Part shown: piece after piece, positions 1 to 57,862 of the stretch
Numbering within the stretch: the stretch's first letter is position 1
Layout: every line of letters starts with the position of its first letter
Assembly (NCBI GenBank): GCA_035498015.1
Contig: DATKAO010000085.1
Span: 1 to 57,862 of the forward strand
DNA: 57,862 bases
Reading direction: 5' to 3'
Source of the DNA: Myxococcota bacterium
GTDB lineage: Bacteria > Myxococcota_A > UBA9160 > SZUA-336
Position numbers and translations under genes: made by a program
Notes under the pieces: generated by a model
What the model saw: the letters and a program-made list of their open reading frames with translations, nothing else
Told to the model about the DNA's origin: nothing
Database searches by the model: none

Positions 1-1058
1 CCGGTGGCCTGCTCCTGCTCGGCGTCGTCGTAGATCTTGATGTCCGCGCCCGGCCACGCCTTGCCGACCGTCCCCGGGAAGCGGCGCCATTCCTGCGGAG
101 TCACCAGAGTCCCACCGCCCTCGGTCGCGGCGTAGTACTCGAAGATCGAGTTCCCCCACCAGTCGAGCATGCGGCGCTTCACGTCGGGCGGGCAGGGTGC
201 GGCGGCGTGCACCATGGTGCGCGTCGAGCTGCAGTCGTACTTGGCGCGCACGTCGGGCGGCAGCGCGAGCATGCGGTGGAACTGGGTGGGCACCATGTGA
301 CTCGTGGTGACCCGGTAGCGGTCGATCAGCCGCAGGCAGTCCTCGGGCGTCCACTTCTCCATCAGCACGAGCGGATGCCCCATGTTGAGCGACGCCGAGC
401 CGAACACCAGCACCGCGGTGTGGTAGAGCGGCGAGCCCACGATGTGCACGTTCCCGTCCTCGGGCTTGATGCCGAACATGGCGAGGAAGCCCGTGAACAG
501 GGTCGCGATCGTATCGGGGTCGAGCGGCGCGAGCGGCCGGCGCACGCCCTTGGGCTTGCCGGTCGTGCCCGAGGTGTAGTTCATGACCGCGCCGGCGAAG
601 CGCTCGGGCGGCGGAGTCATGGCCTGCCCGGCCACCAGGTCGCTGAAGCGGCGGAAGCCACTCACGCGGCCGATCGCGAAGCGGTGTGAGCCGGGGAAGC
701 CGGCCTCGTCGGCCGCCGCCTGCGCGGTCTGGCCGATGCGCTCGTGCGCGATGAACGCCTTGGCCTCGCTGTCCTGCAGGATGTACGCGATCTCGCCCGC
801 GGCGAGGTGCCAGTTGATCGGCACGAGATACCAGCCCGACTGCGCGCACGCGAGGTTCACCGCGATGAACTCGGCGCAGTTCGGCATCGCGACCGCGACC
901 GCGTCGCCGCGCTGCAGCCCCGCGGCGCGCAGGCCGTTCGCGATCTGGTTCTGCAGCGCGTACAGCTCGCCGCGCGTCCATTCCCTGCCGTCGGGCGCGA
1001 CCAGCGCCAGCTTCGACGGGTCCTGCTGCGCGAAATTCCAGAAACCCAGACCGGCCAT
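1..1058 (-). CDS. Acyl-CoA synthetase (AMP-dependent ligase), 3' end cut off
   Basis: Adenylate-forming ligase that would activate a carboxylic acid to its CoA thioester via an acyl-AMP. The translated part (about 352 residues) has the phosphate-binding loop YTSGTTGKPKG near residue 190 and the YAATEGGG adenine-binding motif near residue 320. The C-terminal lid domain lies outside the window. The ATG start is preceded by GGAGAGGGAGCACGG, a good ribosome binding site. It starts 20 bases after the stop of the thiolase-like gene, in the same direction, so it is probably the last visible gene of the operon that begins with the TetR regulator. The family is certain. A steroid-side-chain or bulky acid substrate is inferred only from context. 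Confidence 0.93.
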   Translation of the reverse strand, partial: MAGLGFWNFAQQDPSKLALVAPDGREWTRGELYALQNQIANGLRAAGLQRGDAVAVAMPNCAEFIAVNLACAQSGWYLVPINWHLAAGEIAYILQDSEAKAFIAHERIGQTAQAAADEAGFPGSHRFAIGRVSGFRRFSDLVAGQAMTPPPERFAGAVMNYTSGTTGKPKGVRRPLAPLDPDTIATLFTGFLAMFGIKPEDGNVHIVGSPLYHTAVLVFGSASLNMGHPLVLMEKWTPEDCLRLIDRYRVTTSHMVPTQFHRMLALPPDVRAKYDCSSTRTMVHAAAPCPPDVKRRMLDWWGNSIFEYYAATEGGGTLVTPQEWRRFPGTVGKAWPGADIKIYDDAEQEQAT

Positions 1059-1078
1059 CCGTGCTCCCTCTCCGAGAC

Positions 1079-2236
1079 TCAGGGTTTGTGGTCGGCGACG
1101 ATGTACGTGCTGAAATACTGTGACCCGCCGCCGTAGGCGTGCCCCAGCGCCTTGTGCACGCCGTCGACCTGGTGCTCGCCCGCCTGGCCGCGCACCTGCA
1201 TGGCCGCCTCGGCGAAGCGGATCAGCCCCGACGCGCCGATCGGGTTGGACGACAGCACGCCGCCCGACATGTTCACCGGCAGGTCGCCGTCGAGCGCGGT
1301 CGCGCCCTCGTAAGTCATCCGCCAGCCCTGGCCCTCCTCGGCGAAGCCCATGGTCTCCATCCACATGGGCTCGAACCAGCTGAAGGGCACGTAGATCTCC
1401 GCGCAGTCGATCTCCTTGCGCGGGTTGGTGATGCCGGCTTTGGCGTACAGGTCCTTCGCGTTCATGCGGCCGGCCATCGGGTTCACCTGGTCGCGGCCGG
1501 CGAACATGGTCGGCTCGGAGCGCATCGCCGTGGCGTGCACCCACGCGGGCTTGCCGGGTGACTTCGCGGCCGCGCGCGCGCTGGCGAAGACCATGGCGCA
1601 CGCGCCGTCCGAAGAGGGGCAGGTCTCGAGATAGCGGATCGGGTCCCAGAGCATGGGTGAGTTCATCACCTGCTCGAAGGTGACTCCCGGGATCTTCACG
1701 TGCGCGTAGGGGTTCTTGAGCGCGTTCTGGCGGTCCTTCACCGCCACGCGGATGCCGGTGTCCTCGGGCGCGCCCGAGCGGCGCATGTAGCCGCGCACGA
1801 GCGGCGCGAAGTAGCCGCCCGCGCCCGCGATCACCGCGACACTGAACGGTGTCGACACGGTGAGCGCCCACATCGCGTTCGACTCGGACTGCTTCTCGAA
1901 GGCCACGCACAGCACGCGCTCGAACACGCCCGACTCGACCAGCGACGAGGCCACGATGCCGGTCGAGCCGCCCACGCTGCCCGCGGTGTGCACGCGGATC
2001 ATGGGCTTGCCCGCCGCGCCCAGCGCGTCGGCCAGGAACATCTCGGGCATCATCACGCCCTCGAACATGTCGGGCGCCTTGCCGATCACCACCGCGTCGA
2101 TGTCCTTGAAGGACAGGTCGGCGTCGGCGAGCGCGGCCAGCGCCGCCTCGCGACACAGTCCGGGCATCGACACGTCGATGCGCTTGGCGTCGTACTTGGT
2201 CTGGCCGATCCCGACGACCGCGCTGTGCTCGCCCAT
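1079..2236 (-). CDS. Thiolase-like protein without nucleophilic Cys (Ltp/SCP-x type)
   Basis: Thiolase-fold protein of 385 residues, similar in type to the lipid-transfer-protein (SCP-x/Ltp) thiolases of steroid catabolism. Where ordinary thiolases have the acylated cysteine (ACASG), this one reads HTAGSVGGS near residues 85-93, so the nucleophile is missing. The C-terminal GHAYGGG motif and the NPIGASG segment are present. Known Ltp2-type enzymes of this class work as retro-aldolases on a side-chain thioester in complex with a DUF35 protein, and two DUF35 genes sit upstream. The start ATG overlaps the preceding stop (TGATG) and has GGAGGGAGACTG before it. Claisen thiolysis by the usual mechanism is unlikely. 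Retro-aldol cleavage is inference. Confidence 0.88.
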   Translation of the reverse strand: MGEHSAVVGIGQTKYDAKRIDVSMPGLCREAALAALADADLSFKDIDAVVIGKAPDMFEGVMMPEMFLADALGAAGKPMIRVHTAGSVGGSTGIVASSLVESGVFERVLCVAFEKQSESNAMWALTVSTPFSVAVIAGAGGYFAPLVRGYMRRSGAPEDTGIRVAVKDRQNALKNPYAHVKIPGVTFEQVMNSPMLWDPIRYLETCPSSDGACAMVFASARAAAKSPGKPAWVHATAMRSEPTMFAGRDQVNPMAGRMNAKDLYAKAGITNPRKEIDCAEIYVPFSWFEPMWMETMGFAEEGQGWRMTYEGATALDGDLPVNMSGGVLSSNPIGASGLIRFAEAAMQVRGQAGEHQVDGVHKALGHAYGGGSQYFSTYIVADHKP

Positions 2237-3285
2237 CAGTCTCCCTCCAAGACGCAAACCAGGTTCTGCTGCAGACAGGGGCCCTGGGTCGCGTGGGCGA
2301 CTGCGCGGTCGCCGTGACCGGCCATGATTCGCGCCGCCGCCTCGCCGATCCGCACGAGGCCCGCGGCCATGAGCGCGTGCGACGCGAGCGCGCCGCCCGA
2401 CGGATTGATCTTTACGTTCTCGCCCAGCCCGAGCGCCGCGCGCAGGATCAGCTCCTGGTGCGAGTAGGGCGCGTGCAGCTCGGCGAAGTCGACCTTGCCC
2501 TTGTGCACCCCCGCCTTTGCGCCCGCGATCTCGCTCGAAGCCGAGCGCACGAGCTCGCGCGCGCCCAGTGACTGCGGCTCGATCCGATGGTCGATGCCGC
2601 GGATCCATACCGGCCGCTCGCACAGCTGGCGCGCGCGCTCGCCCGCGACCATGACCAGCGCCGACGCGCCGTCGGTCACCGGCGGCAGGTCGTGCGCGCG
2701 CAGCGGCGAGCTCACGTAGGGCTCGGCCAGGAGCTTCTCGACCGAGAACTCGCCCGAGACCACGGCGTGTGGATTGCCGATCGCGGACCGCCGGCTGCGC
2801 GCCACCACCTCGGCCAGCTCGCGCTCGCTCTTGCCCGTGGCTTCGAGGAACGCGCGCGCCTGGATCGCCGCCAGGCTGTGCGCGTCGGGCCACAGCGGAG
2901 TCACCGTGTAGGGGTCGAGCTGGAGCGCGAGCACCTCCGCGATGTCGCCCGGCGACGACTTGCCGAACGAATACACGAGCGCGGAGTCGACGTCGCCGGT
3001 CTGGATCTTGATCCAGGCCTCGTACAGCGCCCACGCGCCGTCCATCTCGACGTGTGACTCGCGGATCGGCGGCCAGGCCCCCACCGCGTCGAGCGCGCCC
3101 ACGAACGCGAAGCTCTGGCCCTGCAGGTAGTCACTCGAGCCCGAGCAGGTGAAGCCGATCTCGGTGCGCGGCATGCGCGAGGCCCCGACCGCCTCGTGCA
3201 CCACGGGCATCAGGATCTCGATCTCGTTGCGCAGCTCGCGCGCCTTGGCCGACTGCGCGAACGACACGATCGCGACGTCGCGCAT
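2236..3285 (-). CDS. Second thiolase-like protein without nucleophilic Cys (Ltp type)
   Basis: Thiolase-fold protein of 349 residues, translationally coupled at both ends: its ATG overlaps the DUF35 stop and its TGA overlaps the next ATG. The usual nucleophile segment is replaced by HVEMDGAWAL (around residue 80), so no catalytic cysteine is seen. The KINPSGGALASHALMAAG segment near residue 300 is the typical NPxGG thiolase motif, and the end carries HATQGPCLQQN. A ribosome binding site AAGGAG lies inside the end of the DUF35 gene. The pair with its downstream neighbour resembles the mycobacterial ltp4-ltp3 arrangement as I remember it. Likely role: subunit of a DUF35/thiolase-like complex acting on a CoA thioester. 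Exact reaction unknown. Confidence 0.87.
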   Translation of the reverse strand: MRDVAIVSFAQSAKARELRNEIEILMPVVHEAVGASRMPRTEIGFTCSGSSDYLQGQSFAFVGALDAVGAWPPIRESHVEMDGAWALYEAWIKIQTGDVDSALVYSFGKSSPGDIAEVLALQLDPYTVTPLWPDAHSLAAIQARAFLEATGKSERELAEVVARSRRSAIGNPHAVVSGEFSVEKLLAEPYVSSPLRAHDLPPVTDGASALVMVAGERARQLCERPVWIRGIDHRIEPQSLGARELVRSASSEIAGAKAGVHKGKVDFAELHAPYSHQELILRAALGLGENVKINPSGGALASHALMAAGLVRIGEAAARIMAGHGDRAVAHATQGPCLQQNLVCVLEGD

Positions 3286-3779
3286 CAGAGGTGCTCCTTG
3301 TACGAGTCGAACTCGGCGTCGGGCTCGGCCACGGGCTTGAAGTAGCGGATGCTCGACATCGACGGCCCGAGGTCCTTCCGGTCGACCCACACGGCCTGCA
3401 CGCGCATGCCCATGCGCACCTGTTCGAGCGGGCACTCCTGCAGGACGTGGTTGAACGGGATGTTCGCGCCGTCGAGCAGCACGGCGACGCAGGCGTAGGG
3501 CGGAGTGAACGACAGGTTCTCCGACGGCACGCGCACGATGCAGAACGTTGTGACCGTGCCCCTGTCCGAGACCTGCAGCTCCTCTTCGGTCGCGACCGCG
3601 CAGCGCGGACAGGCGCCGCGCGCCGGCACGTAGACACGGCGGCACTCGGGGCAGCGCTGGCCCAGGATGCGGCCCTCCGCGATGCCGCGCAGGAAGCGGC
3701 TCTGCGCGCGGCCGGTCACGTAGTCGTAGTCGAGCACGACGGGAGTCACGATGCTCTTCACGAGCTCCAGCTCCGCCAT
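3285..3779 (-). CDS. DUF35 OB-fold protein with zinc ribbon
   Basis: 164-residue member of the DUF35 family: an N-terminal helix, a zinc ribbon (CPEC near residue 43 and CPRC near residue 57, a Cys4 site), then an OB-fold carrying RVPSENLSFTPPY and a RMGMRVQAVW strand. In steroid catabolism such proteins bind the CoA thioester and form complexes with enoyl-CoA hydratases or Ltp aldolases. It starts one base after the stop of the other DUF35 gene and overlaps the thiolase-like start by one base, so all are probably made together. The family is clear. The partner assignment to the adjacent thiolase-like proteins is inferred from coupling. Confidence 0.9.
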   Translation of the reverse strand: MAELELVKSIVTPVVLDYDYVTGRAQSRFLRGIAEGRILGQRCPECRRVYVPARGACPRCAVATEEELQVSDRGTVTTFCIVRVPSENLSFTPPYACVAVLLDGANIPFNHVLQECPLEQVRMGMRVQAVWVDRKDLGPSMSSIRYFKPVAEPDAEFDSYKEHL

Positions 3780-3780
3780 C

Positions 3781-4227
3781 TCAGGCCTCCGGCTCGAAGC
3801 AGGCCAGGTCGGCCGGCTCGCCCTTGGTGTCGCTGCGCCAGCGCGGCCGAACGCGCAGTCCGGTGCGCATGCGCGACTCGGCCCCGGCGTCGACCGCGTG
3901 CAGCAGGGGAGTGTCTGCGCCGTCGAGCTGGATCAGCGCGTACGCGAAGGGGTGTTGGAGCGGCTGCTTGGCGCGCGGCGCAGTCACCCAGGTCCAGCTC
4001 TTCACCACGCCGCCCGGGCCCACCGGCACGAACTCGCCCGTCGTGGCGTCGCCGGTCGCCGGGTCGTACTCCGAAGGCGGCACGAGCACGCGGCCCTGGC
4101 GGGTCTTGTTTCCCACCAGCCGGCGCTCGCGCAGCTCGGCGAAGAAGCGGCCGAGCACCGGACCGACGGAGCGCCGGTAGGCGTACTCGAGGTGGTGCCG
4201 CGCGGTCAGCGGCGCGTCCTGTGACAA
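3781..4227 (-). CDS. DUF35-type OB-fold protein lacking zinc-ribbon cysteines
   Basis: 148 residues. The N-terminal part (LEYAYRRSVGPVLGRFFAEL) followed by a loop with VLVPP and an OB-fold ending in TGLRVRPRW matches the DUF35 layout, but the four zinc-ribbon cysteines of its neighbour are absent. I chose the TTG at 4227 because GGAGG lies six bases before it, inside the end of the TetR gene. No ATG fits. It probably provides the second half of a heteromeric complex with the zinc-containing DUF35 protein and the two thiolase-like proteins. Function by sequence alone: binding of acyl-CoA-type ligands, inferred. Confidence 0.82.
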   Translation of the reverse strand: MSQDAPLTARHHLEYAYRRSVGPVLGRFFAELRERRLVGNKTRQGRVLVPPSEYDPATGDATTGEFVPVGPGGVVKSWTWVTAPRAKQPLQHPFAYALIQLDGADTPLLHAVDAGAESRMRTGLRVRPRWRSDTKGEPADLACFEPEA

Positions 4228-4228
4228 G

Positions 4229-4912
4229 TCAGTCCTCCACGGGCCGCGCGTCGAAGCGCGCGCCCTCCAGCATGAGCCGCGCCGCGGCGCGAATCTTGCG
4301 CGGGATGGCGGCGGGATCGGGCTCGGCGCCGATCACCCAGCCGATCAACGCCGCGAACCACACGCCGGTCAGCGCATCGGCGAGCTCGGCCTCTTCCGCG
4401 CCGGGCTCGAAGCTCTCGAGTGACTCGAGCAAGAGTCCGGGCGCGTCGCGCAGCGAGGCCACGATCATGCGCGCGATGCGCCGATTCGAGGCCGCGATCT
4501 GCTGCGCCGTCTCGCGCTCGCTGCCCGACATGGCCCGGACCAGCGCGCTGCCGAGCTGCGCGTTGCGCAGCAGCCCTCGCGTGGCGCGCCGGAAGAAGCC
4601 CGTGACCCGCTCGTGCGGGGTGCGTCCCTGGGCGGGACGCGTCGCCAGGCTCTGCTCCAGGCGAGTCACACCCTCGTCGAACGCGAACAAGAGGATGTCT
4701 TCCTTGCTGCGGAAGTACTTGTAGAGCGTGCCCAGGGCGACGTCGGACTGCTCGGCCACGTCGCGCAGCCGCACCGCGTCGAAGCCGCCCTGCTCGGCCA
4801 GCCCCACGGCCGTGTCGACGATGCGCCGCATGCGGCGCAGCTGGCTCGCGACGAGCTTGGGCGGGGGCGCCGCGCTCGCCTTCGTGACGCTGGCCAGGGG
4901 GGTGCGGCGCAT
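4229..4912 (-). CDS. TetR-family regulator, KstR-like
   Basis: 227-residue TetR repressor. The helix-turn-helix (about residues 30-70) reads GGFDAVRLRDVAEQSDVALG then TLYKYFRSKED, very like mycobacterial KstR as I remember it. The C-terminal domain has the ligand-pocket helices ending in GVWFAALIGWVIG. KstR represses cholesterol catabolism genes and is released by a CoA-thioester intermediate. The ATG at 4912 was chosen because an upstream in-frame extension would run through the operator and the divergent gene. A 14-base KstR-type palindrome lies 12 bases upstream, so autorepression and control of the divergent oxidoreductase are expected. Its stop is followed directly by the DUF35 gene, making it the first gene of the operon. 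Naming it KstR is inference from helix similarity plus operator. Confidence 0.87.
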   Translation of the reverse strand: MRRTPLASVTKASAAPPPKLVASQLRRMRRIVDTAVGLAEQGGFDAVRLRDVAEQSDVALGTLYKYFRSKEDILLFAFDEGVTRLEQSLATRPAQGRTPHERVTGFFRRATRGLLRNAQLGSALVRAMSGSERETAQQIAASNRRIARMIVASLRDAPGLLLESLESFEPGAEEAELADALTGVWFAALIGWVIGAEPDPAAIPRKIRAAARLMLEGARFDARPVED

Positions 4913-4923
4913 AGGGAGGCAAT

Positions 4924-4937
4924 TAGAACACGTTACA
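4924..4937. promoter_or_regulatory. KstR-type operator in divergent promoter
   Basis: The 14 bases TAGAACACGTTACA match the published KstR pattern TnnAACnnGTTnnA at every fixed position. They sit 12 bases from the regulator start and 35 bases from the oxidoreductase start, so one bound repressor could block both promoters. The site is AT-rich relative to its surroundings. Match seen directly; binding is inferred. Confidence 0.75.
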
Positions 4938-4972
4938 AACCGCGTTCGCAATCGTAGTACCATTCCGGCGAC

Positions 4973-5980
4973 ATGAAGCTCGGACTCCAGCTCGGCTACT
5001 GGCAGGCGCAGCCTCCGACGAATCACGTGCAGCTCGCGCAAGAAGCGGAGCGCCTGGGCTTCGATTCGGTCTGGACGGCCGAGGCGTGGGGCTCCGACGC
5101 GTTCACGCCGCTGGCCTGGATCGGGGCGCACACCTCGCGCATCAAGCTCGCGACCGGGATCGTGCAGATCTCGGCGCGCACGCCGGCCTCGACCGCCATG
5201 CACGCACTCACTCTCGACCACCTGTCGAAGGGCCGGGTGATCCTGGGGCTGGGTGTTTCGGGGCCGCAGGTCGTCGAGGGCTGGTACGGCCAGCCGTTCG
5301 ACAAGCCGCTGGCGCGCACGCGCGAGTATGTCTCGATCGTGCGCCAGGTGCTGCGCCGCGAGTCACCCGTGACCAACGCGGGCAAGCACTACCCGCTGCC
5401 CTACACCGGCGCCGGCGCGTGGGGCTTGGGCAAGCCGCTGCGCTCGATCGTCCACCCGCTGCGCGCCGACCTGCCGATCTACCTGGGCGCCGAGGGCCCG
5501 AAGAACGTGGCGCTCGCGGCCGAGATCTGCGACGGCTGGCTGCCGCTCTACTACTCGCCGTTCCGGCCCGAGGTCTACGCCCAGTCACTCGCGAAGGCAA
5601 AGCCCGGCTTCGAGGTCGTGCAGGGGCTCCTGGTCAACGTCACCGACGACGTCTCGGCGGGTCTCGCGCCCGTGAAGGCGATGCTGGGCTTCTACATCGG
5701 GGGCATGGGCGCGAAGCAGCACAACTTCCACAAAGAGCTCATGGGCCGCATGGGCTACGAGGCCGAGGCGGACCGCATCCAGGAGCTGTTCTTCGAGAAC
5801 AAGCGCGGCGAGGCGATCGCCGCGGTGCCGGACGCCTTCGCCGACGAGATCTCGCTGGTCGGGCCGATCGAGCGCATCCGCGACCGGCTCAGCGCCTGGA
5901 AGGGCACGCCGGTCACGACCCTCCTGATGTCCTCGCACGACCCGCAAGTCATGCGAAAGATGGCGGAGCTGGTGTTGTAG
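4973..5980 (+). CDS. LLM-class (F420/flavin-dependent) oxidoreductase
   Basis: 335-residue luciferase-like TIM-barrel oxidoreductase. It shows the family's N-terminal strand MKLGLQLGYWQ, the ATGIVQISARTP loop near residue 60, the DHLSKGRVILGLGVSGPQ stretch near residue 85, and the GAEGPKNVALAAEICDGWLP motif near residue 175. Similar actinobacterial proteins use coenzyme F420 rather than FMN. The cofactor cannot be decided here. It is divergent from the KstR-like operon and shares its operator, as does a mycobacterial relative next to ltp3/ltp4 (recalled, not checked). Role proposed: redox step in degradation of a steroid-like compound. The ribosome binding site is weak (CCGGCG). Confidence 0.9.
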   Translation: MKLGLQLGYWQAQPPTNHVQLAQEAERLGFDSVWTAEAWGSDAFTPLAWIGAHTSRIKLATGIVQISARTPASTAMHALTLDHLSKGRVILGLGVSGPQVVEGWYGQPFDKPLARTREYVSIVRQVLRRESPVTNAGKHYPLPYTGAGAWGLGKPLRSIVHPLRADLPIYLGAEGPKNVALAAEICDGWLPLYYSPFRPEVYAQSLAKAKPGFEVVQGLLVNVTDDVSAGLAPVKAMLGFYIGGMGAKQHNFHKELMGRMGYEAEADRIQELFFENKRGEAIAAVPDAFADEISLVGPIERIRDRLSAWKGTPVTTLLMSSHDPQVMRKMAELVL

Positions 5981-6034
5981 AGCGGGCGCATCCGGGGCTG
6001 CCCAATACGAGCACCCCGGAGCATGCGGAGCGCG

Positions 6035-6091
6035 GGTAGGGTGCTCGCGCGATCACCGGTAGGGTGCCCATGCGACCATATGGTAGGGTGC
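6035..6091 (+). repeat. Three direct repeats of GGTAGGGTGC
   Basis: Exact copies of the 10-base word GGTAGGGTGC start at 6035, 6058 and 6082, that is 23 and 24 bases apart, roughly two helix turns. They fill the promoter region just ahead of the DUF3047/RND operon, within the 139-base gap after the LLM gene. Regular spacing suggests a regulator binding on one face of the helix, but no known regulator motif is recognised. Confidence 0.6.
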
Positions 6092-6119
6092 GGCCTCGCG
6101 CGGGGGGCGCGGAGGGCTC

Positions 6120-7226
6120 GTGCACAAGACCAGCGCCCAGGGCGCGCTCGCCGATCGGTGGGCCAGACTGACTGCCGCGTTGCCGGCCGATCTGCGCGCG
6201 CGCACGATCGCCGAGGCCCGCGTCGTGCGCCTGCCCGGGAACGTTCCGCCGTGGACGGACACCGGCCTGCGCCTCGCCAAGGGCGAGGAGGTCTCGGTGC
6301 TGGCCGAGGGACGGATCGTGACCTCCGAGGCCGCGGGTCTCTCGTTCGGGCCGCGCTTCGCGCTCTGGGCCCGGATCGGCGGGCGCGGCCCGATCTGGAC
6401 CGGCACGCGCGACACGCAGAGCTTCCGGGCCGAGCGCGACGGCGCGCTCGAGCTCGCGGTCTACAACGGCGAGTGGAAGACGCCCGACGGCGTGCTGGCG
6501 ACGCCCGTCGAGGCCTACGCGGGAACGAGCGGCGCGCTCGACGTGCTGGTCGTGCGCTGGCGCGGCGACGCGCAGCCGGGTCTGGCGGCGCTGGCCAGCA
6601 CGAGCCCGGGCGAGCCGCTCGTGAGTGCCGAGCTCGAGAGACTCGCCGCGCCCGCCGTGCGACCTGCCGGCTGGAGCTACCTGTGGTTCCTGGGCCAGAG
6701 CGAGGTGTACCGCGCGCAGCGCGTGGGGGCGAGTCACTCGATCGCCTGCCGCTGCCAGGACGACGTGGCGATCCTGCGCCGCCCGATCGACCTGGCGCTC
6801 GATGCGGAGAGTGAGATCCGCTGGCGCTGGAAGATCGACCGGCTGCCCTCGAGCCAGCCCGAAGACTCGCTTCTGAGTCACGACTATCTCTCGGTCGCGC
6901 TCGAGTTCGACGACGGCCGAGACCTGTCGTGGTTCTGGAGCTCGAGCCTGCCGATCGGAAAGAGCTTCGCCTGCCCGATCCCGCAGTGGACCCCGCGCGA
7001 GACGCACCAGGTCGTGCGCACGGGTGCGGCGGGCCTGGGCGCGTGGCAGTCGGAGCGGCGCGCCATCCTGGCCGATCACGCGGCCGCGATCGGCGGCGCC
7101 ACGCCGCGCCGCGCGGTGGCCGTCTGGCTGATCGCCACGAGCATCTTCCAGCACGGCCTGGGCGAGGCCGAGTTCGCAGACATCGCCGTCGAGAGCGGCG
7201 GCAAGACCGTCGAGGTGATTGGCTGA
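6120..7226 (+). CDS. DUF3047 protein with N-terminal lectin-like beta domain
   Basis: 368 residues. The GTG at 6120 follows GGAGGG by three bases. The C-terminal half (about 185-365) carries the DUF3047 pattern: a tryptophan-rich IRWRWKIDRLP strand, DYLSVALEFDDGRDLSWFWS, and a late ERRAILADH motif. The N-terminal part (about 40-150) has the GEEVSVLAEGRI and ALWARIGGRGP pattern of PA-IL-like galactose-binding beta sandwiches, though this assignment is weak. No clear signal peptide is seen. Its stop overlaps the start of the RND transporter (TGATG), so the two products are probably made together and may act on the same exported or imported molecule. Biochemical role unknown. Confidence 0.82.
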   Translation: MHKTSAQGALADRWARLTAALPADLRARTIAEARVVRLPGNVPPWTDTGLRLAKGEEVSVLAEGRIVTSEAAGLSFGPRFALWARIGGRGPIWTGTRDTQSFRAERDGALELAVYNGEWKTPDGVLATPVEAYAGTSGALDVLVVRWRGDAQPGLAALASTSPGEPLVSAELERLAAPAVRPAGWSYLWFLGQSEVYRAQRVGASHSIACRCQDDVAILRRPIDLALDAESEIRWRWKIDRLPSSQPEDSLLSHDYLSVALEFDDGRDLSWFWSSSLPIGKSFACPIPQWTPRETHQVVRTGAAGLGAWQSERRAILADHAAAIGGATPRRAVAVWLIATSIFQHGLGEAEFADIAVESGGKTVEVIG

Positions 7227-10200
7227 TGAGCGAGCGCGCGACCACCCGTTTCGGCCACTTCGTGGTGCGGCGGCGCGTGCCGATCGCGTTCCTGCTGATC
7301 CTGTCGACGGGCTTCTTCTTCTATCCGATCGCGAACGCCATCTTCAGCGCGGCGGGTCACCCGCTGCCGGGACCCAAGGTGCGCGTGGGCAGCGACGCGC
7401 GCGCACAGCTCCCCGATCACCCCTTCATCCACGCGCAGGCCAAGTTCGCGGGTGACTTCGGCAACGCCACGCCGGTCGCGATCCTGTACACCGTCGACGA
7501 GGGCACGATCTACACGCCCGAGAACCTGGCGAAGATCGACGCCATCACGAAGTCACTCGACGGCTGGGACTACGACCCGCGTGCCGACGAGCGCAAGGCC
7601 GAGAAGCAGCGCCTCGACCAGGAGGGCAAGAAGAGCAAGGCCGAGATCGCCGCCGAGCTCGACCGGCGCTTCCCGCCCTATCCGGTGAATCACGACACGG
7701 TGCGCTCGATCACGCACCTGTCGACGCGCATCATCGAGTACGAGAAAGACGGCACGCTCAACGCCAATCTCCTGATGGAGAACCCGCCCGACACCCAGAA
7801 AGAGGCGGACGAGATCCACCGCAAGGCGAACGAGCTCATGCCCGACGAGGCGCGCCGGCTCCTGGTATCTCCCGACGAGAAGGCCGCGCTGATCACCGCG
7901 GGCTTCGTGACCGACCGGCTGTCGAGCCTCGAGGTCTACCGCGCGGTGTTCGACCATCTCATGGCGCTGCAGAAGCGCGAGGCCGACGACAAGCACCACG
8001 TGTACATCACCGGCGCGCCGCTCGCGGTCGGATATCTCCTGGCTCACTCGCGCGAGATCGGTCTGTCGGTGGTGGCCGCGGTGTTCGCGATCTTCGCGCT
8101 GCTCTGGGCCTACTTCCGGCGCTGGCACGGCGTGCTGATTCCGATGGTGGCGGCCTTCGCGACCGTGATCTGGGGCACCGGGTTCACCGGCTGGGCGGGG
8201 ATCGCGTTCGATCCGCTGGTGCTCGTGATTCCCATGCTGATCACCGCGCGCGCGGTGTCTCACACCGTGCAGATGGCGGAGCGCTTCTTCGAAGACTACG
8301 AGCGGCTCTTCCCGATCTACGGCGACGCGGAGCGCGCCAAGCTCGAGGCCGCGGCGATCGCGATGGGCGAGCTGATCGTGCCCGGCACGCTGGGCATCCT
8401 GACCGACGTGGCCGGGCTGCTCGTGATCCTGGTGACCACGATCCCGCAGATGCGCGACCTGGGCGTGTTCGGCGCGTTCTGGGTCGCGGCGATCGTGGTG
8501 ACGGTCGAGATCCTGCACCCGATCCTGATCTGCTTCCTGCCCGCGCCCAAGGAGTCCAGGCACTACACGCCAGCCGTGATGCGGCGCCTGGTCGGGCTGC
8601 TGGGTGACCTGGTGACTCACCCGGTCGGACGCTGGGCGGTGGTGGGCGCGTTCGTGGCCATCTTCCTGGGCTCGGCCGCGGCCGTGGCCGCCTGGTCGAC
8701 GATCGGCGAGGCCAAGCCGGGCATCCCGCTGTTCTGGCCCAATCACCCCTTCAACCAGGCGATCGCGAAGATCGGCGAGAAATTCGGCGGCGCCGACAAC
8801 CTGACCATCTATGCGGAGGCCGACCGCGACGACGGCGTCGAAGACCACGACGTGCTGGTCAACATGCAGTCACTCGAGCGCAAGCTGAAGCGCGAGACCG
8901 GTGCGGTCGCGGTGGTGTCTCCGGTGCAGATCGTGCGCGTGGCCAACCGCCAGTTCCGCAACGGCGAGCCCAAGCAGGAGATGATCCCCGACGGCGCGGC
9001 CGCGCGCGCGTTCCTGATCTTCATCCGGCTGAACAGCTCGCCGGGCGCGCTGTCTTCGATCATCAACGTCAACGGCCGCGTCGCGCAGCTCACCGCGTTC
9101 TATCCCGACCACAAGGGGCCGACCATCCGCCGGGCGATCGAGACCGCCGAGAAGTTCATCGCCGACAACCCGATGGGCGCGATCCAGATCCGGCTCGACG
9201 AGCACCACGCGGCGCCGGGCGCGCCGCCCTGGGACCGCGAGCGAGTCACCGACTTCTTCTACTACATGATCGGACCGCTCCTGCCCGCGCGCGCGCACAC
9301 GCTGAAGGTGCTGCGCCAGCAGGACCACGAGTACGTGCCGTTCGAGGTGAAGACCGTCGCGAAAGACGGCTTGCCGCCGTGGATCGACGACTTCCGCCAG
9401 CGCTCCGTCGACAAGTACGCCAAGGAGAAGCAGCACGTGAAGCCGGGTCACTCGTTCGTGTGGCCCGCGCGCCTGGCCAACTGGGACCCCAAGGCCGTGG
9501 ACCAGTGGTTCGAGAACGACGAGCTGCGCATCCGCGCGGTGTCGGTGAACACGCAGGACCTGATCGTCGACGACCAGAAGTCGAAGGGCGCAGCGCCGAC
9601 CTACCAGCCCACCCAGACCTGGACGCGCGGCGTGCAGTTCATCCTGGCGGGCGGCGCGCTCGGCACGCTCGCGGCCGTGAACGACGAGGTCGAACGCGGT
9701 CACCTGGCGAACATCTCGCTGATCCTGTTCGTGATCTTCGTGCTGCACTCGGTGACTTACCGCTCCGCGGTGAGCGGCGGAATCATCTTCCTGCAGCTCG
9801 CCACGGCGACGCTCCTGTCACTCGCCTACATGGCTGTGCGCGGGGTCGGGCTCAACATCAACACGCTGCCCGTGCAGGCCGTGGGCGTGGGCGTCGGCGT
9901 CGACTACGCGATCTACATCGTCGACCGGATCCGCCAGGAGATGGCGGTGCGCAAGGACCTCGACGAGGCGATCCGCACCGCGGTGCGCACGACCGGCATG
10001 GCAGTCACTTTCACCGGTACGACCGTGGTCGGCGGGATCGGCTTCTGGGTGTTCTCGAACCTGCGCTTCCAGGCCGAGATGGCGCAGCTCTTGATCGTGC
10101 TGATGGCGATCAACATGCTCGCCGCGGTGACTCTGGTGCCGGCGCTGTACTCGATCCTGCGCCCGGGCGTGGCGAGCTCGCTGTTGCGGCGCGACGAGGC

Positions 10201-10240
10201 CGAGGACCAGGCCGGCGCCGAGGCCGACGCCGCCGGCTGA
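7226..10240 (+). CDS. RND/MMPL superfamily transporter
   Basis: 1004-residue inner-membrane transporter with duplicated halves, each a first membrane helix, a large soluble loop and a cluster of five helices. The first helix is near residues 18-38 (VPIAFLLILSTGFFFY), the first cluster near 270-450, and the second cluster near 830-990 with VGVGVDYAIYIVDRI, the typical intramembrane acidic proton-relay region. The layout matches the hydrophobe exporter group (MMPL, HpnN, Patched-like sterol-sensing domain) rather than drug pumps of the AcrB type. Given the neighbouring steroid-like catabolism genes, sterol, hopanoid or lipid transport is plausible, but the cargo is not shown by sequence. The start overlaps the DUF3047 stop. 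Confidence 0.93.
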   Translation: MSERATTRFGHFVVRRRVPIAFLLILSTGFFFYPIANAIFSAAGHPLPGPKVRVGSDARAQLPDHPFIHAQAKFAGDFGNATPVAILYTVDEGTIYTPENLAKIDAITKSLDGWDYDPRADERKAEKQRLDQEGKKSKAEIAAELDRRFPPYPVNHDTVRSITHLSTRIIEYEKDGTLNANLLMENPPDTQKEADEIHRKANELMPDEARRLLVSPDEKAALITAGFVTDRLSSLEVYRAVFDHLMALQKREADDKHHVYITGAPLAVGYLLAHSREIGLSVVAAVFAIFALLWAYFRRWHGVLIPMVAAFATVIWGTGFTGWAGIAFDPLVLVIPMLITARAVSHTVQMAERFFEDYERLFPIYGDAERAKLEAAAIAMGELIVPGTLGILTDVAGLLVILVTTIPQMRDLGVFGAFWVAAIVVTVEILHPILICFLPAPKESRHYTPAVMRRLVGLLGDLVTHPVGRWAVVGAFVAIFLGSAAAVAAWSTIGEAKPGIPLFWPNHPFNQAIAKIGEKFGGADNLTIYAEADRDDGVEDHDVLVNMQSLERKLKRETGAVAVVSPVQIVRVANRQFRNGEPKQEMIPDGAAARAFLIFIRLNSSPGALSSIINVNGRVAQLTAFYPDHKGPTIRRAIETAEKFIADNPMGAIQIRLDEHHAAPGAPPWDRERVTDFFYYMIGPLLPARAHTLKVLRQQDHEYVPFEVKTVAKDGLPPWIDDFRQRSVDKYAKEKQHVKPGHSFVWPARLANWDPKAVDQWFENDELRIRAVSVNTQDLIVDDQKSKGAAPTYQPTQTWTRGVQFILAGGALGTLAAVNDEVERGHLANISLILFVIFVLHSVTYRSAVSGGIIFLQLATATLLSLAYMAVRGVGLNINTLPVQAVGVGVGVDYAIYIVDRIRQEMAVRKDLDEAIRTAVRTTGMAVTFTGTTVVGGIGFWVFSNLRFQAEMAQLLIVLMAINMLAAVTLVPALYSILRPGVASSLLRRDEAEDQAGAEADAAG

Positions 10241-10241
10241 G

Positions 10242-12170
10242 TCAGAGCAGGTCGAGCTGCGCGCCGCCCGGCCGGCGGAAGGCGGCGGTCGAGAGCTCCG
10301 GCCCGTGCGCCGGAATGCCGTGGCGCTTGCGCGCCAGTGACACCCACTCGGCGATCTGCTCGGCGAAGACGCCGACGCCCCGGTGGCGGATGCCGAAGCG
10401 GGAGTCGTTGAGCTTCCCTTGGCGCATGGACTCGATGCGGTGCAACACCTTGTCGCGCCGGTCGGGGAAGTGGTCGGCGAGCCAGGCCGCGAACAGGTCC
10501 TTCACGGAGTAGGGCAGGCGCACGATCTGCCAGCCCGCCCAGCGCGCGCCCGCCGCGGCAGCCGCCGCGACCAGCGCCGGGATCTCGTGGTCGGTGAGTC
10601 CCGGCACGATCGGGGCGAGGTTCACGCCCACGGGCACGCCCGAGCGCGCCAGCGCCTCGATCGCGGCGAGCCGCGCGCGCGGCTGCGCCGCCCGCGGCTC
10701 CATCTTGCGCGCCAGCTCGGGGTCGAGACTGGTGAGCGAGACCGTGACCGACACCGCCTGGTGTCGCGCGAGTTCCTGCAGCACGTCGGCGTCGCGCGCC
10801 ACCAGCCGGCTCTTGGTGATCACCGAGCACGGGTTGCGGAACTCGGCCAGCACCTGCAGGCAGCGCCGAGTGAGCCGCAGCCGCTGCTCGACCGGCTGGT
10901 AGCAGTCGGTCACTCCCGACAGGGCGATCACTTGCGGCTTCCAGCTCGGCCGCGCCAGGTGCGCGCGCAGCAGCTCGGGCAGGTCGTGCTTCACGACGAT
11001 CTTGGTCTCGAAGTCGAGCCCGGCCGAGAATCCGAGATACTCGTGCGTGGGCCGCGCGTAGCAGTTGTGCGTGGCCAGCCCCGCAGCGAAGAACGTGCCC
11101 GTCGAGGTCTGGATGTCGACCACGTCGCGCACGCCGCCCGGCTCGAGCGCCTCGATCGGCTCGGGCTCCCAGGCGGGCTCGTGCCCGAACACGGCCTCGA
11201 GCTTGCGCCGGTCGGCGGGCCGGCACGCGGCGAAGAAACGCATGCGCTCGGCGTTGGACCGCGCCTCGATCCGGAGCCCGAGTGACTGCGCCCAGCGGCG
11301 CGCCCGCTCGAAGGCCTCGCTCTCGGGCCGCGCGCCGGCATCGAAGCTGCCGGCGAGGAAGCCGCGCCGGTAGCTGGCGCTCGCGCGATCGACGTGCACG
11401 AGCTTGTCGATCGAGCCCAGCGCGCACAGCGAGCGGACCTCGACCCGGGAAGGCCCGACCACCACGGGCAGCCCGAAGGCCTTCAGATACTCGGCCACGC
11501 GCGCGAGCGCCCCGGCCTCGGCCAGGCTGACGCGCCAGAACGCCGCCTGCGGCCGCGGTGTCTCGGCCGCGGACAGGCCCGCGATGTATCCTGCCCGGTA
11601 GTCGTCGTCGATCTCGCACTGCGACTCCACCGGCACGCGCCGCAGCGACCGGCCCGGCGCGAGCTGGCTCGTGCGCCACCAGCGGAAGTTGCGCGCCTGC
11701 AGCCAGCGGTGCTCGGCGGTCGTGACGAGCTCGGCGCCGCGAGTCACGAGCCGCGTGCTTTCCTTGCGCGACCACCACACGCCCAGCACGGTGGCGGCGC
11801 GCAGCTTGCGCGTGCTGCGCGGCTTGCAGTGCTCGTCGAAGCCCACGAGTGAGTCGCCCGGGCGCACTTCGCCCAGCGGCCGCCAGGTCAGGTCGGCGTG
11901 CAACACCGGTGTCTCGGGCGCGAGACAGTAGATGCAGCCGTGCTCGCAGCCGCGGTACGGGTTGATGCCGACGTCGAAGCCCACGTCGGGACTCTGGTTG
12001 CGAGCGATGGCCGAGCGCGAGGCGTCGCGCAGGAACTGCGTGCGTGGATCGGGGGTGAGCTCGTCGTCGAAGCCGGTCTCCGCGTCCGGCTCGAGCGCAG
12101 CGCTCTCGAAGCGGTTCGCAGGGGCGGCGGGGGTGCCTCGGCCTCGGATCGGCTCTCGGTAGCGAGCCAT
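10242..12170 (-). CDS. Radical SAM protein (PA0069/Rv2578c type) interrupted by an intein
   Basis: 642-residue precursor: host residues 1-81 and 370-642 flank an intein of 288 residues. The host belongs to the PA0069/Rv2578c group related to spore photoproduct lyase. Its radical SAM motif begins GCEHGCIYC (cysteines 75, 79, 82), and the intein sits exactly on the third cysteine, so the spliced protein of 354 residues regains CxxxCxxCYARPTHEY. Later host segments include SGVTDCYQPVE and KSRLVARDADVLQEL. The function of the family is not established; a role in nucleic-acid or small-molecule chemistry is only suggested by the relation to SplB. Convergent with the RND gene, one base apart. Confidence 0.93.
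   Translation of the reverse strand: MARYREPIRGRGTPAAPANRFESAALEPDAETGFDDELTPDPRTQFLRDASRSAIARNQSPDVGFDVGINPYRGCEHGCIYCLAPETPVLHADLTWRPLGEVRPGDSLVGFDEHCKPRSTRKLRAATVLGVWWSRKESTRLVTRGAELVTTAEHRWLQARNFRWWRTSQLAPGRSLRRVPVESQCEIDDDYRAGYIAGLSAAETPRPQAAFWRVSLAEAGALARVAEYLKAFGLPVVVGPSRVEVRSLCALGSIDKLVHVDRASASYRRGFLAGSFDAGARPESEAFERARRWAQSLGLRIEARSNAERMRFFAACRPADRRKLEAVFGHEPAWEPEPIEALEPGGVRDVVDIQTSTGTFFAAGLATHNCYARPTHEYLGFSAGLDFETKIVVKHDLPELLRAHLARPSWKPQVIALSGVTDCYQPVEQRLRLTRRCLQVLAEFRNPCSVITKSRLVARDADVLQELARHQAVSVTVSLTSLDPELARKMEPRAAQPRARLAAIEALARSGVPVGVNLAPIVPGLTDHEIPALVAAAAAAGARWAGWQIVRLPYSVKDLFAAWLADHFPDRRDKVLHRIESMRQGKLNDSRFGIRHRGVGVFAEQIAEWVSLARKRHGIPAHGPELSTAAFRRPGGAQLDLL
11064..11927 (-). mobile_element. 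Intein with degenerate LAGLIDADG endonuclease
   Basis: In-frame protein-splicing element of 288 residues. Splicing blocks visible: Cys1 at the start (CLAPETPVL), block B TTAEH (intein residues 69-73), block F VVDIQTSTGTFF, and block G ending in His-Asn followed by Cys of the host. All residues needed for standard class 1 splicing are present. The homing endonuclease motifs are GYIAGLSAAE and GFLAGSFDAG. The second lacks the acidic residue expected before the final glycine and the first is changed, so DNA cutting is probably lost or weak. Insertion into a strictly conserved catalytic motif is typical of inteins. Confidence 0.92.
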
Positions 12171-12249
12171 GCCCGAAGCCTATACGAACAAAAATCGAAA
12201 GTCCACGCGTGCTAGAGTCGACGCCACGCCAAGAGAGGAAGGGGGAGCC

Positions 12250-13038
12250 ATGGCCGACGAGCTCTTGTACGCCAAGGACGGGCCGATCGCGACGCTCACG
12301 CTGAACCGGCCCGAGCGCATGAACGCCATCTCGGGGCCGATGCTCTCCGCGCTGGCCCAGAGACTCGTCGAGGCGAACGAAGACCGCGACGTGCGCGTGG
12401 TGATCATCACGGGCGCGGGGCGCGGCTTCTGCGCGGGGCTCGACCTGGGCGACGCCTCGAGCGGCGGCGGAATCGGCGGCGGCGGTCCGATGCCGGCCAC
12501 GCTCGACCTGCGCAGCGCTCCACCGACGGTGCTCCACTCACTCGACAAGCCGGTGATCGCCGCGCTGAACGGCGGCGCGGCCGGCTACGGCATGGACCTC
12601 GCGCTGGGCTGCGACATCCGCATCGCCGCGCGGCGCGCGAAGCTGGCGGCCGCGTTCACCAAGCGCGGCGTGCTGCCCGAGTCGGGCGGAACGTGGCTGC
12701 TGCCGCGGCTCGTCGGCTGGTCGAAGGCGGCCGAGATCATCTTCACCGGGCGCACGCTCGACTCACAGCAGTGTCTCGAGCTCGGCCTCGTGAGTCAGGT
12801 GGTCGACGACGACGCGCTGCCCGCCGCGGCGCGCGCGCTCGCCAACGAGATCGCCGCGAACGCCCCGCTCGCGGTCCAGGGCGCCAAACGCATGATGCGG
12901 ATGGCGCTGTCCGAGCCGTTCGACGCGCACGTGCACCACGTCTACCTGCAGCTGCTCCCGTTGTTCCAGAGCGCCGACTTCAAGGAAGGCGTCCGGAGCT
13001 TCCTGGAGAAGCGCGACCCCAAGTTCCAGGGCCGCTGA
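12250..13038 (+). CDS. Enoyl-CoA hydratase/isomerase family protein
   Basis: 262-residue crotonase-fold enzyme. The first oxyanion-hole segment is GRGFCAGLDLGD near residues 57-68, and the second is NGGAAGYGMDLALGCD near residue 107. The segment RGVLPESGGTWLLPRLVG supplies the glutamate at the usual second catalytic position, while the first catalytic glutamate position in the NGGAAGYG region is not acidic, so isomerase or other crotonase chemistry is also possible. ATG at 12250 follows GAGGAAGGGGGAGCC. It is divergent from the radical SAM gene with 79 bases between. Role: one step of beta-oxidation-like CoA-ester degradation. Confidence 0.93.
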   Translation: MADELLYAKDGPIATLTLNRPERMNAISGPMLSALAQRLVEANEDRDVRVVIITGAGRGFCAGLDLGDASSGGGIGGGGPMPATLDLRSAPPTVLHSLDKPVIAALNGGAAGYGMDLALGCDIRIAARRAKLAAAFTKRGVLPESGGTWLLPRLVGWSKAAEIIFTGRTLDSQQCLELGLVSQVVDDDALPAAARALANEIAANAPLAVQGAKRMMRMALSEPFDAHVHHVYLQLLPLFQSADFKEGVRSFLEKRDPKFQGR

Positions 13039-13109
13039 AGAGCGTCGCCGGACAGGGGTCGAGCATCAGCCGCCGCCAAGCGGCGGCCGGGGACACGCGC
13101 AGGAAAACC

Positions 13110-13136
13110 CGCCGCGCGGGGGGCACCCGCGCGGCG
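13110..13136 (-). terminator. Rho-independent terminator of the RRM gene
   Basis: Perfect 11-base stem CGCCGCGCGGG / CCCGCGCGGCG with a five-base loop. Reading on the minus strand it comes 15 bases after the RRM stop and is followed by GGTTTTCC, a short T-run. On the plus strand no T-run follows, so it is oriented for the RRM gene. Confidence 0.78.
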
Positions 13137-13150
13137 ATCAGGAGCCTGAC

Positions 13151-13483
13151 TTAATAGCGGTCGCGATCGCGGTCGCGGAACCCGCCACCGCCGCCGCGCG
13201 GCCCACCACCGCGCGGACCGCCGGGACCACCGGGACCACGGCGCTCGTTCGCTTCGCTGACGCGCAGCTTGCGGCCGCCAAAGTCCTGACCGTCGAGCGC
13301 GTTGCGCGCCGTCTCGGCAGCTTCGGATTCCATCTCGACGAAGCCGAAGCCTCGCGATCGGCCCGTCTCGCGATCCGAGATCACGTTGGCCGACTCGACC
13401 CGGCCGTGCTTCTCGAAGAGCGCACGGAGATCCGCGTCGTTGGTGGTGTACGGAAGGTTCCCGACGTAGAGCTTCTTACCCAA
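13151..13483 (-). CDS. RRM-type RNA-binding protein with Gly/Arg tail
   Basis: 110 residues: one RNA recognition motif (RNP2 LYVGNL near residue 5, RNP1 GRSRGFGFVEM near residue 43) followed by a glycine/proline/arginine tail ending RDRDRDRY. Bacterial proteins of this kind bind RNA and are often cold-induced or act as RNA chaperones. I chose the TTG at 13483 because homologs begin with MGKKLYVGNLPY or similar and GAGG lies eight bases upstream. No ATG is available. The long leader upstream and the own terminator suggest an independently controlled single-gene transcript. Confidence 0.9.
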   Translation of the reverse strand: MGKKLYVGNLPYTTNDADLRALFEKHGRVESANVISDRETGRSRGFGFVEMESEAAETARNALDGQDFGGRKLRVSEANERRGPGGPGGPRGGGPRGGGGGFRDRDRDRY

Positions 13484-13855
13484 AACAGATACCTCGGTGC
13501 CGGGTCCTCTCCTAGGACCGGGGGGCACCCTACTCGCCTTGACTCCGGGCCGGCATTTCCGGCGGCGGAGCCCTTGCAAACACCTCCAGAATGGAGGCTA
13601 CCGCCGCGGAGCTTATCACAGGGTTCCGGGAGCTACTCGCACAATCCGAGAGAAACCCGCGAGGCGGCTGGCGATGTGCATCTCCCGAGCTGCCCGGGCC
13701 ATCGGCTGCCGTAGAATCCGGTCCGCCTTGACCCTTCGATGCGCCAAATTCCTTGGGGGCCGCCGCTCGCTTTGCCCAAGGCAGCCAGAGCCCCGGCTTC
13801 CGAGGCCGCGGGCGCCCCGCCCCAGGCCCGCCGATCTCGTCCCGCGGCGTGACTC
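13484..13855. other. Gene-free region, leader of the RRM gene
   Basis: 372 bases without a convincing gene. On the minus strand, close to the RRM start, GGTCCT and AGGACC (about 13502-13518) can form a six-base stem, and CCTCC/GGAGG around 13580-13596 forms a smaller one, so the RRM mRNA probably has a structured 5' leader. No recognised riboswitch or promoter consensus was found in the rest. Confidence 0.5.
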
Positions 13856-14293
13856 TCACCCGAACGCCTTCCCATAGTCCACGCTGAGCCACCGCTCCGG
13901 CCGCAGCCGCACCAGGATGTCGCCGTCGCCGCTCCCGCTCTGGGCGAGGTAGGCATCGCCCATCTCCTTGCCCAGGTAGCGGTGGGCCAACACGCGGCGG
14001 TGTCGCTCGAGGTCGGCGCGCTCGATGCCGGCGATGCGGCCTTCGACGGACAGGTACTTGTACGGCGGCGTCTCGGTCTGCACGCACAGGCTGATGCGGT
14101 CCACGGACAGGAGCAGCTTGCCCTTGCGCGAGTCGCGGTCGGTCACGAACCAGACTTCGCCGCCGGGCTCGTAGCCGTACCAGACGGGCACGGTGAGCGG
14201 GCCGCGGCCGCGCTCCTCGATCGAGAGGACTCCGACGCGCACGGCGGCCAGGAAGGCCTCGCGCTCGCTGCGGCTCATGCGGGTGTCGGCCAT
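13856..14293 (-). CDS. Pyridoxamine 5'-phosphate oxidase family protein
   Basis: 145-residue split-barrel flavin/F420-binding fold. Motifs include GPLTVPVWYGYEPGGEVWFV near residue 30 and KGKLLLSVDRISLCVQTE near residue 57, typical of short PNPOx-like proteins that act as F420- or FMN-dependent reductases or as oxygen-sensitive binding proteins. The true substrate cannot be read. It lies 13 bases after the alcohol dehydrogenase stop and is the last gene of the four-gene minus-strand set that begins with the acyl-CoA dehydrogenases. ATG start at 14293. Confidence 0.85.
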   Translation of the reverse strand: MADTRMSRSEREAFLAAVRVGVLSIEERGRGPLTVPVWYGYEPGGEVWFVTDRDSRKGKLLLSVDRISLCVQTETPPYKYLSVEGRIAGIERADLERHRRVLAHRYLGKEMGDAYLAQSGSGDGDILVRLRPERWLSVDYGKAFG

Positions 14294-14306
14294 GGGTGAC
14301 TCCGTG

Positions 14307-15395
14307 TCAGGCGTCGAAGACGATCACGCTGCGGGCCGCGGTGCCTTTGCGCATCTCCTCGAAGGCGTGATTCACCTGGTCGAGCTTGAGCCGCGCCGAG
14401 ATCATCTCGTCGAGCTTGAGCTGGCCCGAGAGATAGAAGTCGACGTAGCGCGGCATGTCCACGCGGAAGCGGTTGTCGCCCATCATCGAGCCCAGGATCT
14501 TCTTGCCGCTGATCACGACGTCGAGCGCGGGCACGTCGACGGTCTGGCCGATCGGCACCACGCCGACCCAGATCGCCGTGCCGCCCTTCTTCACCATGGC
14601 GAGGGCCTGCGCGCAGGTCTGCTTGGTGCCGATGCACTCGAAGGCGTAGTCGGCACCCCCGCCCAGGAGTGACTGGACGCCCGCGACGGCGTCGTTGTCC
14701 TTCGCGTTCACGCCGTCGGTCGCGCCGAGCGTCTTGGCCAGCTCGAGCTTCCAGGGCATGGTGTCGACCGCGATGATGCGCGCCGCGCCCGCGATCCGGC
14801 AGCCCTGGATCGCCGCGAGGCCCACGCCGCCGCAGCCGATCACCACGCAGGTGGTGCCGGCGCGCACCTGGGCGGTGTTCAGCGCCGCGCCGACGCCGGT
14901 CGTGACTCCGCAGCCAATCAAGGCCGCCCGGTCGAGCGGCATGTCGTTGCGGATCTTCACCACGGCGTTCTCGTGCACCAACATCTTCTCGGCGAACGAC
15001 GACAGGTGCGCGAACTGGTTGATCGTGGCGCCGTCCTTCGACAGCCGGGGCGGCGCCTCGCGCGGGCGCATGGTCGCGGCGCCGCCGCACATGTTGGGCC
15101 GGCCCGAGAGGCAGTACTCGCAGTTGCCGCAGAACGCGGACAGACAGCCGATCACGTGGTCGCCGGGCTTCACGTGGGTCACGAGCTCGCCCACGGCCTC
15201 GACGATGCCCGCGGGCTCGTGACCGAGCACGAGCGGCGGCGGCACGGGCAGCGCCGCGTCACTCACGTGCAGGTCGCTGTGGCACACCCCTGTGGCGACG
15301 GTGTGCACCAGCACTTCGCGCGGTCCCGGCCGGCTGATGTCGATGTCCTCGATCGTCAGGGGCTGTTTGAAGGCGCGCATCACGGCAGCTTTCAT
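14307..15395 (-). CDS. Zinc-dependent alcohol dehydrogenase (MDR family)
   Basis: 362-residue medium-chain dehydrogenase. Catalytic zinc ligands: Cys in GVCHSD near residue 38 and GHE near residue 60. The structural zinc site is C-x2-C-x2-C-x7-C (CGNCEYC, then C after GRPNM). The nucleotide-binding segment is VIGCGGVGLAAIQG near residue 188. It is closest in layout to class III-like and AdhD-type enzymes that oxidise primary alcohols with NAD or a bound mediator. ATG at 15395 follows GGGAGACACC. Nine bases separate it from the acyl-CoA dehydrogenase upstream, suggesting an operon that oxidises the hydroxyl or alcohol formed during acyl-chain breakdown. Confidence 0.94.
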   Translation of the reverse strand: MKAAVMRAFKQPLTIEDIDISRPGPREVLVHTVATGVCHSDLHVSDAALPVPPPLVLGHEPAGIVEAVGELVTHVKPGDHVIGCLSAFCGNCEYCLSGRPNMCGGAATMRPREAPPRLSKDGATINQFAHLSSFAEKMLVHENAVVKIRNDMPLDRAALIGCGVTTGVGAALNTAQVRAGTTCVVIGCGGVGLAAIQGCRIAGAARIIAVDTMPWKLELAKTLGATDGVNAKDNDAVAGVQSLLGGGADYAFECIGTKQTCAQALAMVKKGGTAIWVGVVPIGQTVDVPALDVVISGKKILGSMMGDNRFRVDMPRYVDFYLSGQLKLDEMISARLKLDQVNHAFEEMRKGTAARSVIVFDA

Positions 15396-15404
15396 GGTGT
15401 CTCC

Positions 15405-16427
15405 CTAGGGCGCTGGGCCCAGCAGTTTCTCGGCGAGCCAGCGACGCTGGTGCATGGCGTCGCCGAAGGTCGGGCGCGTGGTCTGCGCGCGCTTCAGATA
15501 CAGGTGCGCGTCGCAGTCGAGCGTGAAGCCGAAGCCGCCGTGCAGCTGCACGGCGCGCGAGGCCGCGAACACGTACACGTCGCAGGCCTTGGCCTTGGCC
15601 ATGCGCGCGAGCGTCTCGGCGTCGGGGTCGCCCGCGTCGAGCGCCGTGGCCGCCGCGTACACGAGCGAGCGCAGGCCCTCCACGCCGATCAGCACGTTCA
15701 CGAGCGGGTGCTTCACCGCCTGGAACGAGCCGATCGGCTTGCCGAACTGCTCGCGCGTGGCGGTGTAGGCCGAAGTCAGGGTGAGCAGGGCATCGGCGCC
15801 GCCCGCCATCTCCGCGGCGAGCGCGAGACAGGCCCATGGAGTGAGTCGCGCGAGCGCTTCGCCCGCGCTCGCGGGCAGCTTCTCGCCCGGTCCGGCACTG
15901 ACGCGCCCCAGGCGGCCGGCGCGGCGCGTCCGATCGAGCACGACTTCCGGCTCGACGCCCGTCGCGCGTGCGTCCAAGACTGCGAAGTCCTCGCCCACCC
16001 GCGCCACCAGCCGGTCCGCGAGCGCTGCGCCCCACACGTGGCGAGGCTCGGTGGCCAGTGCGAAGCGCGACTCACCGGACACCAGGGGCGGCAGCCAGCG
16101 CGCTCTCTGCTCCTCGGATCCGCTCTGCACGAGCACGAGCGCCGCGAGCGTCGACGACAAGAGCGGGCAGGGCAGGAGCCGCCGGCCGGTCTCCTCGAGC
16201 AGCACGGCCAGGTGCACTGCGCCCAGCCCCGCGCCGCCGTGCTTCTCGGGCACGCACAGGCCCAGCCAGCCCAGCGCCGCGAGCTCCCGCCAGTCCGCCG
16301 GGTCCTCGCCCGAGTCAGTCTCCGCCAGCGCCCGCACGCGCGCGATCGGGAAGCGCTCGTCGAGCCAGCGCCGCGCCTCGGTGCGCAGCAGCGCGTGCTC
16401 TTCGTCGCAGCGCACCGCCGGGTTCAT
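15405..16427 (-). CDS. Acyl-CoA dehydrogenase, second subunit
   Basis: 340-residue flavin-dependent dehydrogenase. The FAD-binding C-terminal signature is visible as REQFGKPIGSFQAVKHPL near residue 215 and QLHGGFGFTLDCDAHLYLKR near residue 290. Its ATG overlaps the stop of the preceding acyl-CoA dehydrogenase by four bases (ATGA), so the two are translated together. Adjacent unequal pairs of this type form heterotetramers in steroid side-chain degradation (FadE/ChsE pairs). The N-terminal half is shorter and less conserved than in single-gene enzymes. Substrate: a CoA thioester, otherwise unknown. Confidence 0.92.
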   Translation of the reverse strand: MNPAVRCDEEHALLRTEARRWLDERFPIARVRALAETDSGEDPADWRELAALGWLGLCVPEKHGGAGLGAVHLAVLLEETGRRLLPCPLLSSTLAALVLVQSGSEEQRARWLPPLVSGESRFALATEPRHVWGAALADRLVARVGEDFAVLDARATGVEPEVVLDRTRRAGRLGRVSAGPGEKLPASAGEALARLTPWACLALAAEMAGGADALLTLTSAYTATREQFGKPIGSFQAVKHPLVNVLIGVEGLRSLVYAAATALDAGDPDAETLARMAKAKACDVYVFAASRAVQLHGGFGFTLDCDAHLYLKRAQTTRPTFGDAMHQRRWLAEKLLGPAP

Positions 16428-17629
16428 CGCGTCTTCGGCAGGCCGAGCGCGCGCTCGCCCAGGATGTTGCGCAGGATCTCGCTCGTGCCGCCCGCGATGG
16501 TCATCGCAAACGAGTTGAGATACGAGCGCTGCCACTCGGCGTTCGCCGGCACGTGCGGGTCACCGATCCACAAGCCCGCGTCGCCACCCAAGAGCTCGCA
16601 GGCGAAGTCGGACAGCGCCTGCCCCTGCTCGGAGCTCGCGAGCTTCGACATGAGCGGCAGCGCCTCCGGCCGGTCGCTCACCAGCGCCGGCACGCGCGCG
16701 CGCGCCGCGTTCGCGCGCAGCGCCGTCTCGTCGATCCAGAACGCGCTGAGTCGGTCGCGCACGACCGGATCGGACAGCACGGCGCCGCCGTCGCGCTCGA
16801 GCCCGCGCAGCAGGCGCACCAGCGCCGCGACCTGCTCCGCGCCGCCGCCCTGGCCGCCGGCCGAGCCTTCCGACGCGCCGCGCTCGAACGAGAGCGTGGC
16901 CATGGCGATCTCCCAGCCCTGGCCCTCGCGGCCCAAGAGTGAGTCGCCCGGGATGCGCGCGCCGCTCCAGATCACCTGGTTGAAGCCGCCCTCGCCGGTC
17001 ATCTTGACCAGCGGCTGCACCTCGACCCCGGGCAGCTTCATCGGCGCGAGGAAGTACGAGATGCCGGCGTGCTTCGCGCCCGCATCGTCGGTGCGCGCGA
17101 GCAGGATGCACCAATCGGCGTAGCGGCCCAGCGTGGTCCAGACCTTGTGACCTTCGATCGCCCAGTCGGCGCCTGCGCGCGTCGCCCGCGTGCGCAGCGA
17201 CGCCAGGTCGCTGCCCGCGCCCGGCTCGCTGAAGCCCTGGCACCAGATCTCGTCGCAGCGCAGGAGCGGCCGGATCAGTCGCTTCTTCTGTGACTCCGTG
17301 CCGTAGCGCAGGATGACCGGCCCGGCCCACGACAGGCCCACCAGGTTGAGCAGGAACGGCGCGCGCCCGCGCGCGAGCTCCTGGTCGATCACCCGTTGCG
17401 TGCCGCGCGGCCGGCCGCCGCCGCCGAACTCACTCGGCCACTCCGCGCCCACCCAGCCCGCGTCGTACAGGCGCCGCTGCCAGTCGCGCAGCCAGTCGAA
17501 CTGGCGGTCCTCGGCCACCTCGAGGGCGCTCTGGGGCAGCTTCCAGCCCGGGTCGCCGGGGTGGTTGCTGCGGATCCACTCGCGCAGCTCGGCGCGCAGG
17601 GCCTCGTGTTCGTCCACGGCGCCGATCAT
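16424..17629 (-). CDS. Acyl-CoA dehydrogenase, first subunit
   Basis: 401-residue acyl-CoA dehydrogenase. Signatures: WCQGFSEPGAGSDLASL near residue 128, a catalytic-glutamate region SFERGAS near residue 248, and the C-terminal TIAGGTSEILRNILGERALG. It forms alpha,beta-unsaturated CoA esters with FAD, passing electrons to ETF. It is translationally coupled to the downstream acyl-CoA dehydrogenase, as in heterotetrameric steroid-type enzymes. The start codon at 17629 is only 14 bases from the divergent ligase start, so promoters must lie inside the opposing coding regions. A GTG four codons in is an alternative start. Confidence 0.93.
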   Translation of the reverse strand: MIGAVDEHEALRAELREWIRSNHPGDPGWKLPQSALEVAEDRQFDWLRDWQRRLYDAGWVGAEWPSEFGGGGRPRGTQRVIDQELARGRAPFLLNLVGLSWAGPVILRYGTESQKKRLIRPLLRCDEIWCQGFSEPGAGSDLASLRTRATRAGADWAIEGHKVWTTLGRYADWCILLARTDDAGAKHAGISYFLAPMKLPGVEVQPLVKMTGEGGFNQVIWSGARIPGDSLLGREGQGWEIAMATLSFERGASEGSAGGQGGGAEQVAALVRLLRGLERDGGAVLSDPVVRDRLSAFWIDETALRANAARARVPALVSDRPEALPLMSKLASSEQGQALSDFACELLGGDAGLWIGDPHVPANAEWQRSYLNSFAMTIAGGTSEILRNILGERALGLPKTR

Positions 17630-17643
17630 ATACTGGAACCACC

Positions 17644-19203
17644 ATGCGACTCTTCGACCACCTCGACTGGCACGCGCGCGAGCGCCCGAACCACCCGTTC
17701 GCCTGGTTTGCCGGGCGTGAGATCAGCTACCGCGAGGCGCGCGACCGCTCGAACCAGATCGCGAATGCGCTGCTCGCCGAGGGCCTGGCTCCGGGCGCGC
17801 GCGTCGCGTTCCTGTCCAAGAACTGCGCCGAGTACGCGCTGTTCTACTTCGGGGCCGCGAAGGCCGGCGTCGTGCCGGTGCCGCTGAACTTCCGGCTCGC
17901 GCCCGCGGAGTGGAGTTACATCGTGAACGACGCGGGCGCCGAGCTCCTGTTCGCGCGCGGCGCGCTGGCCGGCGCGATCGACCCGGTGCGGCGCGAGCTC
18001 GGCTCGGTCAAGCGCTGCCTGGCGCTCGACGCCACGCCGCCCCCGGGCTGGGAGGCGTACGAGCCCTGGGTGGCGCGCGCCGCCACGAGCGCGCCCGAGC
18101 GCTTCGTGGCCGACTCCGCCGACGTGTACCAGATGTACACCAGCGGCACGACCGGCCGGCCCAAGGGCGCGATCCTGCAACACCGCTCGGTGACGGCCAA
18201 CGCGGCGCAGATCGGCTCGGTCACCTCGCTCGGTCACGGCGACCGCTATCTGGTCGTCGCGCCGATGTACCACGCTGCGGCCGCGGTCTCCTCGTTCTGG
18301 ATCGTGCAGGAGGGCGGCTGCCTGTACATCCTCGAGGACTTCGTCCCCGCCGAGGTCGTGCGCGTGCTCTCCGAGGAGGGGATCGTCGCGGGCACGCTCG
18401 TCCCGGCCATGATCCAGGCGTGTCTGGTCGGCGTGCCCGACGTCGCGCAGCGCCGCTACGAGTCACTGCGCACCATCATCTACGGCGCGTCGCCGATCGC
18501 GGTCGAGACACTGCGCCGCGCGATCGAGGTGTTCGGCTGCGGCTTCGCGCAGGGCTTCGGCATGACCGAGACGACCGCGGCCGCCACCTTCCTCTTGATG
18601 AGTGATCACGAGCGCGCGCTGCGCGGCAAGCCGGAGCTCCTGCTCTCGTGCGGACGCGCGCTGCCCGGCACCGACGTGATCATCGCCGGGCCCGACGACG
18701 CGGAGCTGCCGCGCGGCGAGATCGGCGAGATCCTCGTGCGCGGCCCGCAGGTCATGCGCGGCTACTGGAACCTCGAAGGCCCGAGCGCCGAGGCGCTGCG
18801 CGGCGGCTGGATGCACACCGGCGACGCCGCGAGCATGGACGACGAAGGCTACGTGTTCATCCAGGACCGGCTGAAGGACATGATCGTCTCGGGCGGCGAG
18901 AACGTGTATCCGCGCGAGGTCGAAGACGTGCTGTTCAAACACCCGGCCGTGGCCGATGCCGCGGTGATCGGCGTGCCCGACGCGCAGTGGGGCGAGGTCG
19001 TGAAGGCGATCGTGGTGCTGCGCAAGGGCGCGCAGGCGACCGAGGCGGAGCTGATCGACCACGCGCGCCAGTCACTCGCGAGCTACAAGCGCCCGCGCTC
19101 GGTCGACTTCATCGCCGAGCTGCCGCGCAACCCCAGCGGCAAGGTGCTGAAGAAGGACCTGCGCGAGCCGTACTGGAAGGGTCACGCGCGCCGCGTCAGC
19201 TGA
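17644..19203 (+). CDS. Fatty-acid/aryl CoA ligase (AMP-binding)
   Basis: 519-residue acyl-adenylate ligase. The P-loop YTSGTTGRPKGA lies near residue 163, the FGMTETTAA motif near residue 303, the YVFIQDRLKDMIVSGGENVYP hinge region near residue 400, and the catalytic lysine in NPSGKVLKK near residue 500. Complete in length for the family. It activates a carboxylic acid to its CoA ester and faces away from the acyl-CoA dehydrogenase operon, which would use such a product. The ribosome binding site is weak (GGAACCACC). Chain length or ring specificity cannot be read. Confidence 0.94.
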   Translation: MRLFDHLDWHARERPNHPFAWFAGREISYREARDRSNQIANALLAEGLAPGARVAFLSKNCAEYALFYFGAAKAGVVPVPLNFRLAPAEWSYIVNDAGAELLFARGALAGAIDPVRRELGSVKRCLALDATPPPGWEAYEPWVARAATSAPERFVADSADVYQMYTSGTTGRPKGAILQHRSVTANAAQIGSVTSLGHGDRYLVVAPMYHAAAAVSSFWIVQEGGCLYILEDFVPAEVVRVLSEEGIVAGTLVPAMIQACLVGVPDVAQRRYESLRTIIYGASPIAVETLRRAIEVFGCGFAQGFGMTETTAAATFLLMSDHERALRGKPELLLSCGRALPGTDVIIAGPDDAELPRGEIGEILVRGPQVMRGYWNLEGPSAEALRGGWMHTGDAASMDDEGYVFIQDRLKDMIVSGGENVYPREVEDVLFKHPAVADAAVIGVPDAQWGEVVKAIVVLRKGAQATEAELIDHARQSLASYKRPRSVDFIAELPRNPSGKVLKKDLREPYWKGHARRVS

Positions 19204-19207
19204 CGCT

Positions 19208-20020
19208 TCAGCCGTTGATCTTCTCCAGCACGTTGTCGCCCTGGTTCCCGAACGCGCCGAACACGGCGTTCAGCCCGCCGTCGATCGAGAGCGCCACGCC
19301 GGTGACGAACGACGCGTCGTCGGAGAGCAGGAATGCGACCACGCGGCCGATCTCCTCCGGCTGACCCACGCGGCCCAGCGGGTGCGCCGCCGCGAGCGGG
19401 CCCTCGGTGAACACCTTGTTCTTGTGCAGGGGGCCGAGGATCGGCGTGTCGATCACGCCCGGGCAGATCGCGTTCACGCGGATCTTGTGCTGTGACAGGT
19501 CGCCGACCGCGCACTTCATGAGTCCGAGCACGCCGTGCTTCGACGCGCAGTAGCTGCCCATGCCGCCGCCGCCGCGCAGGCCCGCGTCGGAGGAGGTGAT
19601 CACGATCGAGCCGCCTTTGCGGCCGTCGCGCATGGCGCGCGCGCTGGCCTGGAGGCCGTAGAACACGCCCGAGAGGTTCACGGCGATCGTGCGGCTCCAC
19701 TCGTCGAGCGTGGTGTCGAGCACGTTCGAGGTGGCCGCGATGCCGGCGTTCAGGTGCGCGAGGTCGAGCGAGCCGAAGCGTTTCAGCGTGGCGTCGACCG
19801 CGCGCTGGTTGTCGGCGGGGTCGGTCACGTCGAGCCGGAGGCCGACGGCCTCGCCGCCGCCCTTGGTGATCTCCTTTGCGGCGGACTCCGCGCCTTCCGC
19901 GTTCAAGTCCGCGCAGGTGACTCGCGCGCCCAGCCGCCCCAGCTCCAGAGCGCTCGCCCGACCGATCCCCGAAGCGGCGCCCGTCACGAGCGCGACCTTG
20001 CCCGAAAGCTTGCCAGCCAT
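19208..20020 (-). CDS. Short-chain dehydrogenase/reductase
   Basis: 270-residue classical SDR. Cofactor motif TGAASGIG near residue 14, NAG motif (LNAGIA) near residue 95, catalytic serine in VITSSDAG near residue 145, YxxxK as YCASK near residue 160, and PGVIDTPI near residue 190. The acidic residue after the second strand (CADLN) favours NAD(H). ATG at 20020 is preceded by GGAGG at seven bases. Convergent with the CoA ligase, four bases apart. Probable role: oxidation or reduction of a hydroxy/keto group on a steroid-like or fatty substrate. Confidence 0.94.
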   Translation of the reverse strand: MAGKLSGKVALVTGAASGIGRASALELGRLGARVTCADLNAEGAESAAKEITKGGGEAVGLRLDVTDPADNQRAVDATLKRFGSLDLAHLNAGIAATSNVLDTTLDEWSRTIAVNLSGVFYGLQASARAMRDGRKGGSIVITSSDAGLRGGGGMGSYCASKHGVLGLMKCAVGDLSQHKIRVNAICPGVIDTPILGPLHKNKVFTEGPLAAAHPLGRVGQPEEIGRVVAFLLSDDASFVTGVALSIDGGLNAVFGAFGNQGDNVLEKING

Positions 20021-20079
20021 GTGGAGTCCTCCCGTGCCGCGAGCATAACCCGCCGGCGGGAACGTTTTCCGGCACCCGG

Positions 20080-20715
20080 TCAGAAGGGCACTGGAAAGCT
20101 CGCGATCGCGCCGTCGCGGTTCTTGGCCTTCACCGCCGTGCCGTCGTCGACGATGAAGCTCCCGGGCAAGCCGACGCTGGAGCTGCCGCCGCTGCCAGTG
20201 ACCTTCAGCGTGGCGGACTCGGGGCAGGTCGTGCCACCGAGCGCGGAGTACTTCAGCGTGAGGACTCCCGGTGCGATCAGCGCCAGCCCGCCCATGCCGG
20301 CGTCGCAGGAGATCTGCAGCGTCGCGGGCATGGTGACCGACTTCGTGTCGCCGTTCTTCGTGACGCTGATCAGTGGACCGTTGAGCGAGAGACCGCCCAC
20401 CGGCGCGAGCTCGCCGAACGGCTGCGTGTCGATGGCCGCGATCGTGTTGTTCGTGAGCTCGCCGCAGTTCATGAACAGGAAGATCCCCTGGGTCTTCGTC
20501 GGCCGGGCGCCCGTGCACACCTCGAACACGTCCTTGACGTCGAGCGAGGTGCGGTCCATGCGGCCGTCACCGGAGTTGCTCTCTCCCTGACTCGCGAGCT
20601 TGAGGGTCATGGTGAGCTCGTGAGCGGTGATCGAGCCGCCTGCGTGAGCAGGACGAGCGCCGAACGCGAGCAGCAGTGCGGCGGACGCGAGGCCGGTAGC
20701 GACGCGGAACGTCAT
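20080..20715 (-). CDS. Secreted protein of unknown function, paralog 1
   Basis: 211 residues with a signal peptide (hydrophobic stretch ending ARPAHA-G near residue 26). The mature protein is a beta-rich, single-domain sequence without a family I recognise. It shares with the next two genes the block C-T-G-x-x-P-T-K-x-Q-G-I-F-L-F near residue 67, the CPESATLKVTG strand and a terminal IVDDG-x-x-VKAKNRDGAIA. Four cysteines (CTG, NC, SCD, CPES) could form two disulphides. Clear ribosome binding site GGGAGAG. It lies 55 bases after the second paralog. Likely periplasmic or extracellular. Confidence 0.78.
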   Translation of the reverse strand: MTFRVATGLASAALLLAFGARPAHAGGSITAHELTMTLKLASQGESNSGDGRMDRTSLDVKDVFEVCTGARPTKTQGIFLFMNCGELTNNTIAAIDTQPFGELAPVGGLSLNGPLISVTKNGDTKSVTMPATLQISCDAGMGGLALIAPGVLTLKYSALGGTTCPESATLKVTGSGGSSSVGLPGSFIVDDGTAVKAKNRDGAIASFPVPF

Positions 20716-20770
20716 GACTCTCTCTCCCGAGTGGTGAGAGAGCCATCTTACTCGACCCGGACCCTCGGGT

Positions 20771-21403
20771 TTACGGGAAAGGAGGCAGCGTCGCGATCGC
20801 GCCGTCGCGATTCTTGGCCTTGATCAGGGAGCCGTCGTCGAGAATGAAGGACGCGGGAAGCCCGAGATTGTTGCTCGTGGCCGACCCCGTGATCTTCACG
20901 GTCGCGGACTCCGGGCAGACCTGGCCTCCACCCGAGAGCGCCGAGTACTTGATGTCCATGATGCCGTGCAACGTCGCGACCAGTGCGCCCGTGTTGCAGC
21001 TCAGGTCGATGGTCACCGGGAAGCTCGCGGTCTTCAGGTCGCCGTTCTTCGTGGAGTCGACCATCGGGTCACCGAACGTGATCTCGCCGATGTTGGCGAG
21101 GCCCGTGAGCGGCTGGGTCGAGATCGCGTCGATCTCGTTCATGTTCGGGTCGGTGCAGTTCAGGAACAGGAAGATTCCCTGGTTCTTCGTCGGGGAGCTT
21201 CCCGTGCACAGATCGAACAGGTCCTTGTCCTTCCGGGTGCTCCGGTCGACCCGGTCCTCGCCGCCGTTGGTCTCTCCCTGGCTCGTGATCTTGAACGTCA
21301 TGCTGAGCGAGTGTGCCGTGACGACGGTGGAGCCCGCGTGGGCATGGAGCGGAGACGCGGCCACGAGCAGCGCCGCGGCGGATAGAAATGCGTAGCGGAC
21401 CAT
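20771..21403 (-). CDS. Secreted protein of unknown function, paralog 2
   Basis: 210 residues, signal peptide ending near HAHAG (residue 24). Close relative of the preceding entry: the same order of blocks LCTGSSPTKNQGIFLFLNC, LSC, VCPESATVKITGS, ILDDGSLIKAKNRDGAIA, and the same four cysteine positions. The start at 21403 has GAGGAGAG upstream. Both gene and protein similarity indicate a tandem duplication. No catalytic or binding motif is recognisable. Possibly a surface or envelope structural protein. Confidence 0.78.
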   Translation of the reverse strand: MVRYAFLSAAALLVAASPLHAHAGSTVVTAHSLSMTFKITSQGETNGGEDRVDRSTRKDKDLFDLCTGSSPTKNQGIFLFLNCTDPNMNEIDAISTQPLTGLANIGEITFGDPMVDSTKNGDLKTASFPVTIDLSCNTGALVATLHGIMDIKYSALSGGGQVCPESATVKITGSATSNNLGLPASFILDDGSLIKAKNRDGAIATLPPFP

Positions 21404-21493
21404 GGGCTCTCTCCTCGGGTTTGGGGGTGAGAGGCCATCTTCCGCCAGGCAACGGCGGGGCTCAAGCTCGTTCCGGCGAAGGGCTTTCGCCTG

Positions 21494-22096
21494 CTACGGC
21501 AGGGTGACTGCCGGGTTCGCCTTCTTGAGCTGGAAGGTCGAGCCGTCGTCCACCAGCACGCCGCCGGAGGGCATCGCGGCCAGGCCGGTCACTCGCACCT
21601 TCACCGTCTGTGCGCAGAAGAAGATCTCGTCGACCGGCGTGTAGCTCACGTCGGCGATGCCGCTCACGAGGAGGTTGGGGCCGCCCGTGCACTCGATGTC
21701 GAATGTGATCGGCATGGCGCTGCGCTTGGTGGTGAAGCCCGTCGAGGTGTAGACCGCGTTGTCCACGTCGAAGGTGACGGTGCCGATCTCCTGGATCACG
21801 TTCGAGGTGTCGACGTCGATCGCGTCGATCGAGGCGGTGCCGAGCTCGGTGCAGTCGGGCAGGAACACGTACAGGTCCTGGGTCTTCGTCGGCGGGGTGC
21901 CCACGCAGCCGGCGAAGATGTCGGCCGAGCTGATCGCCACGCGCGCCGCCTTCGACCCGTTCGGCACGTCCTTCTGCTGGACGCCGTGGATGGCGATGCG
22001 CAGCGGGTAGGCCTGCGCGCGGGCCGTGGCGGCGGCGCCCAGGCAGAGCAGGGCGGCGCACAGGGCGGTCGGAGCGAGAGCGCGGGGCGAAGTCAC
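21494..22096 (-). CDS. Secreted protein of unknown function, diverged paralog 3
   Basis: 200 residues beginning at a GTG with GGAGG eight bases upstream. The signal peptide runs to about residue 27 (ATARA-QA). It keeps the shared framework in diverged form: GCVGTPPTKTQDLYVFLPDC near residue 62, IECTGG, FFCAQTVKVRVTG and VLVDDGSTFQLKKAN near the end, with the same cysteine spacing pattern. It is therefore an older duplicate of the two downstream genes. It is first in the array, 90 bases before paralog 2. Function unknown. Confidence 0.75.
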   Translation of the reverse strand: MTSPRALAPTALCAALLCLGAAATARAQAYPLRIAIHGVQQKDVPNGSKAARVAISSADIFAGCVGTPPTKTQDLYVFLPDCTELGTASIDAIDVDTSNVIQEIGTVTFDVDNAVYTSTGFTTKRSAMPITFDIECTGGPNLLVSGIADVSYTPVDEIFFCAQTVKVRVTGLAAMPSGGVLVDDGSTFQLKKANPAVTLP

Positions 22097-22207
22097 GTGC
22101 GGGTCCTCCAGCGGCGTTTCGTGGCTCCTCTCATCGGCGCCGGCGGCTTTGCGCTTCGCGCTTTCGGGCGCGTGCTATAGACTCGCCGCGCGAAAGGGAG
22201 TGAACAC

Positions 22208-22990
22208 ATGGGGACAGCGCCGGACGGATCGCACAACGTCGCCGTCTATTTCGACCTCGAGAACGTGGTGATCGGCTGCCGCGACGCCCGCTACAAAGTG
22301 TTCGATGCGTCGCTCGTGCTGAAGCGCATGGTCGACAAGGGCAACGTGGTGACTCGCCGCGCCTACGCGGACTGGACCAAGTACCCGGACTACCGGCGGC
22401 CGCTGCACGAGAACGGCGTCGAGCTGATCGAGATGCCGGGCTCGAAGCTCACCGGCAAGAACAGCGCCGACATCAAGATGGTGGTCGACGCGCTCGAGCT
22501 CTCGTACACCAAGCCCCACATCGACACGTTCACGATCGTGTCGGGCGACTCCGACTTCTCGCCGCTGGTCGCGAAGCTGCGCGAGAACAACCGGCACACG
22601 ATCGGCTGCGGGGTCAAGAACTCGACCTCGCCCATGTTCATCGAGCACTGCGACGAGTTCATCTACTACGACGACCTCGTGCGCCGCACCGTGGAGCGCA
22701 AGCCGCCCTCGCCCAAGGCCAAGGAGCTGCCCAAGAAGCAGCAGGAGGCTTTCGACATGCTGCTCGAAGCGGTCGAGGCGCTGCAGCGCGAGAACCGGGA
22801 GCTGCACGGCTCACTCGTGAAGGAGACCATGAAGCGCAAGAACCCGGGCTTCAACGAGGAGTACCACGGCTACCGCTCGTTCTCGCGCCTGCTCGAAGAC
22901 GCGCAGAAGAACAAGCTGATCGCGATCCACAAGGACGCGCGCAGCGGCACCTACGTGATCGACGAGGTGCTCGACGAGTCCGCCGCCTGA
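22208..22990 (+). CDS. NYN-domain nuclease-like protein with C-terminal LOTUS/OST-HTH domain
   Basis: 260 residues. The N-terminal NYN (PIN-like, DUF88/LabA) domain has its acidic residues in YFDLENV near residue 15, NSADIKMVVDALEL near residue 85 and VSGDSDFSPL near residue 113, as needed for metal-dependent RNA cleavage. After a charged linker the segment 180-255 resembles the OST-HTH/LOTUS winged helix that binds RNA, with GYRSFSRLLEDAQKN as its recognition part. Start ATG with AAAGGGAG upstream. It is transcribed away from the secreted-protein array. Expected role: cytosolic RNA turnover or regulation; target unknown. Confidence 0.9.
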   Translation: MGTAPDGSHNVAVYFDLENVVIGCRDARYKVFDASLVLKRMVDKGNVVTRRAYADWTKYPDYRRPLHENGVELIEMPGSKLTGKNSADIKMVVDALELSYTKPHIDTFTIVSGDSDFSPLVAKLRENNRHTIGCGVKNSTSPMFIEHCDEFIYYDDLVRRTVERKPPSPKAKELPKKQQEAFDMLLEAVEALQRENRELHGSLVKETMKRKNPGFNEEYHGYRSFSRLLEDAQKNKLIAIHKDARSGTYVIDEVLDESAA

Positions 22991-23053
22991 GGCCTTACCG
23001 ACGTACGTTCGTCTGCGACTCACTGCGCGGGCCTTCGGCCCTTGCCGCCTCGC

Positions 23054-23395
23054 TCAGGGCGGCCTTCGCTCGGCGCGGCGCGCCCAGCGCTCGGCCCAGT
23101 CGGAGAGCGGCGCGAGGGCCTGGCCGAGTGACTCGCCGGCCGACGTGAGCGAGTAGCCGGCGCCGGGCTCGTGCGCGACCAGGCCCGAGTCGCGCAGCTC
23201 GGCGAGTCTCTGGTTCAGCACCGTGGGCGAGAGCTCGTCGCACGCCGCGCGCAGCGCGCGGAAGCTCTGCGCGCCGTGGCGCAGCTCCCAGAGGATGCGC
23301 AGCGCCCAGCGCCGGCCCAGCAGGTCGAGCGCGGCCATGATCGGGCGGCCCGTGCGCGAGCCGCGCACCGGGGCACCGGGTCTCGGGGTCGGCAT
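23054..23395 (-). CDS. HxlR-family transcriptional regulator
   Basis: 113 residues with the HxlR winged-helix core: GRPIMAALDLLGRRWALRIL near residue 17, FRALRAACDELSPTVLNQRL near residue 45, and LVAHEPGAGYSLTSAGESLG wing. HxlR proteins respond to reactive aldehydes, quinones or oxidants and act on a neighbouring gene. It diverges from a CMD-family gene, with 93 bases between that hold three direct copies and one inverted copy of GTGCTACG/GTAGCAC, a probable operator. Regulation of both genes by this protein is inferred. Confidence 0.9.
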   Translation of the reverse strand: MPTPRPGAPVRGSRTGRPIMAALDLLGRRWALRILWELRHGAQSFRALRAACDELSPTVLNQRLAELRDSGLVAHEPGAGYSLTSAGESLGQALAPLSDWAERWARRAERRPP

Positions 23396-23405
23396 GACTC
23401 TCCTC

Positions 23406-23477
23406 GTGCTACGGATCCTCGTGCTACGTAGCTTGTGCTACGGATTCGATAGCGGTAAGCTACGGTAACAGTAGCAC
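23406..23477. promoter_or_regulatory. Repeated GTGCTACG elements between HxlR gene and CMD gene
   Basis: GTGCTACG occurs at 23406, 23421 and 23435 in direct orientation (15 and 14 bases apart), and GTAGCAC, its inverse, at 23471 just before the ribosome binding site of the CMD gene. The region is AT-richer than the genes around it. A likely HxlR operator cluster; no binding evidence. Confidence 0.6.
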
Positions 23478-23488
23478 GGAGGTTCCCC

Positions 23489-24034
23489 ATGGACGAAGCC
23501 CGGATTCCCCCCGCGCCGCGCCCGTACGCGCCCGAGCTCGAAGAGACGCTCGCCCGGCTCATGGGCCCGGGCGTCGAGCCGCTGCGGCTGTTCCGCACCC
23601 TGGCGCAGAACCCGCGCGTGCTGGCGCGCTTCCTGGCCGGCGGGCTGCTCGACAAGGGCAGTATCTCGCTGCGCGAGCGCGAGCTCGCCATCCTGCGCAC
23701 CACGGCGCGCTGCGGCTCCGAGTACGAGTGGGGCGTGCACGTGTCGTTCTTCCACGCGCGCGCGGGTCTCTCGGCCGAGGAGGTGCGCGCGACCTGCGCC
23801 CTCGACGGCAGCCACCCCTGGAGCGGCCGCGACCAGGCGCTGCTCGACCTGTGCGACGCGCTGCACGAGCGCTGCGACGTCGACGACGCCACCTGGCGGC
23901 GGCTCGCGGCCGAGTTTGCCCCCGCGCAGATCGTGGAGCTGGTCGTGCTGGCCGGCTTCTATCACACGGTCTCGTACCTGACGAACGCGCTGCGCATCGA
24001 GCTCGAGCCCGGCGCCGCCCGCTTTCCCGCGTGA
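23489..24034 (+). CDS. Carboxymuconolactone decarboxylase-like (CMD/AhpD fold) protein
   Basis: 181-residue all-helical CMD-fold protein. The core segment SLRERELAILRTTARCGSEY then EWGVHV (about residues 58-85) has the E-x-x-x-H arrangement of the family but not the CxxC pair of AhpD peroxidases, so peroxidase activity is not supported. Starts with ATG after GGAGGTTCCCC. Paired divergently with an HxlR regulator, a common arrangement for inducible detoxification genes. Exact reaction unknown. Confidence 0.87.
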   Translation: MDEARIPPAPRPYAPELEETLARLMGPGVEPLRLFRTLAQNPRVLARFLAGGLLDKGSISLRERELAILRTTARCGSEYEWGVHVSFFHARAGLSAEEVRATCALDGSHPWSGRDQALLDLCDALHERCDVDDATWRRLAAEFAPAQIVELVVLAGFYHTVSYLTNALRIELEPGAARFPA

Positions 24035-24049
24035 TACGATCGCGCCGCG

Positions 24050-26500
24050 ATGAGTGACACGCGGCGCGTCGAGGAGATCCTCGGCAAGCTCACGCTCGAC
24101 CAGAAGGCGTCCCTGACCGCCGGGGCGGACATGTGGCACAGCGTGGCGATCCCGGGCGCCGGCGTCCCGGCGCTGGTGCTGTCCGACGGCCCGTCGGGCG
24201 CGCGCGGCAGCAACTTCTCCGAGGCGGGCGCGACCTCGGCCTCGTTCCCGTGCGGCGCGGCGCTCGGGGCCACCTGGAACCCCGAGCTGGTCGAGAAGGT
24301 GGGCGCGGCCATCGCCGAAGACGCCCGCACCAAGGGCGCCCACGTGCTGCTCGGCCCCACGGTCAACCTGCACCGCTCGCCGCTCGGCGGCCGCAACTTC
24401 GAGTGTTACTCCGAGGATCCGCACCTGTCGGCGCGTATCGCGGTGGCGTTCATCCGCGGCGTGCAGAGCCGGAACGTCGCGACCTGCGTGAAACACTTCG
24501 CCGCGAACGACCAGGAGTTCGAGCGCATGACCATCTCCTCGGAAGTGAGCGAGCGGGTGCTGCGCGAGCTGTATCTCGTGCCCTTCGAGGCCGCGGTGCG
24601 CGAGGCCGGCAGCTGGTCGATCATGTCGGCCTACAACCGGCTGAACGGCACGCACGCGTCCGAGCACCCGTGGCTGCTGGGCGCGCTGCTCAAGCGCGAG
24701 TGGGGCTTCGACGGCGCCGTGGTCTCGGACTGGTACGGCACGAGCAGCACCGCGCCCAGCGTGAACGCCGGCCTCGATCTCGAGATGCCCGGCCCCGCGC
24801 GCCACCTGGGCGCGAAGGTAGCCGTGGCGGTGCGCGCCGGAGAGATCCCCGAGTCCGCGCTCGACGACGCCGTGCGCCGGCTCCTGCGCCTGTGCGAGCG
24901 CACACACGCCTTCGACGACGCGGCCGCGGCCGAGCGCTCCGTCGACCGGCCCGAGCACCGCGCGCTGGCGCGCCGGGCCGCGGGCGAGGCGATCGTTCTG
25001 CTCCAGAACGAGGCCGCCACCCTGCCGCTCGACGCGAGCCGGCTGCGCAGCCTGGCGGTGATCGGCCCGAACGCCGCGGTGGCCGTGAGTCAGGGTGGAG
25101 GCAGCGCGCGCGTACGGCCCCACTACGCCGTGACTCCCTTGGAAGGCATTCGCAAGCGCGCAGGCGACGGGGTCAGCGTGCACTTCGAGCCCGGCTGCAC
25201 CAGCCACAAGACGCTGCCCGCGCTGGGCGCGGAGTCACTCGCCGGCCCCCTGCGGGTCGAGTTCTGGAACGGGCACGGCTTCGATGGCGCGCCCGCGCTG
25301 CTGCGCGATGCGCCCGAGGGCTCGTTCACCTGGTTCGGCCGCTTCGCGCCCGAGATCGACTCGCGCGCCTTCGCGGCGCGGGTCACGGGCGCGCTCGCGC
25401 CCGGGGTCACCGGTGACTACGAGTTCGCGCTGGTCTCCGCCGGCAAGAGCCGCCTGTTCGTCGACGGAAAGCTCCTGATCGACAACTGGACCGAACAGGC
25501 GCCCGGCGACGCGTTCTTCAACCTGGGCTCGGCCGAGAAGCGCGCGTCGTGCCGGCTCGAGCCGGGCCGGCGCCACGACGTGGCGGTCGAGTTCGCCAAC
25601 GTCGACCGGCCGGGCATCGGCGGGCTCAAGATCGGCTGTCTCGCCGCGCCGCCCGCAGACCTGCTCGAGCGCGCGGTCTCGCGCGCCGCGGCCTGCGACG
25701 CCGCGGTGGTCGTGCTCGGGCTGAACGACGAGTGGGAGAGCGAAGGCCACGACCGCGTGACTCTGGCCCTGCCGGGCCGCCAGGCCGAGCTGGCGGCGCG
25801 CGTGGCGGCGGCCAACCCGCGCACCGTGGTCGTGATCAACACGGGCGCGCCCGTCGACCTGTCGTTGCTCGAGCACGTGCCCGCGGCGCTCCAGCTCTGG
25901 TATCCGGGCCAGGAGTCCGGCAACGCGCTGGCGGACGTGCTGTTCGGCGACCGCAACCCGTCGGGCCGCCTGCCGCACAGCGTGCCCAAGCGGCTCGAAG
26001 ACACGCCCGCCTATCTCGACTGGCCCGGTGAGCACGGCCGCTCCGTCTACGGCGAGGGCCTGTTCGTGGGCTACCGCTGGTACGATGCGCGGCGCATCGA
26101 GCCGCGCCTGCCGTTCGGTCATGGGCTCTCCTACACGCGCTTCGAGTACGGTCCCCTGCGCCCGGCGCGCGAGCGGCTGCGCGGCGACGAGTCACTCGAG
26201 CTGTCGCTCGACGTGACCAACGCCGGTCCGCTGGCCGGCCAGGAGGTCGTGCAGCTCTACGTGCGCGACGTGGCGTCGAAGGTCGCTCGGCCCGAGCAGG
26301 AGCTGAAGGCGTTCGCGAAGCTCACGCTCGCGCCGGGTGAGACGCGCACGGTCTCGTTCACGCTGGGGCCGCGGGCCTTCGCGTACTGGGACACCGGGGC
26401 GGCGAATTGGGTCGCGGAGCCAGGCGAGTTCGAGCTCTGTGCGGGCGCGTCCTCACGCGATCTACGCGCGCGCGCCTCGGTCGTGCTCGAGCCTGCCTGA
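24050..26500 (+). CDS. Glycoside hydrolase family 3 beta-glucosidase with PA14 insert
   Basis: 816-residue GH3 enzyme. N-terminal TIM-barrel domain with DGPSGARG near residue 46, LLGPTVNLHRSPLGGRNFECYSEDP near residue 103, KHFAAND near residue 150 and the nucleophile Asp in VVSDWYG at about residue 227. The alpha/beta sandwich domain is interrupted near residues 390-530 by a PA14-type sugar-binding domain (FVDGKLLIDNWTEQAPGD). The C-terminal fibronectin-III-like domain has GHGLSYTRFEYG. No signal peptide, so cytoplasmic cleavage of glucosides (possibly sterol or terpenoid glucosides) is likely. It starts 15 bases after the CMD gene and may share its transcript. Confidence 0.94.
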   Translation: MSDTRRVEEILGKLTLDQKASLTAGADMWHSVAIPGAGVPALVLSDGPSGARGSNFSEAGATSASFPCGAALGATWNPELVEKVGAAIAEDARTKGAHVLLGPTVNLHRSPLGGRNFECYSEDPHLSARIAVAFIRGVQSRNVATCVKHFAANDQEFERMTISSEVSERVLRELYLVPFEAAVREAGSWSIMSAYNRLNGTHASEHPWLLGALLKREWGFDGAVVSDWYGTSSTAPSVNAGLDLEMPGPARHLGAKVAVAVRAGEIPESALDDAVRRLLRLCERTHAFDDAAAAERSVDRPEHRALARRAAGEAIVLLQNEAATLPLDASRLRSLAVIGPNAAVAVSQGGGSARVRPHYAVTPLEGIRKRAGDGVSVHFEPGCTSHKTLPALGAESLAGPLRVEFWNGHGFDGAPALLRDAPEGSFTWFGRFAPEIDSRAFAARVTGALAPGVTGDYEFALVSAGKSRLFVDGKLLIDNWTEQAPGDAFFNLGSAEKRASCRLEPGRRHDVAVEFANVDRPGIGGLKIGCLAAPPADLLERAVSRAAACDAAVVVLGLNDEWESEGHDRVTLALPGRQAELAARVAAANPRTVVVINTGAPVDLSLLEHVPAALQLWYPGQESGNALADVLFGDRNPSGRLPHSVPKRLEDTPAYLDWPGEHGRSVYGEGLFVGYRWYDARRIEPRLPFGHGLSYTRFEYGPLRPARERLRGDESLELSLDVTNAGPLAGQEVVQLYVRDVASKVARPEQELKAFAKLTLAPGETRTVSFTLGPRAFAYWDTGAANWVAEPGEFELCAGASSRDLRARASVVLEPA

Positions 26501-26524
26501 CTCCGCGACTCCCTCCCTCTTTCG

Positions 26525-29500
26525 CTACAGATTGCAGCCCGACGTGAGCGCCGGCCCCAGGCTGGCGAGCGCGCGCCGCAGCACCGTGACGTCCACGATG
26601 TCGCAGCTGGCCGCGCCCGAGCCGTTGGGCCCTGCCACGTTGCACTTGCCCGGCGCCAGCGGCGTCGAGATCGAGGCCAAAAGCTCGCGCGCGGCCCGCA
26701 CGTCCGCGCTGGCCGCGATGCCGTCCGCAGTCACGTCGCCGCACTGATTCGCGTCGCGGATCCCGTCCGGCTGCGACGAGTCGCCCACGCCGCCGCGGTC
26801 GATGCCCATGCGCGGGCCCGAGCCCGGCGGCGTGCAGGTGAAGGTGAGCTCGGTCGGCACCGAGCCGACCAGGTTCTTGAGCTGGGTGCTGGTCAGCGTG
26901 GGGTCGGTCGAGGAGTCGGGCGTGTAGGTGTTGGCAGCCGACATCCACCAGCCGCGAGTCACTCCGTTGATCGTGGCCTTCACGACCAGATCGCACTCCT
27001 TGTTCGGCGTGCGGTCGACGTCGGGGTAGTCGGTGACCGCGCGCGTCTCGAGCAGGGAGACCCGGTTGAACACGTTGGGATCGCTGATGTTGGCCGAGGT
27101 GAACGTGACTTGCTGGCCGACGATGGGCGCCAGGTCGCTCGGGAAGGCCATCACGAAGTTCGCCACGTTCTGGCGCATCGCGGCGCCCTTGTTCTTGTAG
27201 TTGCTGTTCGGGTCGTTGGTGGTGTCGGCCGGGAACGAGAACACGCTGCCGTTCAGGAAGCTCACCACGTTGTCGACCGAGCCGTCGTTCAGGTAGCCGA
27301 AGCCGCGGATCTGAATGTCGTTGGGGTCGCCGTGCAGCGGGATCCCGGGCTTGTTGGGGTCGGTGATGAGGTTGACTCCGTCCATGCCGTACATGCCGAC
27401 CTTCTGATAGGCGTTGCGCAGGTGCGGCACCTTGAAGTGCTGACTCAGTCCTTCGAAGGTCGAGAGACCGCCCGTGCCGAAGAAGCCCTGCGACGGGTCG
27501 AGCGTGTGACAGCCGTTGCAGTTCTTCAGCGTGTCCGACGGCGCGCCCGCGTAGAAGCCGGCGCCGGCCGCGGCCGACGCGCTCACCGAGAGGTCGAAGC
27601 CGCGGATCGGGTTCGGCGGGAGCTGCACCTTCAGGATGAAATTCGTGTACGCGAGCATGTCCGAGGCGCTGAGCTGACTCGCGCGCCCGAGCAGACTCAC
27701 GAACGCGGGATTGAATTTCTGGAAGGCCTGCGTCTCGTCGAGCGCGTTCGCGGGATCGCCGTCCCAGTTCGGCTGGCGGTCGCTGCTGACCCCGCCCGAT
27801 CGGTCGCCGCGCCAGTGCATCGGCCCGCTGTGCTCCATGCCGCGCAGGGTCTGCGTGGTCATGGGGCCTTTCAGCGGGTGGAAGTCCACGTTGCCGCCCA
27901 GGTTCGCGATCGCCACGGGCAGCGGCGGGGCCAGGCCCGAGCGCACGAACGGGTTGTTGTTGGTGAGCACGCCGTTGGGATCGGGCAGGCCCAGATCCCA
28001 GGCCAGTGAGTCGAAGTCGGAGAACACGTGGCACACCGCGCACGAGGCCTCGCCGTTGGCCGAGGTCAGGTGCGTGTCGTACAGGAAGCGCCGGCCGTTC
28101 ACGATCGTGGCGCTCTCGGGGTTGTGCACCGTGACGTGACCGATCTCGGTCTTCGCCGTCGGGTCCACGATCGAGATGCCGTCGTCGAAGCGCGTGTACA
28201 CGTAGAGGCGGTTGCGGCCCTCGTCGAGCACCAGCCCGCCCGGACCGCCCGCGCTGAGCGGAATGTGATTCGCGGCGTTGGGCGTGAACGCGCCGGGATC
28301 CGAGGGCGGCAGCGCGAGCGCCACGGTGTCGATCACGCCGACCTCCTGGGAGCCGAACGCGGCCAGATACAGCGTGGCGCCGTTCTGAGTCACGGCCATG
28401 TCGGTCGGGATCCCGAGGCTCTTCTGATTCATGCTGGCCGGCACGGACACCGGGGCGAGCGTGTAGTCGATGTGCTTGTTCAGGTGGCGGGTCGCTACGG
28501 TCGAGCTGCCGGACAGGATCGAGATGCGCGCCTTGTGCAGCTCGCCGCGCAGGTTCGGCTCGGGCGGGGTGGTGTTCGGGTCCGCGCCACCCTCGAAGCG
28601 GTCGAAGTTGTTCGCGTCGGTGTTCGAGACGTACACGACGCCCGAGATCGGATTGACCGCCATGTTGTAGAGGATCGTGCCCACGTGATCGAAGACGCCC
28701 GTCTGCACCGGCGGCGTCGCGTTTGCGTCGAGCACGAACACGTCGTGGTCGGGCAGCGTGAACTTCACCAGATTGGTGTGAGTCGCGCCGTTGACGTCGA
28801 CCCAGGTGGTGTCCGACTGGTACTTCAGCATCACGCCGACCTGGGGCGCAGGCAGCGTGCCGCCGGCCGGGTTCACGTAGTCCGGGGTCGGTGCCGGGGT
28901 CGGAATGGCGCCCTGCAGGGCGACCGTGGTCTGGTCGCCCGAGTGGAACACCGCGGCGTAGACCGTGCCGCCGTCGGGAGTCACCGCCAGCGCGCGCGGT
29001 GTGTCGCCGAACAGGTTCAAGAGCGCGATCGGGGTACCGCCCAGGTTGGCGCCGAGGCTGTTCGCGTCGAACACCCACACGTCGCTGCGGCCCACGCCGC
29101 CCTCGAGCAGCTGCGGGTCGCCCGGGCGGTTCTGGCCGCGGTGCGCGGCGGTGATGAAGGCGCGGTCGTGCGCCGTGCCACCGAACACGATGTCGCGCGG
29201 CTCGTCACCGACCAAAAGCGTGCGAGTCACCTTCAGGTTCGGAACGTCGACGATCGAGATGCTGTCCGAGAGGTGATTCACCACCCAGACTTCCGTGTTC
29301 GAGCGCGCGGCCACCGCGACGGGCTCGAGACCCACGGGCACGGATCCGATCAGCCGGAGACCGCTCGCGCCGACTTGGAAGACCTCGAGCCGGCCGTCCG
29401 GGATGTTGCAGGCGAAGAGCTTGGTCTTGTCGGGCGACAGCGCGAGGGGCCGCACGGGGCCGCTCTCGAACAGCGTGTAGTTGTCCTGGGCCGATGCGAG

Positions 29501-29563
29501 GCCCGGCAAGCCACACAGCAGGGTCCACAGCAGGACAGAGCTACACCAGCGCCAGCGTCCCAT
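26525..29563 (-). CDS. Exported beta-propeller / di-heme cytochrome c / dockerin-like protein, copy 1
   Basis: 1012 residues. Signal peptide about 1-25 (MGRWRWCSSVLLWTLLCGL...ASA). Residues about 30-480 are a YVTN-type beta-propeller with repeated VxxLSPDxxxLFxxN and SIVDV blades. Two haem sites follow, CAVCH near residue 508 and CNGCH near residue 683, with the VPHLRNAYQKVGMYG segment typical of MauG/cytochrome c peroxidase-like proteins. The last 70 residues (CGDVTADGIAASADVRAARELL and CDIVDVTVLRRAL) resemble paired dockerin calcium loops. I chose ATG 29563 because GGAGGGG lies just before it. Probably a periplasmic or surface oxidase or electron-transfer protein; substrate unknown. Confidence 0.87.
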   Translation of the reverse strand: MGRWRWCSSVLLWTLLCGLPGLASAQDNYTLFESGPVRPLALSPDKTKLFACNIPDGRLEVFQVGASGLRLIGSVPVGLEPVAVAARSNTEVWVVNHLSDSISIVDVPNLKVTRTLLVGDEPRDIVFGGTAHDRAFITAAHRGQNRPGDPQLLEGGVGRSDVWVFDANSLGANLGGTPIALLNLFGDTPRALAVTPDGGTVYAAVFHSGDQTTVALQGAIPTPAPTPDYVNPAGGTLPAPQVGVMLKYQSDTTWVDVNGATHTNLVKFTLPDHDVFVLDANATPPVQTGVFDHVGTILYNMAVNPISGVVYVSNTDANNFDRFEGGADPNTTPPEPNLRGELHKARISILSGSSTVATRHLNKHIDYTLAPVSVPASMNQKSLGIPTDMAVTQNGATLYLAAFGSQEVGVIDTVALALPPSDPGAFTPNAANHIPLSAGGPGGLVLDEGRNRLYVYTRFDDGISIVDPTAKTEIGHVTVHNPESATIVNGRRFLYDTHLTSANGEASCAVCHVFSDFDSLAWDLGLPDPNGVLTNNNPFVRSGLAPPLPVAIANLGGNVDFHPLKGPMTTQTLRGMEHSGPMHWRGDRSGGVSSDRQPNWDGDPANALDETQAFQKFNPAFVSLLGRASQLSASDMLAYTNFILKVQLPPNPIRGFDLSVSASAAAGAGFYAGAPSDTLKNCNGCHTLDPSQGFFGTGGLSTFEGLSQHFKVPHLRNAYQKVGMYGMDGVNLITDPNKPGIPLHGDPNDIQIRGFGYLNDGSVDNVVSFLNGSVFSFPADTTNDPNSNYKNKGAAMRQNVANFVMAFPSDLAPIVGQQVTFTSANISDPNVFNRVSLLETRAVTDYPDVDRTPNKECDLVVKATINGVTRGWWMSAANTYTPDSSTDPTLTSTQLKNLVGSVPTELTFTCTPPGSGPRMGIDRGGVGDSSQPDGIRDANQCGDVTADGIAASADVRAARELLASISTPLAPGKCNVAGPNGSGAASCDIVDVTVLRRALASLGPALTSGCNL

Positions 29564-29671
29564 GATCCCCTCCAACGCGCCTCTGCCGCGGCAGCGGTCG
29601 ATGCAAACCGCGGCATGATACGACGATCCACTGACCGGAGGGGAGGGAAAAGCCGAGTCCGCGCGGCCGGA

Positions 29672-32650
29672 TCAGTTCGCGCAGCCGTTCGTCGTAGCGG
29701 GCGAAAGGCCAGCGAGAGCGCGCTTCAGGACGGCCACGTCGAGGATGTCGCAGCTCGCCGGGTCGCTGCCCGGGTCGCCCGCAACGTTGCACTTGCCGGG
29801 CGCGGTGGGGCTCGAGATTCCGGCCAGGAGGGCGCGCGTCTGGGCCAGGTCGCCCGAGGTCGCCACGCCATCTGCGTCGGTGTCTCCGCACTGCTGCTGG
29901 TCGAGGATGCCGTCGGGCGGTGAGTCGTCGCCGACCCCGCCACGGTCGATGCCCAGGCGCGCGCCGGAGCCGGGCGGCGCGCAGGTGTAGGTCAGGTCCT
30001 GCCCGGGGGTGGCTGCGAGCGCGCGCAGGTCGGCGTCGGCGATCGGGCCCTCGCTGCTGGAGTCCGAGGTGAAGACGCCCGGCGAGCTCATCCACCAGCC
30101 GCGCGCCACACCCGCGATCCGGCCCTTCACCACCAGGTCGCACTCGTTGTTCGGGGTGCGGTCCGCGTTCGGGTAGGCCGTGCTGGCGCGCTGCACCAGC
30201 AGGTCGAGGCGCGCGATCAGGTCGGGATCCGTGCCGTTGTCGCTGCGCAGAGTGACCTGCTGGCCGACGATCGGCGCGAGGTCGGACGGGAACGCGAACA
30301 GGAAGCTGGCGAGGTTCGCGCGCGTGGTGTCTCCCGCGGGGCCGCCGAGCGGGCTGAAGAACGTGCCCTGCAGGAAGCTCACGATCGTGTCCGAGGAGCC
30401 GTCGTTCAGGAAGCCGAAGCCACGCACCTGGTCGCTCGTGGGCGAGCCGTGGCCCGGGAACGAGCCGATCGGGTTGCGCCCGAACATACCGACCTTCTGA
30501 TACTCGTTGCGCAGGTGCGGCACCTTGAAGTGCTGTGACTCGGCGGAGAAGCTGGTGAGTCCGCTCGTGCCGAAGTGACCGTGCGCGGGGTCGAGCACGT
30601 GACAGCCCACGCAGTTCTTGCTGGCGCCGTCGCTGGCCGCGCCCAGGAAGGTGGCCAGGCCCGCGGACTGCGCCGCGGTGAACGAGCCGTCGAAGTTGCG
30701 GATCGGGTTCGGCGGCAGCTGGAGCTGCAGCGCGAAGCTCGCGAACGCCTGCATGTCGCCGGCCGACAGCTGGCCGTCGCGGCCCAGCAGGCTCACGAAC
30801 GCGCCGTTGAACTTGAGGAACGCCTGGTTCGGGTCGTTGGCGTTGGGATCGGCGTCCCAGTTCGGCGTGCGGCTGCTGAAGCCGCCGCCCGAGCGGTCGC
30901 CGCGCCAGTGCATCGGCCCGTTGTGCACCATGCCGCGCAGGGTCTGCGTGGTCATCGGCCCCTTGAGCGGGTGGAAATCGACGTTGGTGACTCCGCTGCC
31001 GTCGACCACGGCCGGGCCGGTCGTGCCCACGATCTTCACGAACGGGTTGTCGTTCAGGGCCACCGCGCCATCGGGCGACGGAGCGCCCAGGTCCCAGGCC
31101 AGCGAGTCGAAGTCGGCGAACACGTGACACGAGCCGCACGAGGCCTCGCCGTTCGAGGACGAGAGGTGCGTGTCGTACAGGAAGCGCCGGCCGGTCGTGA
31201 CCGACGCGGGCTCCGGGTTGTGCACGCGCACGTGGCCGACCTCGCTCTTCGAGTCGGTCGAGACCAGGGAGATTCCGTCGTCGAAGCGCGTGTACACGTA
31301 GAGCCGGCTGCGCGGCTCGTCGAGCACGACGCCGCCCGGCCCGCCCGCCGAGAGCGCGATGTGACTCGCGGCGCTGGGCTGGAACGCGTTGGGATCGTTC
31401 GGGTCGAGCTCGAGCGCCGCGGTGTCGATCACGCCCAGCTCCTGGGAGCCGAACGCGGCCACGTAGAGCGTGGCGCCGTCGGAGGTCACTGCCATGTCGG
31501 TCGGGATCCCGAGGCTCTTCTGATTCATGCTGGCCGGCACGGACACCGGGGCGAGCGTGTAGTCGATGTGCTTGTTCAGGTGGCGGGTTGCCACGGTCGA
31601 GGTGCCGGAGAGGATCGAGATGCGCGCCTTGTGCAGCTCACCGCGCAGGTTCGGCTCGGGCGCAGCGACGTTCGGGTCCGCGCCGCCCTCGAAGCGGTCC
31701 ATGTTGTTGGCGTCGGTGTTGGTCACGTAGACGGAGCCGGACATGGGATTCACCGCCATGTTGAACAGGATCGTGCCCACGTGGTCGTAGACCGAGGTCT
31801 GCGCCGGCGGCGTCGCGTTCGCGTCGAGCGCGAACACGTCGTGGTCGGGCAGCGAGAACGGGACCAGGTTGTCCCAGTTCACGCCGGTGGCGTCCTGCCA
31901 GGTCACGGGACCCACCTGGCGCATCATCAGCCCGACCGCCGGCGTGGGCAGGCTGTTCGGGTCCGAGACGCCGGTGGGCAGGCTCTGGAAGGGGCCGATC
32001 TGCGGAATGGTGCCGACGGGCAGCGTGGTGGTCTGGTCGCCGGAGTGGAACACCGCGGCGTAGACGGTCGCGCCGTTGGGAGTCACTGCCAGCGCGCGCG
32101 GAGTGTCTCCGAACAGGCTCAAGATCGCGAGCGGCGTGCCACCCAGCGCCGCGCCCAGGTTGTTCGCGTCGAACACCCACACGTCGCTGCGGCCCACGCC
32201 GCCGTCGAGCAGCTGCGGGTCACCCGGCCGGTTCTGCCCGCGGTGCGCGGCGGTGACGAACGCCCGGTCGTGCGCCGCGCCCGCGAACACGAGGTCGCGC
32301 GGCTCGTCGCCCACCAGCAGGGTGCGAGTCACTCGCTGGGTCGCGACGTCGACGATCGAGATGCTGTCGGAGAGGTGATTGACGACCCACACCTCGCCGT
32401 TCGTGCGGGCCGCGACCGCGACCGGCTCGAGCCCGACCGGAACCGACCCCGAGTGCAGAAGCCCCGCTGCGCTCAGCGAGAAGATCTCGAGCCGCCCGTC
32501 GGGGATGTTGCAGGCGAAGAGCGTCGTGCCGTCGGGCGAGAGCGCGAGCGGGCGCACGGGTCCGCTCTCGAACAGCGTGTAGCTGCCCTGTGCCGCGGCG
32601 TTCGCTGCGTACAGCCAGCACAACAGCGCAAGTGCAAGCACCCGACCCAA
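29672..32650 (-). CDS. Exported beta-propeller / di-heme cytochrome c / dockerin-like protein, copy 2
   Basis: 992 residues, the same architecture as the gene downstream and very similar along its length: signal peptide (MGRVLALALLCWLYAANAAA), propeller, haem sites CGSCH near residue 503 and CVGCH near residue 678, NPIRNFD and VPHLRNEYQKVGMFG, and a dockerin-like tail (CGDTDADGVATSGDLAQTRALL). Long stretches such as SVPASMNQKSLGIPTDMAV are identical in both copies. The TTG at 32650 is preferred: GGAGG lies eight bases upstream and it gives the same signal-peptide length as the paralog. An ATG at 32731 is possible. Spacing of 108 bases suggests a common transcript. Confidence 0.86.
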   Translation of the reverse strand: MGRVLALALLCWLYAANAAAQGSYTLFESGPVRPLALSPDGTTLFACNIPDGRLEIFSLSAAGLLHSGSVPVGLEPVAVAARTNGEVWVVNHLSDSISIVDVATQRVTRTLLVGDEPRDLVFAGAAHDRAFVTAAHRGQNRPGDPQLLDGGVGRSDVWVFDANNLGAALGGTPLAILSLFGDTPRALAVTPNGATVYAAVFHSGDQTTTLPVGTIPQIGPFQSLPTGVSDPNSLPTPAVGLMMRQVGPVTWQDATGVNWDNLVPFSLPDHDVFALDANATPPAQTSVYDHVGTILFNMAVNPMSGSVYVTNTDANNMDRFEGGADPNVAAPEPNLRGELHKARISILSGTSTVATRHLNKHIDYTLAPVSVPASMNQKSLGIPTDMAVTSDGATLYVAAFGSQELGVIDTAALELDPNDPNAFQPSAASHIALSAGGPGGVVLDEPRSRLYVYTRFDDGISLVSTDSKSEVGHVRVHNPEPASVTTGRRFLYDTHLSSSNGEASCGSCHVFADFDSLAWDLGAPSPDGAVALNDNPFVKIVGTTGPAVVDGSGVTNVDFHPLKGPMTTQTLRGMVHNGPMHWRGDRSGGGFSSRTPNWDADPNANDPNQAFLKFNGAFVSLLGRDGQLSAGDMQAFASFALQLQLPPNPIRNFDGSFTAAQSAGLATFLGAASDGASKNCVGCHVLDPAHGHFGTSGLTSFSAESQHFKVPHLRNEYQKVGMFGRNPIGSFPGHGSPTSDQVRGFGFLNDGSSDTIVSFLQGTFFSPLGGPAGDTTRANLASFLFAFPSDLAPIVGQQVTLRSDNGTDPDLIARLDLLVQRASTAYPNADRTPNNECDLVVKGRIAGVARGWWMSSPGVFTSDSSSEGPIADADLRALAATPGQDLTYTCAPPGSGARLGIDRGGVGDDSPPDGILDQQQCGDTDADGVATSGDLAQTRALLAGISSPTAPGKCNVAGDPGSDPASCDILDVAVLKRALAGLSPATTNGCAN

Positions 32651-32797
32651 ACCCCGAACCCTCCGAAACTTCTCGCGAACCCCACGCCGGCAACCGCGCC
32701 TCTCTCGGGAGCTGCGGTGTCCGCCCATCATACGACGTAGGCCGTCCAGCAGTTGCAGAATCCCGTGTGCCAGAATGGAACCGAGGGGAGCGACGAC

Positions 32798-34342
32798 GTG
32801 AAGAACAACATCGGCTTGTTTCTGGCGAAGCGCGCCTTGCTGAATCCGAGCCTCGAGGCCTTCATCGATACTCACTCCGGGCGCCGCTTTTCCTTCGCCG
32901 ACCTGAATGCCCGCGCCAACCGCACCGCAAGCTTCCTTGCGGGTGAGCTGGGCGTGCGGCCCGGCGAACGGGTGGCCCTGCTCTTGATGAACGGCCCCGA
33001 ATTCATGGAGAGCTTCTTCGCGATCGCGAAGCTCGGAGCGATCTGCGTCCCCCTCAACTGGCGCCTCGTCGCAGACGAGCTCCAGTTCATCCTCAAAGAC
33101 GCCGGCGCACGGACCCTGATCTACGGTGGTGAGTTCGCGCAGGTCGTGGCGGAGCTCGAGAAGCGGCGCTCCACCGACGTGCGGCACTGGGTGCACGTGG
33201 GCAGTGACTCGACCCGCGCGCCCGGCGCGCTGGACTACGACGCGCTGCAGCGCGCCGGCTCGGCCGAGGAGCCGCCGATGGGCGCGCAGGACGACGACGT
33301 GCTCTACATCATGTACACCTCGGGCACGACCGGGCTGCCCAAGGGCGCGGTGCACACTCACTCGACCGCCATGTGGGGCGTGCTCACGATCGCGGCCACG
33401 GCCGAGATGCGCTTCAAGGATCGCTATCTCGTGTCGCTGCCGCTCTTCCACGTCGGCGCGCTGACCCCGATCACCGGCAACGTGTACCGCGGCGTGACCA
33501 GCATCGTGATGCGGGCCTTCGACCCGACGAAAGTCTGGGAGCTGATCCAGTCCGAACGGGTCACGGTGGCGCTCAAGGTCCCGGCGATGCTGAACTTCAT
33601 GCTGCAGACCTACGACCCGAAGAAGTACGACCTGTCGAGCCTGCGCTGGATCATGAGCGGCGCCGCGCCCGTGCCGGTCACTCTGATCGAGGCGTACGCC
33701 AAGCTCGGGATCGAGATCCACCAAGTCTACGGACTCACCGAGAGCTGCGGCCCCGCATGTCTGATCGGCCCGGACGATGCCCTGGCCAAGGCCGGCTCGA
33801 CCGGCAAGGCCTTCTTCCACACCGACGTGCGCGTGGTCGACGACTCACTGCGCGACGTGGCGCCCGGCCAGCAGGGCGAGGTGATCATCCGCGGCGCGCA
33901 CGTGATGAAGGAGTACTGGAACCGCCCCGACGCCACGGCCGAGACGATCAAGAACGGCTGGCTCCACTCGGGCGACGTCGCCACGGTCGACAAGGAAGGC
34001 TTCGTCTACATCCAGGACCGGCTCAAGGACATGGTGATCTCGGGCGGCGAGAACGTGTACCCCGCCGAGGTCGAGAACGCGATCCTGTCGCACCCCAAGG
34101 TCGGCGAGGTCGCGGTGATCGGGCAGCCGAGCGCGAAGTGGGGCGAGTCGTGCTTCGCCGTGGTCGTGAAGAAGGACCCTTCTCTCACCGGCCAGGAGAT
34201 CCTCGATTGGTGCAACGGCAAGCTCGCCCGCTACAAGCAGCCGAAAGCCGTGGGCTTCATCGACGTAATTCCTCGAAATCCCTCGGGAAAGGTGCTGAAG
34301 CGCCTGCTCCGCGAGCAATTTCCCGGACCCGCGCCGGAATAG
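32798..34342 (+). CDS. Long-chain fatty acid CoA ligase-type enzyme
   Basis: 514-residue acyl-CoA ligase: YTSGTTGLPKGAVHTHST near residue 170, the VYGLTESCGP motif near residue 310, the YIQDRLKDMVISGGENVYP hinge near residue 405 and the lysine of NPSGKVLKR near residue 495. The GTG at 32798 was chosen because GAGGGGAG lies seven bases before it; upstream sequence does not look like this family. It faces away from the cytochrome-like genes and is followed by a YejM-like gene 27 bases on. Fatty or steroid-type acid activation; specificity not readable. Confidence 0.93.
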   Translation: MKNNIGLFLAKRALLNPSLEAFIDTHSGRRFSFADLNARANRTASFLAGELGVRPGERVALLLMNGPEFMESFFAIAKLGAICVPLNWRLVADELQFILKDAGARTLIYGGEFAQVVAELEKRRSTDVRHWVHVGSDSTRAPGALDYDALQRAGSAEEPPMGAQDDDVLYIMYTSGTTGLPKGAVHTHSTAMWGVLTIAATAEMRFKDRYLVSLPLFHVGALTPITGNVYRGVTSIVMRAFDPTKVWELIQSERVTVALKVPAMLNFMLQTYDPKKYDLSSLRWIMSGAAPVPVTLIEAYAKLGIEIHQVYGLTESCGPACLIGPDDALAKAGSTGKAFFHTDVRVVDDSLRDVAPGQQGEVIIRGAHVMKEYWNRPDATAETIKNGWLHSGDVATVDKEGFVYIQDRLKDMVISGGENVYPAEVENAILSHPKVGEVAVIGQPSAKWGESCFAVVVKKDPSLTGQEILDWCNGKLARYKQPKAVGFIDVIPRNPSGKVLKRLLREQFPGPAPE

Positions 34343-34369
34343 CCCGACGGCTCACGCGCTGAGCCCCTC

Positions 34370-36310
34370 ATGAGATCGGCCTCACCCGGGTCGGACCGCC
34401 CTTGTGTTGGCGCAGGACTTGCCGATCGTGCGGCCGTGGCAATCCCGGGACGGCGGACCAGCTTCGCCAACTACCTGCTCCTCTCCTACACCGGCATGGC
34501 CGTGCACGCGGCCGTGTTCGCGCGCGGCCACGTGGGCGACGCCCTGTCCCTGGGCTTCGCGCTGGCGGTGTCTGCGACCTACGCGGCCCTCTATCTGCTG
34601 CCGCTGGTGCTGGTGTGCGGGCTCGGCGCGCTGGTCCCCCCGCGGGCCCGGCTGCTGCGGGGCGCGGCGGTGGCGCTGGCCGTGGTGGTCGGGGGGCTCT
34701 TGCACGCGCTGGTGATGGGTGACCGCGTGCTGTTCCAGCTCTACGGCTTCCACCTGAACGGCTTCGTCTGGAACCTGGTCACGACCCGCGGCGGCATCGA
34801 GTCACTCGACGGCGGTCCGGAGACGTTCCTCTCGCTGGCCGCGCTCGGCGTGGGCTTCATCGCGCTGCAGGCCGGGCTGTGGTGGCTCGCTTCGCGCGAG
34901 CGCACGGGCGCGCGGCTCGCGCCCCTGCGCGGCTGGCGCGCGTGCGCCGCGGCGGCGGGCATGTTCCTCGCGGCCACGGTGGCGGAGCGCGCGACCTACG
35001 CGTACTCGTACGCGGTCCACGAGAACGCCGTGCTCGACGTGGCCAACGCCTTCCCGCTCTACCTGCCCACGCGCGCGCGCACGCTGACCCGGGCCATGGG
35101 CATCGAGTCGCCGACCGAGGCGGTGTCACTGGAGGCCTCGCGCGCGGTGCTGGACTACCCGCTGCACCCGATCGCGCGCGTGCCGCACCGGCCCTACAAC
35201 ATCGTGTGGCTCGTGGCCGAGTCACTCCGCGCCGACGCGCTCGACCCCGAAGTCATGCCCGCGACCAGCGCCTTCGCGGCGCGCTCGCTGGACTTCCGCC
35301 AGCACTACAGCGGCGGCAACAACACGCGCATGGGCATGTTCTCGATGTTCTACGGGCTGTACGGCGGCTACTGGTTCGCGTTCCAGGAGCAGGAGCGCAG
35401 CCCGGTGCTGATGGACACGCTGCAGCACGACGGGTACCAGATCGAGGCCCGCACCAGCGCGAAGTTCACCTATCCCGAGTTCGACGAGACCATCTTCGCG
35501 CGCGTGCCGCGCGAGAAGCTGCACGAGGGCGACGGCCGCCCCGGCTGGATGAACGACCGCGACAACGTAGCCGGTCTGATCGACTTCATGGCTCACCGCG
35601 AGGCGCAGAAGCCGTTCTTCGCCTTCATGTTCTTCGAGTCGCCGCACGCGCGCTACGAGTTTCCGCCCGAGTCGGTGATCCGCACGCCGTATCTCGACCG
35701 CATGAACTACGCCACCATGGACGTTCACCGCGACATGGGTCTGATCAAGAACCGCTACCTGAACGCGGTGCACCATCTGGACTCGCAGCTCGCGCGCGTC
35801 TTCGAGTATCTCGAGGCGAACCAGCTGCTCGACTCCACGATCGTGATCGTGACCGGCGACCACGGTGAGGAGTTCATGGAGAAGGGCCGCTGGGGCCACG
35901 CCTCCGGCTTCACCGAGGAGCAGACGCGCGTGCCGCTGCTGCTCTGGGTGCCGGGCGAGGCGCCGCGCCGGATCGAGCGCATGACGAGTCACCTCGACCT
36001 GCCGGCCACCGTGCTGGCGCTCCTGGGCGTGACGAACCCGCCCTCGGACTACTCGTTCGGCTTCGACCTGCTGCACGGGCCCGAGCGCCACTCCACGGTG
36101 GTGAGCGGCTGGGACGAGCTGGCCTACGTCGACGCCGAGCACAAGATGGTCCTGCCGCTGGGACGCTTCGACTTGCGCCGCAAGCGCCGCGTGACCGCGC
36201 GCGACGATTCCGCGCTGTCACCCGCCGCCGAGGAGCTGGCGACCTCGGACCGCACGCGCGTGCTCGGGCTGATGCGTGAGCTGGCGCGCTTTGGCGGACC
36301 TCGCGGCTGA
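34370..36310 (+). CDS. YejM/PbgA-like inner-membrane protein with sulfatase-fold domain
   Basis: 646 residues: about five membrane helices in the first 230 residues (for example SLGFALAVSATYAALYLLPL), then a periplasmic alkaline-phosphatase/sulfatase-type domain. That domain has IVWLVAESLRAD near residue 285, HYSGGNNTRMGMFSMFYGL near residue 318 and VTGDHGEEFMEKGRWGHASG near residue 495. This layout is that of YejM, which links phospholipid and lipopolysaccharide balance in Gram-negative bacteria and is not a working sulfatase. Whether the metal site here is active is unclear. The start codon is uncertain, since the ATG at 34370 has a weak ribosome binding site. It may be cotranscribed with the ligase upstream and the phosphoesterase downstream. 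Confidence 0.87.
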   Translation: MRSASPGSDRPCVGAGLADRAAVAIPGRRTSFANYLLLSYTGMAVHAAVFARGHVGDALSLGFALAVSATYAALYLLPLVLVCGLGALVPPRARLLRGAAVALAVVVGGLLHALVMGDRVLFQLYGFHLNGFVWNLVTTRGGIESLDGGPETFLSLAALGVGFIALQAGLWWLASRERTGARLAPLRGWRACAAAAGMFLAATVAERATYAYSYAVHENAVLDVANAFPLYLPTRARTLTRAMGIESPTEAVSLEASRAVLDYPLHPIARVPHRPYNIVWLVAESLRADALDPEVMPATSAFAARSLDFRQHYSGGNNTRMGMFSMFYGLYGGYWFAFQEQERSPVLMDTLQHDGYQIEARTSAKFTYPEFDETIFARVPREKLHEGDGRPGWMNDRDNVAGLIDFMAHREAQKPFFAFMFFESPHARYEFPPESVIRTPYLDRMNYATMDVHRDMGLIKNRYLNAVHHLDSQLARVFEYLEANQLLDSTIVIVTGDHGEEFMEKGRWGHASGFTEEQTRVPLLLWVPGEAPRRIERMTSHLDLPATVLALLGVTNPPSDYSFGFDLLHGPERHSTVVSGWDELAYVDAEHKMVLPLGRFDLRRKRRVTARDDSALSPAAEELATSDRTRVLGLMRELARFGGPRG

Positions 36311-36331
36311 CCTGATAGAATCGCGCGCACC

Positions 36332-37558
36332 ATGGCCGCCGAAGTGCGCGACGCAGAGCTCCTGGCCGTCACGGCGGACTCACTCTCGCTCACCTTCAGC
36401 GTGAACGACGGCACGCGCGCCGTGGCCGAGCCCGCGCGCGTGGTGGTGGACGGCGAGGTGCGCAACGTCTCGGCCGAGCCGGGCACGCGCCACGTGCGCG
36501 TCGACCGGCTGGCGCCGGACACCGAGCACACGATCGAGATCCAGGTCGCCGGCGGCGCGCCCCTGACTCCCACGAAGTACTTCTCCGGACGCGCGCGCAC
36601 GCTGCCGGCGCCGCGCGGCAAGCGCGTGGCGCGCTTCGCCACCTTGAACGACCTGCACTTCGGCGAGCCGCGCTTCGGCGGCACGCTCCTGGCCAACGGC
36701 GACTACGGCGAGCCCGCGGCGGGCTATCCGGCGGTGCGCGAGACCGACGGCGACGTGCCCTACTGGCAAGTCATGAACGAGGATGCGGTCGCCGACATCA
36801 ACTCACTCGGCGCCGACGCGGTGGTGATCAAGGGCGACATCGCGGACATGGGGCGCGCGCACCAGTTCGAGTTCGCGCGGCGCACGTTCTCGCGCTTCGC
36901 GCCGCCCTGGCACGCCTTCCTCGGCAATCACGATCACTACGCGCGGACGCAGTTCGGCGAAGAGGTCGACGGCTACGCGCTGCTCGGCCAGCCGCCGGCG
37001 CCGCGCGCGCTCGAGCTCGGCGGCTGGCGGCTGCTCCTGCTCGACACGGTCGAGCCGGGCGACCACCACGGAGTGTTTCCCGACGCGCGGCTGGCCTGGC
37101 TCGCCGACCAGCTCGCCGAGACACGCGAGCACGCGCAGCCGACCCTGCTCCTGACTCACCACCAGCCGGTGCCGCCCGAGCACGCCCACAGCTACCCGAA
37201 CACGATCGGCATCCTGCCCGAGCACTCGCTGCGCATCTTCGACCTGCTCGGCAAGAACCCGCAGGTGCAGGGCGTGTTGATCGGGCACACCCACCGCAAC
37301 CGAGTGCGCCGCTACGCGGCGTCGGGCGCGATCCCGTTCATCGAAGTGCACTGCGTCAAGGATTATCCGGGCGGATTCGCCGTCTATGACTTGTATGACG
37401 ACGGCACGTTCCGCCAGGAGGTGCGGCGCACCTCGAGCCCGCGCGCGCTCGCACATTCCACTCGCTGCCGCGATTTCTTCAACGGCGGCTACCGCGACTT
37501 CGCGCTCGGCACGCTGCCCGAGCGCGCCTTCGTCGCGGGAGGTCAGCGCGCGCGCTGA
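36332..37558 (+). CDS. Calcineurin-like metallophosphoesterase with N-terminal Fn3-like domain
   Basis: 408 residues. About 1-95 form a fibronectin-III-like beta domain (RVDRLAPDTEHTIEIQV). The catalytic domain follows with the five metal-binding motifs LNDLHFG, KGDIADMG, LGNHDH, LLTHHQP and IGHTHRN (near residues 108, 170, 197, 273, 315). This is the layout of purple-acid-phosphatase-like and related hydrolases. No signal peptide is evident, so it may be cytoplasmic. Starts 21 bases after the YejM-like stop. Substrate (phosphomonoester, diester or lipid phosphate) unknown. Confidence 0.9.
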   Translation: MAAEVRDAELLAVTADSLSLTFSVNDGTRAVAEPARVVVDGEVRNVSAEPGTRHVRVDRLAPDTEHTIEIQVAGGAPLTPTKYFSGRARTLPAPRGKRVARFATLNDLHFGEPRFGGTLLANGDYGEPAAGYPAVRETDGDVPYWQVMNEDAVADINSLGADAVVIKGDIADMGRAHQFEFARRTFSRFAPPWHAFLGNHDHYARTQFGEEVDGYALLGQPPAPRALELGGWRLLLLDTVEPGDHHGVFPDARLAWLADQLAETREHAQPTLLLTHHQPVPPEHAHSYPNTIGILPEHSLRIFDLLGKNPQVQGVLIGHTHRNRVRRYAASGAIPFIEVHCVKDYPGGFAVYDLYDDGTFRQEVRRTSSPRALAHSTRCRDFFNGGYRDFALGTLPERAFVAGGQRAR

Positions 37559-37574
37559 TGATCGGCGCCCGGCT

Positions 37575-37612
37575 GGTCGCGGCCGTGGCTTCCTGACTGA
37601 GCGGCCGCGGCC
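37575..37612. terminator. GC-rich hairpin between convergent genes
   Basis: Arms GGTCGCGGCCG and CGGCCGCGGCC can pair over 11 bases (one G-T pair) around a 16-base loop, in the 72-base gap between the phosphoesterase gene and the DUF3501 gene that face each other. No T-run follows on either strand, so it may be a weak or factor-dependent terminator. Confidence 0.45.
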
Positions 37613-37630
37613 TCGTGCGCTCGATGACGC

Positions 37631-38212
37631 TCACTCGCTCGACAGGTCGCCGATCAGTGACTCGCGCGATTCGCCGGTGAGCGCGGTCGACTCGCGGTAG
37701 TTCGGGTGGTCGACGCGCAGCGCGACCTCGACCTTCCGGTCGCAGAACCTGCACGCCAGCGTTGGCCCGAGCGGAAAGCGCACGTACTGCACGGCCGAGA
37801 TGCGGTCGCTCTCGAACTGCTTGCGGTCGAAGCTGGCGCGCACGCGCTCGCCGCCGACCTCGAGAGAGACGTGCTCGTCGATGCCGATCAGGCGGTCGAG
37901 CTCGGCGCGGATCTGCTTCATCTCCGGGATCTCGATCATGAGCGTGGCCGAGAGCTCGTTCGCGCCGGGCACGAGCTCGTTGTAGACCGCCAGCTCGTCC
38001 TCGATCTTCTCCTCTTTCACCGTGCGCTCCGCGCGCAACATCTCCTGGATCTGGAACAGCACGGTGTCGCGGTTCTCGAAGATGAAGGTGAGCCGGTCGC
38101 CGACCGAAATCCGGCGCGGGCGCTTGCGCGCGATCGTGCGCGCCAGAAACTCGGGCCGGATGCGCTCGTAGGCGGTGAGATCGAGCAGCTGGTCGCGTTG
38201 CACGCCTTTCAC
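37631..38212 (-). CDS. DUF3501 family protein
   Basis: 193 residues from a GTG that overlaps the stop of the iron-sulphur protein gene by four bases and has GGAGG six bases upstream. Features of DUF3501: RPRRISVGDRLTFIFENRDTV near residue 33, FQIQEMLRAER near residue 52, VYNELVPGANELSATLMIEI near residue 77, and a terminal CRFC pair near residue 160. The function is not established. The fixed association with rubrerythrin, a cysteine-rich iron-sulphur protein and a Fur-like regulator suggests a part in iron-sulphur or peroxide-stress metabolism. Confidence 0.9.
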   Translation of the reverse strand: MKGVQRDQLLDLTAYERIRPEFLARTIARKRPRRISVGDRLTFIFENRDTVLFQIQEMLRAERTVKEEKIEDELAVYNELVPGANELSATLMIEIPEMKQIRAELDRLIGIDEHVSLEVGGERVRASFDRKQFESDRISAVQYVRFPLGPTLACRFCDRKVEVALRVDHPNYRESTALTGESRESLIGDLSSE

Positions 38213-39468
38213 GACGTTCCTCCGAACCCGTAGGCCTCGGCGAGCAACACCACGGGGTGTACGGCCTCGCGCCCGGTGCGCTCCAGGATGCGCAGCGCGG
38301 CCAGCGGGCAGTCGGTCGCCACGCGCTCCGGCTCGGCCGACTGGATCTCCAGGACCATGCGCCCCGCGATCTTCTGACTCTGATCCCACCAGCGCGCCTT
38401 CATGCCCCAGGTGCCGTCGACACCCGAGCAGGCGTCGACCAGGCGCACGTCGTCGGAGACGAGCCCCAGGAGCTGCAGCGAGCGGAAGCCGATGCTCTGC
38501 GCCTTCAAGTGACAGGGCAAGTGGTAGGCGATGCGGCCCAGCTTCTTGGCGAAGTCGCGCGGGAGTTTCTTCGCGGCCGCGAGCTTGAACACGAACTCGC
38601 CCAGGTCGAGCGTGGCCGCGGCGACCGCGCGCGCGTCGTCCGTGCCCAGGAGCTCGGGATACTCGTTCTTGAGCTGGTACGAGCAGGTCGGCCCCGGCAC
38701 CACGATCGGCACGCCTTCGCGCACGCGCGGCGCCAGCGCCGCGACCACCTTCGCGGCGTTCTTGCGCGCCGCCTCGAGGTCGCCGCCGTGCAGGAAGGGC
38801 GCGCCGCAGCAGGCCTCGTAGCCGTTCTCGACCGCTACGCCCGCGTGCTCGAGCACCGCCAGCGCGGCGCGCGCGGTGTGCGCCTCGCTGTACTCGACGA
38901 AGCAGGTGGCGAACAGGATCGCGCGCCCGTTCTCACCCGACACCGTCTGGTGTCGGTCGAGCTCCTTCGAGAAAGGCCGCTTCTCGTAGCTGGGCATGAT
39001 CCAGCGCCGGTCGATGCCGGTGCCCTTCTCCATGAGCAGCCGCACCGCGCGGTTCTTGAACGCCGCATTGGTGAGCCCCGAGGTGAGACACGAGGTCTTG
39101 CCCATCCGGTCCTGCTGCGCGCCGATGCGCTCGGGCAGCGGGATGCCTTCCTCGCGCGCCTGCACGAGCTTGGCGCGGCTCATCAGCTTGGGGAAGTCGA
39201 TCGCCCACTCGTGCGGCGGGTGGTACGGGCAGTGGTTGTAGCAGAGCTTGCACTGGTAGCAGAGGTCGACGACCTCGCGCATTTCCCCTGCGGTGAGCTG
39301 CGCCGCCTCCAGCTCGTGCCGGTCGATCGCGTCGAAGAGCGACGGAAACGACGGGCAGAGCGGGAGGCAGCGCCGGCAGTCGTGGCACTTTTCGAACACG
39401 CGCACCAGCTCGCGATCGAGTGACTCGCGCTCGAGATACTCGGCGTCGTGCAGGCTCGCGTTCTTCAA
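38209..39468 (-). CDS. GlpC/HdrD-like iron-sulphur protein with CCG domains
   Basis: 419 residues. N-terminal double cluster site [12 protein letters not shown] near residue 23 and [12 protein letters not shown] near residue 64, for two 4Fe-4S centres. Two CCG-type domains follow, with [12 protein letters not shown] near residue 213 and a late [13 protein letters not shown] segment near residue 345. Such proteins pass electrons between flavoproteins, quinones or thiols. The TTG at 39468 follows a weak GGTGG and leaves 25 bases after the rubrerythrin gene; no ATG fits. It probably forms a redox chain with rubrerythrin and DUF3501 to reduce peroxide. Confidence 0.9.
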
Positions 39469-39493
39469 GCTGGAACCACCGTTTCCGCGCAGC

Positions 39494-39919
<426 letters not shown>

Positions 39920-39944
39920 TCGACCCTCCAGACCCCCGAGGGTC

Positions 39945-40358
39945 TCAGGTTGCGGCCGCCGGAGAGTCGTGCGACTCGCACGCCTCGCAGAGGCCGAAGA
40001 AATCGATCTTGATGCGCGTGGGCCGGCGCCCGCGCGCGCGCACCAGCTTGCGCCCGAGTGACTGCGGCACCTGCACGTGCAGGTCGTCGATCGCGCCGCA
40101 GCGCTCGCAGATGAAGTGGTGGTGCGGCTTGGGGTTGCCGTCGTAGCGCGCGCCGCCCGCCGCGGGCACCTCTTCCACCACGCCCTCCGAGACCAGCACC
40201 TCGAGGTTGCGGTACACGGTGCCGAGTGACAGGTTCGGCACGCGCCGCAGGAGCGCCGCGTGCGTCTGGGCCGCCGTGGGGTGCTCCTCGCTCTGGCGCA
40301 GGAACTCGAGGATCAGCGCGCGCTGGCGCGAGCGGTTGCGGCGGGCGGGGGGCTTCAC
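39945..40358 (-). CDS. Fur-family regulator, PerR-like
   Basis: 137 residues. Winged helix with [19 protein letters not shown] and TVYRNLEVL (residues 28-55), metal-binding [15 protein letters not shown] near residue 80, and a second zinc pair CEAC near the C-terminus. Gene order with rubrerythrin points to a PerR-type peroxide sensor rather than an iron-uptake Fur. GTG start at 40358, without a strong ribosome binding site. A 21-base perfect palindrome 41 bases upstream is the probable operator, suggesting autoregulation and control of the divergent SelW-like gene. Confidence 0.9.
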
Positions 40359-40398
40359 GGCCGCGGAGCATAGGCCGGCCCTCCGCGCAGGTCAATAG

Positions 40399-40419
40399 AA
40401 TCAGGAATTCTTCCTGATT
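40399..40419. promoter_or_regulatory. Perfect palindromic operator upstream of the Fur/PerR-like gene
   Basis: Arms AATCAGGAA and TTCCTGATT with TTC between them, perfectly symmetric, in the 84-base gap between the PerR-like gene and the SelW-like gene. It is AT-rich in a GC-rich neighbourhood. It differs from the textbook PerR box but has a similar length. Probable binding site of the PerR-like protein. Confidence 0.68.
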
Positions 40420-40442
40420 TTGCCCCGGGCTATGCTTGCGTC

Positions 40443-40721
40443 ATGGCGCGTGCGCGGATCGAGATCGAGTACTGCCGGCGCTGCCGCTGGCTCACGCGCG
40501 CCGCCTGGCTGGCGCAGGAGCTCCTGGGCACGTTCGAGGCCGAGCTCGCCGAGGTCGCGCTCGTGCCCAACGACGCGGGCGGCGTGTTCGAGGTGCGGCT
40601 CGCGGGCGAGACACTCTTCTCGCGCCAGGCCATGGGCCGCTTCCCGGAAGCCGCCGAGCTGAAGCGCCTGGTGCGCGATCGCGTGGCGCCGGAGCGCGAC
40701 CTCGGCCACGTCGACGGCTAG
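40443..40721 (+). CDS. SelT/SelW/SelH (Rdx) family protein, cysteine form
   Basis: 92 residues of thioredoxin-like fold. The redox motif is YCRRC near residue 10, the position of Cys-x-x-Sec in selenoprotein W, with cysteine in place of selenocysteine. The C-terminal half has SRQAMGRFPEAAELKRLVRDRV, typical of the Rdx family. Small thiol-redox protein of the cytoplasm. It is transcribed away from the PerR-like operon across the palindrome and may share its control. Confidence 0.88.
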   Translation: MARARIEIEYCRRCRWLTRAAWLAQELLGTFEAELAEVALVPNDAGGVFEVRLAGETLFSRQAMGRFPEAAELKRLVRDRVAPERDLGHVDG

Positions 40722-40999
40722 ATCCGTTCGAGCCGGATCGCGTCTTCGGGGCACGCTGCCACGCACAGCCCGCAGCCGTGACAGTCACTCGCGCGCACCG
40801 CGAAGGCCTGGCGATGGCCGTGCGCCCAGGACTTGACGCGGCCCGGGAACGACAGCGCGCGGCGCTCGTCGGCCGAGAGCGTGCGGATCTCGAACACCGA
40901 GTACGGGCACACGCGCAGGCAGTCCGCCTTCGCCTCGCAGCGGTTGCGGTCGATCACCGGCGCCACGACGCCCGGAGGGTGCTTGCAAGGCTCCGCCAT
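40718..40999 (-). CDS. Ferredoxin-type protein with two iron-sulphur sites
   Basis: 93 residues. The C-terminal cluster motif CHGCGLCVAACPEDAI (near residue 73) is a standard 4Fe-4S site. The N-terminal motif CEAKADCLRVCP has only three regularly placed cysteines, so a 3Fe-4S or unusual 4Fe-4S cluster is expected there, as in seven-iron-type ferredoxins. Acts as an electron carrier. The 3' end overlaps the SelW-like gene by four bases in convergent orientation. Possible donor to a nearby oxidoreductase. Confidence 0.9.
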   Translation of the reverse strand: MAEPCKHPPGVVAPVIDRNRCEAKADCLRVCPYSVFEIRTLSADERRALSFPGRVKSWAHGHRQAFAVRASDCHGCGLCVAACPEDAIRLERI

Positions 41000-41019
41000 G
41001 TCCCGGGTATCATGACGGA

Positions 41020-41868
41020 ATGAGTCGCACGTTTCGCGTCGGGGTCCGGGACATCGAGACCGAGGTCGAAGAAGCGGGCGCCGGGCCGCGAGCCTTCCTG
41101 CTGGTGCACGGCTTCACCGGCTCGCGCGACGATTTCCGCGAGCAGATGGCGCCGCTCGGCGCGCTCGGGCGCACGCTCGCGCTCGACCAGCGCGGCCACG
41201 GCGGCAGCAGCAACACGGGCAAGGCCGAAGCGTATGCGTTGGGCAATCTCGTGGAGGACTTGTGTGGCGCCTTCGACGCGCTGGGCCTGGCGCAGGCCGA
41301 CCTGCTCGGTCACTCGCTGGGCGGCGTGGTCGCGCTGCACTTCGCGCTGAAATACCCCGCGCGCGTCGCCTCACTCGTGCTCATGGACACCTCGCCGGTG
41401 CCGATCAAGATGCGCTTCTCCGAGAGCGCGCGGGCCGGGATCGCGGCTTTCGCGCGCGAGCACGGCATGGGCGCGCTCGCCAAGCGCATGCGCGAGATGG
41501 CGGCGGCGAACCCCGCGCTGCCGCCTTCGCAGCGCCGCTGTGAGGAGCGCATGGGCTCGGACGTCTACTGGCAGCGCATCGAGCGCAAGCTCGAGGCGAT
41601 GGATCCCGTGGCCTGGGACACGATCTCGAGCCAGTTCCCGCAGTTTCCCTCCGTGGCCGAGCGCCTGGGCGAGATCCGTTGTCGGACCACGGTGCTCGTG
41701 GGCGCCGAAGACCTGCCGTTTCTGGGTCCCGCCGACCAGCTCGAGCGCGGCATCCCGGGCGCTCGGCGAGTCACAATTCCGGCTGCAGCGCACAGCCCGC
41801 AGCTCGAGAACCCGGCGGCCTGGCTCGAAGCCATCCGAGCCCATCTGGCGTGGGCGCGCGCTGGGTGA
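41020..41868 (+). CDS. Alpha/beta hydrolase
   Basis: 282 residues. Oxyanion region LLVHGFTGSRDDF near residue 27, nucleophile elbow GHSLGG (Ser about residue 94), acidic residue in GAEDLPF near residue 229 and catalytic His in AAHSPQLENP near residue 256. Complete catalytic triad and typical length. Substrate not readable; such enzymes hydrolyse esters, lactones or carbon-carbon bonds in degradation pathways. It diverges from the ferredoxin gene with a short gap. Confidence 0.92.
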   Translation: MSRTFRVGVRDIETEVEEAGAGPRAFLLVHGFTGSRDDFREQMAPLGALGRTLALDQRGHGGSSNTGKAEAYALGNLVEDLCGAFDALGLAQADLLGHSLGGVVALHFALKYPARVASLVLMDTSPVPIKMRFSESARAGIAAFAREHGMGALAKRMREMAAANPALPPSQRRCEERMGSDVYWQRIERKLEAMDPVAWDTISSQFPQFPSVAERLGEIRCRTTVLVGAEDLPFLGPADQLERGIPGARRVTIPAAAHSPQLENPAAWLEAIRAHLAWARAG

Positions 41869-42073
41869 CTGACGAACGATCGTGCACGCATGCCGAGGCT
41901 TGCGGCAGCGCGCCGGCCCCGGCTGAGACGCGGTGCGTCAGGAGCGCTTCTCGCGCTGGCACGGAGCCTGCAAAACCACCGACCGGCAGCAGCAATGACC
42001 GGTGACGGGGCCGCACTGCCGGACTCCCTCCCGTAAGGTGGCTCAGCCGGTCACGAGTCTTCCCGACACGAGC

Positions 42074-42103
42074 GCCCCCCGGATCCGTACGGGTCCGGGG
42101 GGC
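42074..42103. other. Strong GC hairpin in the gap before the ferritin-like gene
   Basis: Arms GCCCCCCGGATCCG and CGGGTCCGGGGGGC pair over 14 positions (one G-T) with a two-base loop, or over fewer with a larger loop. It lies in the 299-base gene-free stretch 41869-42167. No T-run follows. The upstream part of that stretch (about 41995-42055) also holds nested arms TGACCGG/CCGGTCA and ACGGG/CCCGT. I recognise no known RNA family. Confidence 0.5.
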
Positions 42104-42167
42104 CACTGCGTCTAGTCGACGTCGCCGGCCTTCGCCTCGCCCCTGGCGTCTCCGGTAGACTGCGTTC

Positions 42168-42710
42168 ATGGCGAAATCCAAGAAGAAGTTCCTCACCGAC
42201 GTCCGCACCCTGCGCAAGCGCGCGCGCCAGCACATCGAGCAGGGCGCAGTCACTCAGGGCTACAAGGCCAAGCGCGAGACGGTGCTCTCGCTCTTGAACG
42301 ACGCGCTCGCGACCGAGATCGTGTGCGTGCTGCGCTACAAGCGCCACCACTTCATGGCCTCGGGCATTCACGCGCAGAGCGTCGCGGCGGAGTTCCTGCA
42401 GCACGCGAACGAGGAGCAGGCGCACGCCGACGAGATCGCGCAGCGGATCGTGCAGCTCGGCGGAGCGCCGAACCTGTCGCCCGAGGGCATGCTGACGCGC
42501 GCGCACTCCGAGTACGTCGAGGGCGAGAACCTGATCGACATGATCAAGGAGGACCTGGTCGCGGAGCGGGTCGCGATCGACAGCTACCGCGAGATGATCC
42601 AGTACCTGGGCACGAACGACCCGACCACCCGCCGCATGCTCGAGGGCATCCTGGCGGTGGAAGAGGAGCACGCCGAGGACCTGGTGACCCTGCTCGCCAA
42701 GGTCGGCTGA
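42168..42710 (+). CDS. Ferritin-like (bacterioferritin/Dps type) protein
   Basis: 180-residue four-helix diiron protein. Ligand motifs: LNDALATEIVCVLRYKRHHF near residue 45, EEQAHADEIAQRI near residue 84, KEDLVAERVAIDSYREM near residue 127 and LAVEEEHAEDL near residue 163. This is the bacterioferritin/ferritin-like pattern with E and ExxH repeats. A lysine-rich N-terminus (MAKSKKKF) could contact DNA. Probably stores or detoxifies iron and peroxide. A long structured gap precedes it. Confidence 0.88.
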   Translation: MAKSKKKFLTDVRTLRKRARQHIEQGAVTQGYKAKRETVLSLLNDALATEIVCVLRYKRHHFMASGIHAQSVAAEFLQHANEEQAHADEIAQRIVQLGGAPNLSPEGMLTRAHSEYVEGENLIDMIKEDLVAERVAIDSYREMIQYLGTNDPTTRRMLEGILAVEEEHAEDLVTLLAKVG

Positions 42711-42725
42711 CGGCGCGAGTCACTC

Positions 42726-43595
42726 GTGCGCTTCTCGTACGCCGAGGCGATGTGCGACCCGAGTCACTACGCGCCTCTGGCGCGCGCCGCGGAGGAGTGC
42801 GGCTGGGACTCCTACGTGGTGCCCGACAGCGTCTGCTACCCGGAGGTCTCCGACAGCCGCTACCCGTACACGCCCGACGGCAACCGTGAGTTCCTGGCCG
42901 ACAAGCCGTTCCTCGACCCGTTCGCGCTGATCCCCGCGCTCGGGGCGCTGACCGAGCGGCTGCGCTTCGTCACGTTCGTGGTGAAGCTGCCGATCCGCTC
43001 GCCCGTGCTGGTCGCGAAGAGCGCCTGCTCCGTCGCGGTGCTGACCGGCGGACGCTTCGGGCTCGGGGTCGGCCTCAGCCCGTGGCCCGACGACTTCGCA
43101 GTCACCGGCACCGACTGGGACACGCGCGGTCCGCGCTGCGACGAGATGATCGAGATCATCCGCGGCCTGGGCCGCGGCGGCTTCTTCGCCTACGAGGGCG
43201 CGCACTACCGGCTGCCTTCGATCCGCATCAATCCGGTGCCGGAGCAGCCGCTGCCGATCCTGGTCGGAGGACACGCCGAGCCGGCGCTGCGCCGAGCGGC
43301 GCGGCTGGGCGACGGCTGGATGCACGCCGGCGGCGAGCGCGAGGGGCTCGTGCGCGCGCTGACCCGCCTGCGCGAGCTGCGGCGCGAGCACGGCCGCGAG
43401 CGCGAGCCCTTCGAGGTGCACGCAATCGCGCTCGACGCCTACACGCCCGACGGGGTCCGCCGGCTCGAGGACCTGGGAGTCACCGACGCGATCGTCGGCT
43501 TCCGCAACTCCTACGAGCCCGACACCCAGACGCTGCAGCAGAAGCTCGACGCGCTGCGCGCCTACGCGGACCGCGTGATCGCCAAGGTGCGCTAG
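42726..43595 (+). CDS. LLM-class flavin/F420-dependent oxidoreductase
   Basis: 289-residue luciferase-like oxidoreductase. N-terminal strand MRFSYAEAMCDP, the VTFVVKLPIRSPVLVAKSA segment near residue 80, GGRFGLGVGLSPWPDDF near residue 107 and the GGHAEPALRRAARLGDGW motif near residue 180. A GTG start lies 15 bases after the ferritin-like gene. It overlaps the end of the convergent TetR gene by four bases. Together with the first LLM gene it suggests F420 or flavin chemistry in the organism. Substrate unknown. Confidence 0.9.
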   Translation: MRFSYAEAMCDPSHYAPLARAAEECGWDSYVVPDSVCYPEVSDSRYPYTPDGNREFLADKPFLDPFALIPALGALTERLRFVTFVVKLPIRSPVLVAKSACSVAVLTGGRFGLGVGLSPWPDDFAVTGTDWDTRGPRCDEMIEIIRGLGRGGFFAYEGAHYRLPSIRINPVPEQPLPILVGGHAEPALRRAARLGDGWMHAGGEREGLVRALTRLRELRREHGREREPFEVHAIALDAYTPDGVRRLEDLGVTDAIVGFRNSYEPDTQTLQQKLDALRAYADRVIAKVR

Positions 43596-44176
43596 CGGCC
43601 GAGCGCGCGCAGGTACGAGTCGACGGCCTCGGCCGGCCGCGCGCCGTTGCGCGGCCGCACCAGGAGGTGAGTCGCGGCGCCGAGGATGAGCGCCACCAGG
43701 CCCGAGCTCGACTCGGCCGGGTCCGCGTCGCGGCGGATCGCACCCGCGCTCTGCAGCGCGCGGATCGCGCCCTCCCACAGCACGCGCCACTCCGCGAGCT
43801 GCTGGCGCGCGAGCTGCACCTCTTCCGGCGGGCCCGAGGCGCGGGTCCAGAAGGCGAGGCGCACGCGCCAGTCGCGCTCGCGCGTCGCGTCGAGCGGCAG
43901 CGAGTCGCGCGCGATCGCACGCAGTGACTCGATCGTGGAGGCGCGCGCGCCCGGCTCGCGCAGCGCGTGCATCAGCGGCTCGGTCGACGCACGCAGCGCG
44001 TGCAACAGGAGCTCGTCCTTGTTGCGGAAGTAGTGGGCGATCGAGCCGGCGGAGCAGTTCGCCTCTGCCGCGACCGATTGAACGGTCACGCCTTCGAGGC
44101 CGATTCGCGCAATCACCCGAGCTGCTGCTCCGGCCAGGTCACCGCGCCTGCGCTCGCGGTCCACGACCTTCGGCAC
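43592..44176 (-). CDS. TetR-family regulator (BetI-like)
   Basis: 194 residues from a GTG at 44176. N-terminal helix-turn-helix (VIARIGLEGVTVQSVAAEAN, then SAGSIAHYFRNKDELLL) is close to the BetI/AcrR group, followed by a ligand-binding domain with SGLVALILGAATHLL near the end. A GTG two codons further upstream is adjacent to AAGGGGA; the inner GTG gives better spacing, so I prefer it. The 3' end overlaps the LLM gene, which may be its target by antisense arrangement or shared control. A palindrome lies upstream. Confidence 0.87.
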   Translation of the reverse strand: MPKVVDRERRRGDLAGAAARVIARIGLEGVTVQSVAAEANCSAGSIAHYFRNKDELLLHALRASTEPLMHALREPGARASTIESLRAIARDSLPLDATRERDWRVRLAFWTRASGPPEEVQLARQQLAEWRVLWEGAIRALQSAGAIRRDADPAESSSGLVALILGAATHLLVRPRNGARPAEAVDSYLRALGR

Positions 44177-44182
44177 GACCAC

Positions 44183-44549
44183 TCCCCTTGCGGTCAGTGT
44201 TGTGAATTGCCTACGTACGCATTCTAGTATGGACGCGGAGTCACGACTCGCTTCTGCACATCTTCTGGCGTATGTTGAACGGGCGAGTTAAATCCGAGCA
44301 TCCTTCCGATGCCCCTCCGATCCGAATCGTCCACGCCCATTCTCCCACCGTCCGGGCGCGAACGGGGGCACCTTGCACCGAAGGGGGCGAAGCATGACAG
44401 GAGCGCTCGCCGACCCGGCGCCGTCATTCCGTCGGCGCGCGGGCTCGCGTCAGCCGCGGGTCACTCCCGTGAGTGACTCCGCATCGTCGATGACAGTGAC
44501 TCGCGGGCCGGGCGGCCCGGTCACTAGAGAGTTTGGGGGTCCGTCCGAA
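44183..44549. other. Gene-poor region between TetR gene and ribbon-helix-helix gene
   Basis: About 367 bases. The left part holds the probable TetR operator. The right part could extend the ribbon-helix-helix reading frame upstream to an ATG at 44395 (after GGGGGCGA), but that N-terminal extension looks like low-complexity sequence. Three copies of the frequent GAGTCAC/GTGACTC word fall here, at about 44239, 44473 and 44495. Confidence 0.5.
44206..44223. promoter_or_regulatory. Imperfect palindrome upstream of the TetR gene
   Basis: ATTGCCTACGTACGCATT, symmetric at seven of nine positions around TACGTA, lies 29 bases upstream of the TetR start. It fits the size of a TetR-family operator. Binding not shown. 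Confidence 0.5.
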
Positions 44550-44792
44550 ATGGAACGTCGTCCAGTCCAATACTGTCTGCGCCTGCCGCAGCCGCTCTAC
44601 CGTGACGCGATGGACGTCGCGCTCGTCTTCGATCTCAGCCTGAACCAGTTCCTGGCGGCGGCGATCGAGAAGTTCGTGGCGTCGCAGATGAGGCAAGAGT
44701 CGACGCGGCGCGCGATCGAGCAGATCCGCGCGGCCCGCAGCGCCGGCCTGGTGAGTGTGCCGGCCGATCCCGCGGGCCCGAAAGCCAACTGA
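44550..44792 (+). CDS. Small ribbon-helix-helix DNA-binding-type protein
   Basis: 80 residues beginning MERRPVQYCLRLPQPLYR. The segment RPVQYCLRLP (strand) followed by DLSLNQFLAAAIEKFVASQMR (two helices) fits the ribbon-helix-helix fold used by CopG/HicB-type repressors and antitoxins. The charged C-terminus has no recognised domain. I chose ATG 44550 with GGGGGT upstream; a longer form from 44395 is possible. No toxin-like gene is adjacent. It precedes a large winged-helix regulator and may act with it. Confidence 0.65.
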   Translation: MERRPVQYCLRLPQPLYRDAMDVALVFDLSLNQFLAAAIEKFVASQMRQESTRRAIEQIRAARSAGLVSVPADPAGPKAN

Positions 44793-44937
44793 GCCGAGCT
44801 TCGCCCGCGCTGGCGGTGCACCGGCCCGCTCGCCGCTTCACAAGTTACGCCCAAATTGGGCGGCAAATGGTCGGGTAAGCTGACTCGCGCTCACGGCGGT
44901 CGCCGTGAGAAGATTCGCGTCGCCCGTGGAGGCGAAC

Positions 44938-47900
44938 ATGGACGCGTCGCGAGGCGGCATCTCGTTCGGCCCGTTCCAGCTCGACCTGACCCGCGGCGAG
45001 CTGCTGCGCAACGGCGAGCTCGTGTCACTCGCACCCAAGCCGCTGGCGCTGCTCAGCTATCTCGCGGCGAACCGCGACCGCGCCGTGCCCAAGGCCGAGC
45101 TGCGCAAGCAAGTGTGGCCGGGCGTGTTCGTGAGCGAGGCGGCGCTCGCCAGCGCCCTCAAGGACTTGCGGCGCGCGCTCGGCGACGACGGCGCGCGCCA
45201 GGGCGTGATCCGTACGCTGCGCCGCCGCGGCTATCGCTTCGTGGCCCGCCTGCGCGAGGGCGCGCAGCCCGCGGGCCCCGCGCCGGCCGCGCCGAGCGAG
45301 CCGACTCCTCGGGCGGCGCCGCGCCCGCAGCTCGTGGCGCGCGGACGCGAGCTGCGCGCGCTCCTGAGCTGGCTCGCGCAGGCCGCCCGCGGCCGCCCGC
45401 GCATCGTGCTCCTGGTCGGTGAGTCGGGGTCAGGCAAGACGCGCCTGCTCGAAGAGCTGGCGGCGCATCCCGCCTGCTCGGGCTTCGCGGTCGGCATCGG
45501 CCACGGCCAGGCCGGCGCGCCGCTGCCCTATCTCGGGCTGGCCGAGGCGCTGGGCGCGCGGCTGTTCGCGGGCGGCGACAGCGCCGAGGACCTGCTCGCC
45601 GACGACGCGGCGATCCTGCGCCCGCTGCTGCAGCTCGACGCTCCGCCGCGGCCGGCCGGGGGGCCGGGCCTGGATCACGCGGAGCGCGACCGCGCGGATC
45701 TCTTCGCCGCAGTGACCGAGCTCGTGACTCGGCTCGCGCGCCGGCGTCCGACCCTGCTCGCAGTCGAGGACCTGCACGACGCGGACCCGGCGTCGCTCGA
45801 CCTGTTCGCCGCGCTGGCGGCCGGGCTGGGCGCGGCGCGCGCGCCGGTGCCGCTCTTGCTCGTCGCCACCACGCGGCCCGCGCAACCCGGCGAGAGACTC
45901 GGCGACGTGCTCCGGCGCATCGAGCCGCTGGCCATCTGTTCGACCTTGCGCGTGACGGGCCTGGGTGTCGGCGCGACGCGCCGCCTGCTCGGGGCGCTCG
46001 GGGTCGAGCGCAGCTCGCACGCCGAGCTGCGCGCGCTCCAAGCGGCCACCGATGGGAACCCCTTGTTCATCCGCGAGCTCGCGCGCAGCGGCCGGGGTCG
46101 GATCTCGGCGACTGACTCGCGCGGCGCGGGCGACCTGCGCAGCCTGGAGGCGGCGCGCGTCGCGGCGCTGCCGGACGGCTGCCGGCGCGCGCTCGCCGCC
46201 GCGGCTTGTCTCGGCGAGCGCTTCGGACTGCTCGCGCTCTCGGCACTGTGCGGCGCCGATTCGGAGACGGTGCGCCGCGAGCTCGAGCCGGCGCTGCGCG
46301 CGGGCCTCGTGACCGGCGCGGAGCGCAGCTTCCGCTTCGACCACCCGCTGGTCCGCGAGGTCGTGCGCGACGCTACGCCGGAGCCGCTGGCCCGCGAGCT
46401 GCACCGCGGCGCGGCGGCGCTGCTCGAGGACCTGTACGCGAGCGCGCCGGGCGAGCACGCGCTCGAGATCGCCCACCACCTGCTGCGCGGGGGGAGCGAG
46501 ATCGAGCCCGGCCGGCTGCGCGCCTTTGCACGGCGCGCCGGTGACCAGGCGGCTGCGCTGTGCGCCTGGCGCGAGGCCGCCCGCTTCCACGCCGCCGCCG
46601 CGGCGGCCGCGGGAGCGCTCCCGCTCGGCGAGCGCGCCGGGCTCGAGCTGCGCGCCGGTCTCTCGGCGAATCACGACCTCGACGTGGAGTCGGCGCTCGA
46701 GCACTACGGGCGGGCCGCCGACGCGTTCGCCGAAGCCGGAGACGACGCTGGCCTGGCCTGGGCGCTGCTGGCGGCGGCGCGTGCGCGCTCCGCCTTCCCG
46801 GCCGCGGCGTCGCCGGGCGGCGTCGACGTGCGGCCGCTCGAAGACCTGGCGGCGCGCTTTGGCGAGTCACATCCCGGCCTGCGGGCGCGCATCCACGCCG
46901 CAGTCTCCGAGGCGCACTGGGTCGCCGGTGAGCTCGAGGCGGCGCTCGCCAGCGCGGAGCGCGCGGTGGCCATCGCGCGGGGGCAGGACGACGACGCCCT
47001 GAGTCACGAGACACTCATGGGCCTGGGCATGGCCCAGCTCTCGCTCCTGCGCGTGCGCGAGGCGCTCGAGAGCTGGCTGGAAGCCGCGGCGCGCGCGCGA
47101 CGCACGCGCGATCCGTGGCTCGAAGCGACGCCGGGCGGGCGCGTCGCGCTCGCGCTGCTCCTGCTGGGCCGGCTGCCCGAAGCGCGCGAGCGCGCGCGCT
47201 CGGCGATCGAGCTCGCGCGCGCCGCGCGCCACGGCGCCGAGCTGGGCCTGGCGCACGCGCAGCTCGCCGCGCTCGAAGCGGCCTCGGGCGCCTTCGCCGA
47301 GGCCGAGAGTCACGCAGCGAAGAGTCTCTCGGCGCTCGACCGTCAGGGCGTGCCGTGGGCCGGGCTGTTCGCACACAGCGCGCGCGCCGCCGCCGCGGCC
47401 GCGCGCGGCGCCTTCGCCGAGGCGAACGCCGCCCTGGACGAGCTCGTGACTCCGGGCCGCGCCTTCGAGAAGCCCGGGCCGGCCGTGCAGCTCGTGACCG
47501 CGGCCTACCGCGAGCTCGTCGCGGCGCGCCGCGACGGCGCGAGCGCCGACCCCCGGCGTGCGGCGCGCCTGGTCGGGGCGCTGCGCGGCGTCCGGCTCGA
47601 TCCCTATCAGCTCGGCGCCGTGTGCGCGCTCGCCGAGGTCAGTGACTCGCTGCGCGACCGGGCGCTGGCGGCGGTGCCCGAGGAGCTGCTGCGCGCCGCG
47701 GCGGCGGCGGGCATCGCGTTCACGCCCGGCTGGCCGTTCTCGGTCGAGCGCGCGCTCGGCTGCTGCGCGCGGCTGGCCGAGCGCTGGGACGAAGCCGGCC
47801 GCTGGCTCGACGACGCCGTGGCGCGCGCGCGCGACTCCGGCGCGCGCGTGGCGCTCGCGGAGGCATTGGTCGACCGCGCGCGCCTGTCGCTCGAGCGTGC

Positions 47901-48021
47901 CGACGCCCGGCGCGCCGCGCGCGACCTGGACGAGGCGCTGCCCCTGCTGGAGGCGCTCGCCATGCGGCCCGCGCTGCGCGACGCGCTCGCGCTCAGCCGC
48001 TCCGTGCGGCGCCCGAGCTGA
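44938..48021 (+). CDS. Winged-helix / ATPase / TPR regulator (CadC-like N-terminus)
   Basis: 1027 residues. N-terminal OmpR/CadC-type DNA-binding winged helix (about 5-105) with SLAPKPLALLSYLAANRDR and IRTLRRRGYRFV. Next an AAA-type ATPase (about 130-450) with Walker A GESGSGKTRLLEEL near residue 161 and Walker B LLAVEDLHDAD near residue 273. The rest (about 480-1020) is helical, with TPR-like repeats rich in alanine and arginine. ATG 44938 follows GGAGG by five bases. Such proteins act as signal-integrating transcription activators. No membrane helix is seen. Target genes unknown. Confidence 0.87.
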   Translation: MDASRGGISFGPFQLDLTRGELLRNGELVSLAPKPLALLSYLAANRDRAVPKAELRKQVWPGVFVSEAALASALKDLRRALGDDGARQGVIRTLRRRGYRFVARLREGAQPAGPAPAAPSEPTPRAAPRPQLVARGRELRALLSWLAQAARGRPRIVLLVGESGSGKTRLLEELAAHPACSGFAVGIGHGQAGAPLPYLGLAEALGARLFAGGDSAEDLLADDAAILRPLLQLDAPPRPAGGPGLDHAERDRADLFAAVTELVTRLARRRPTLLAVEDLHDADPASLDLFAALAAGLGAARAPVPLLLVATTRPAQPGERLGDVLRRIEPLAICSTLRVTGLGVGATRRLLGALGVERSSHAELRALQAATDGNPLFIRELARSGRGRISATDSRGAGDLRSLEAARVAALPDGCRRALAAAACLGERFGLLALSALCGADSETVRRELEPALRAGLVTGAERSFRFDHPLVREVVRDATPEPLARELHRGAAALLEDLYASAPGEHALEIAHHLLRGGSEIEPGRLRAFARRAGDQAAALCAWREAARFHAAAAAAAGALPLGERAGLELRAGLSANHDLDVESALEHYGRAADAFAEAGDDAGLAWALLAAARARSAFPAAASPGGVDVRPLEDLAARFGESHPGLRARIHAAVSEAHWVAGELEAALASAERAVAIARGQDDDALSHETLMGLGMAQLSLLRVREALESWLEAAARARRTRDPWLEATPGGRVALALLLLGRLPEARERARSAIELARAARHGAELGLAHAQLAALEAASGAFAEAESHAAKSLSALDRQGVPWAGLFAHSARAAAAAARGAFAEANAALDELVTPGRAFEKPGPAVQLVTAAYRELVAARRDGASADPRRAARLVGALRGVRLDPYQLGAVCALAEVSDSLRDRALAAVPEELLRAAAAAGIAFTPGWPFSVERALGCCARLAERWDEAGRWLDDAVARARDSGARVALAEALVDRARLSLERADARRAARDLDEALPLLEALAMRPALRDALALSRSVRRPS

Positions 48022-48033
48022 GCGCCGGCCGAG

Positions 48034-48450
48034 TCACTGCCAGCCCACCACCCGGTAGCCGCGCTCCGCGAGACACTGCTCGACGAAGTGACGGTAGGCC
48101 GGGCTCGGGTTGCGGTGCGTGCGCAGGATGCCGCGCACGAGCCCGCCCGCAGCCCCGGCGGCCGCGCCCGCCGCCGCGCCCGCGCCCGGATTGCCCAGCA
48201 CCGCGCCGCCCGCGGCGCCCGCCGCGCCGCCTGCGGCCGCGTCGGTCGCGCTCTCGCCCGCCACGTCGCCGGCGCGGTTGGAGCTCGCGCCGTATTCCTT
48301 CGCCAGCCGCGCGCAGTCGTCGAGGTCCTGGTCGACCAGTGACTCGTCGCGGGTCTGCAGCACCTCGTTCGGGTACAGGATCGGCTCGGGCGCGAGACAC
48401 CCGGCGAGGAGACCCGCGCAAGCGGCCAGCGCGCAGGCCCGCCGCCGCAC
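48034..48450 (-). CDS. Glycine-zipper lipoprotein
   Basis: 138 residues with a lipoprotein signal (LLAGC near residue 18, lipidation at the Cys). The middle carries a Gly/Ala-rich zipper (GGAAGAAGGAVLG, then GAGAAAGAAAGAAGG), typical of outer-membrane-anchored proteins of unknown function. It ends with a conserved tail HFVEQCLAERGYRVVGW. GTG start follows directly after the stop of the CMD gene, with no good ribosome binding site, so translation is probably coupled. Likely an envelope protein. Confidence 0.82.
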   Translation of the reverse strand: MRRRACALAACAGLLAGCLAPEPILYPNEVLQTRDESLVDQDLDDCARLAKEYGASSNRAGDVAGESATDAAAGGAAGAAGGAVLGNPGAGAAAGAAAGAAGGLVRGILRTHRNPSPAYRHFVEQCLAERGYRVVGWQ

Positions 48451-49023
48451 CTACTTCTTGCCCGGCGGAAAGCCCGCCAGGCCGGGATCGAGCTGCACGC
48501 CGAAGCTGTTCAGCGCCATCGACACCAGGTTGTAGTTGCCGACCGTGAACACCACGTCCATCAGCTGCTGCTCGTTCAAGTGTTTCGCCAGCGCGCTCCA
48601 GGTCGCGTCGGTCACGAACGCGTCGTTCCACAGCTCGTCGGTGGCGCGCAGGAGCGCCCGGTCGAGCTCGGACCAGCCCGGCGCGTCCGCGCCCGCACCG
48701 ATGCGCTGGATCTCCGCGTCGCTCAGCCCCTCGCGCTTGCCGATCACCACGTGCTGCGCCCACTCGTACTCCGCGCTGCACAGCCAGCCGATGCGCAGGA
48801 TCAGGATCTCGCGCTCGCGCGCCGGCAGTGAGTTCTTGCCCAGCACGTGGTTCGCGAACACCAGCCAGCGCTTGGCGAGCTTGGGGTAGTTGGCGAGCGT
48901 GCGGAAGATGTTGAGCGCCGGGAACGGCCCGGCCCCGCCGCTGACGGGTCCGAGCGATTCCTTGGCCTCGTCGCTCCACTGCTCGGGCGGGATCGCGCGC
49001 ACTCGGGGGGAATTCAGGCGCAT
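48451..49023 (-). CDS. Carboxymuconolactone decarboxylase-like protein
   Basis: 190 residues of the CMD fold. The core LPAREREILILRIGWLCSAEY then EWAQHVVIGKREGLSDAEIQR (about 65-105) matches the group in which E-x-x-x-H replaces the CxxC of AhpD. It resembles the other CMD protein in the window. ATG at 49023 follows GAGGAGAG. It is followed at once by the lipoprotein gene. Such proteins often accompany steroid and aromatic degradation genes, but no reaction can be stated. Confidence 0.87.
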   Translation of the reverse strand: MRLNSPRVRAIPPEQWSDEAKESLGPVSGGAGPFPALNIFRTLANYPKLAKRWLVFANHVLGKNSLPAREREILILRIGWLCSAEYEWAQHVVIGKREGLSDAEIQRIGAGADAPGWSELDRALLRATDELWNDAFVTDATWSALAKHLNEQQLMDVVFTVGNYNLVSMALNSFGVQLDPGLAGFPPGKK

Positions 49024-49084
49024 GTGGCTCTCCTCTACCCGATTCTACACCGCGACGGCCGCGTCGGAGGCCGAGCGAAGGCCG

Positions 49085-50152
49085 TTAGTATCTCGCGTCG
49101 AAGTCGATCTCGACCGGCTCGTCGCCTTCGAGCCGGGCCTGGCAGGCCAGGATCCAGCCTTTGGCCAGGTCCTTGGCCGTGAGCGCGTCGTGCACGCGCA
49201 TCTGGACCTTGCCGCGCCGGAGCTGCGCCATGCACGAGCCGCAGTAGCCCTCCTCGCACGAGAACGACGGCTCGAGGCCGGCGCGGCGCGCCGCGGCGAG
49301 CAGGCTCTCGCCGGGCTGGGTCGGGATCTCGTGGCGCTGCTTGTCGAGCGTGCAGCTGAAGTGAGTCACTGCGGAGCCCGCCGCGGGCGTGGCGGCGGCC
49401 TCGCCACTCGCGCGGTCGGGGTCGGTGGGCGAGACGAAGCGCTCGATGAACACGTGGCCGTCCGCGCCCACGCGGCGCTCCTCGAGCGAGCCCTCGACGA
49501 TGTCCATGAAGGGCCCGGGCCCGCAGATGTAGAAGTCGGCGTGCTCGAGACCCGCGAAGGCGTCCTTCACGTTCTGCGCGTGCATGAAGCCCCGCTCGGC
49601 GTCCAGGTGGTGGTGCACGCTGAGCCGGTCCGGGTATCTCGCCCGCCAGCGCTCCAGCTCGTCGCGGAAGATGATCGAGTCACGGTCGCGGTTGGCGTAC
49701 ACGAGCTTCACGCTGCGGCGCGTGCTCACGAGCGCAGACTTCAAGAGCGACAGGATCGGAGTGATTCCGCTCCCGCCGCCGAACATCACCAGCGGCCGCT
49801 CGGCCTCGCCGCGCCGCAGCACGAACAGGCCCTCGGGCGGCTTCACGTCGATCGTGCTGCCGTTCGCGAGCTGGTCGTTGAACCAGTTCGAGACCCGGCC
49901 GCGCTCCACCCGCTTCACCGTGACCTGGGGAAGTGAGTCGCATTCGGGCGCGCTGGAGAGCGAGTAGCAGCGGTGCAGCCGCATGCCCTGGAACGGCACC
50001 TCGAAGGTCAGGAACTGGCCGGGCACGTAGCGGAACAGCTCCGCGAGCGCGGGCGGGACCTCGAACGCGAACGAGCGGGTGTCGGGGGTCTCCTGCACGA
50101 CGGCCGCGATGCGCAGCGTGTGGAAGGCGTGCTTGGGGTCGGGGGTCGACAT
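49085..50152 (-). CDS. Ferredoxin reductase with C-terminal 2Fe-2S domain (KshB/PaaE type)
   Basis: 355 residues. FAD domain with HRCYSLSSAP near residue 60, NAD(P)H-binding GGGSGITPILSLLKSAL near residue 124 and a C-terminal YICGPGPFM near residue 207. The last 90 residues are a plant-type ferredoxin (SCEEGYCGSCMAQ, then WILACQA) with the C-x4-C-x2-C-x~30-C pattern. This is the layout of the reductase partner of 3-ketosteroid 9-alpha-hydroxylase and of PaaE. No oxygenase gene is in the window, so it may serve a distant one. The sequence before ATG 50152 has no ribosome binding site, so leaderless translation is possible. Confidence 0.92.
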   Translation of the reverse strand: MSTPDPKHAFHTLRIAAVVQETPDTRSFAFEVPPALAELFRYVPGQFLTFEVPFQGMRLHRCYSLSSAPECDSLPQVTVKRVERGRVSNWFNDQLANGSTIDVKPPEGLFVLRRGEAERPLVMFGGGSGITPILSLLKSALVSTRRSVKLVYANRDRDSIIFRDELERWRARYPDRLSVHHHLDAERGFMHAQNVKDAFAGLEHADFYICGPGPFMDIVEGSLEERRVGADGHVFIERFVSPTDPDRASGEAAATPAAGSAVTHFSCTLDKQRHEIPTQPGESLLAAARRAGLEPSFSCEEGYCGSCMAQLRRGKVQMRVHDALTAKDLAKGWILACQARLEGDEPVEIDFDARY

Positions 50153-50191
50153 GGGGAGGCGAGCCTAAACGAATGCGTCCGGGCCCGCCAT

Positions 50192-50791
50192 TCAGGCCAG
50201 GACCAGGAGCGCGGCCAGCGCCTCGAGTGAGTCGACCGACACGTCGGCGTGCTCGCGGAACGGGAAGGCGCCCTCGGGATCGACGTACACCGTGGCGGTG
50301 CCGGCGGCGCGGCCGGCCAGCAGGTCGAAGCGGTAGTCGCCGACCATCACCGCAGCCTCGGGCGCGGCGCTCCAGCGCGCGAGCAGGCGGTGGATGCCCT
50401 GCGGGTCGGGCTTGGGCGCGGCGGCCTCGCGTCCCACCACGCACTCGGCCGCGAAGAAGCGCGCCAACCCGCACGCGCGCAAGGTCTCGAGCGCGTTCGC
50501 ATGACTGTTGCGGGTCAGGATGCCGAGCGTCGCGCCCCGTCCGGAGAGTGACTCGAGCAGCCGCTCCGCGCCCGCGGCCGCCCGCGCGCCGCGCGCCAGC
50601 TCGAGCTCGAGCGCGTCGAGCTGCGCGAACAGCTGGCGGGCACGTGACTCGGGCAGCGACGCGAGCTGCTCCAGGATGGGCTTGCCCGGCTCCAGCCCCA
50701 GCTCGGCGCGGATCGCGTCGAAGTCGTGCACGGCGACGGTCAGCGTCCCGTCCATGTCGAAGATCCAGTGCCGGCGCGCCGCGAGGTCCAC
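50192..50791 (-). CDS. HAD-family hydrolase (phosphoglycolate-phosphatase-like)
   Basis: 199 residues. HAD motifs: FDMDGTL near residue 9, LGILTRNSH near residue 90, KPDP near residue 130 and VMVGDYRFDLLAG near residue 150. Fits a subfamily IA phosphatase with a small helical cap. GTG start at 50791, weak ribosome binding site. It lies 26 bases after the glycosyltransferase gene. Substrate phosphate unknown. Confidence 0.91.
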   Translation of the reverse strand: MDLAARRHWIFDMDGTLTVAVHDFDAIRAELGLEPGKPILEQLASLPESRARQLFAQLDALELELARGARAAAGAERLLESLSGRGATLGILTRNSHANALETLRACGLARFFAAECVVGREAAAPKPDPQGIHRLLARWSAAPEAAVMVGDYRFDLLAGRAAGTATVYVDPEGAFPFREHADVSVDSLEALAALLVLA

Positions 50792-50817
50792 GGCGCGGGA
50801 GACTGCCGCACTCGGCG

Positions 50818-52077
50818 CTAGAAGGGCAGGGCCGCGATCGCGCGGCCGATGCCGTCCTCGCGCGCCAGCTCCGCGGCGACCCGACGCGCGCCCTCGCGGT
50901 AGGTCGGGTTCTCCGCCAGGTCGCGCAGCGCCTCGGCGAAGCGCTCGGCAGTGAGTCGCCGGCGCGAGAACAGCCCCGGCCCGGCGCCCAGCGCGGCCAG
51001 GCGCTTGCCCCAGAACCACTGGTCGGCGATGAAGGGCACGACCAGCGACGGCACGCCCGCGCGCAGCGCGGCCGAGGTCGTGCCTGCGCCGCCGTGGTGC
51101 ACCACCGCGCGCACGCGCGGGAACAGCCAGTCGTGCGGCGCCGCTTCCAGCGCGAACACCGTCTCGGGCAGCTCGACGCCTTCGAGCGCGCCCCAGCCCG
51201 AGAGCAACAAGCCCCGCTGGCCCGACAGCGCGAGCGCACGCACGACCTCGCGAGTCAGTGCCCGCGGGTCGGGCGCGGGCATGCTGCCGAAGCCCACGCA
51301 CACCGGCGGCGGACCCGCGGCCAGGAACGCCTCGAGCGCGGCCGGCGGCCGCCAGCCCGGGTCGCGGTCGAGATACCAGTAGCCGGTGATCTCCAGCTCG
51401 TTGCCCCAGTCCGCCGGCTTGGGCACCACGGCGCGGCTGAAGCCGTACAGCGTCGGCCAGCGCTCGCGCGCGAACAGCGTGAAGGGGTTGCCGCCCGGCG
51501 GCAGGCCGAGCACGCGCTCGCGCGCGCGGTCGTAGGCGCCGCCCGCGACCCGGTACAGGAGCGACCAGCCGATCTTGTGACTCATGCGGCACAGCGCGCC
51601 GCGAAACGGCAGCCAGCGCGGCGGCTCGGGCAGGATCCAGCTGCCGAACTCGCGCGTGGCGTGCGCCGGCTGCAGGAAGGCGCACGCGAACGGCGTGCCG
51701 CGCTTGTCGTGCAGCGAGTGCGCGACCGGCAGCGCGGTGGGCGCCACCAGGATCGCGTCGGCGTCCTCGGTGTTCTGACACGCTTCGGTGTAGCCCTTCT
51801 CGAGCAGCGGCTCGAGCAGCTGGATCAGCTCGCGCACCATGCGCACCGGGTTGGCCATGCCGCGCACCAGCTCGCGCGCCTGCGGCGAGTGGATCAGCTC
51901 GCGCGGGTCGCCGGTGTCGAAGCTGCGCCACTCCACGCCCGCTGACTCGACGAACGAGCGGAACATCGGCGCCGCGCACACCGCGGTGCGGTAGCCCGCC
52001 GCGTCGAGGCCGCGCGCCAGCGCCACGTAGGGCTGCACGTCGCCGCGCGAGCCGAGGGTGAGGATGCACAGGCGCAT
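50818..52077 (-). CDS. UDP-glycosyltransferase, sterol 3-beta-glucosyltransferase type
   Basis: 419-residue GT1 (GT-B fold) enzyme. The N-terminal acceptor domain begins MRLCILTLGSRGDVQPYVAL, the mark of the sterol/flavonoid/macrolide group. The C-terminal donor site contains VCVGFGSMPAPD near residue 235, RVRAVVHHGGAGTTSAALRAG near residue 312 and PFIADQWFWGKR near residue 336. ATG 52077 follows GAGGGACCT; an ATG five codons upstream has no binding site. Transfers a sugar to a hydrophobic alcohol, plausibly a sterol or hopanoid-like molecule. Confidence 0.93.
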   Translation of the reverse strand: MRLCILTLGSRGDVQPYVALARGLDAAGYRTAVCAAPMFRSFVESAGVEWRSFDTGDPRELIHSPQARELVRGMANPVRMVRELIQLLEPLLEKGYTEACQNTEDADAILVAPTALPVAHSLHDKRGTPFACAFLQPAHATREFGSWILPEPPRWLPFRGALCRMSHKIGWSLLYRVAGGAYDRARERVLGLPPGGNPFTLFARERWPTLYGFSRAVVPKPADWGNELEITGYWYLDRDPGWRPPAALEAFLAAGPPPVCVGFGSMPAPDPRALTREVVRALALSGQRGLLLSGWGALEGVELPETVFALEAAPHDWLFPRVRAVVHHGGAGTTSAALRAGVPSLVVPFIADQWFWGKRLAALGAGPGLFSRRRLTAERFAEALRDLAENPTYREGARRVAAELAREDGIGRAIAALPF

Positions 52078-52126
52078 AGGTCCCTCGACCATCGAGAAGC
52101 GGGCGGGATCGCTTGAATCTGACCGC

Positions 52127-52345
52127 TCAGCGCAGGCGCGAGATCAGCCAGAACAAGGCCGAGAGCGCCAGCGACAACACGATCGAGGTCGTGATGGGTA
52201 CGTAGACGCGCAAGTTCGGTCGCTCGATGCGCAGGTCGCCCGGCAGCCGGCCCAGCCCGCCGAGCGAGGGCCAGAGCCACAGGGCGATGCCGAGCCCGAC
52301 GACGACCAGACCCAGGATCACGAGCGCGCGCGGCAGCGGGGGCAT
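52127..52345 (-). CDS. DUF2905 family membrane protein
   Basis: 72 residues with two membrane helices (about 6-24, LVILGLVVVGLGIALWLW, and about 50-70, SIVLSLALSALFWLI) and the connecting LGRLPGDLRIERPNLRVYVPIT loop, characteristic of DUF2905. Short, conserved, without known function. It starts with ATG in GGGGGCATG context. It lies between the glycosyltransferase gene and the divergent kinase-like gene. Confidence 0.85.
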   Translation of the reverse strand: MPPLPRALVILGLVVVGLGIALWLWPSLGGLGRLPGDLRIERPNLRVYVPITTSIVLSLALSALFWLISRLR

Positions 52346-52382
52346 GGCGCGAAGTCTAGTGCGCGCGTGCGAGAATCGAAGC

Positions 52383-53411
52383 ATGCAAGAGCTCGAGCCG
52401 CGCATCGCCGCCTACGCCGCCCACCGCATGCCCGACGCCACGGACGTGCGCGTTGCGGCGGTCGAGCGCATCCACGGCGGCGCTTCGCGCGAGACGTTCC
52501 GCTTCCGGCTGCACTGGCGCGAGGGCGCGCGCGAGCTCGAGCGCCGCCTGATCCTGCGCCGCGACCCGCCCGGCAGCCTGATCGAGACCGACCGCGCGGC
52601 CGAGTTCGCCGCCTACCGGGCGTTTCGCGACAGCAGCGTGCCCGTGCCCGAGGCGCTCTGGCTGGAGAGTGACTCGCGCTGGCTCGATCACCCGTTCTTC
52701 GTGATGGAGGAGATCGTCGGCTGCGATGCCTCGCCCCAGGCGATCGTCGCGCCGCCCTACGCGCAGCATCACGACAAGCTGGCGCGCCAGAAGTGGACCA
52801 TCCTGGGCCAGATCGCCGCGGCCGACCCCGAGAAGCTGGGCCTGGTGGGCGCGCTCCCGGAAGTGACTCCCGGCAACGCCTGGTGGCACGAGCTCGACCA
52901 CTGGACGCGCGTGATCGACGAGGACGAGCTCGAGCCGCAGCCGATCATCCGCGCCGCGATCCGGCGCCTGCGGCGCGCGCCGCCGCCGCCGCCCGCGCGC
53001 CTGCACGTGGTGCACGGCGACTACCGCACCGGGAACTTCCTGTACGACGGCGAGGGCGACATCCGCGGCATTCTCGATTGGGAGATGGCGCACCTGGGTG
53101 ACCCGCTCGAGGACCTCGCCTGGAGCATCAACCGCATCTGGTGCTGGGCGCGCGACGGGCGCGTCGGCGGACTCACCTCCAAGGCCGAGGCGATCCGCAT
53201 CTGGGAGTCGGCGAGCGGCCTGCGCGCCGATCCCGGGGCGCTGCACTGGTGGGAGCTGTTCTCCAGCGTGAAGGGCCTGGCGATCTGGATCTCCGGCGGG
53301 CGCGAGTACCAATCGGGCTCGAACAAGGACCCGGTGCTGGCCTTCTCGAGCATCTGGCTCTCGAACGCGCAGAACCGAGCCGCGCTCGAGACGCTGGGCA
53401 AGCTGTCGTGA
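52383..53411 (+). CDS. Aminoglycoside phosphotransferase-like (APH) family protein
   Basis: 342 residues of the APH/protein-kinase-like fold. Catalytic loop HVVHGDYRTGNFLYD near residue 218 and metal-binding DWEMAHLGDPLEDLAW near residue 236. The N-lobe has VERIHGGASRETFRFRL near residue 26. Members of this subfamily, often found beside acyl-CoA dehydrogenases and CoA ligases, act on unknown metabolites, not antibiotics. The stop overlaps the start of the next gene (GTGA), so translation of the two is coupled. Start ATG 52383 has a weak ribosome binding site. Confidence 0.9.
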   Translation: MQELEPRIAAYAAHRMPDATDVRVAAVERIHGGASRETFRFRLHWREGARELERRLILRRDPPGSLIETDRAAEFAAYRAFRDSSVPVPEALWLESDSRWLDHPFFVMEEIVGCDASPQAIVAPPYAQHHDKLARQKWTILGQIAAADPEKLGLVGALPEVTPGNAWWHELDHWTRVIDEDELEPQPIIRAAIRRLRRAPPPPPARLHVVHGDYRTGNFLYDGEGDIRGILDWEMAHLGDPLEDLAWSINRIWCWARDGRVGGLTSKAEAIRIWESASGLRADPGALHWWELFSSVKGLAIWISGGREYQSGSNKDPVLAFSSIWLSNAQNRAALETLGKLS

Positions 53412-53854
53412 AGCCCGACGTCGGCACCGTGCTCGAGGTGGTCGGGGGCAAGCTCCTGCTCGAGGTCGCGCCTGCGGTCGGGCCGGGCTACCAGCGCCAG
53501 TCGGTGGCACTCACCGGCATCCTGCTCACCATGGTGAAGGAGGAGTGGGAGCGCTCCGCCTCGCGCCGGGTCGAGGAGAACGCCGCCCTGCGCGCGTTGT
53601 TCGGCCGCGCGGCGAGCGTGGTCACCGATCCGGAGCTGCGCCGGCGGCTGGGCGAGGCCGCGGCGAGCGCCGACGCGAGCTTCCAGATCTCGCTGCTCGA
53701 GCAGGCCAACGCCGCGCTGCGCACGCTGTTGATCGAGCTGCACGCGCACGTCGAGTCACTCGAGTCGCCCGCGGCGCGCGCGCTCGACGACGAGATCTGG
53801 AGCGAGCTGGTCGCGTCGACCGAGCGGCGCCGCTTCGGGCTCGCGCCGTTCTGA
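53408..53854 (+). CDS. Conserved hypothetical protein coupled to the APH-like gene
   Basis: 148 residues, GTG start overlapping the stop of the APH-like gene by four bases. Mostly helical: VLEVVGGKLLLEVAPAVGPG near residue 9, ILLTMVKEEWERSASRRVEE near residue 38, and a C-terminal helix SLESPAARALDDEIWSEL. I recognise no domain. Coupled translation suggests it is a partner or regulatory subunit of the kinase-like protein. It ends one base before the convergent MAPEG gene. Confidence 0.8.
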   Translation: MKPDVGTVLEVVGGKLLLEVAPAVGPGYQRQSVALTGILLTMVKEEWERSASRRVEENAALRALFGRAASVVTDPELRRRLGEAAASADASFQISLLEQANAALRTLLIELHAHVESLESPAARALDDEIWSELVASTERRRFGLAPF

Positions 53855-53855
53855 G

Positions 53856-54251
53856 TCAGGTCCGCGACAGGAAGCTGTAGAGCGCGAGCCCGCTCGCGAA
53901 CAAGAGCACGAGCCAGGTCAGCACCGTGCCACCGAAGCGCCCGGGCGTGGTGCCGACCGAGCTGCCCAGCCCGAACGCGTGCAGCAGCCGCGCGGCGAAC
54001 AGCCCCCCGCCCAGCGCGTGCAGCACGCCCGGCGACGTGCCGTCGATCTCGAGCACCAGCATGAGCAGGAGCACCATGGGCACGTACTCGATGAAGTTCC
54101 CGTGCACGCGGATGCGCTGCTGCATGAGCGGGTTCCCGCCGTCGCCGAAGCCGACCTTCTGCGAGACGCGCGTGCGCACGACCTGGATGGCCAGTGCCAG
54201 CATGAGAAGGCCGAGCAGCCCAGCCCAGAGCGCGGTGATCGGTGCCTGCAT
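53856..54251 (-). CDS. MAPEG-family membrane protein
   Basis: 131 residues with four predicted membrane helices (for example LLGLLMLALAIQVV, MVLLLMLVLEI, VLTWLVLLFASGLALY). The block RIRVHGNFIEYVPMVLLLM near residue 46 is the MAPEG signature region, with RLLHAFGL later. MAPEG proteins conjugate glutathione or make lipid mediators, though bacterial relatives are often of unknown role. ATG 54251 follows GGGGGAGT. Confidence 0.9.
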   Translation of the reverse strand: MQAPITALWAGLLGLLMLALAIQVVRTRVSQKVGFGDGGNPLMQQRIRVHGNFIEYVPMVLLLMLVLEIDGTSPGVLHALGGGLFAARLLHAFGLGSSVGTTPGRFGGTVLTWLVLLFASGLALYSFLSRT

Positions 54252-54331
54252 GACTCCCCCTTCGCGCGTGTCACGCGCGTGCCGGGAAGTGTGAGCCGCG
54301 CGAGCGCCGTGCGCTAGAGTCGCCGCCCGCC

Positions 54332-55741
54332 ATGATTCGAAAGCCCGCGCTCGCCGCCGGTCGCGCGGCGCTCCACTGGGCCGCGCTCGCGGCGGTCTAC
54401 GGCCGGCTGGCCGAGATCGCTTGTCTGCGCTTCCCGCTCGACTGGGACTTCCTGGCCTACCACCTGCCGGGCGCCCTGCAAGCCTGGGGACTCACGAGTT
54501 ACACGCCCGAGCCGCGGCTGGTGGCGGTGATCGCGGGCTTCCCGCCGCTGCCGCGCGTGATCGAGGGCGGGCTCGTGTTTCTGACCGGGCGTTTCTCGAT
54601 GGCCAGCGCGCTCAACCTGGTCGGCTGCGGCGCGCTCGCCGCCGGGCTCGGCTGGCTCTACGGGCGGCGCATCTCGCTGCGCTGGCTGGCGACCGCGCTG
54701 CTCGGCGTGCCGCTGTTCGTGTTCCACTTCCCGTCGGGCTACGTCGACCTGTTCACGGCGTCGTTCCTGGCGCTGGCGTTCGCGGCCCTCTCGGAGCTCG
54801 AATGCGAGTCACTGCGCCCGCGCGCAGCCGTGGGCGCGCTGGCCGTGGCGGCGCTCGCGCTCGCGCAGCTGTCGAAGTTCCAGGCCTGGCCGGTCGCGGC
54901 GGTGCTGGGCTCGGCGCTCTTGCTGCGCTTCGTCGGGCTGGCGCGCGCGGGCCAGCTGTCGCGGCGCGCGGCGGCGGCGCTCGTGGCCGCGCTCGTGCTC
55001 GGGCTGGGCGCCTGGCCGGTGCGCAACCTCGTGGTGTTCCACAATCCGGTGTACCCCGTGGTGTTTCCGGTCGCGCCCCGGCTGTTCCCCAACGCGACCG
55101 TGGAGGCGGACTCCGGCGCGTACAACCTGCCGACCTGGCTCGAGCCCCAGCCACGGCCCGTGCGCTTCCTGGCCTCGGTCGCGGAGTGGAGCCGCTTCTA
55201 CTCGGGCGAGCGCTTCTACTGGTCGATCGACCAGAGCGCGCGCGCCGATCCGGCGCGCAGCCCCCACCACCGCCTGGGCGGCTGGTTCCCGTGGACGCTC
55301 CTGGCGTGCTTCGCGGGCGCCCTGCGCGCGCGCCGCGCCGGGAAGCTCGGCCGCAGCGCGCAGCTCGCGTTCGGGCTGGCGCTGCTCGGGGTCGCGTTCC
55401 TGCCGCAGTGCCAGGAGCTGCGCTACTGGCTGTTCGTGCCGCTCGGGCTCGCGATCGCGGCCGCGCTCGGCCTGGCGCGCGACGTGCCCGGGCCCGCGCG
55501 ACTCACCCGCGCCGCGCTGGTCGTGGGCGCGGCGTTCGTCTTGTTCGTGACCCGGCCCTTCGAGCTCGACACGCGCACGCCCGCGGAGCTCGCGCCGCGC
55601 CACGCCGTGGCCTTCTGGCACGCGCAGCGCGCGAACCCCGCGCCCGAGCCGGTGCGCGTGTGCGACGTGAACCCCGAGGGGATCTTCTGGTCGGGGCCGA
55701 CCTTCCGCGAGTTCCGGGTCACCGCCTGCTTCGGCGAGTGA
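54332..55741 (+). CDS. Polytopic membrane protein, GT-C glycosyltransferase-like
   Basis: 469 residues with about ten membrane helices. Near the N-terminus the acidic loop FPLDWDFLAYHLPGAL (about residue 33) matches the catalytic Asp position of GT-C enzymes that use polyprenyl-phosphate sugars. A large periplasmic loop is seen near 240-310 and a C-terminal soluble segment. It precedes a polysaccharide deacetylase and a polyprenyl-sugar-type GT2, suggesting envelope glycan or lipid glycosylation. Enzymatic assignment is tentative. Confidence 0.78.
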   Translation: MIRKPALAAGRAALHWAALAAVYGRLAEIACLRFPLDWDFLAYHLPGALQAWGLTSYTPEPRLVAVIAGFPPLPRVIEGGLVFLTGRFSMASALNLVGCGALAAGLGWLYGRRISLRWLATALLGVPLFVFHFPSGYVDLFTASFLALAFAALSELECESLRPRAAVGALAVAALALAQLSKFQAWPVAAVLGSALLLRFVGLARAGQLSRRAAAALVAALVLGLGAWPVRNLVVFHNPVYPVVFPVAPRLFPNATVEADSGAYNLPTWLEPQPRPVRFLASVAEWSRFYSGERFYWSIDQSARADPARSPHHRLGGWFPWTLLACFAGALRARRAGKLGRSAQLAFGLALLGVAFLPQCQELRYWLFVPLGLAIAAALGLARDVPGPARLTRAALVVGAAFVLFVTRPFELDTRTPAELAPRHAVAFWHAQRANPAPEPVRVCDVNPEGIFWSGPTFREFRVTACFGE

Positions 55742-55742
55742 C

Positions 55743-56717
55743 TCACTGGCAGTAGGACGCGAGCTCCGGGTAGGGCGGCCACTTGGCGTTGGGATCCTCG
55801 CCGCGCAGGGCCGTGCGCACCTGGTACAGGAACGGGCTGCCCCAGTTGCGCGCGAAGCGCGGGTCGAGGTGGTAGACCGTGTCTTGCATGGCGTCGTCGA
55901 GCGACACGAAGCGCACGCCCATGGCCTCGTACTCCTCGAGCAGGTCGTCGATCATGTCGGCGGTGAACTCACCCGCGTGGATCAGCAGCACCTGGCGGAT
56001 GCGCCGGCCGAACAGCGTGCGCGCCTGGCGGTCGGAGTCGAGCAGCGTGTCGCGCGCCGCGCGCCGGTAGCGCGCGCGCAGCTTCTCCACGTCGCGGTCG
56101 TCGGCGTGGCAACGGTGGAAGATCGGGAACCACTGCCAGTCCTCGAAGTCGACCGTGACTTCGGCGATGCGGTAGCCGCGCGAGAACAGGTAGGAGCGCG
56201 CGGCCTCGCGTGCCGACTCGCTCGCGCCCTCCTGCAGGAACGGGTAGCGGAACACGCGCCAGTCGTGACCGGGCTGCAGTGACTCTAGCACCGCCTCGTT
56301 GCGCCGCACGTCCTCCGAGAACTCCGCGAGCGACGTCTTGGCGAGGTCGGGGTGCGAGTAGGTGTGATTGCCGATGCGGTTGCCGGCCGCGAGCCACTCC
56401 CGGAGCGCGGCGCGATCCTCGGGGTGCTCCTCGAGCCGCTTGCCGTTCACGAAGCCGGTCACCGGCGGCAGGTGGTGGCGCTGGAAGGCCGTCACCAGCC
56501 GGTGTAGCACCACGTCCGCGGACCCCGAATTCGGGATCGCCATGCGCGGCAGGTCGTCGACCGTGACCGCGACCTCGATCGGCGCATCGGACGGCGCGGG
56601 GTGGTCGACCTGCACCGCGCGCACGCCGAGAAACCCGGCGCCCGCGGCAACGATCACCAGCCAGCGCAGCAGCTGTGGCAGCTTTCCCTTCACGGACTCC
56701 CCGACGTCCAGCGCCAT
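55743..56717 (-). CDS. Polysaccharide deacetylase (NodB family)
   Basis: 324 residues. An N-terminal membrane anchor (LLRWLVIVAAGAGFLGV) precedes the NodB domain: metal-binding aspartate motif VTVDDLPRM near residue 50, H-x-x-x-H as NHTYSHPDL near residue 115, RYPFLQEG near residue 157, and a late VLLIHAGEF. Located in the periplasm, it would deacetylate a glycan such as peptidoglycan, chitin-like polymer or exopolysaccharide. Convergent with the GT-C-like gene and divergent from GT2. An alternative start, GTG at 56693, lies after GGGGAG. Confidence 0.92.
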   Translation of the reverse strand: MALDVGESVKGKLPQLLRWLVIVAAGAGFLGVRAVQVDHPAPSDAPIEVAVTVDDLPRMAIPNSGSADVVLHRLVTAFQRHHLPPVTGFVNGKRLEEHPEDRAALREWLAAGNRIGNHTYSHPDLAKTSLAEFSEDVRRNEAVLESLQPGHDWRVFRYPFLQEGASESAREAARSYLFSRGYRIAEVTVDFEDWQWFPIFHRCHADDRDVEKLRARYRRAARDTLLDSDRQARTLFGRRIRQVLLIHAGEFTADMIDDLLEEYEAMGVRFVSLDDAMQDTVYHLDPRFARNWGSPFLYQVRTALRGEDPNAKWPPYPELASYCQ

Positions 56718-56785
56718 CCCTGGCGCTATCGGTTCCCTCCCGACGTGAGCTGAGACGGAAACTGACCCGAAGCGATTCGGCAAGT

Positions 56786-56803
56786 CTGTCGCGTTTGCGA
56801 CAG
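56786..56803. promoter_or_regulatory. Perfect hairpin just before the GT2 start
   Basis: CTGTCGC and GCGACAG flank the loop GTTT, a perfect seven-base stem that ends nine bases before the start codon. It could be a transcription operator or an RNA hairpin that covers the ribosome binding region. It lies in the 95-base gap between the divergent deacetylase and GT2 genes. Confidence 0.5.
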
Positions 56804-56812
56804 AATGACCGG

Positions 56813-57550
56813 ATGCCCGAAGCCAAGCCGGCACGCGGAGTTCTGGTGATTCCCGCCTTCAACGAGGCGCCCCGGCTTCCGGCCCTCTTGTCCGCGATTT
56901 CCGCCCTGCAACTCGACCTCGAGATCGCGGTGGTGGACGATGGCTCGCGCGACGCAACCACCGCCGTGGCGTCCGCCGCAGGCGCAACCGTGCTGCGCCA
57001 CCCGTTCAACCTGGGTTATGGCGCGGGGTTGCAGACGGGGTACAAGTACGCGCTCTCGTGCGGGGCGGACTACGCGGTCCAGATGGACGCCGATGGCCAG
57101 CACGACCCGCGCGACGTGCCGCGGCTCGCGGCGCCGATCTTGCGCGGCGAATGCGACCTGGTGATCGGCTCGCGCTTCCTTTCGCCCACCGGCTACGAGA
57201 TGGGCGTGACTCGCTCGCTGGGCCGGCGCTTCTTCGTGGGCCTGGCGCGCGCCTTCGGCATCCAGGTGACCGATCCGACCTCGGGCTTCCAGGCGCTCGG
57301 CCGGCGCGTGCTCGAGCTCTACGTGGGCGACGCCTTCCCGAGTGACTACCCCGACGTCGACGTGCTGCTCACCGCGCACCGGCACGGGCTGGCCGTGCGC
57401 GAGGTCTCGGTCGAGATGAAGACCTCGCCGCGCAAGTCGACCCTGCACGGCGGCCTGCGCTCGATCTGGTACGTGTACAAGATGATGCTCTCCGTCTGGG
57501 CCGCTTCGGCTGGAGGACGCCGCCGTGAACGAAACCGCGCATCTGCGTGA
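56813..57550 (+). CDS. Family 2 glycosyltransferase (dolichyl/polyprenyl-phosphate sugar synthase-like)
   Basis: 245 residues. Nucleotide-sugar site: VIPAFNEAPRLPALL near residue 12, VVDDGSRDAT near residue 40, and the DxD motif VQMDADGQHDP near residue 90. The later segment LVIGSRFLSPTGYEMG and DVDVLLTAHRHG are also typical. No membrane helices at the C-terminus, so of the short DPM1-like kind. The following DUF2304 gene overlaps by 16 bases, a pair commonly seen in glycan-lipid synthesis. The ribosome binding site is weak. Confidence 0.93.
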   Translation: MPEAKPARGVLVIPAFNEAPRLPALLSAISALQLDLEIAVVDDGSRDATTAVASAAGATVLRHPFNLGYGAGLQTGYKYALSCGADYAVQMDADGQHDPRDVPRLAAPILRGECDLVIGSRFLSPTGYEMGVTRSLGRRFFVGLARAFGIQVTDPTSGFQALGRRVLELYVGDAFPSDYPDVDVLLTAHRHGLAVREVSVEMKTSPRKSTLHGGLRSIWYVYKMMLSVWAASAGGRRRERNRASA

Positions 57551-57862
57551 GCTGTTTCTCGACAACCCCGATCTCGAGGCCGCGCGCTGGCTCGCGCTCT
57601 CGATCTCGCTGCTCCTGGTCAGCGCGGTGTTGTGGCTCGTGCGGCGCCGACGCCTGCGCGAGGAGTACACGCCGATCTGGATCGCCGTGTCGGCGTCGCT
57701 GCTCGTGCTGTCACTCTGGCTCGACGGCCTGCGCATGCTCACGCGCGCCATCGGCGCCTGGACGCCGAGCTCGACCATGTTCTTCCTGGGTGAGCTGTTC
57801 CTGGTGGCGATCTGCCTGAACTACGCGGTGCGGCTCTCGCGCGCGAGTCTCTCGATCAAGAA
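57535..57862 (+). CDS. DUF2304 family membrane protein, 3' end cut off
   Basis: At least 109 residues, starting at GTG 57535 with GGAGG eight bases before it and overlapping the GT2 gene. Three helices are visible (LALSISLLLVSAVLWLV, WIAVSASLLVLSLWL, FFLGELFLVAICLNYAVRLS) with the RRRRLREEYTPIWI loop of DUF2304. It normally follows a GT2 in polyprenyl-linked sugar pathways, probably as a membrane partner. The C-terminus lies outside the window. Confidence 0.85.

Follow-up and report, generated by a model that had tools for sequence, protein, structure and literature searches.

Tandem propeller-dihaem proteins with an exchangeable C-terminus and a dockerin-like tail in a Myxococcota bacterium

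P1 and P2 are tandemly encoded proteins of a Myxococcota bacterium in which a propeller-dihaem core is followed by a dockerin-like tail, and the unusual part of both proteins is the tail, not the core. We favor the reading, at a probability of about 0.55, that they are secreted oxidoreductases resembling MauG and the gamma subunit of hydrazine synthase (HZS), which the tail holds at the surface or in the matrix through a non-cohesin partner. They are lineage-specific paralogues within a widespread family of exported oxidoreductases. At the level of sequence, alignments with relatives show that the C-terminus after the motif PPGSG is an exchangeable module.

The window, meaning the whole stretch of DNA analyzed (57,862 nucleotides; contig DATKAO010000085.1 of assembly GCA_035498015.1), has a GC content of 71% and comes from a genome of 4.5 Mb that is 95% complete. 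P1 (26525..29563; 1012 aa plus stop) and its upstream paralogue P2 (29672..32728; 1018 aa plus stop) are intact open reading frames on the minus strand, as are all of their features given below, and the gap between them is 108 bases. The exact start of P2 is uncertain, and translation may in fact begin downstream of 32728. Third codon positions are 93% GC in both frames, which fits coding sequence in a window of this composition. Both proteins contain a hydrophobic N-terminal signal; the signal peptide of P1 (approximately residues 1-26; 29486..29563) was read by eye from the hydrophobic N-terminus and ends in ASAQ. These lengths and signals agree with the original prediction of exported polypeptides of about 1000 residues, and its domain reading, which comprised a YVTN-type propeller, a MauG-like dihaem domain, and a dockerin-like tail, holds for both proteins.

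The propeller of P1 spans approximately residues 30-482 (28118..29476), and the propeller of P2 (31214..32578) is 78% identical to it. Both match Pfam Lactonase (E ~1e-5) and the NCBIfam repeat model beta_rpt_yvtn (~1e-11), and a partial match to NCBIfam hydrazine_beta (5e-12) lies far below that model's cut-off. AlphaFold models most of residues 33-480 of P1 with confidence, and a Foldseek search of the PDB with this model ranks the HZS beta subunit first (5c2v_B; TM-score 0.74 by target, E 1.4e-16); the propeller assignment also draws on 1l0q. At the other end of the core is a beta/alpha cap (approximately residues 816-925 of P1; 26789..27118), which is modeled with a pLDDT of ~75-89 over most of its length. 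The cap is part of the conserved core and ends at a conserved PPGSG-R.

Between the propeller and the cap lies the dihaem domain (approximately residues 483-815 of P1; 27119..28117), which profile matches place in the CCP/MauG superfamily, closest to the gamma subunit of HZS. For a profile of this part, built from 48 relatives, the strongest match is HZS gamma (1e-7), ahead of BthA (6e-4); cytochrome c peroxidase follows with a weak match (0.04). The Pfam family CCP_MauG (PF03150) is matched by 38 of the 48 members at E<=0.01, with a best value of 8e-6, and P1 itself scores below the Pfam cut-off. The AlphaFold model of the P1 dihaem region is poor and of low confidence, and the haem ligands are not visible in it.

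The domain contains two CxxCH motifs. The haem 1 motif is CAVCH in P1 (residues 508-512; 28028..28042) and CGSCH in P2 (residues 531-535; 31124..31138), while the haem 2 motif is CNGCH in P1 (residues 682-686; 27506..27520) and CVGCH in P2 (residues 706-710; 30599..30613). Across 103 aligned sequences, the two cysteines and the histidine of each motif are invariant (C508, C511, H512, C682, C685, and H686 in P1), as are W522, H583, W584, R585, and D587, and M724 is nearly invariant. Four of these residues belong to the motif HWRGDR (residues 583-588 of P1; 27800..27817), in which H, W, R, and D are found in 103 of 103 rows. Apart from those of the haem motifs, H583 is the sole invariant histidine of the domain, and it is a candidate distal histidine. 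W584 is the best candidate for the tryptophan of CCP and MauG, a correspondence read from the alignment and not from superposition. Residue 759 of P1 and its P2 equivalent are Asn, and the same position is His, within an HDG motif, in 88 of the 103 rows, including the copy from the same genus.

HZS beta and gamma are the nearest solved relatives of the core, being its top Foldseek and profile matches. They are separate subunits that are fused in Ca. Scalindua, and together they present the same order, first a propeller and then a two-haem domain of the CCP/MauG type. Fused beta-gamma HZS homologues were reported in 2025 to be highly prevalent in environmental bacteria and to lack conservation of the key HZS residues; those of clades I-III have, like CCP and MauG, a Trp in place of gamma-His144 (PMC12758564). 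The core resembles these fused relatives, which bear on the origin of HZS. A role for the core as an HZS beta-gamma equivalent in nitrogen chemistry, which would fit its best solved matches, is nevertheless very improbable. The HZS alpha subunit (PF18582) has no match in the source genome and none in eight of the nine relatives tested. P1, P2, and 85 of the 103 rows in all have no Cys between the two haem motifs and thus no equivalent of gamma-Cys165, which forms a third haem bond. An invariant Trp also takes the place of gamma-His144 (the exact alignment is inferred), as in the published homologues. HZS activity was rejected on the missing alpha subunit and the missing Cys165 equivalent. P1 and P2 further differ from HZS in their extra cap, their variable tail, and their phylum. 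Separately, a Kofleriaceae-type genome (G086; C31:305-4963) contains HZS_alpha domain matches, one of them above the Pfam cut-off.

The bacterial dihaem peroxidases and MauG, BthA, and MbnH share with the core the two CxxCH motifs, FKVP-LRN and HDG-type motifs, and the candidate Trp. Unlike them, the core carries large insertions and an N-terminal propeller, matches them weakly in sequence, and in P1 and P2 has N for the common H of HDG. Two c-type haems, with the near-invariant Met724 as a possible ligand of haem 2, would also suit a surface cytochrome that serves solely as an electron shuttle and has no catalytic haem. This is improbable, however, as the invariant HWRGDR and the kinship with CCP and MauG fit a catalytic dihaem enzyme, and two haems by themselves would be a poor conduit for electrons. 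As MauG/HZS-gamma-like oxidoreductases, P1 and P2 would have their reaction site at haem 1, next to HWRGDR, and haem 2 would take or deliver electrons, both by analogy with the haem roles in HZS gamma (PMC12607021). Like HZS beta, the propeller would shape the approach to haem 1. The enzyme may use peroxide or oxygen to oxidize a small molecule or a protein side chain outside the cell, and it would do so without an HZS-alpha partner. The sequences single out no particular substrate, the hydrophobic compound of the original prediction included. The tail would keep the enzyme on the cell surface or within the matrix through calcium-stabilized binding to a partner other than a canonical cohesin.

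The linker and dockerin-like tail occupy residues 926-1012 of P1 (26528..26788) and 29675..29935 in P2, and were assigned from a tail family of the same genome, together with the dockerin profile for P1 and the alignment for P2. The tail alignment contains four invariant cysteines and a canonical first calcium loop, so the paired calcium loops of the original prediction stand for the first loop; the second is remodeled with two cysteines. Disulphides may replace part of the calcium binding, judging from this pattern. Like type I dockerins, including non-cellulosomal ones, the tail has a first loop of the form D-x-x-x-D-G...D followed by a helix, a paired repeat layout, and a mostly C-terminal position on diverse enzymes. 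It differs from them in its four invariant cysteines, its remodeled second loop, and a source genome with no canonical cohesin. With a 26-member tail profile, ~25 dockerins of the PDB are matched, the best at E 2e-5. Single tails fall on either side of the Pfam dockerin cut-off; the P1 tail alone misses Dockerin_1 and, as a single sequence, finds no dockerin in the PDB. The model of the tail is of moderate confidence (pLDDT 71) and forms two loop-helix units with helices where expected, with no dockerin match in Foldseek.

The lack of any other protein with this tail, which the original prediction named as a refuting outcome, is clearly not what the searches show. The tail is shared by many exported proteins of the source genome, which contains 18 copies by a tail search at a loose cut-off, 18 by the 26-member profile, and 20 by a consensus search whose total includes some spacer-only places; carriers were counted by search. 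They include a carboxylesterase, FG-GAP proteins, an M23 peptidase, a subtilase, a CotH protein, glucose/sorbosone dehydrogenase-type proteins, and a Rax2-type propeller. Two glucose/sorbosone dehydrogenase-type propeller carriers also have CxxCH motifs (L041:1597-4242 and L042:2363-4975) and form another type of propeller-cytochrome fusion that bears this tail. A thrombospondin-type-3 spacer often precedes the tail. The position of the module was read in 18 cases, P1 and P2 counted, and is C-terminal in 14, N-terminal in two, and internal in two, which indicates a domain rather than a C-terminal signal that is cleaved off. Across the phylum, the module is present in 28 of 269 genomes, all but one of them in the class of the source genome, and most copies are found in its family and in one genome of another family. 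Genome G001, from another family of the same class, has 15 tail matches, many of them in open frames longer than 1600 codons. A search of the available literature returned nothing on the HWRGDR motif and nothing on a propeller, di-haem domain, and dockerin together.

Alignments of P1 to most relatives end near residues 924-950. After the core, by simple text patterns that make the classes approximate, relatives end in MYXO-CTERM-like, PEP-CTERM, or IPTL-like sequences, other calcium-loop pairs, long unrelated domains, or nothing, with no tail in ~39 of 102. MYXO-CTERM is well established as a tag for surface sorting; without it, TraA is released to the medium (PMC11980579). The dockerin-like tail takes the same C-terminal position as the MYXO-CTERM and PEP-CTERM tags, on the same core and in related genomes. 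In contrast to these tags, it can be N-terminal or internal, and the P1 and P2 tails lack the short motif, transmembrane helix, and basic end that define them, with neither a transmembrane segment nor an Arg cluster. Its position suggests that the tail serves surface retention. The N-terminal or internal module of some carriers is evidence against this, as a pure sorting tag would not be so placed. The exchange of C-termini on one core is a natural test of whether a dockerin-like domain can replace a sorting tag without a cohesin.

The MYXO-CTERM model finds nothing above its cut-off in the source genome, a weak negative because this short model matches control genomes weakly and misses clear MYXO-like ends in relatives. 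The tail was also considered as a substitute for a lost sorting system, and this was rejected since the source genome keeps two full-length exosortases. N0 domains of the type II secretin GspD are present in the source genome, and secretion of P1 and P2 by type II is possible.

The original prediction also proposed a cohesin-like partner, and the canonical form was not found: PF00963 has no match in the 95% complete source genome, nor in the four further genomes with the most tails (G089, G144, G154, and G001), a search that divergent cohesins would escape. Two further genomes of the class do have cohesin matches above the cut-off, and one of them (G182) has 8 tails. Together with the dockerin matches of the tail profile and the many different enzymes that carry the tail, these matches would fit a true dockerin whose partner is a highly diverged cohesin borne by a surface protein or scaffold, in a cellulosome-like extracellular assembly of redox enzymes and hydrolases. 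The empty PF00963 searches, the cysteines that remodel the second calcium loop, and the lack of a structural match for the tail make such an assembly quite unlikely. It is also rather unlikely that the tail is a passive end cap or spacer, stabilized by calcium and disulphides, with no specific partner. A short, cysteine-rich module that often follows thrombospondin-type-3 spacers, can be N-terminal or internal, and is dispensed with in many tailless relatives could be just that, but its strong conservation, its sharing by unrelated enzymes within one lineage, and the sorting tags that relatives put at the same position argue for a specific role. Retention by a non-cohesin partner remains our preferred reading for P1 and P2. 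A broader version, which we propose only tentatively, is that the four-cysteine module and the thrombospondin-type-3 spacer may form a lineage-specific surface-retention or assembly system with a non-cohesin receptor, used by ~18 exported proteins and interchangeable with MYXO-CTERM or PEP-CTERM on the same core.

P1 and P2 share 684 identical residues (~68%), and their cores are ~72% identical. In the tree they are sisters with a support of 1.0, and the same-genus copy (L047, genome G089) falls outside the pair. As judged from these sequences, the duplication is lineage-specific and old. It had been proposed to be recent, and the 72% core identity and the different codons used at 187 of the 684 identical residues contradict that proposal.

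The propeller-dihaem core is present in 57 of the 284 genomes sampled from the phylum and at at least 589 loci of the genome collection, in Myxococcota, Binatota, Acidobacteriota, and Gammaproteobacteria. The fusion of a propeller with a MauG-like domain is therefore not unusual, contrary to what was first supposed and in line with the reported abundance of fused homologues (PMC12758564). Eighty of these loci were kept, including Sorangium, Polyangium, Corallococcus, Myxococcus, Binatota, Acidobacteriota, and the gammaproteobacterial Methylobacter and Nevskia. The core defines a large, conserved, and apparently uncharacterized family of secreted dihaem enzymes, and its presence in culturable myxobacteria makes its chemistry directly testable. 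Comparison of neighborhoods across the 80 loci identified no gene conserved beside the core, and so the core enzyme probably acts alone.

A few genes recur near the core in smaller numbers of loci. A divergent MalT-like regulator of the LuxR family adjoins the core gene in four genomes from distant groups, those of Peristeroidobacter, two Corallococcus, and Methylibium (L161:2049-4931, L183, L184, and L185:1959-4910; Pfam was run on two of the four), an arrangement that suggests substrate-induced expression. In five loci (L114, L120, L146, L161, and L178; Pfam was run on two), the core gene has an Amidohydro_3-type gene in its vicinity. Within the window itself, a 1038-aa open reading frame at 44905-48021 contains Trans_reg_C and AAA_16 domains and encodes a large regulator.
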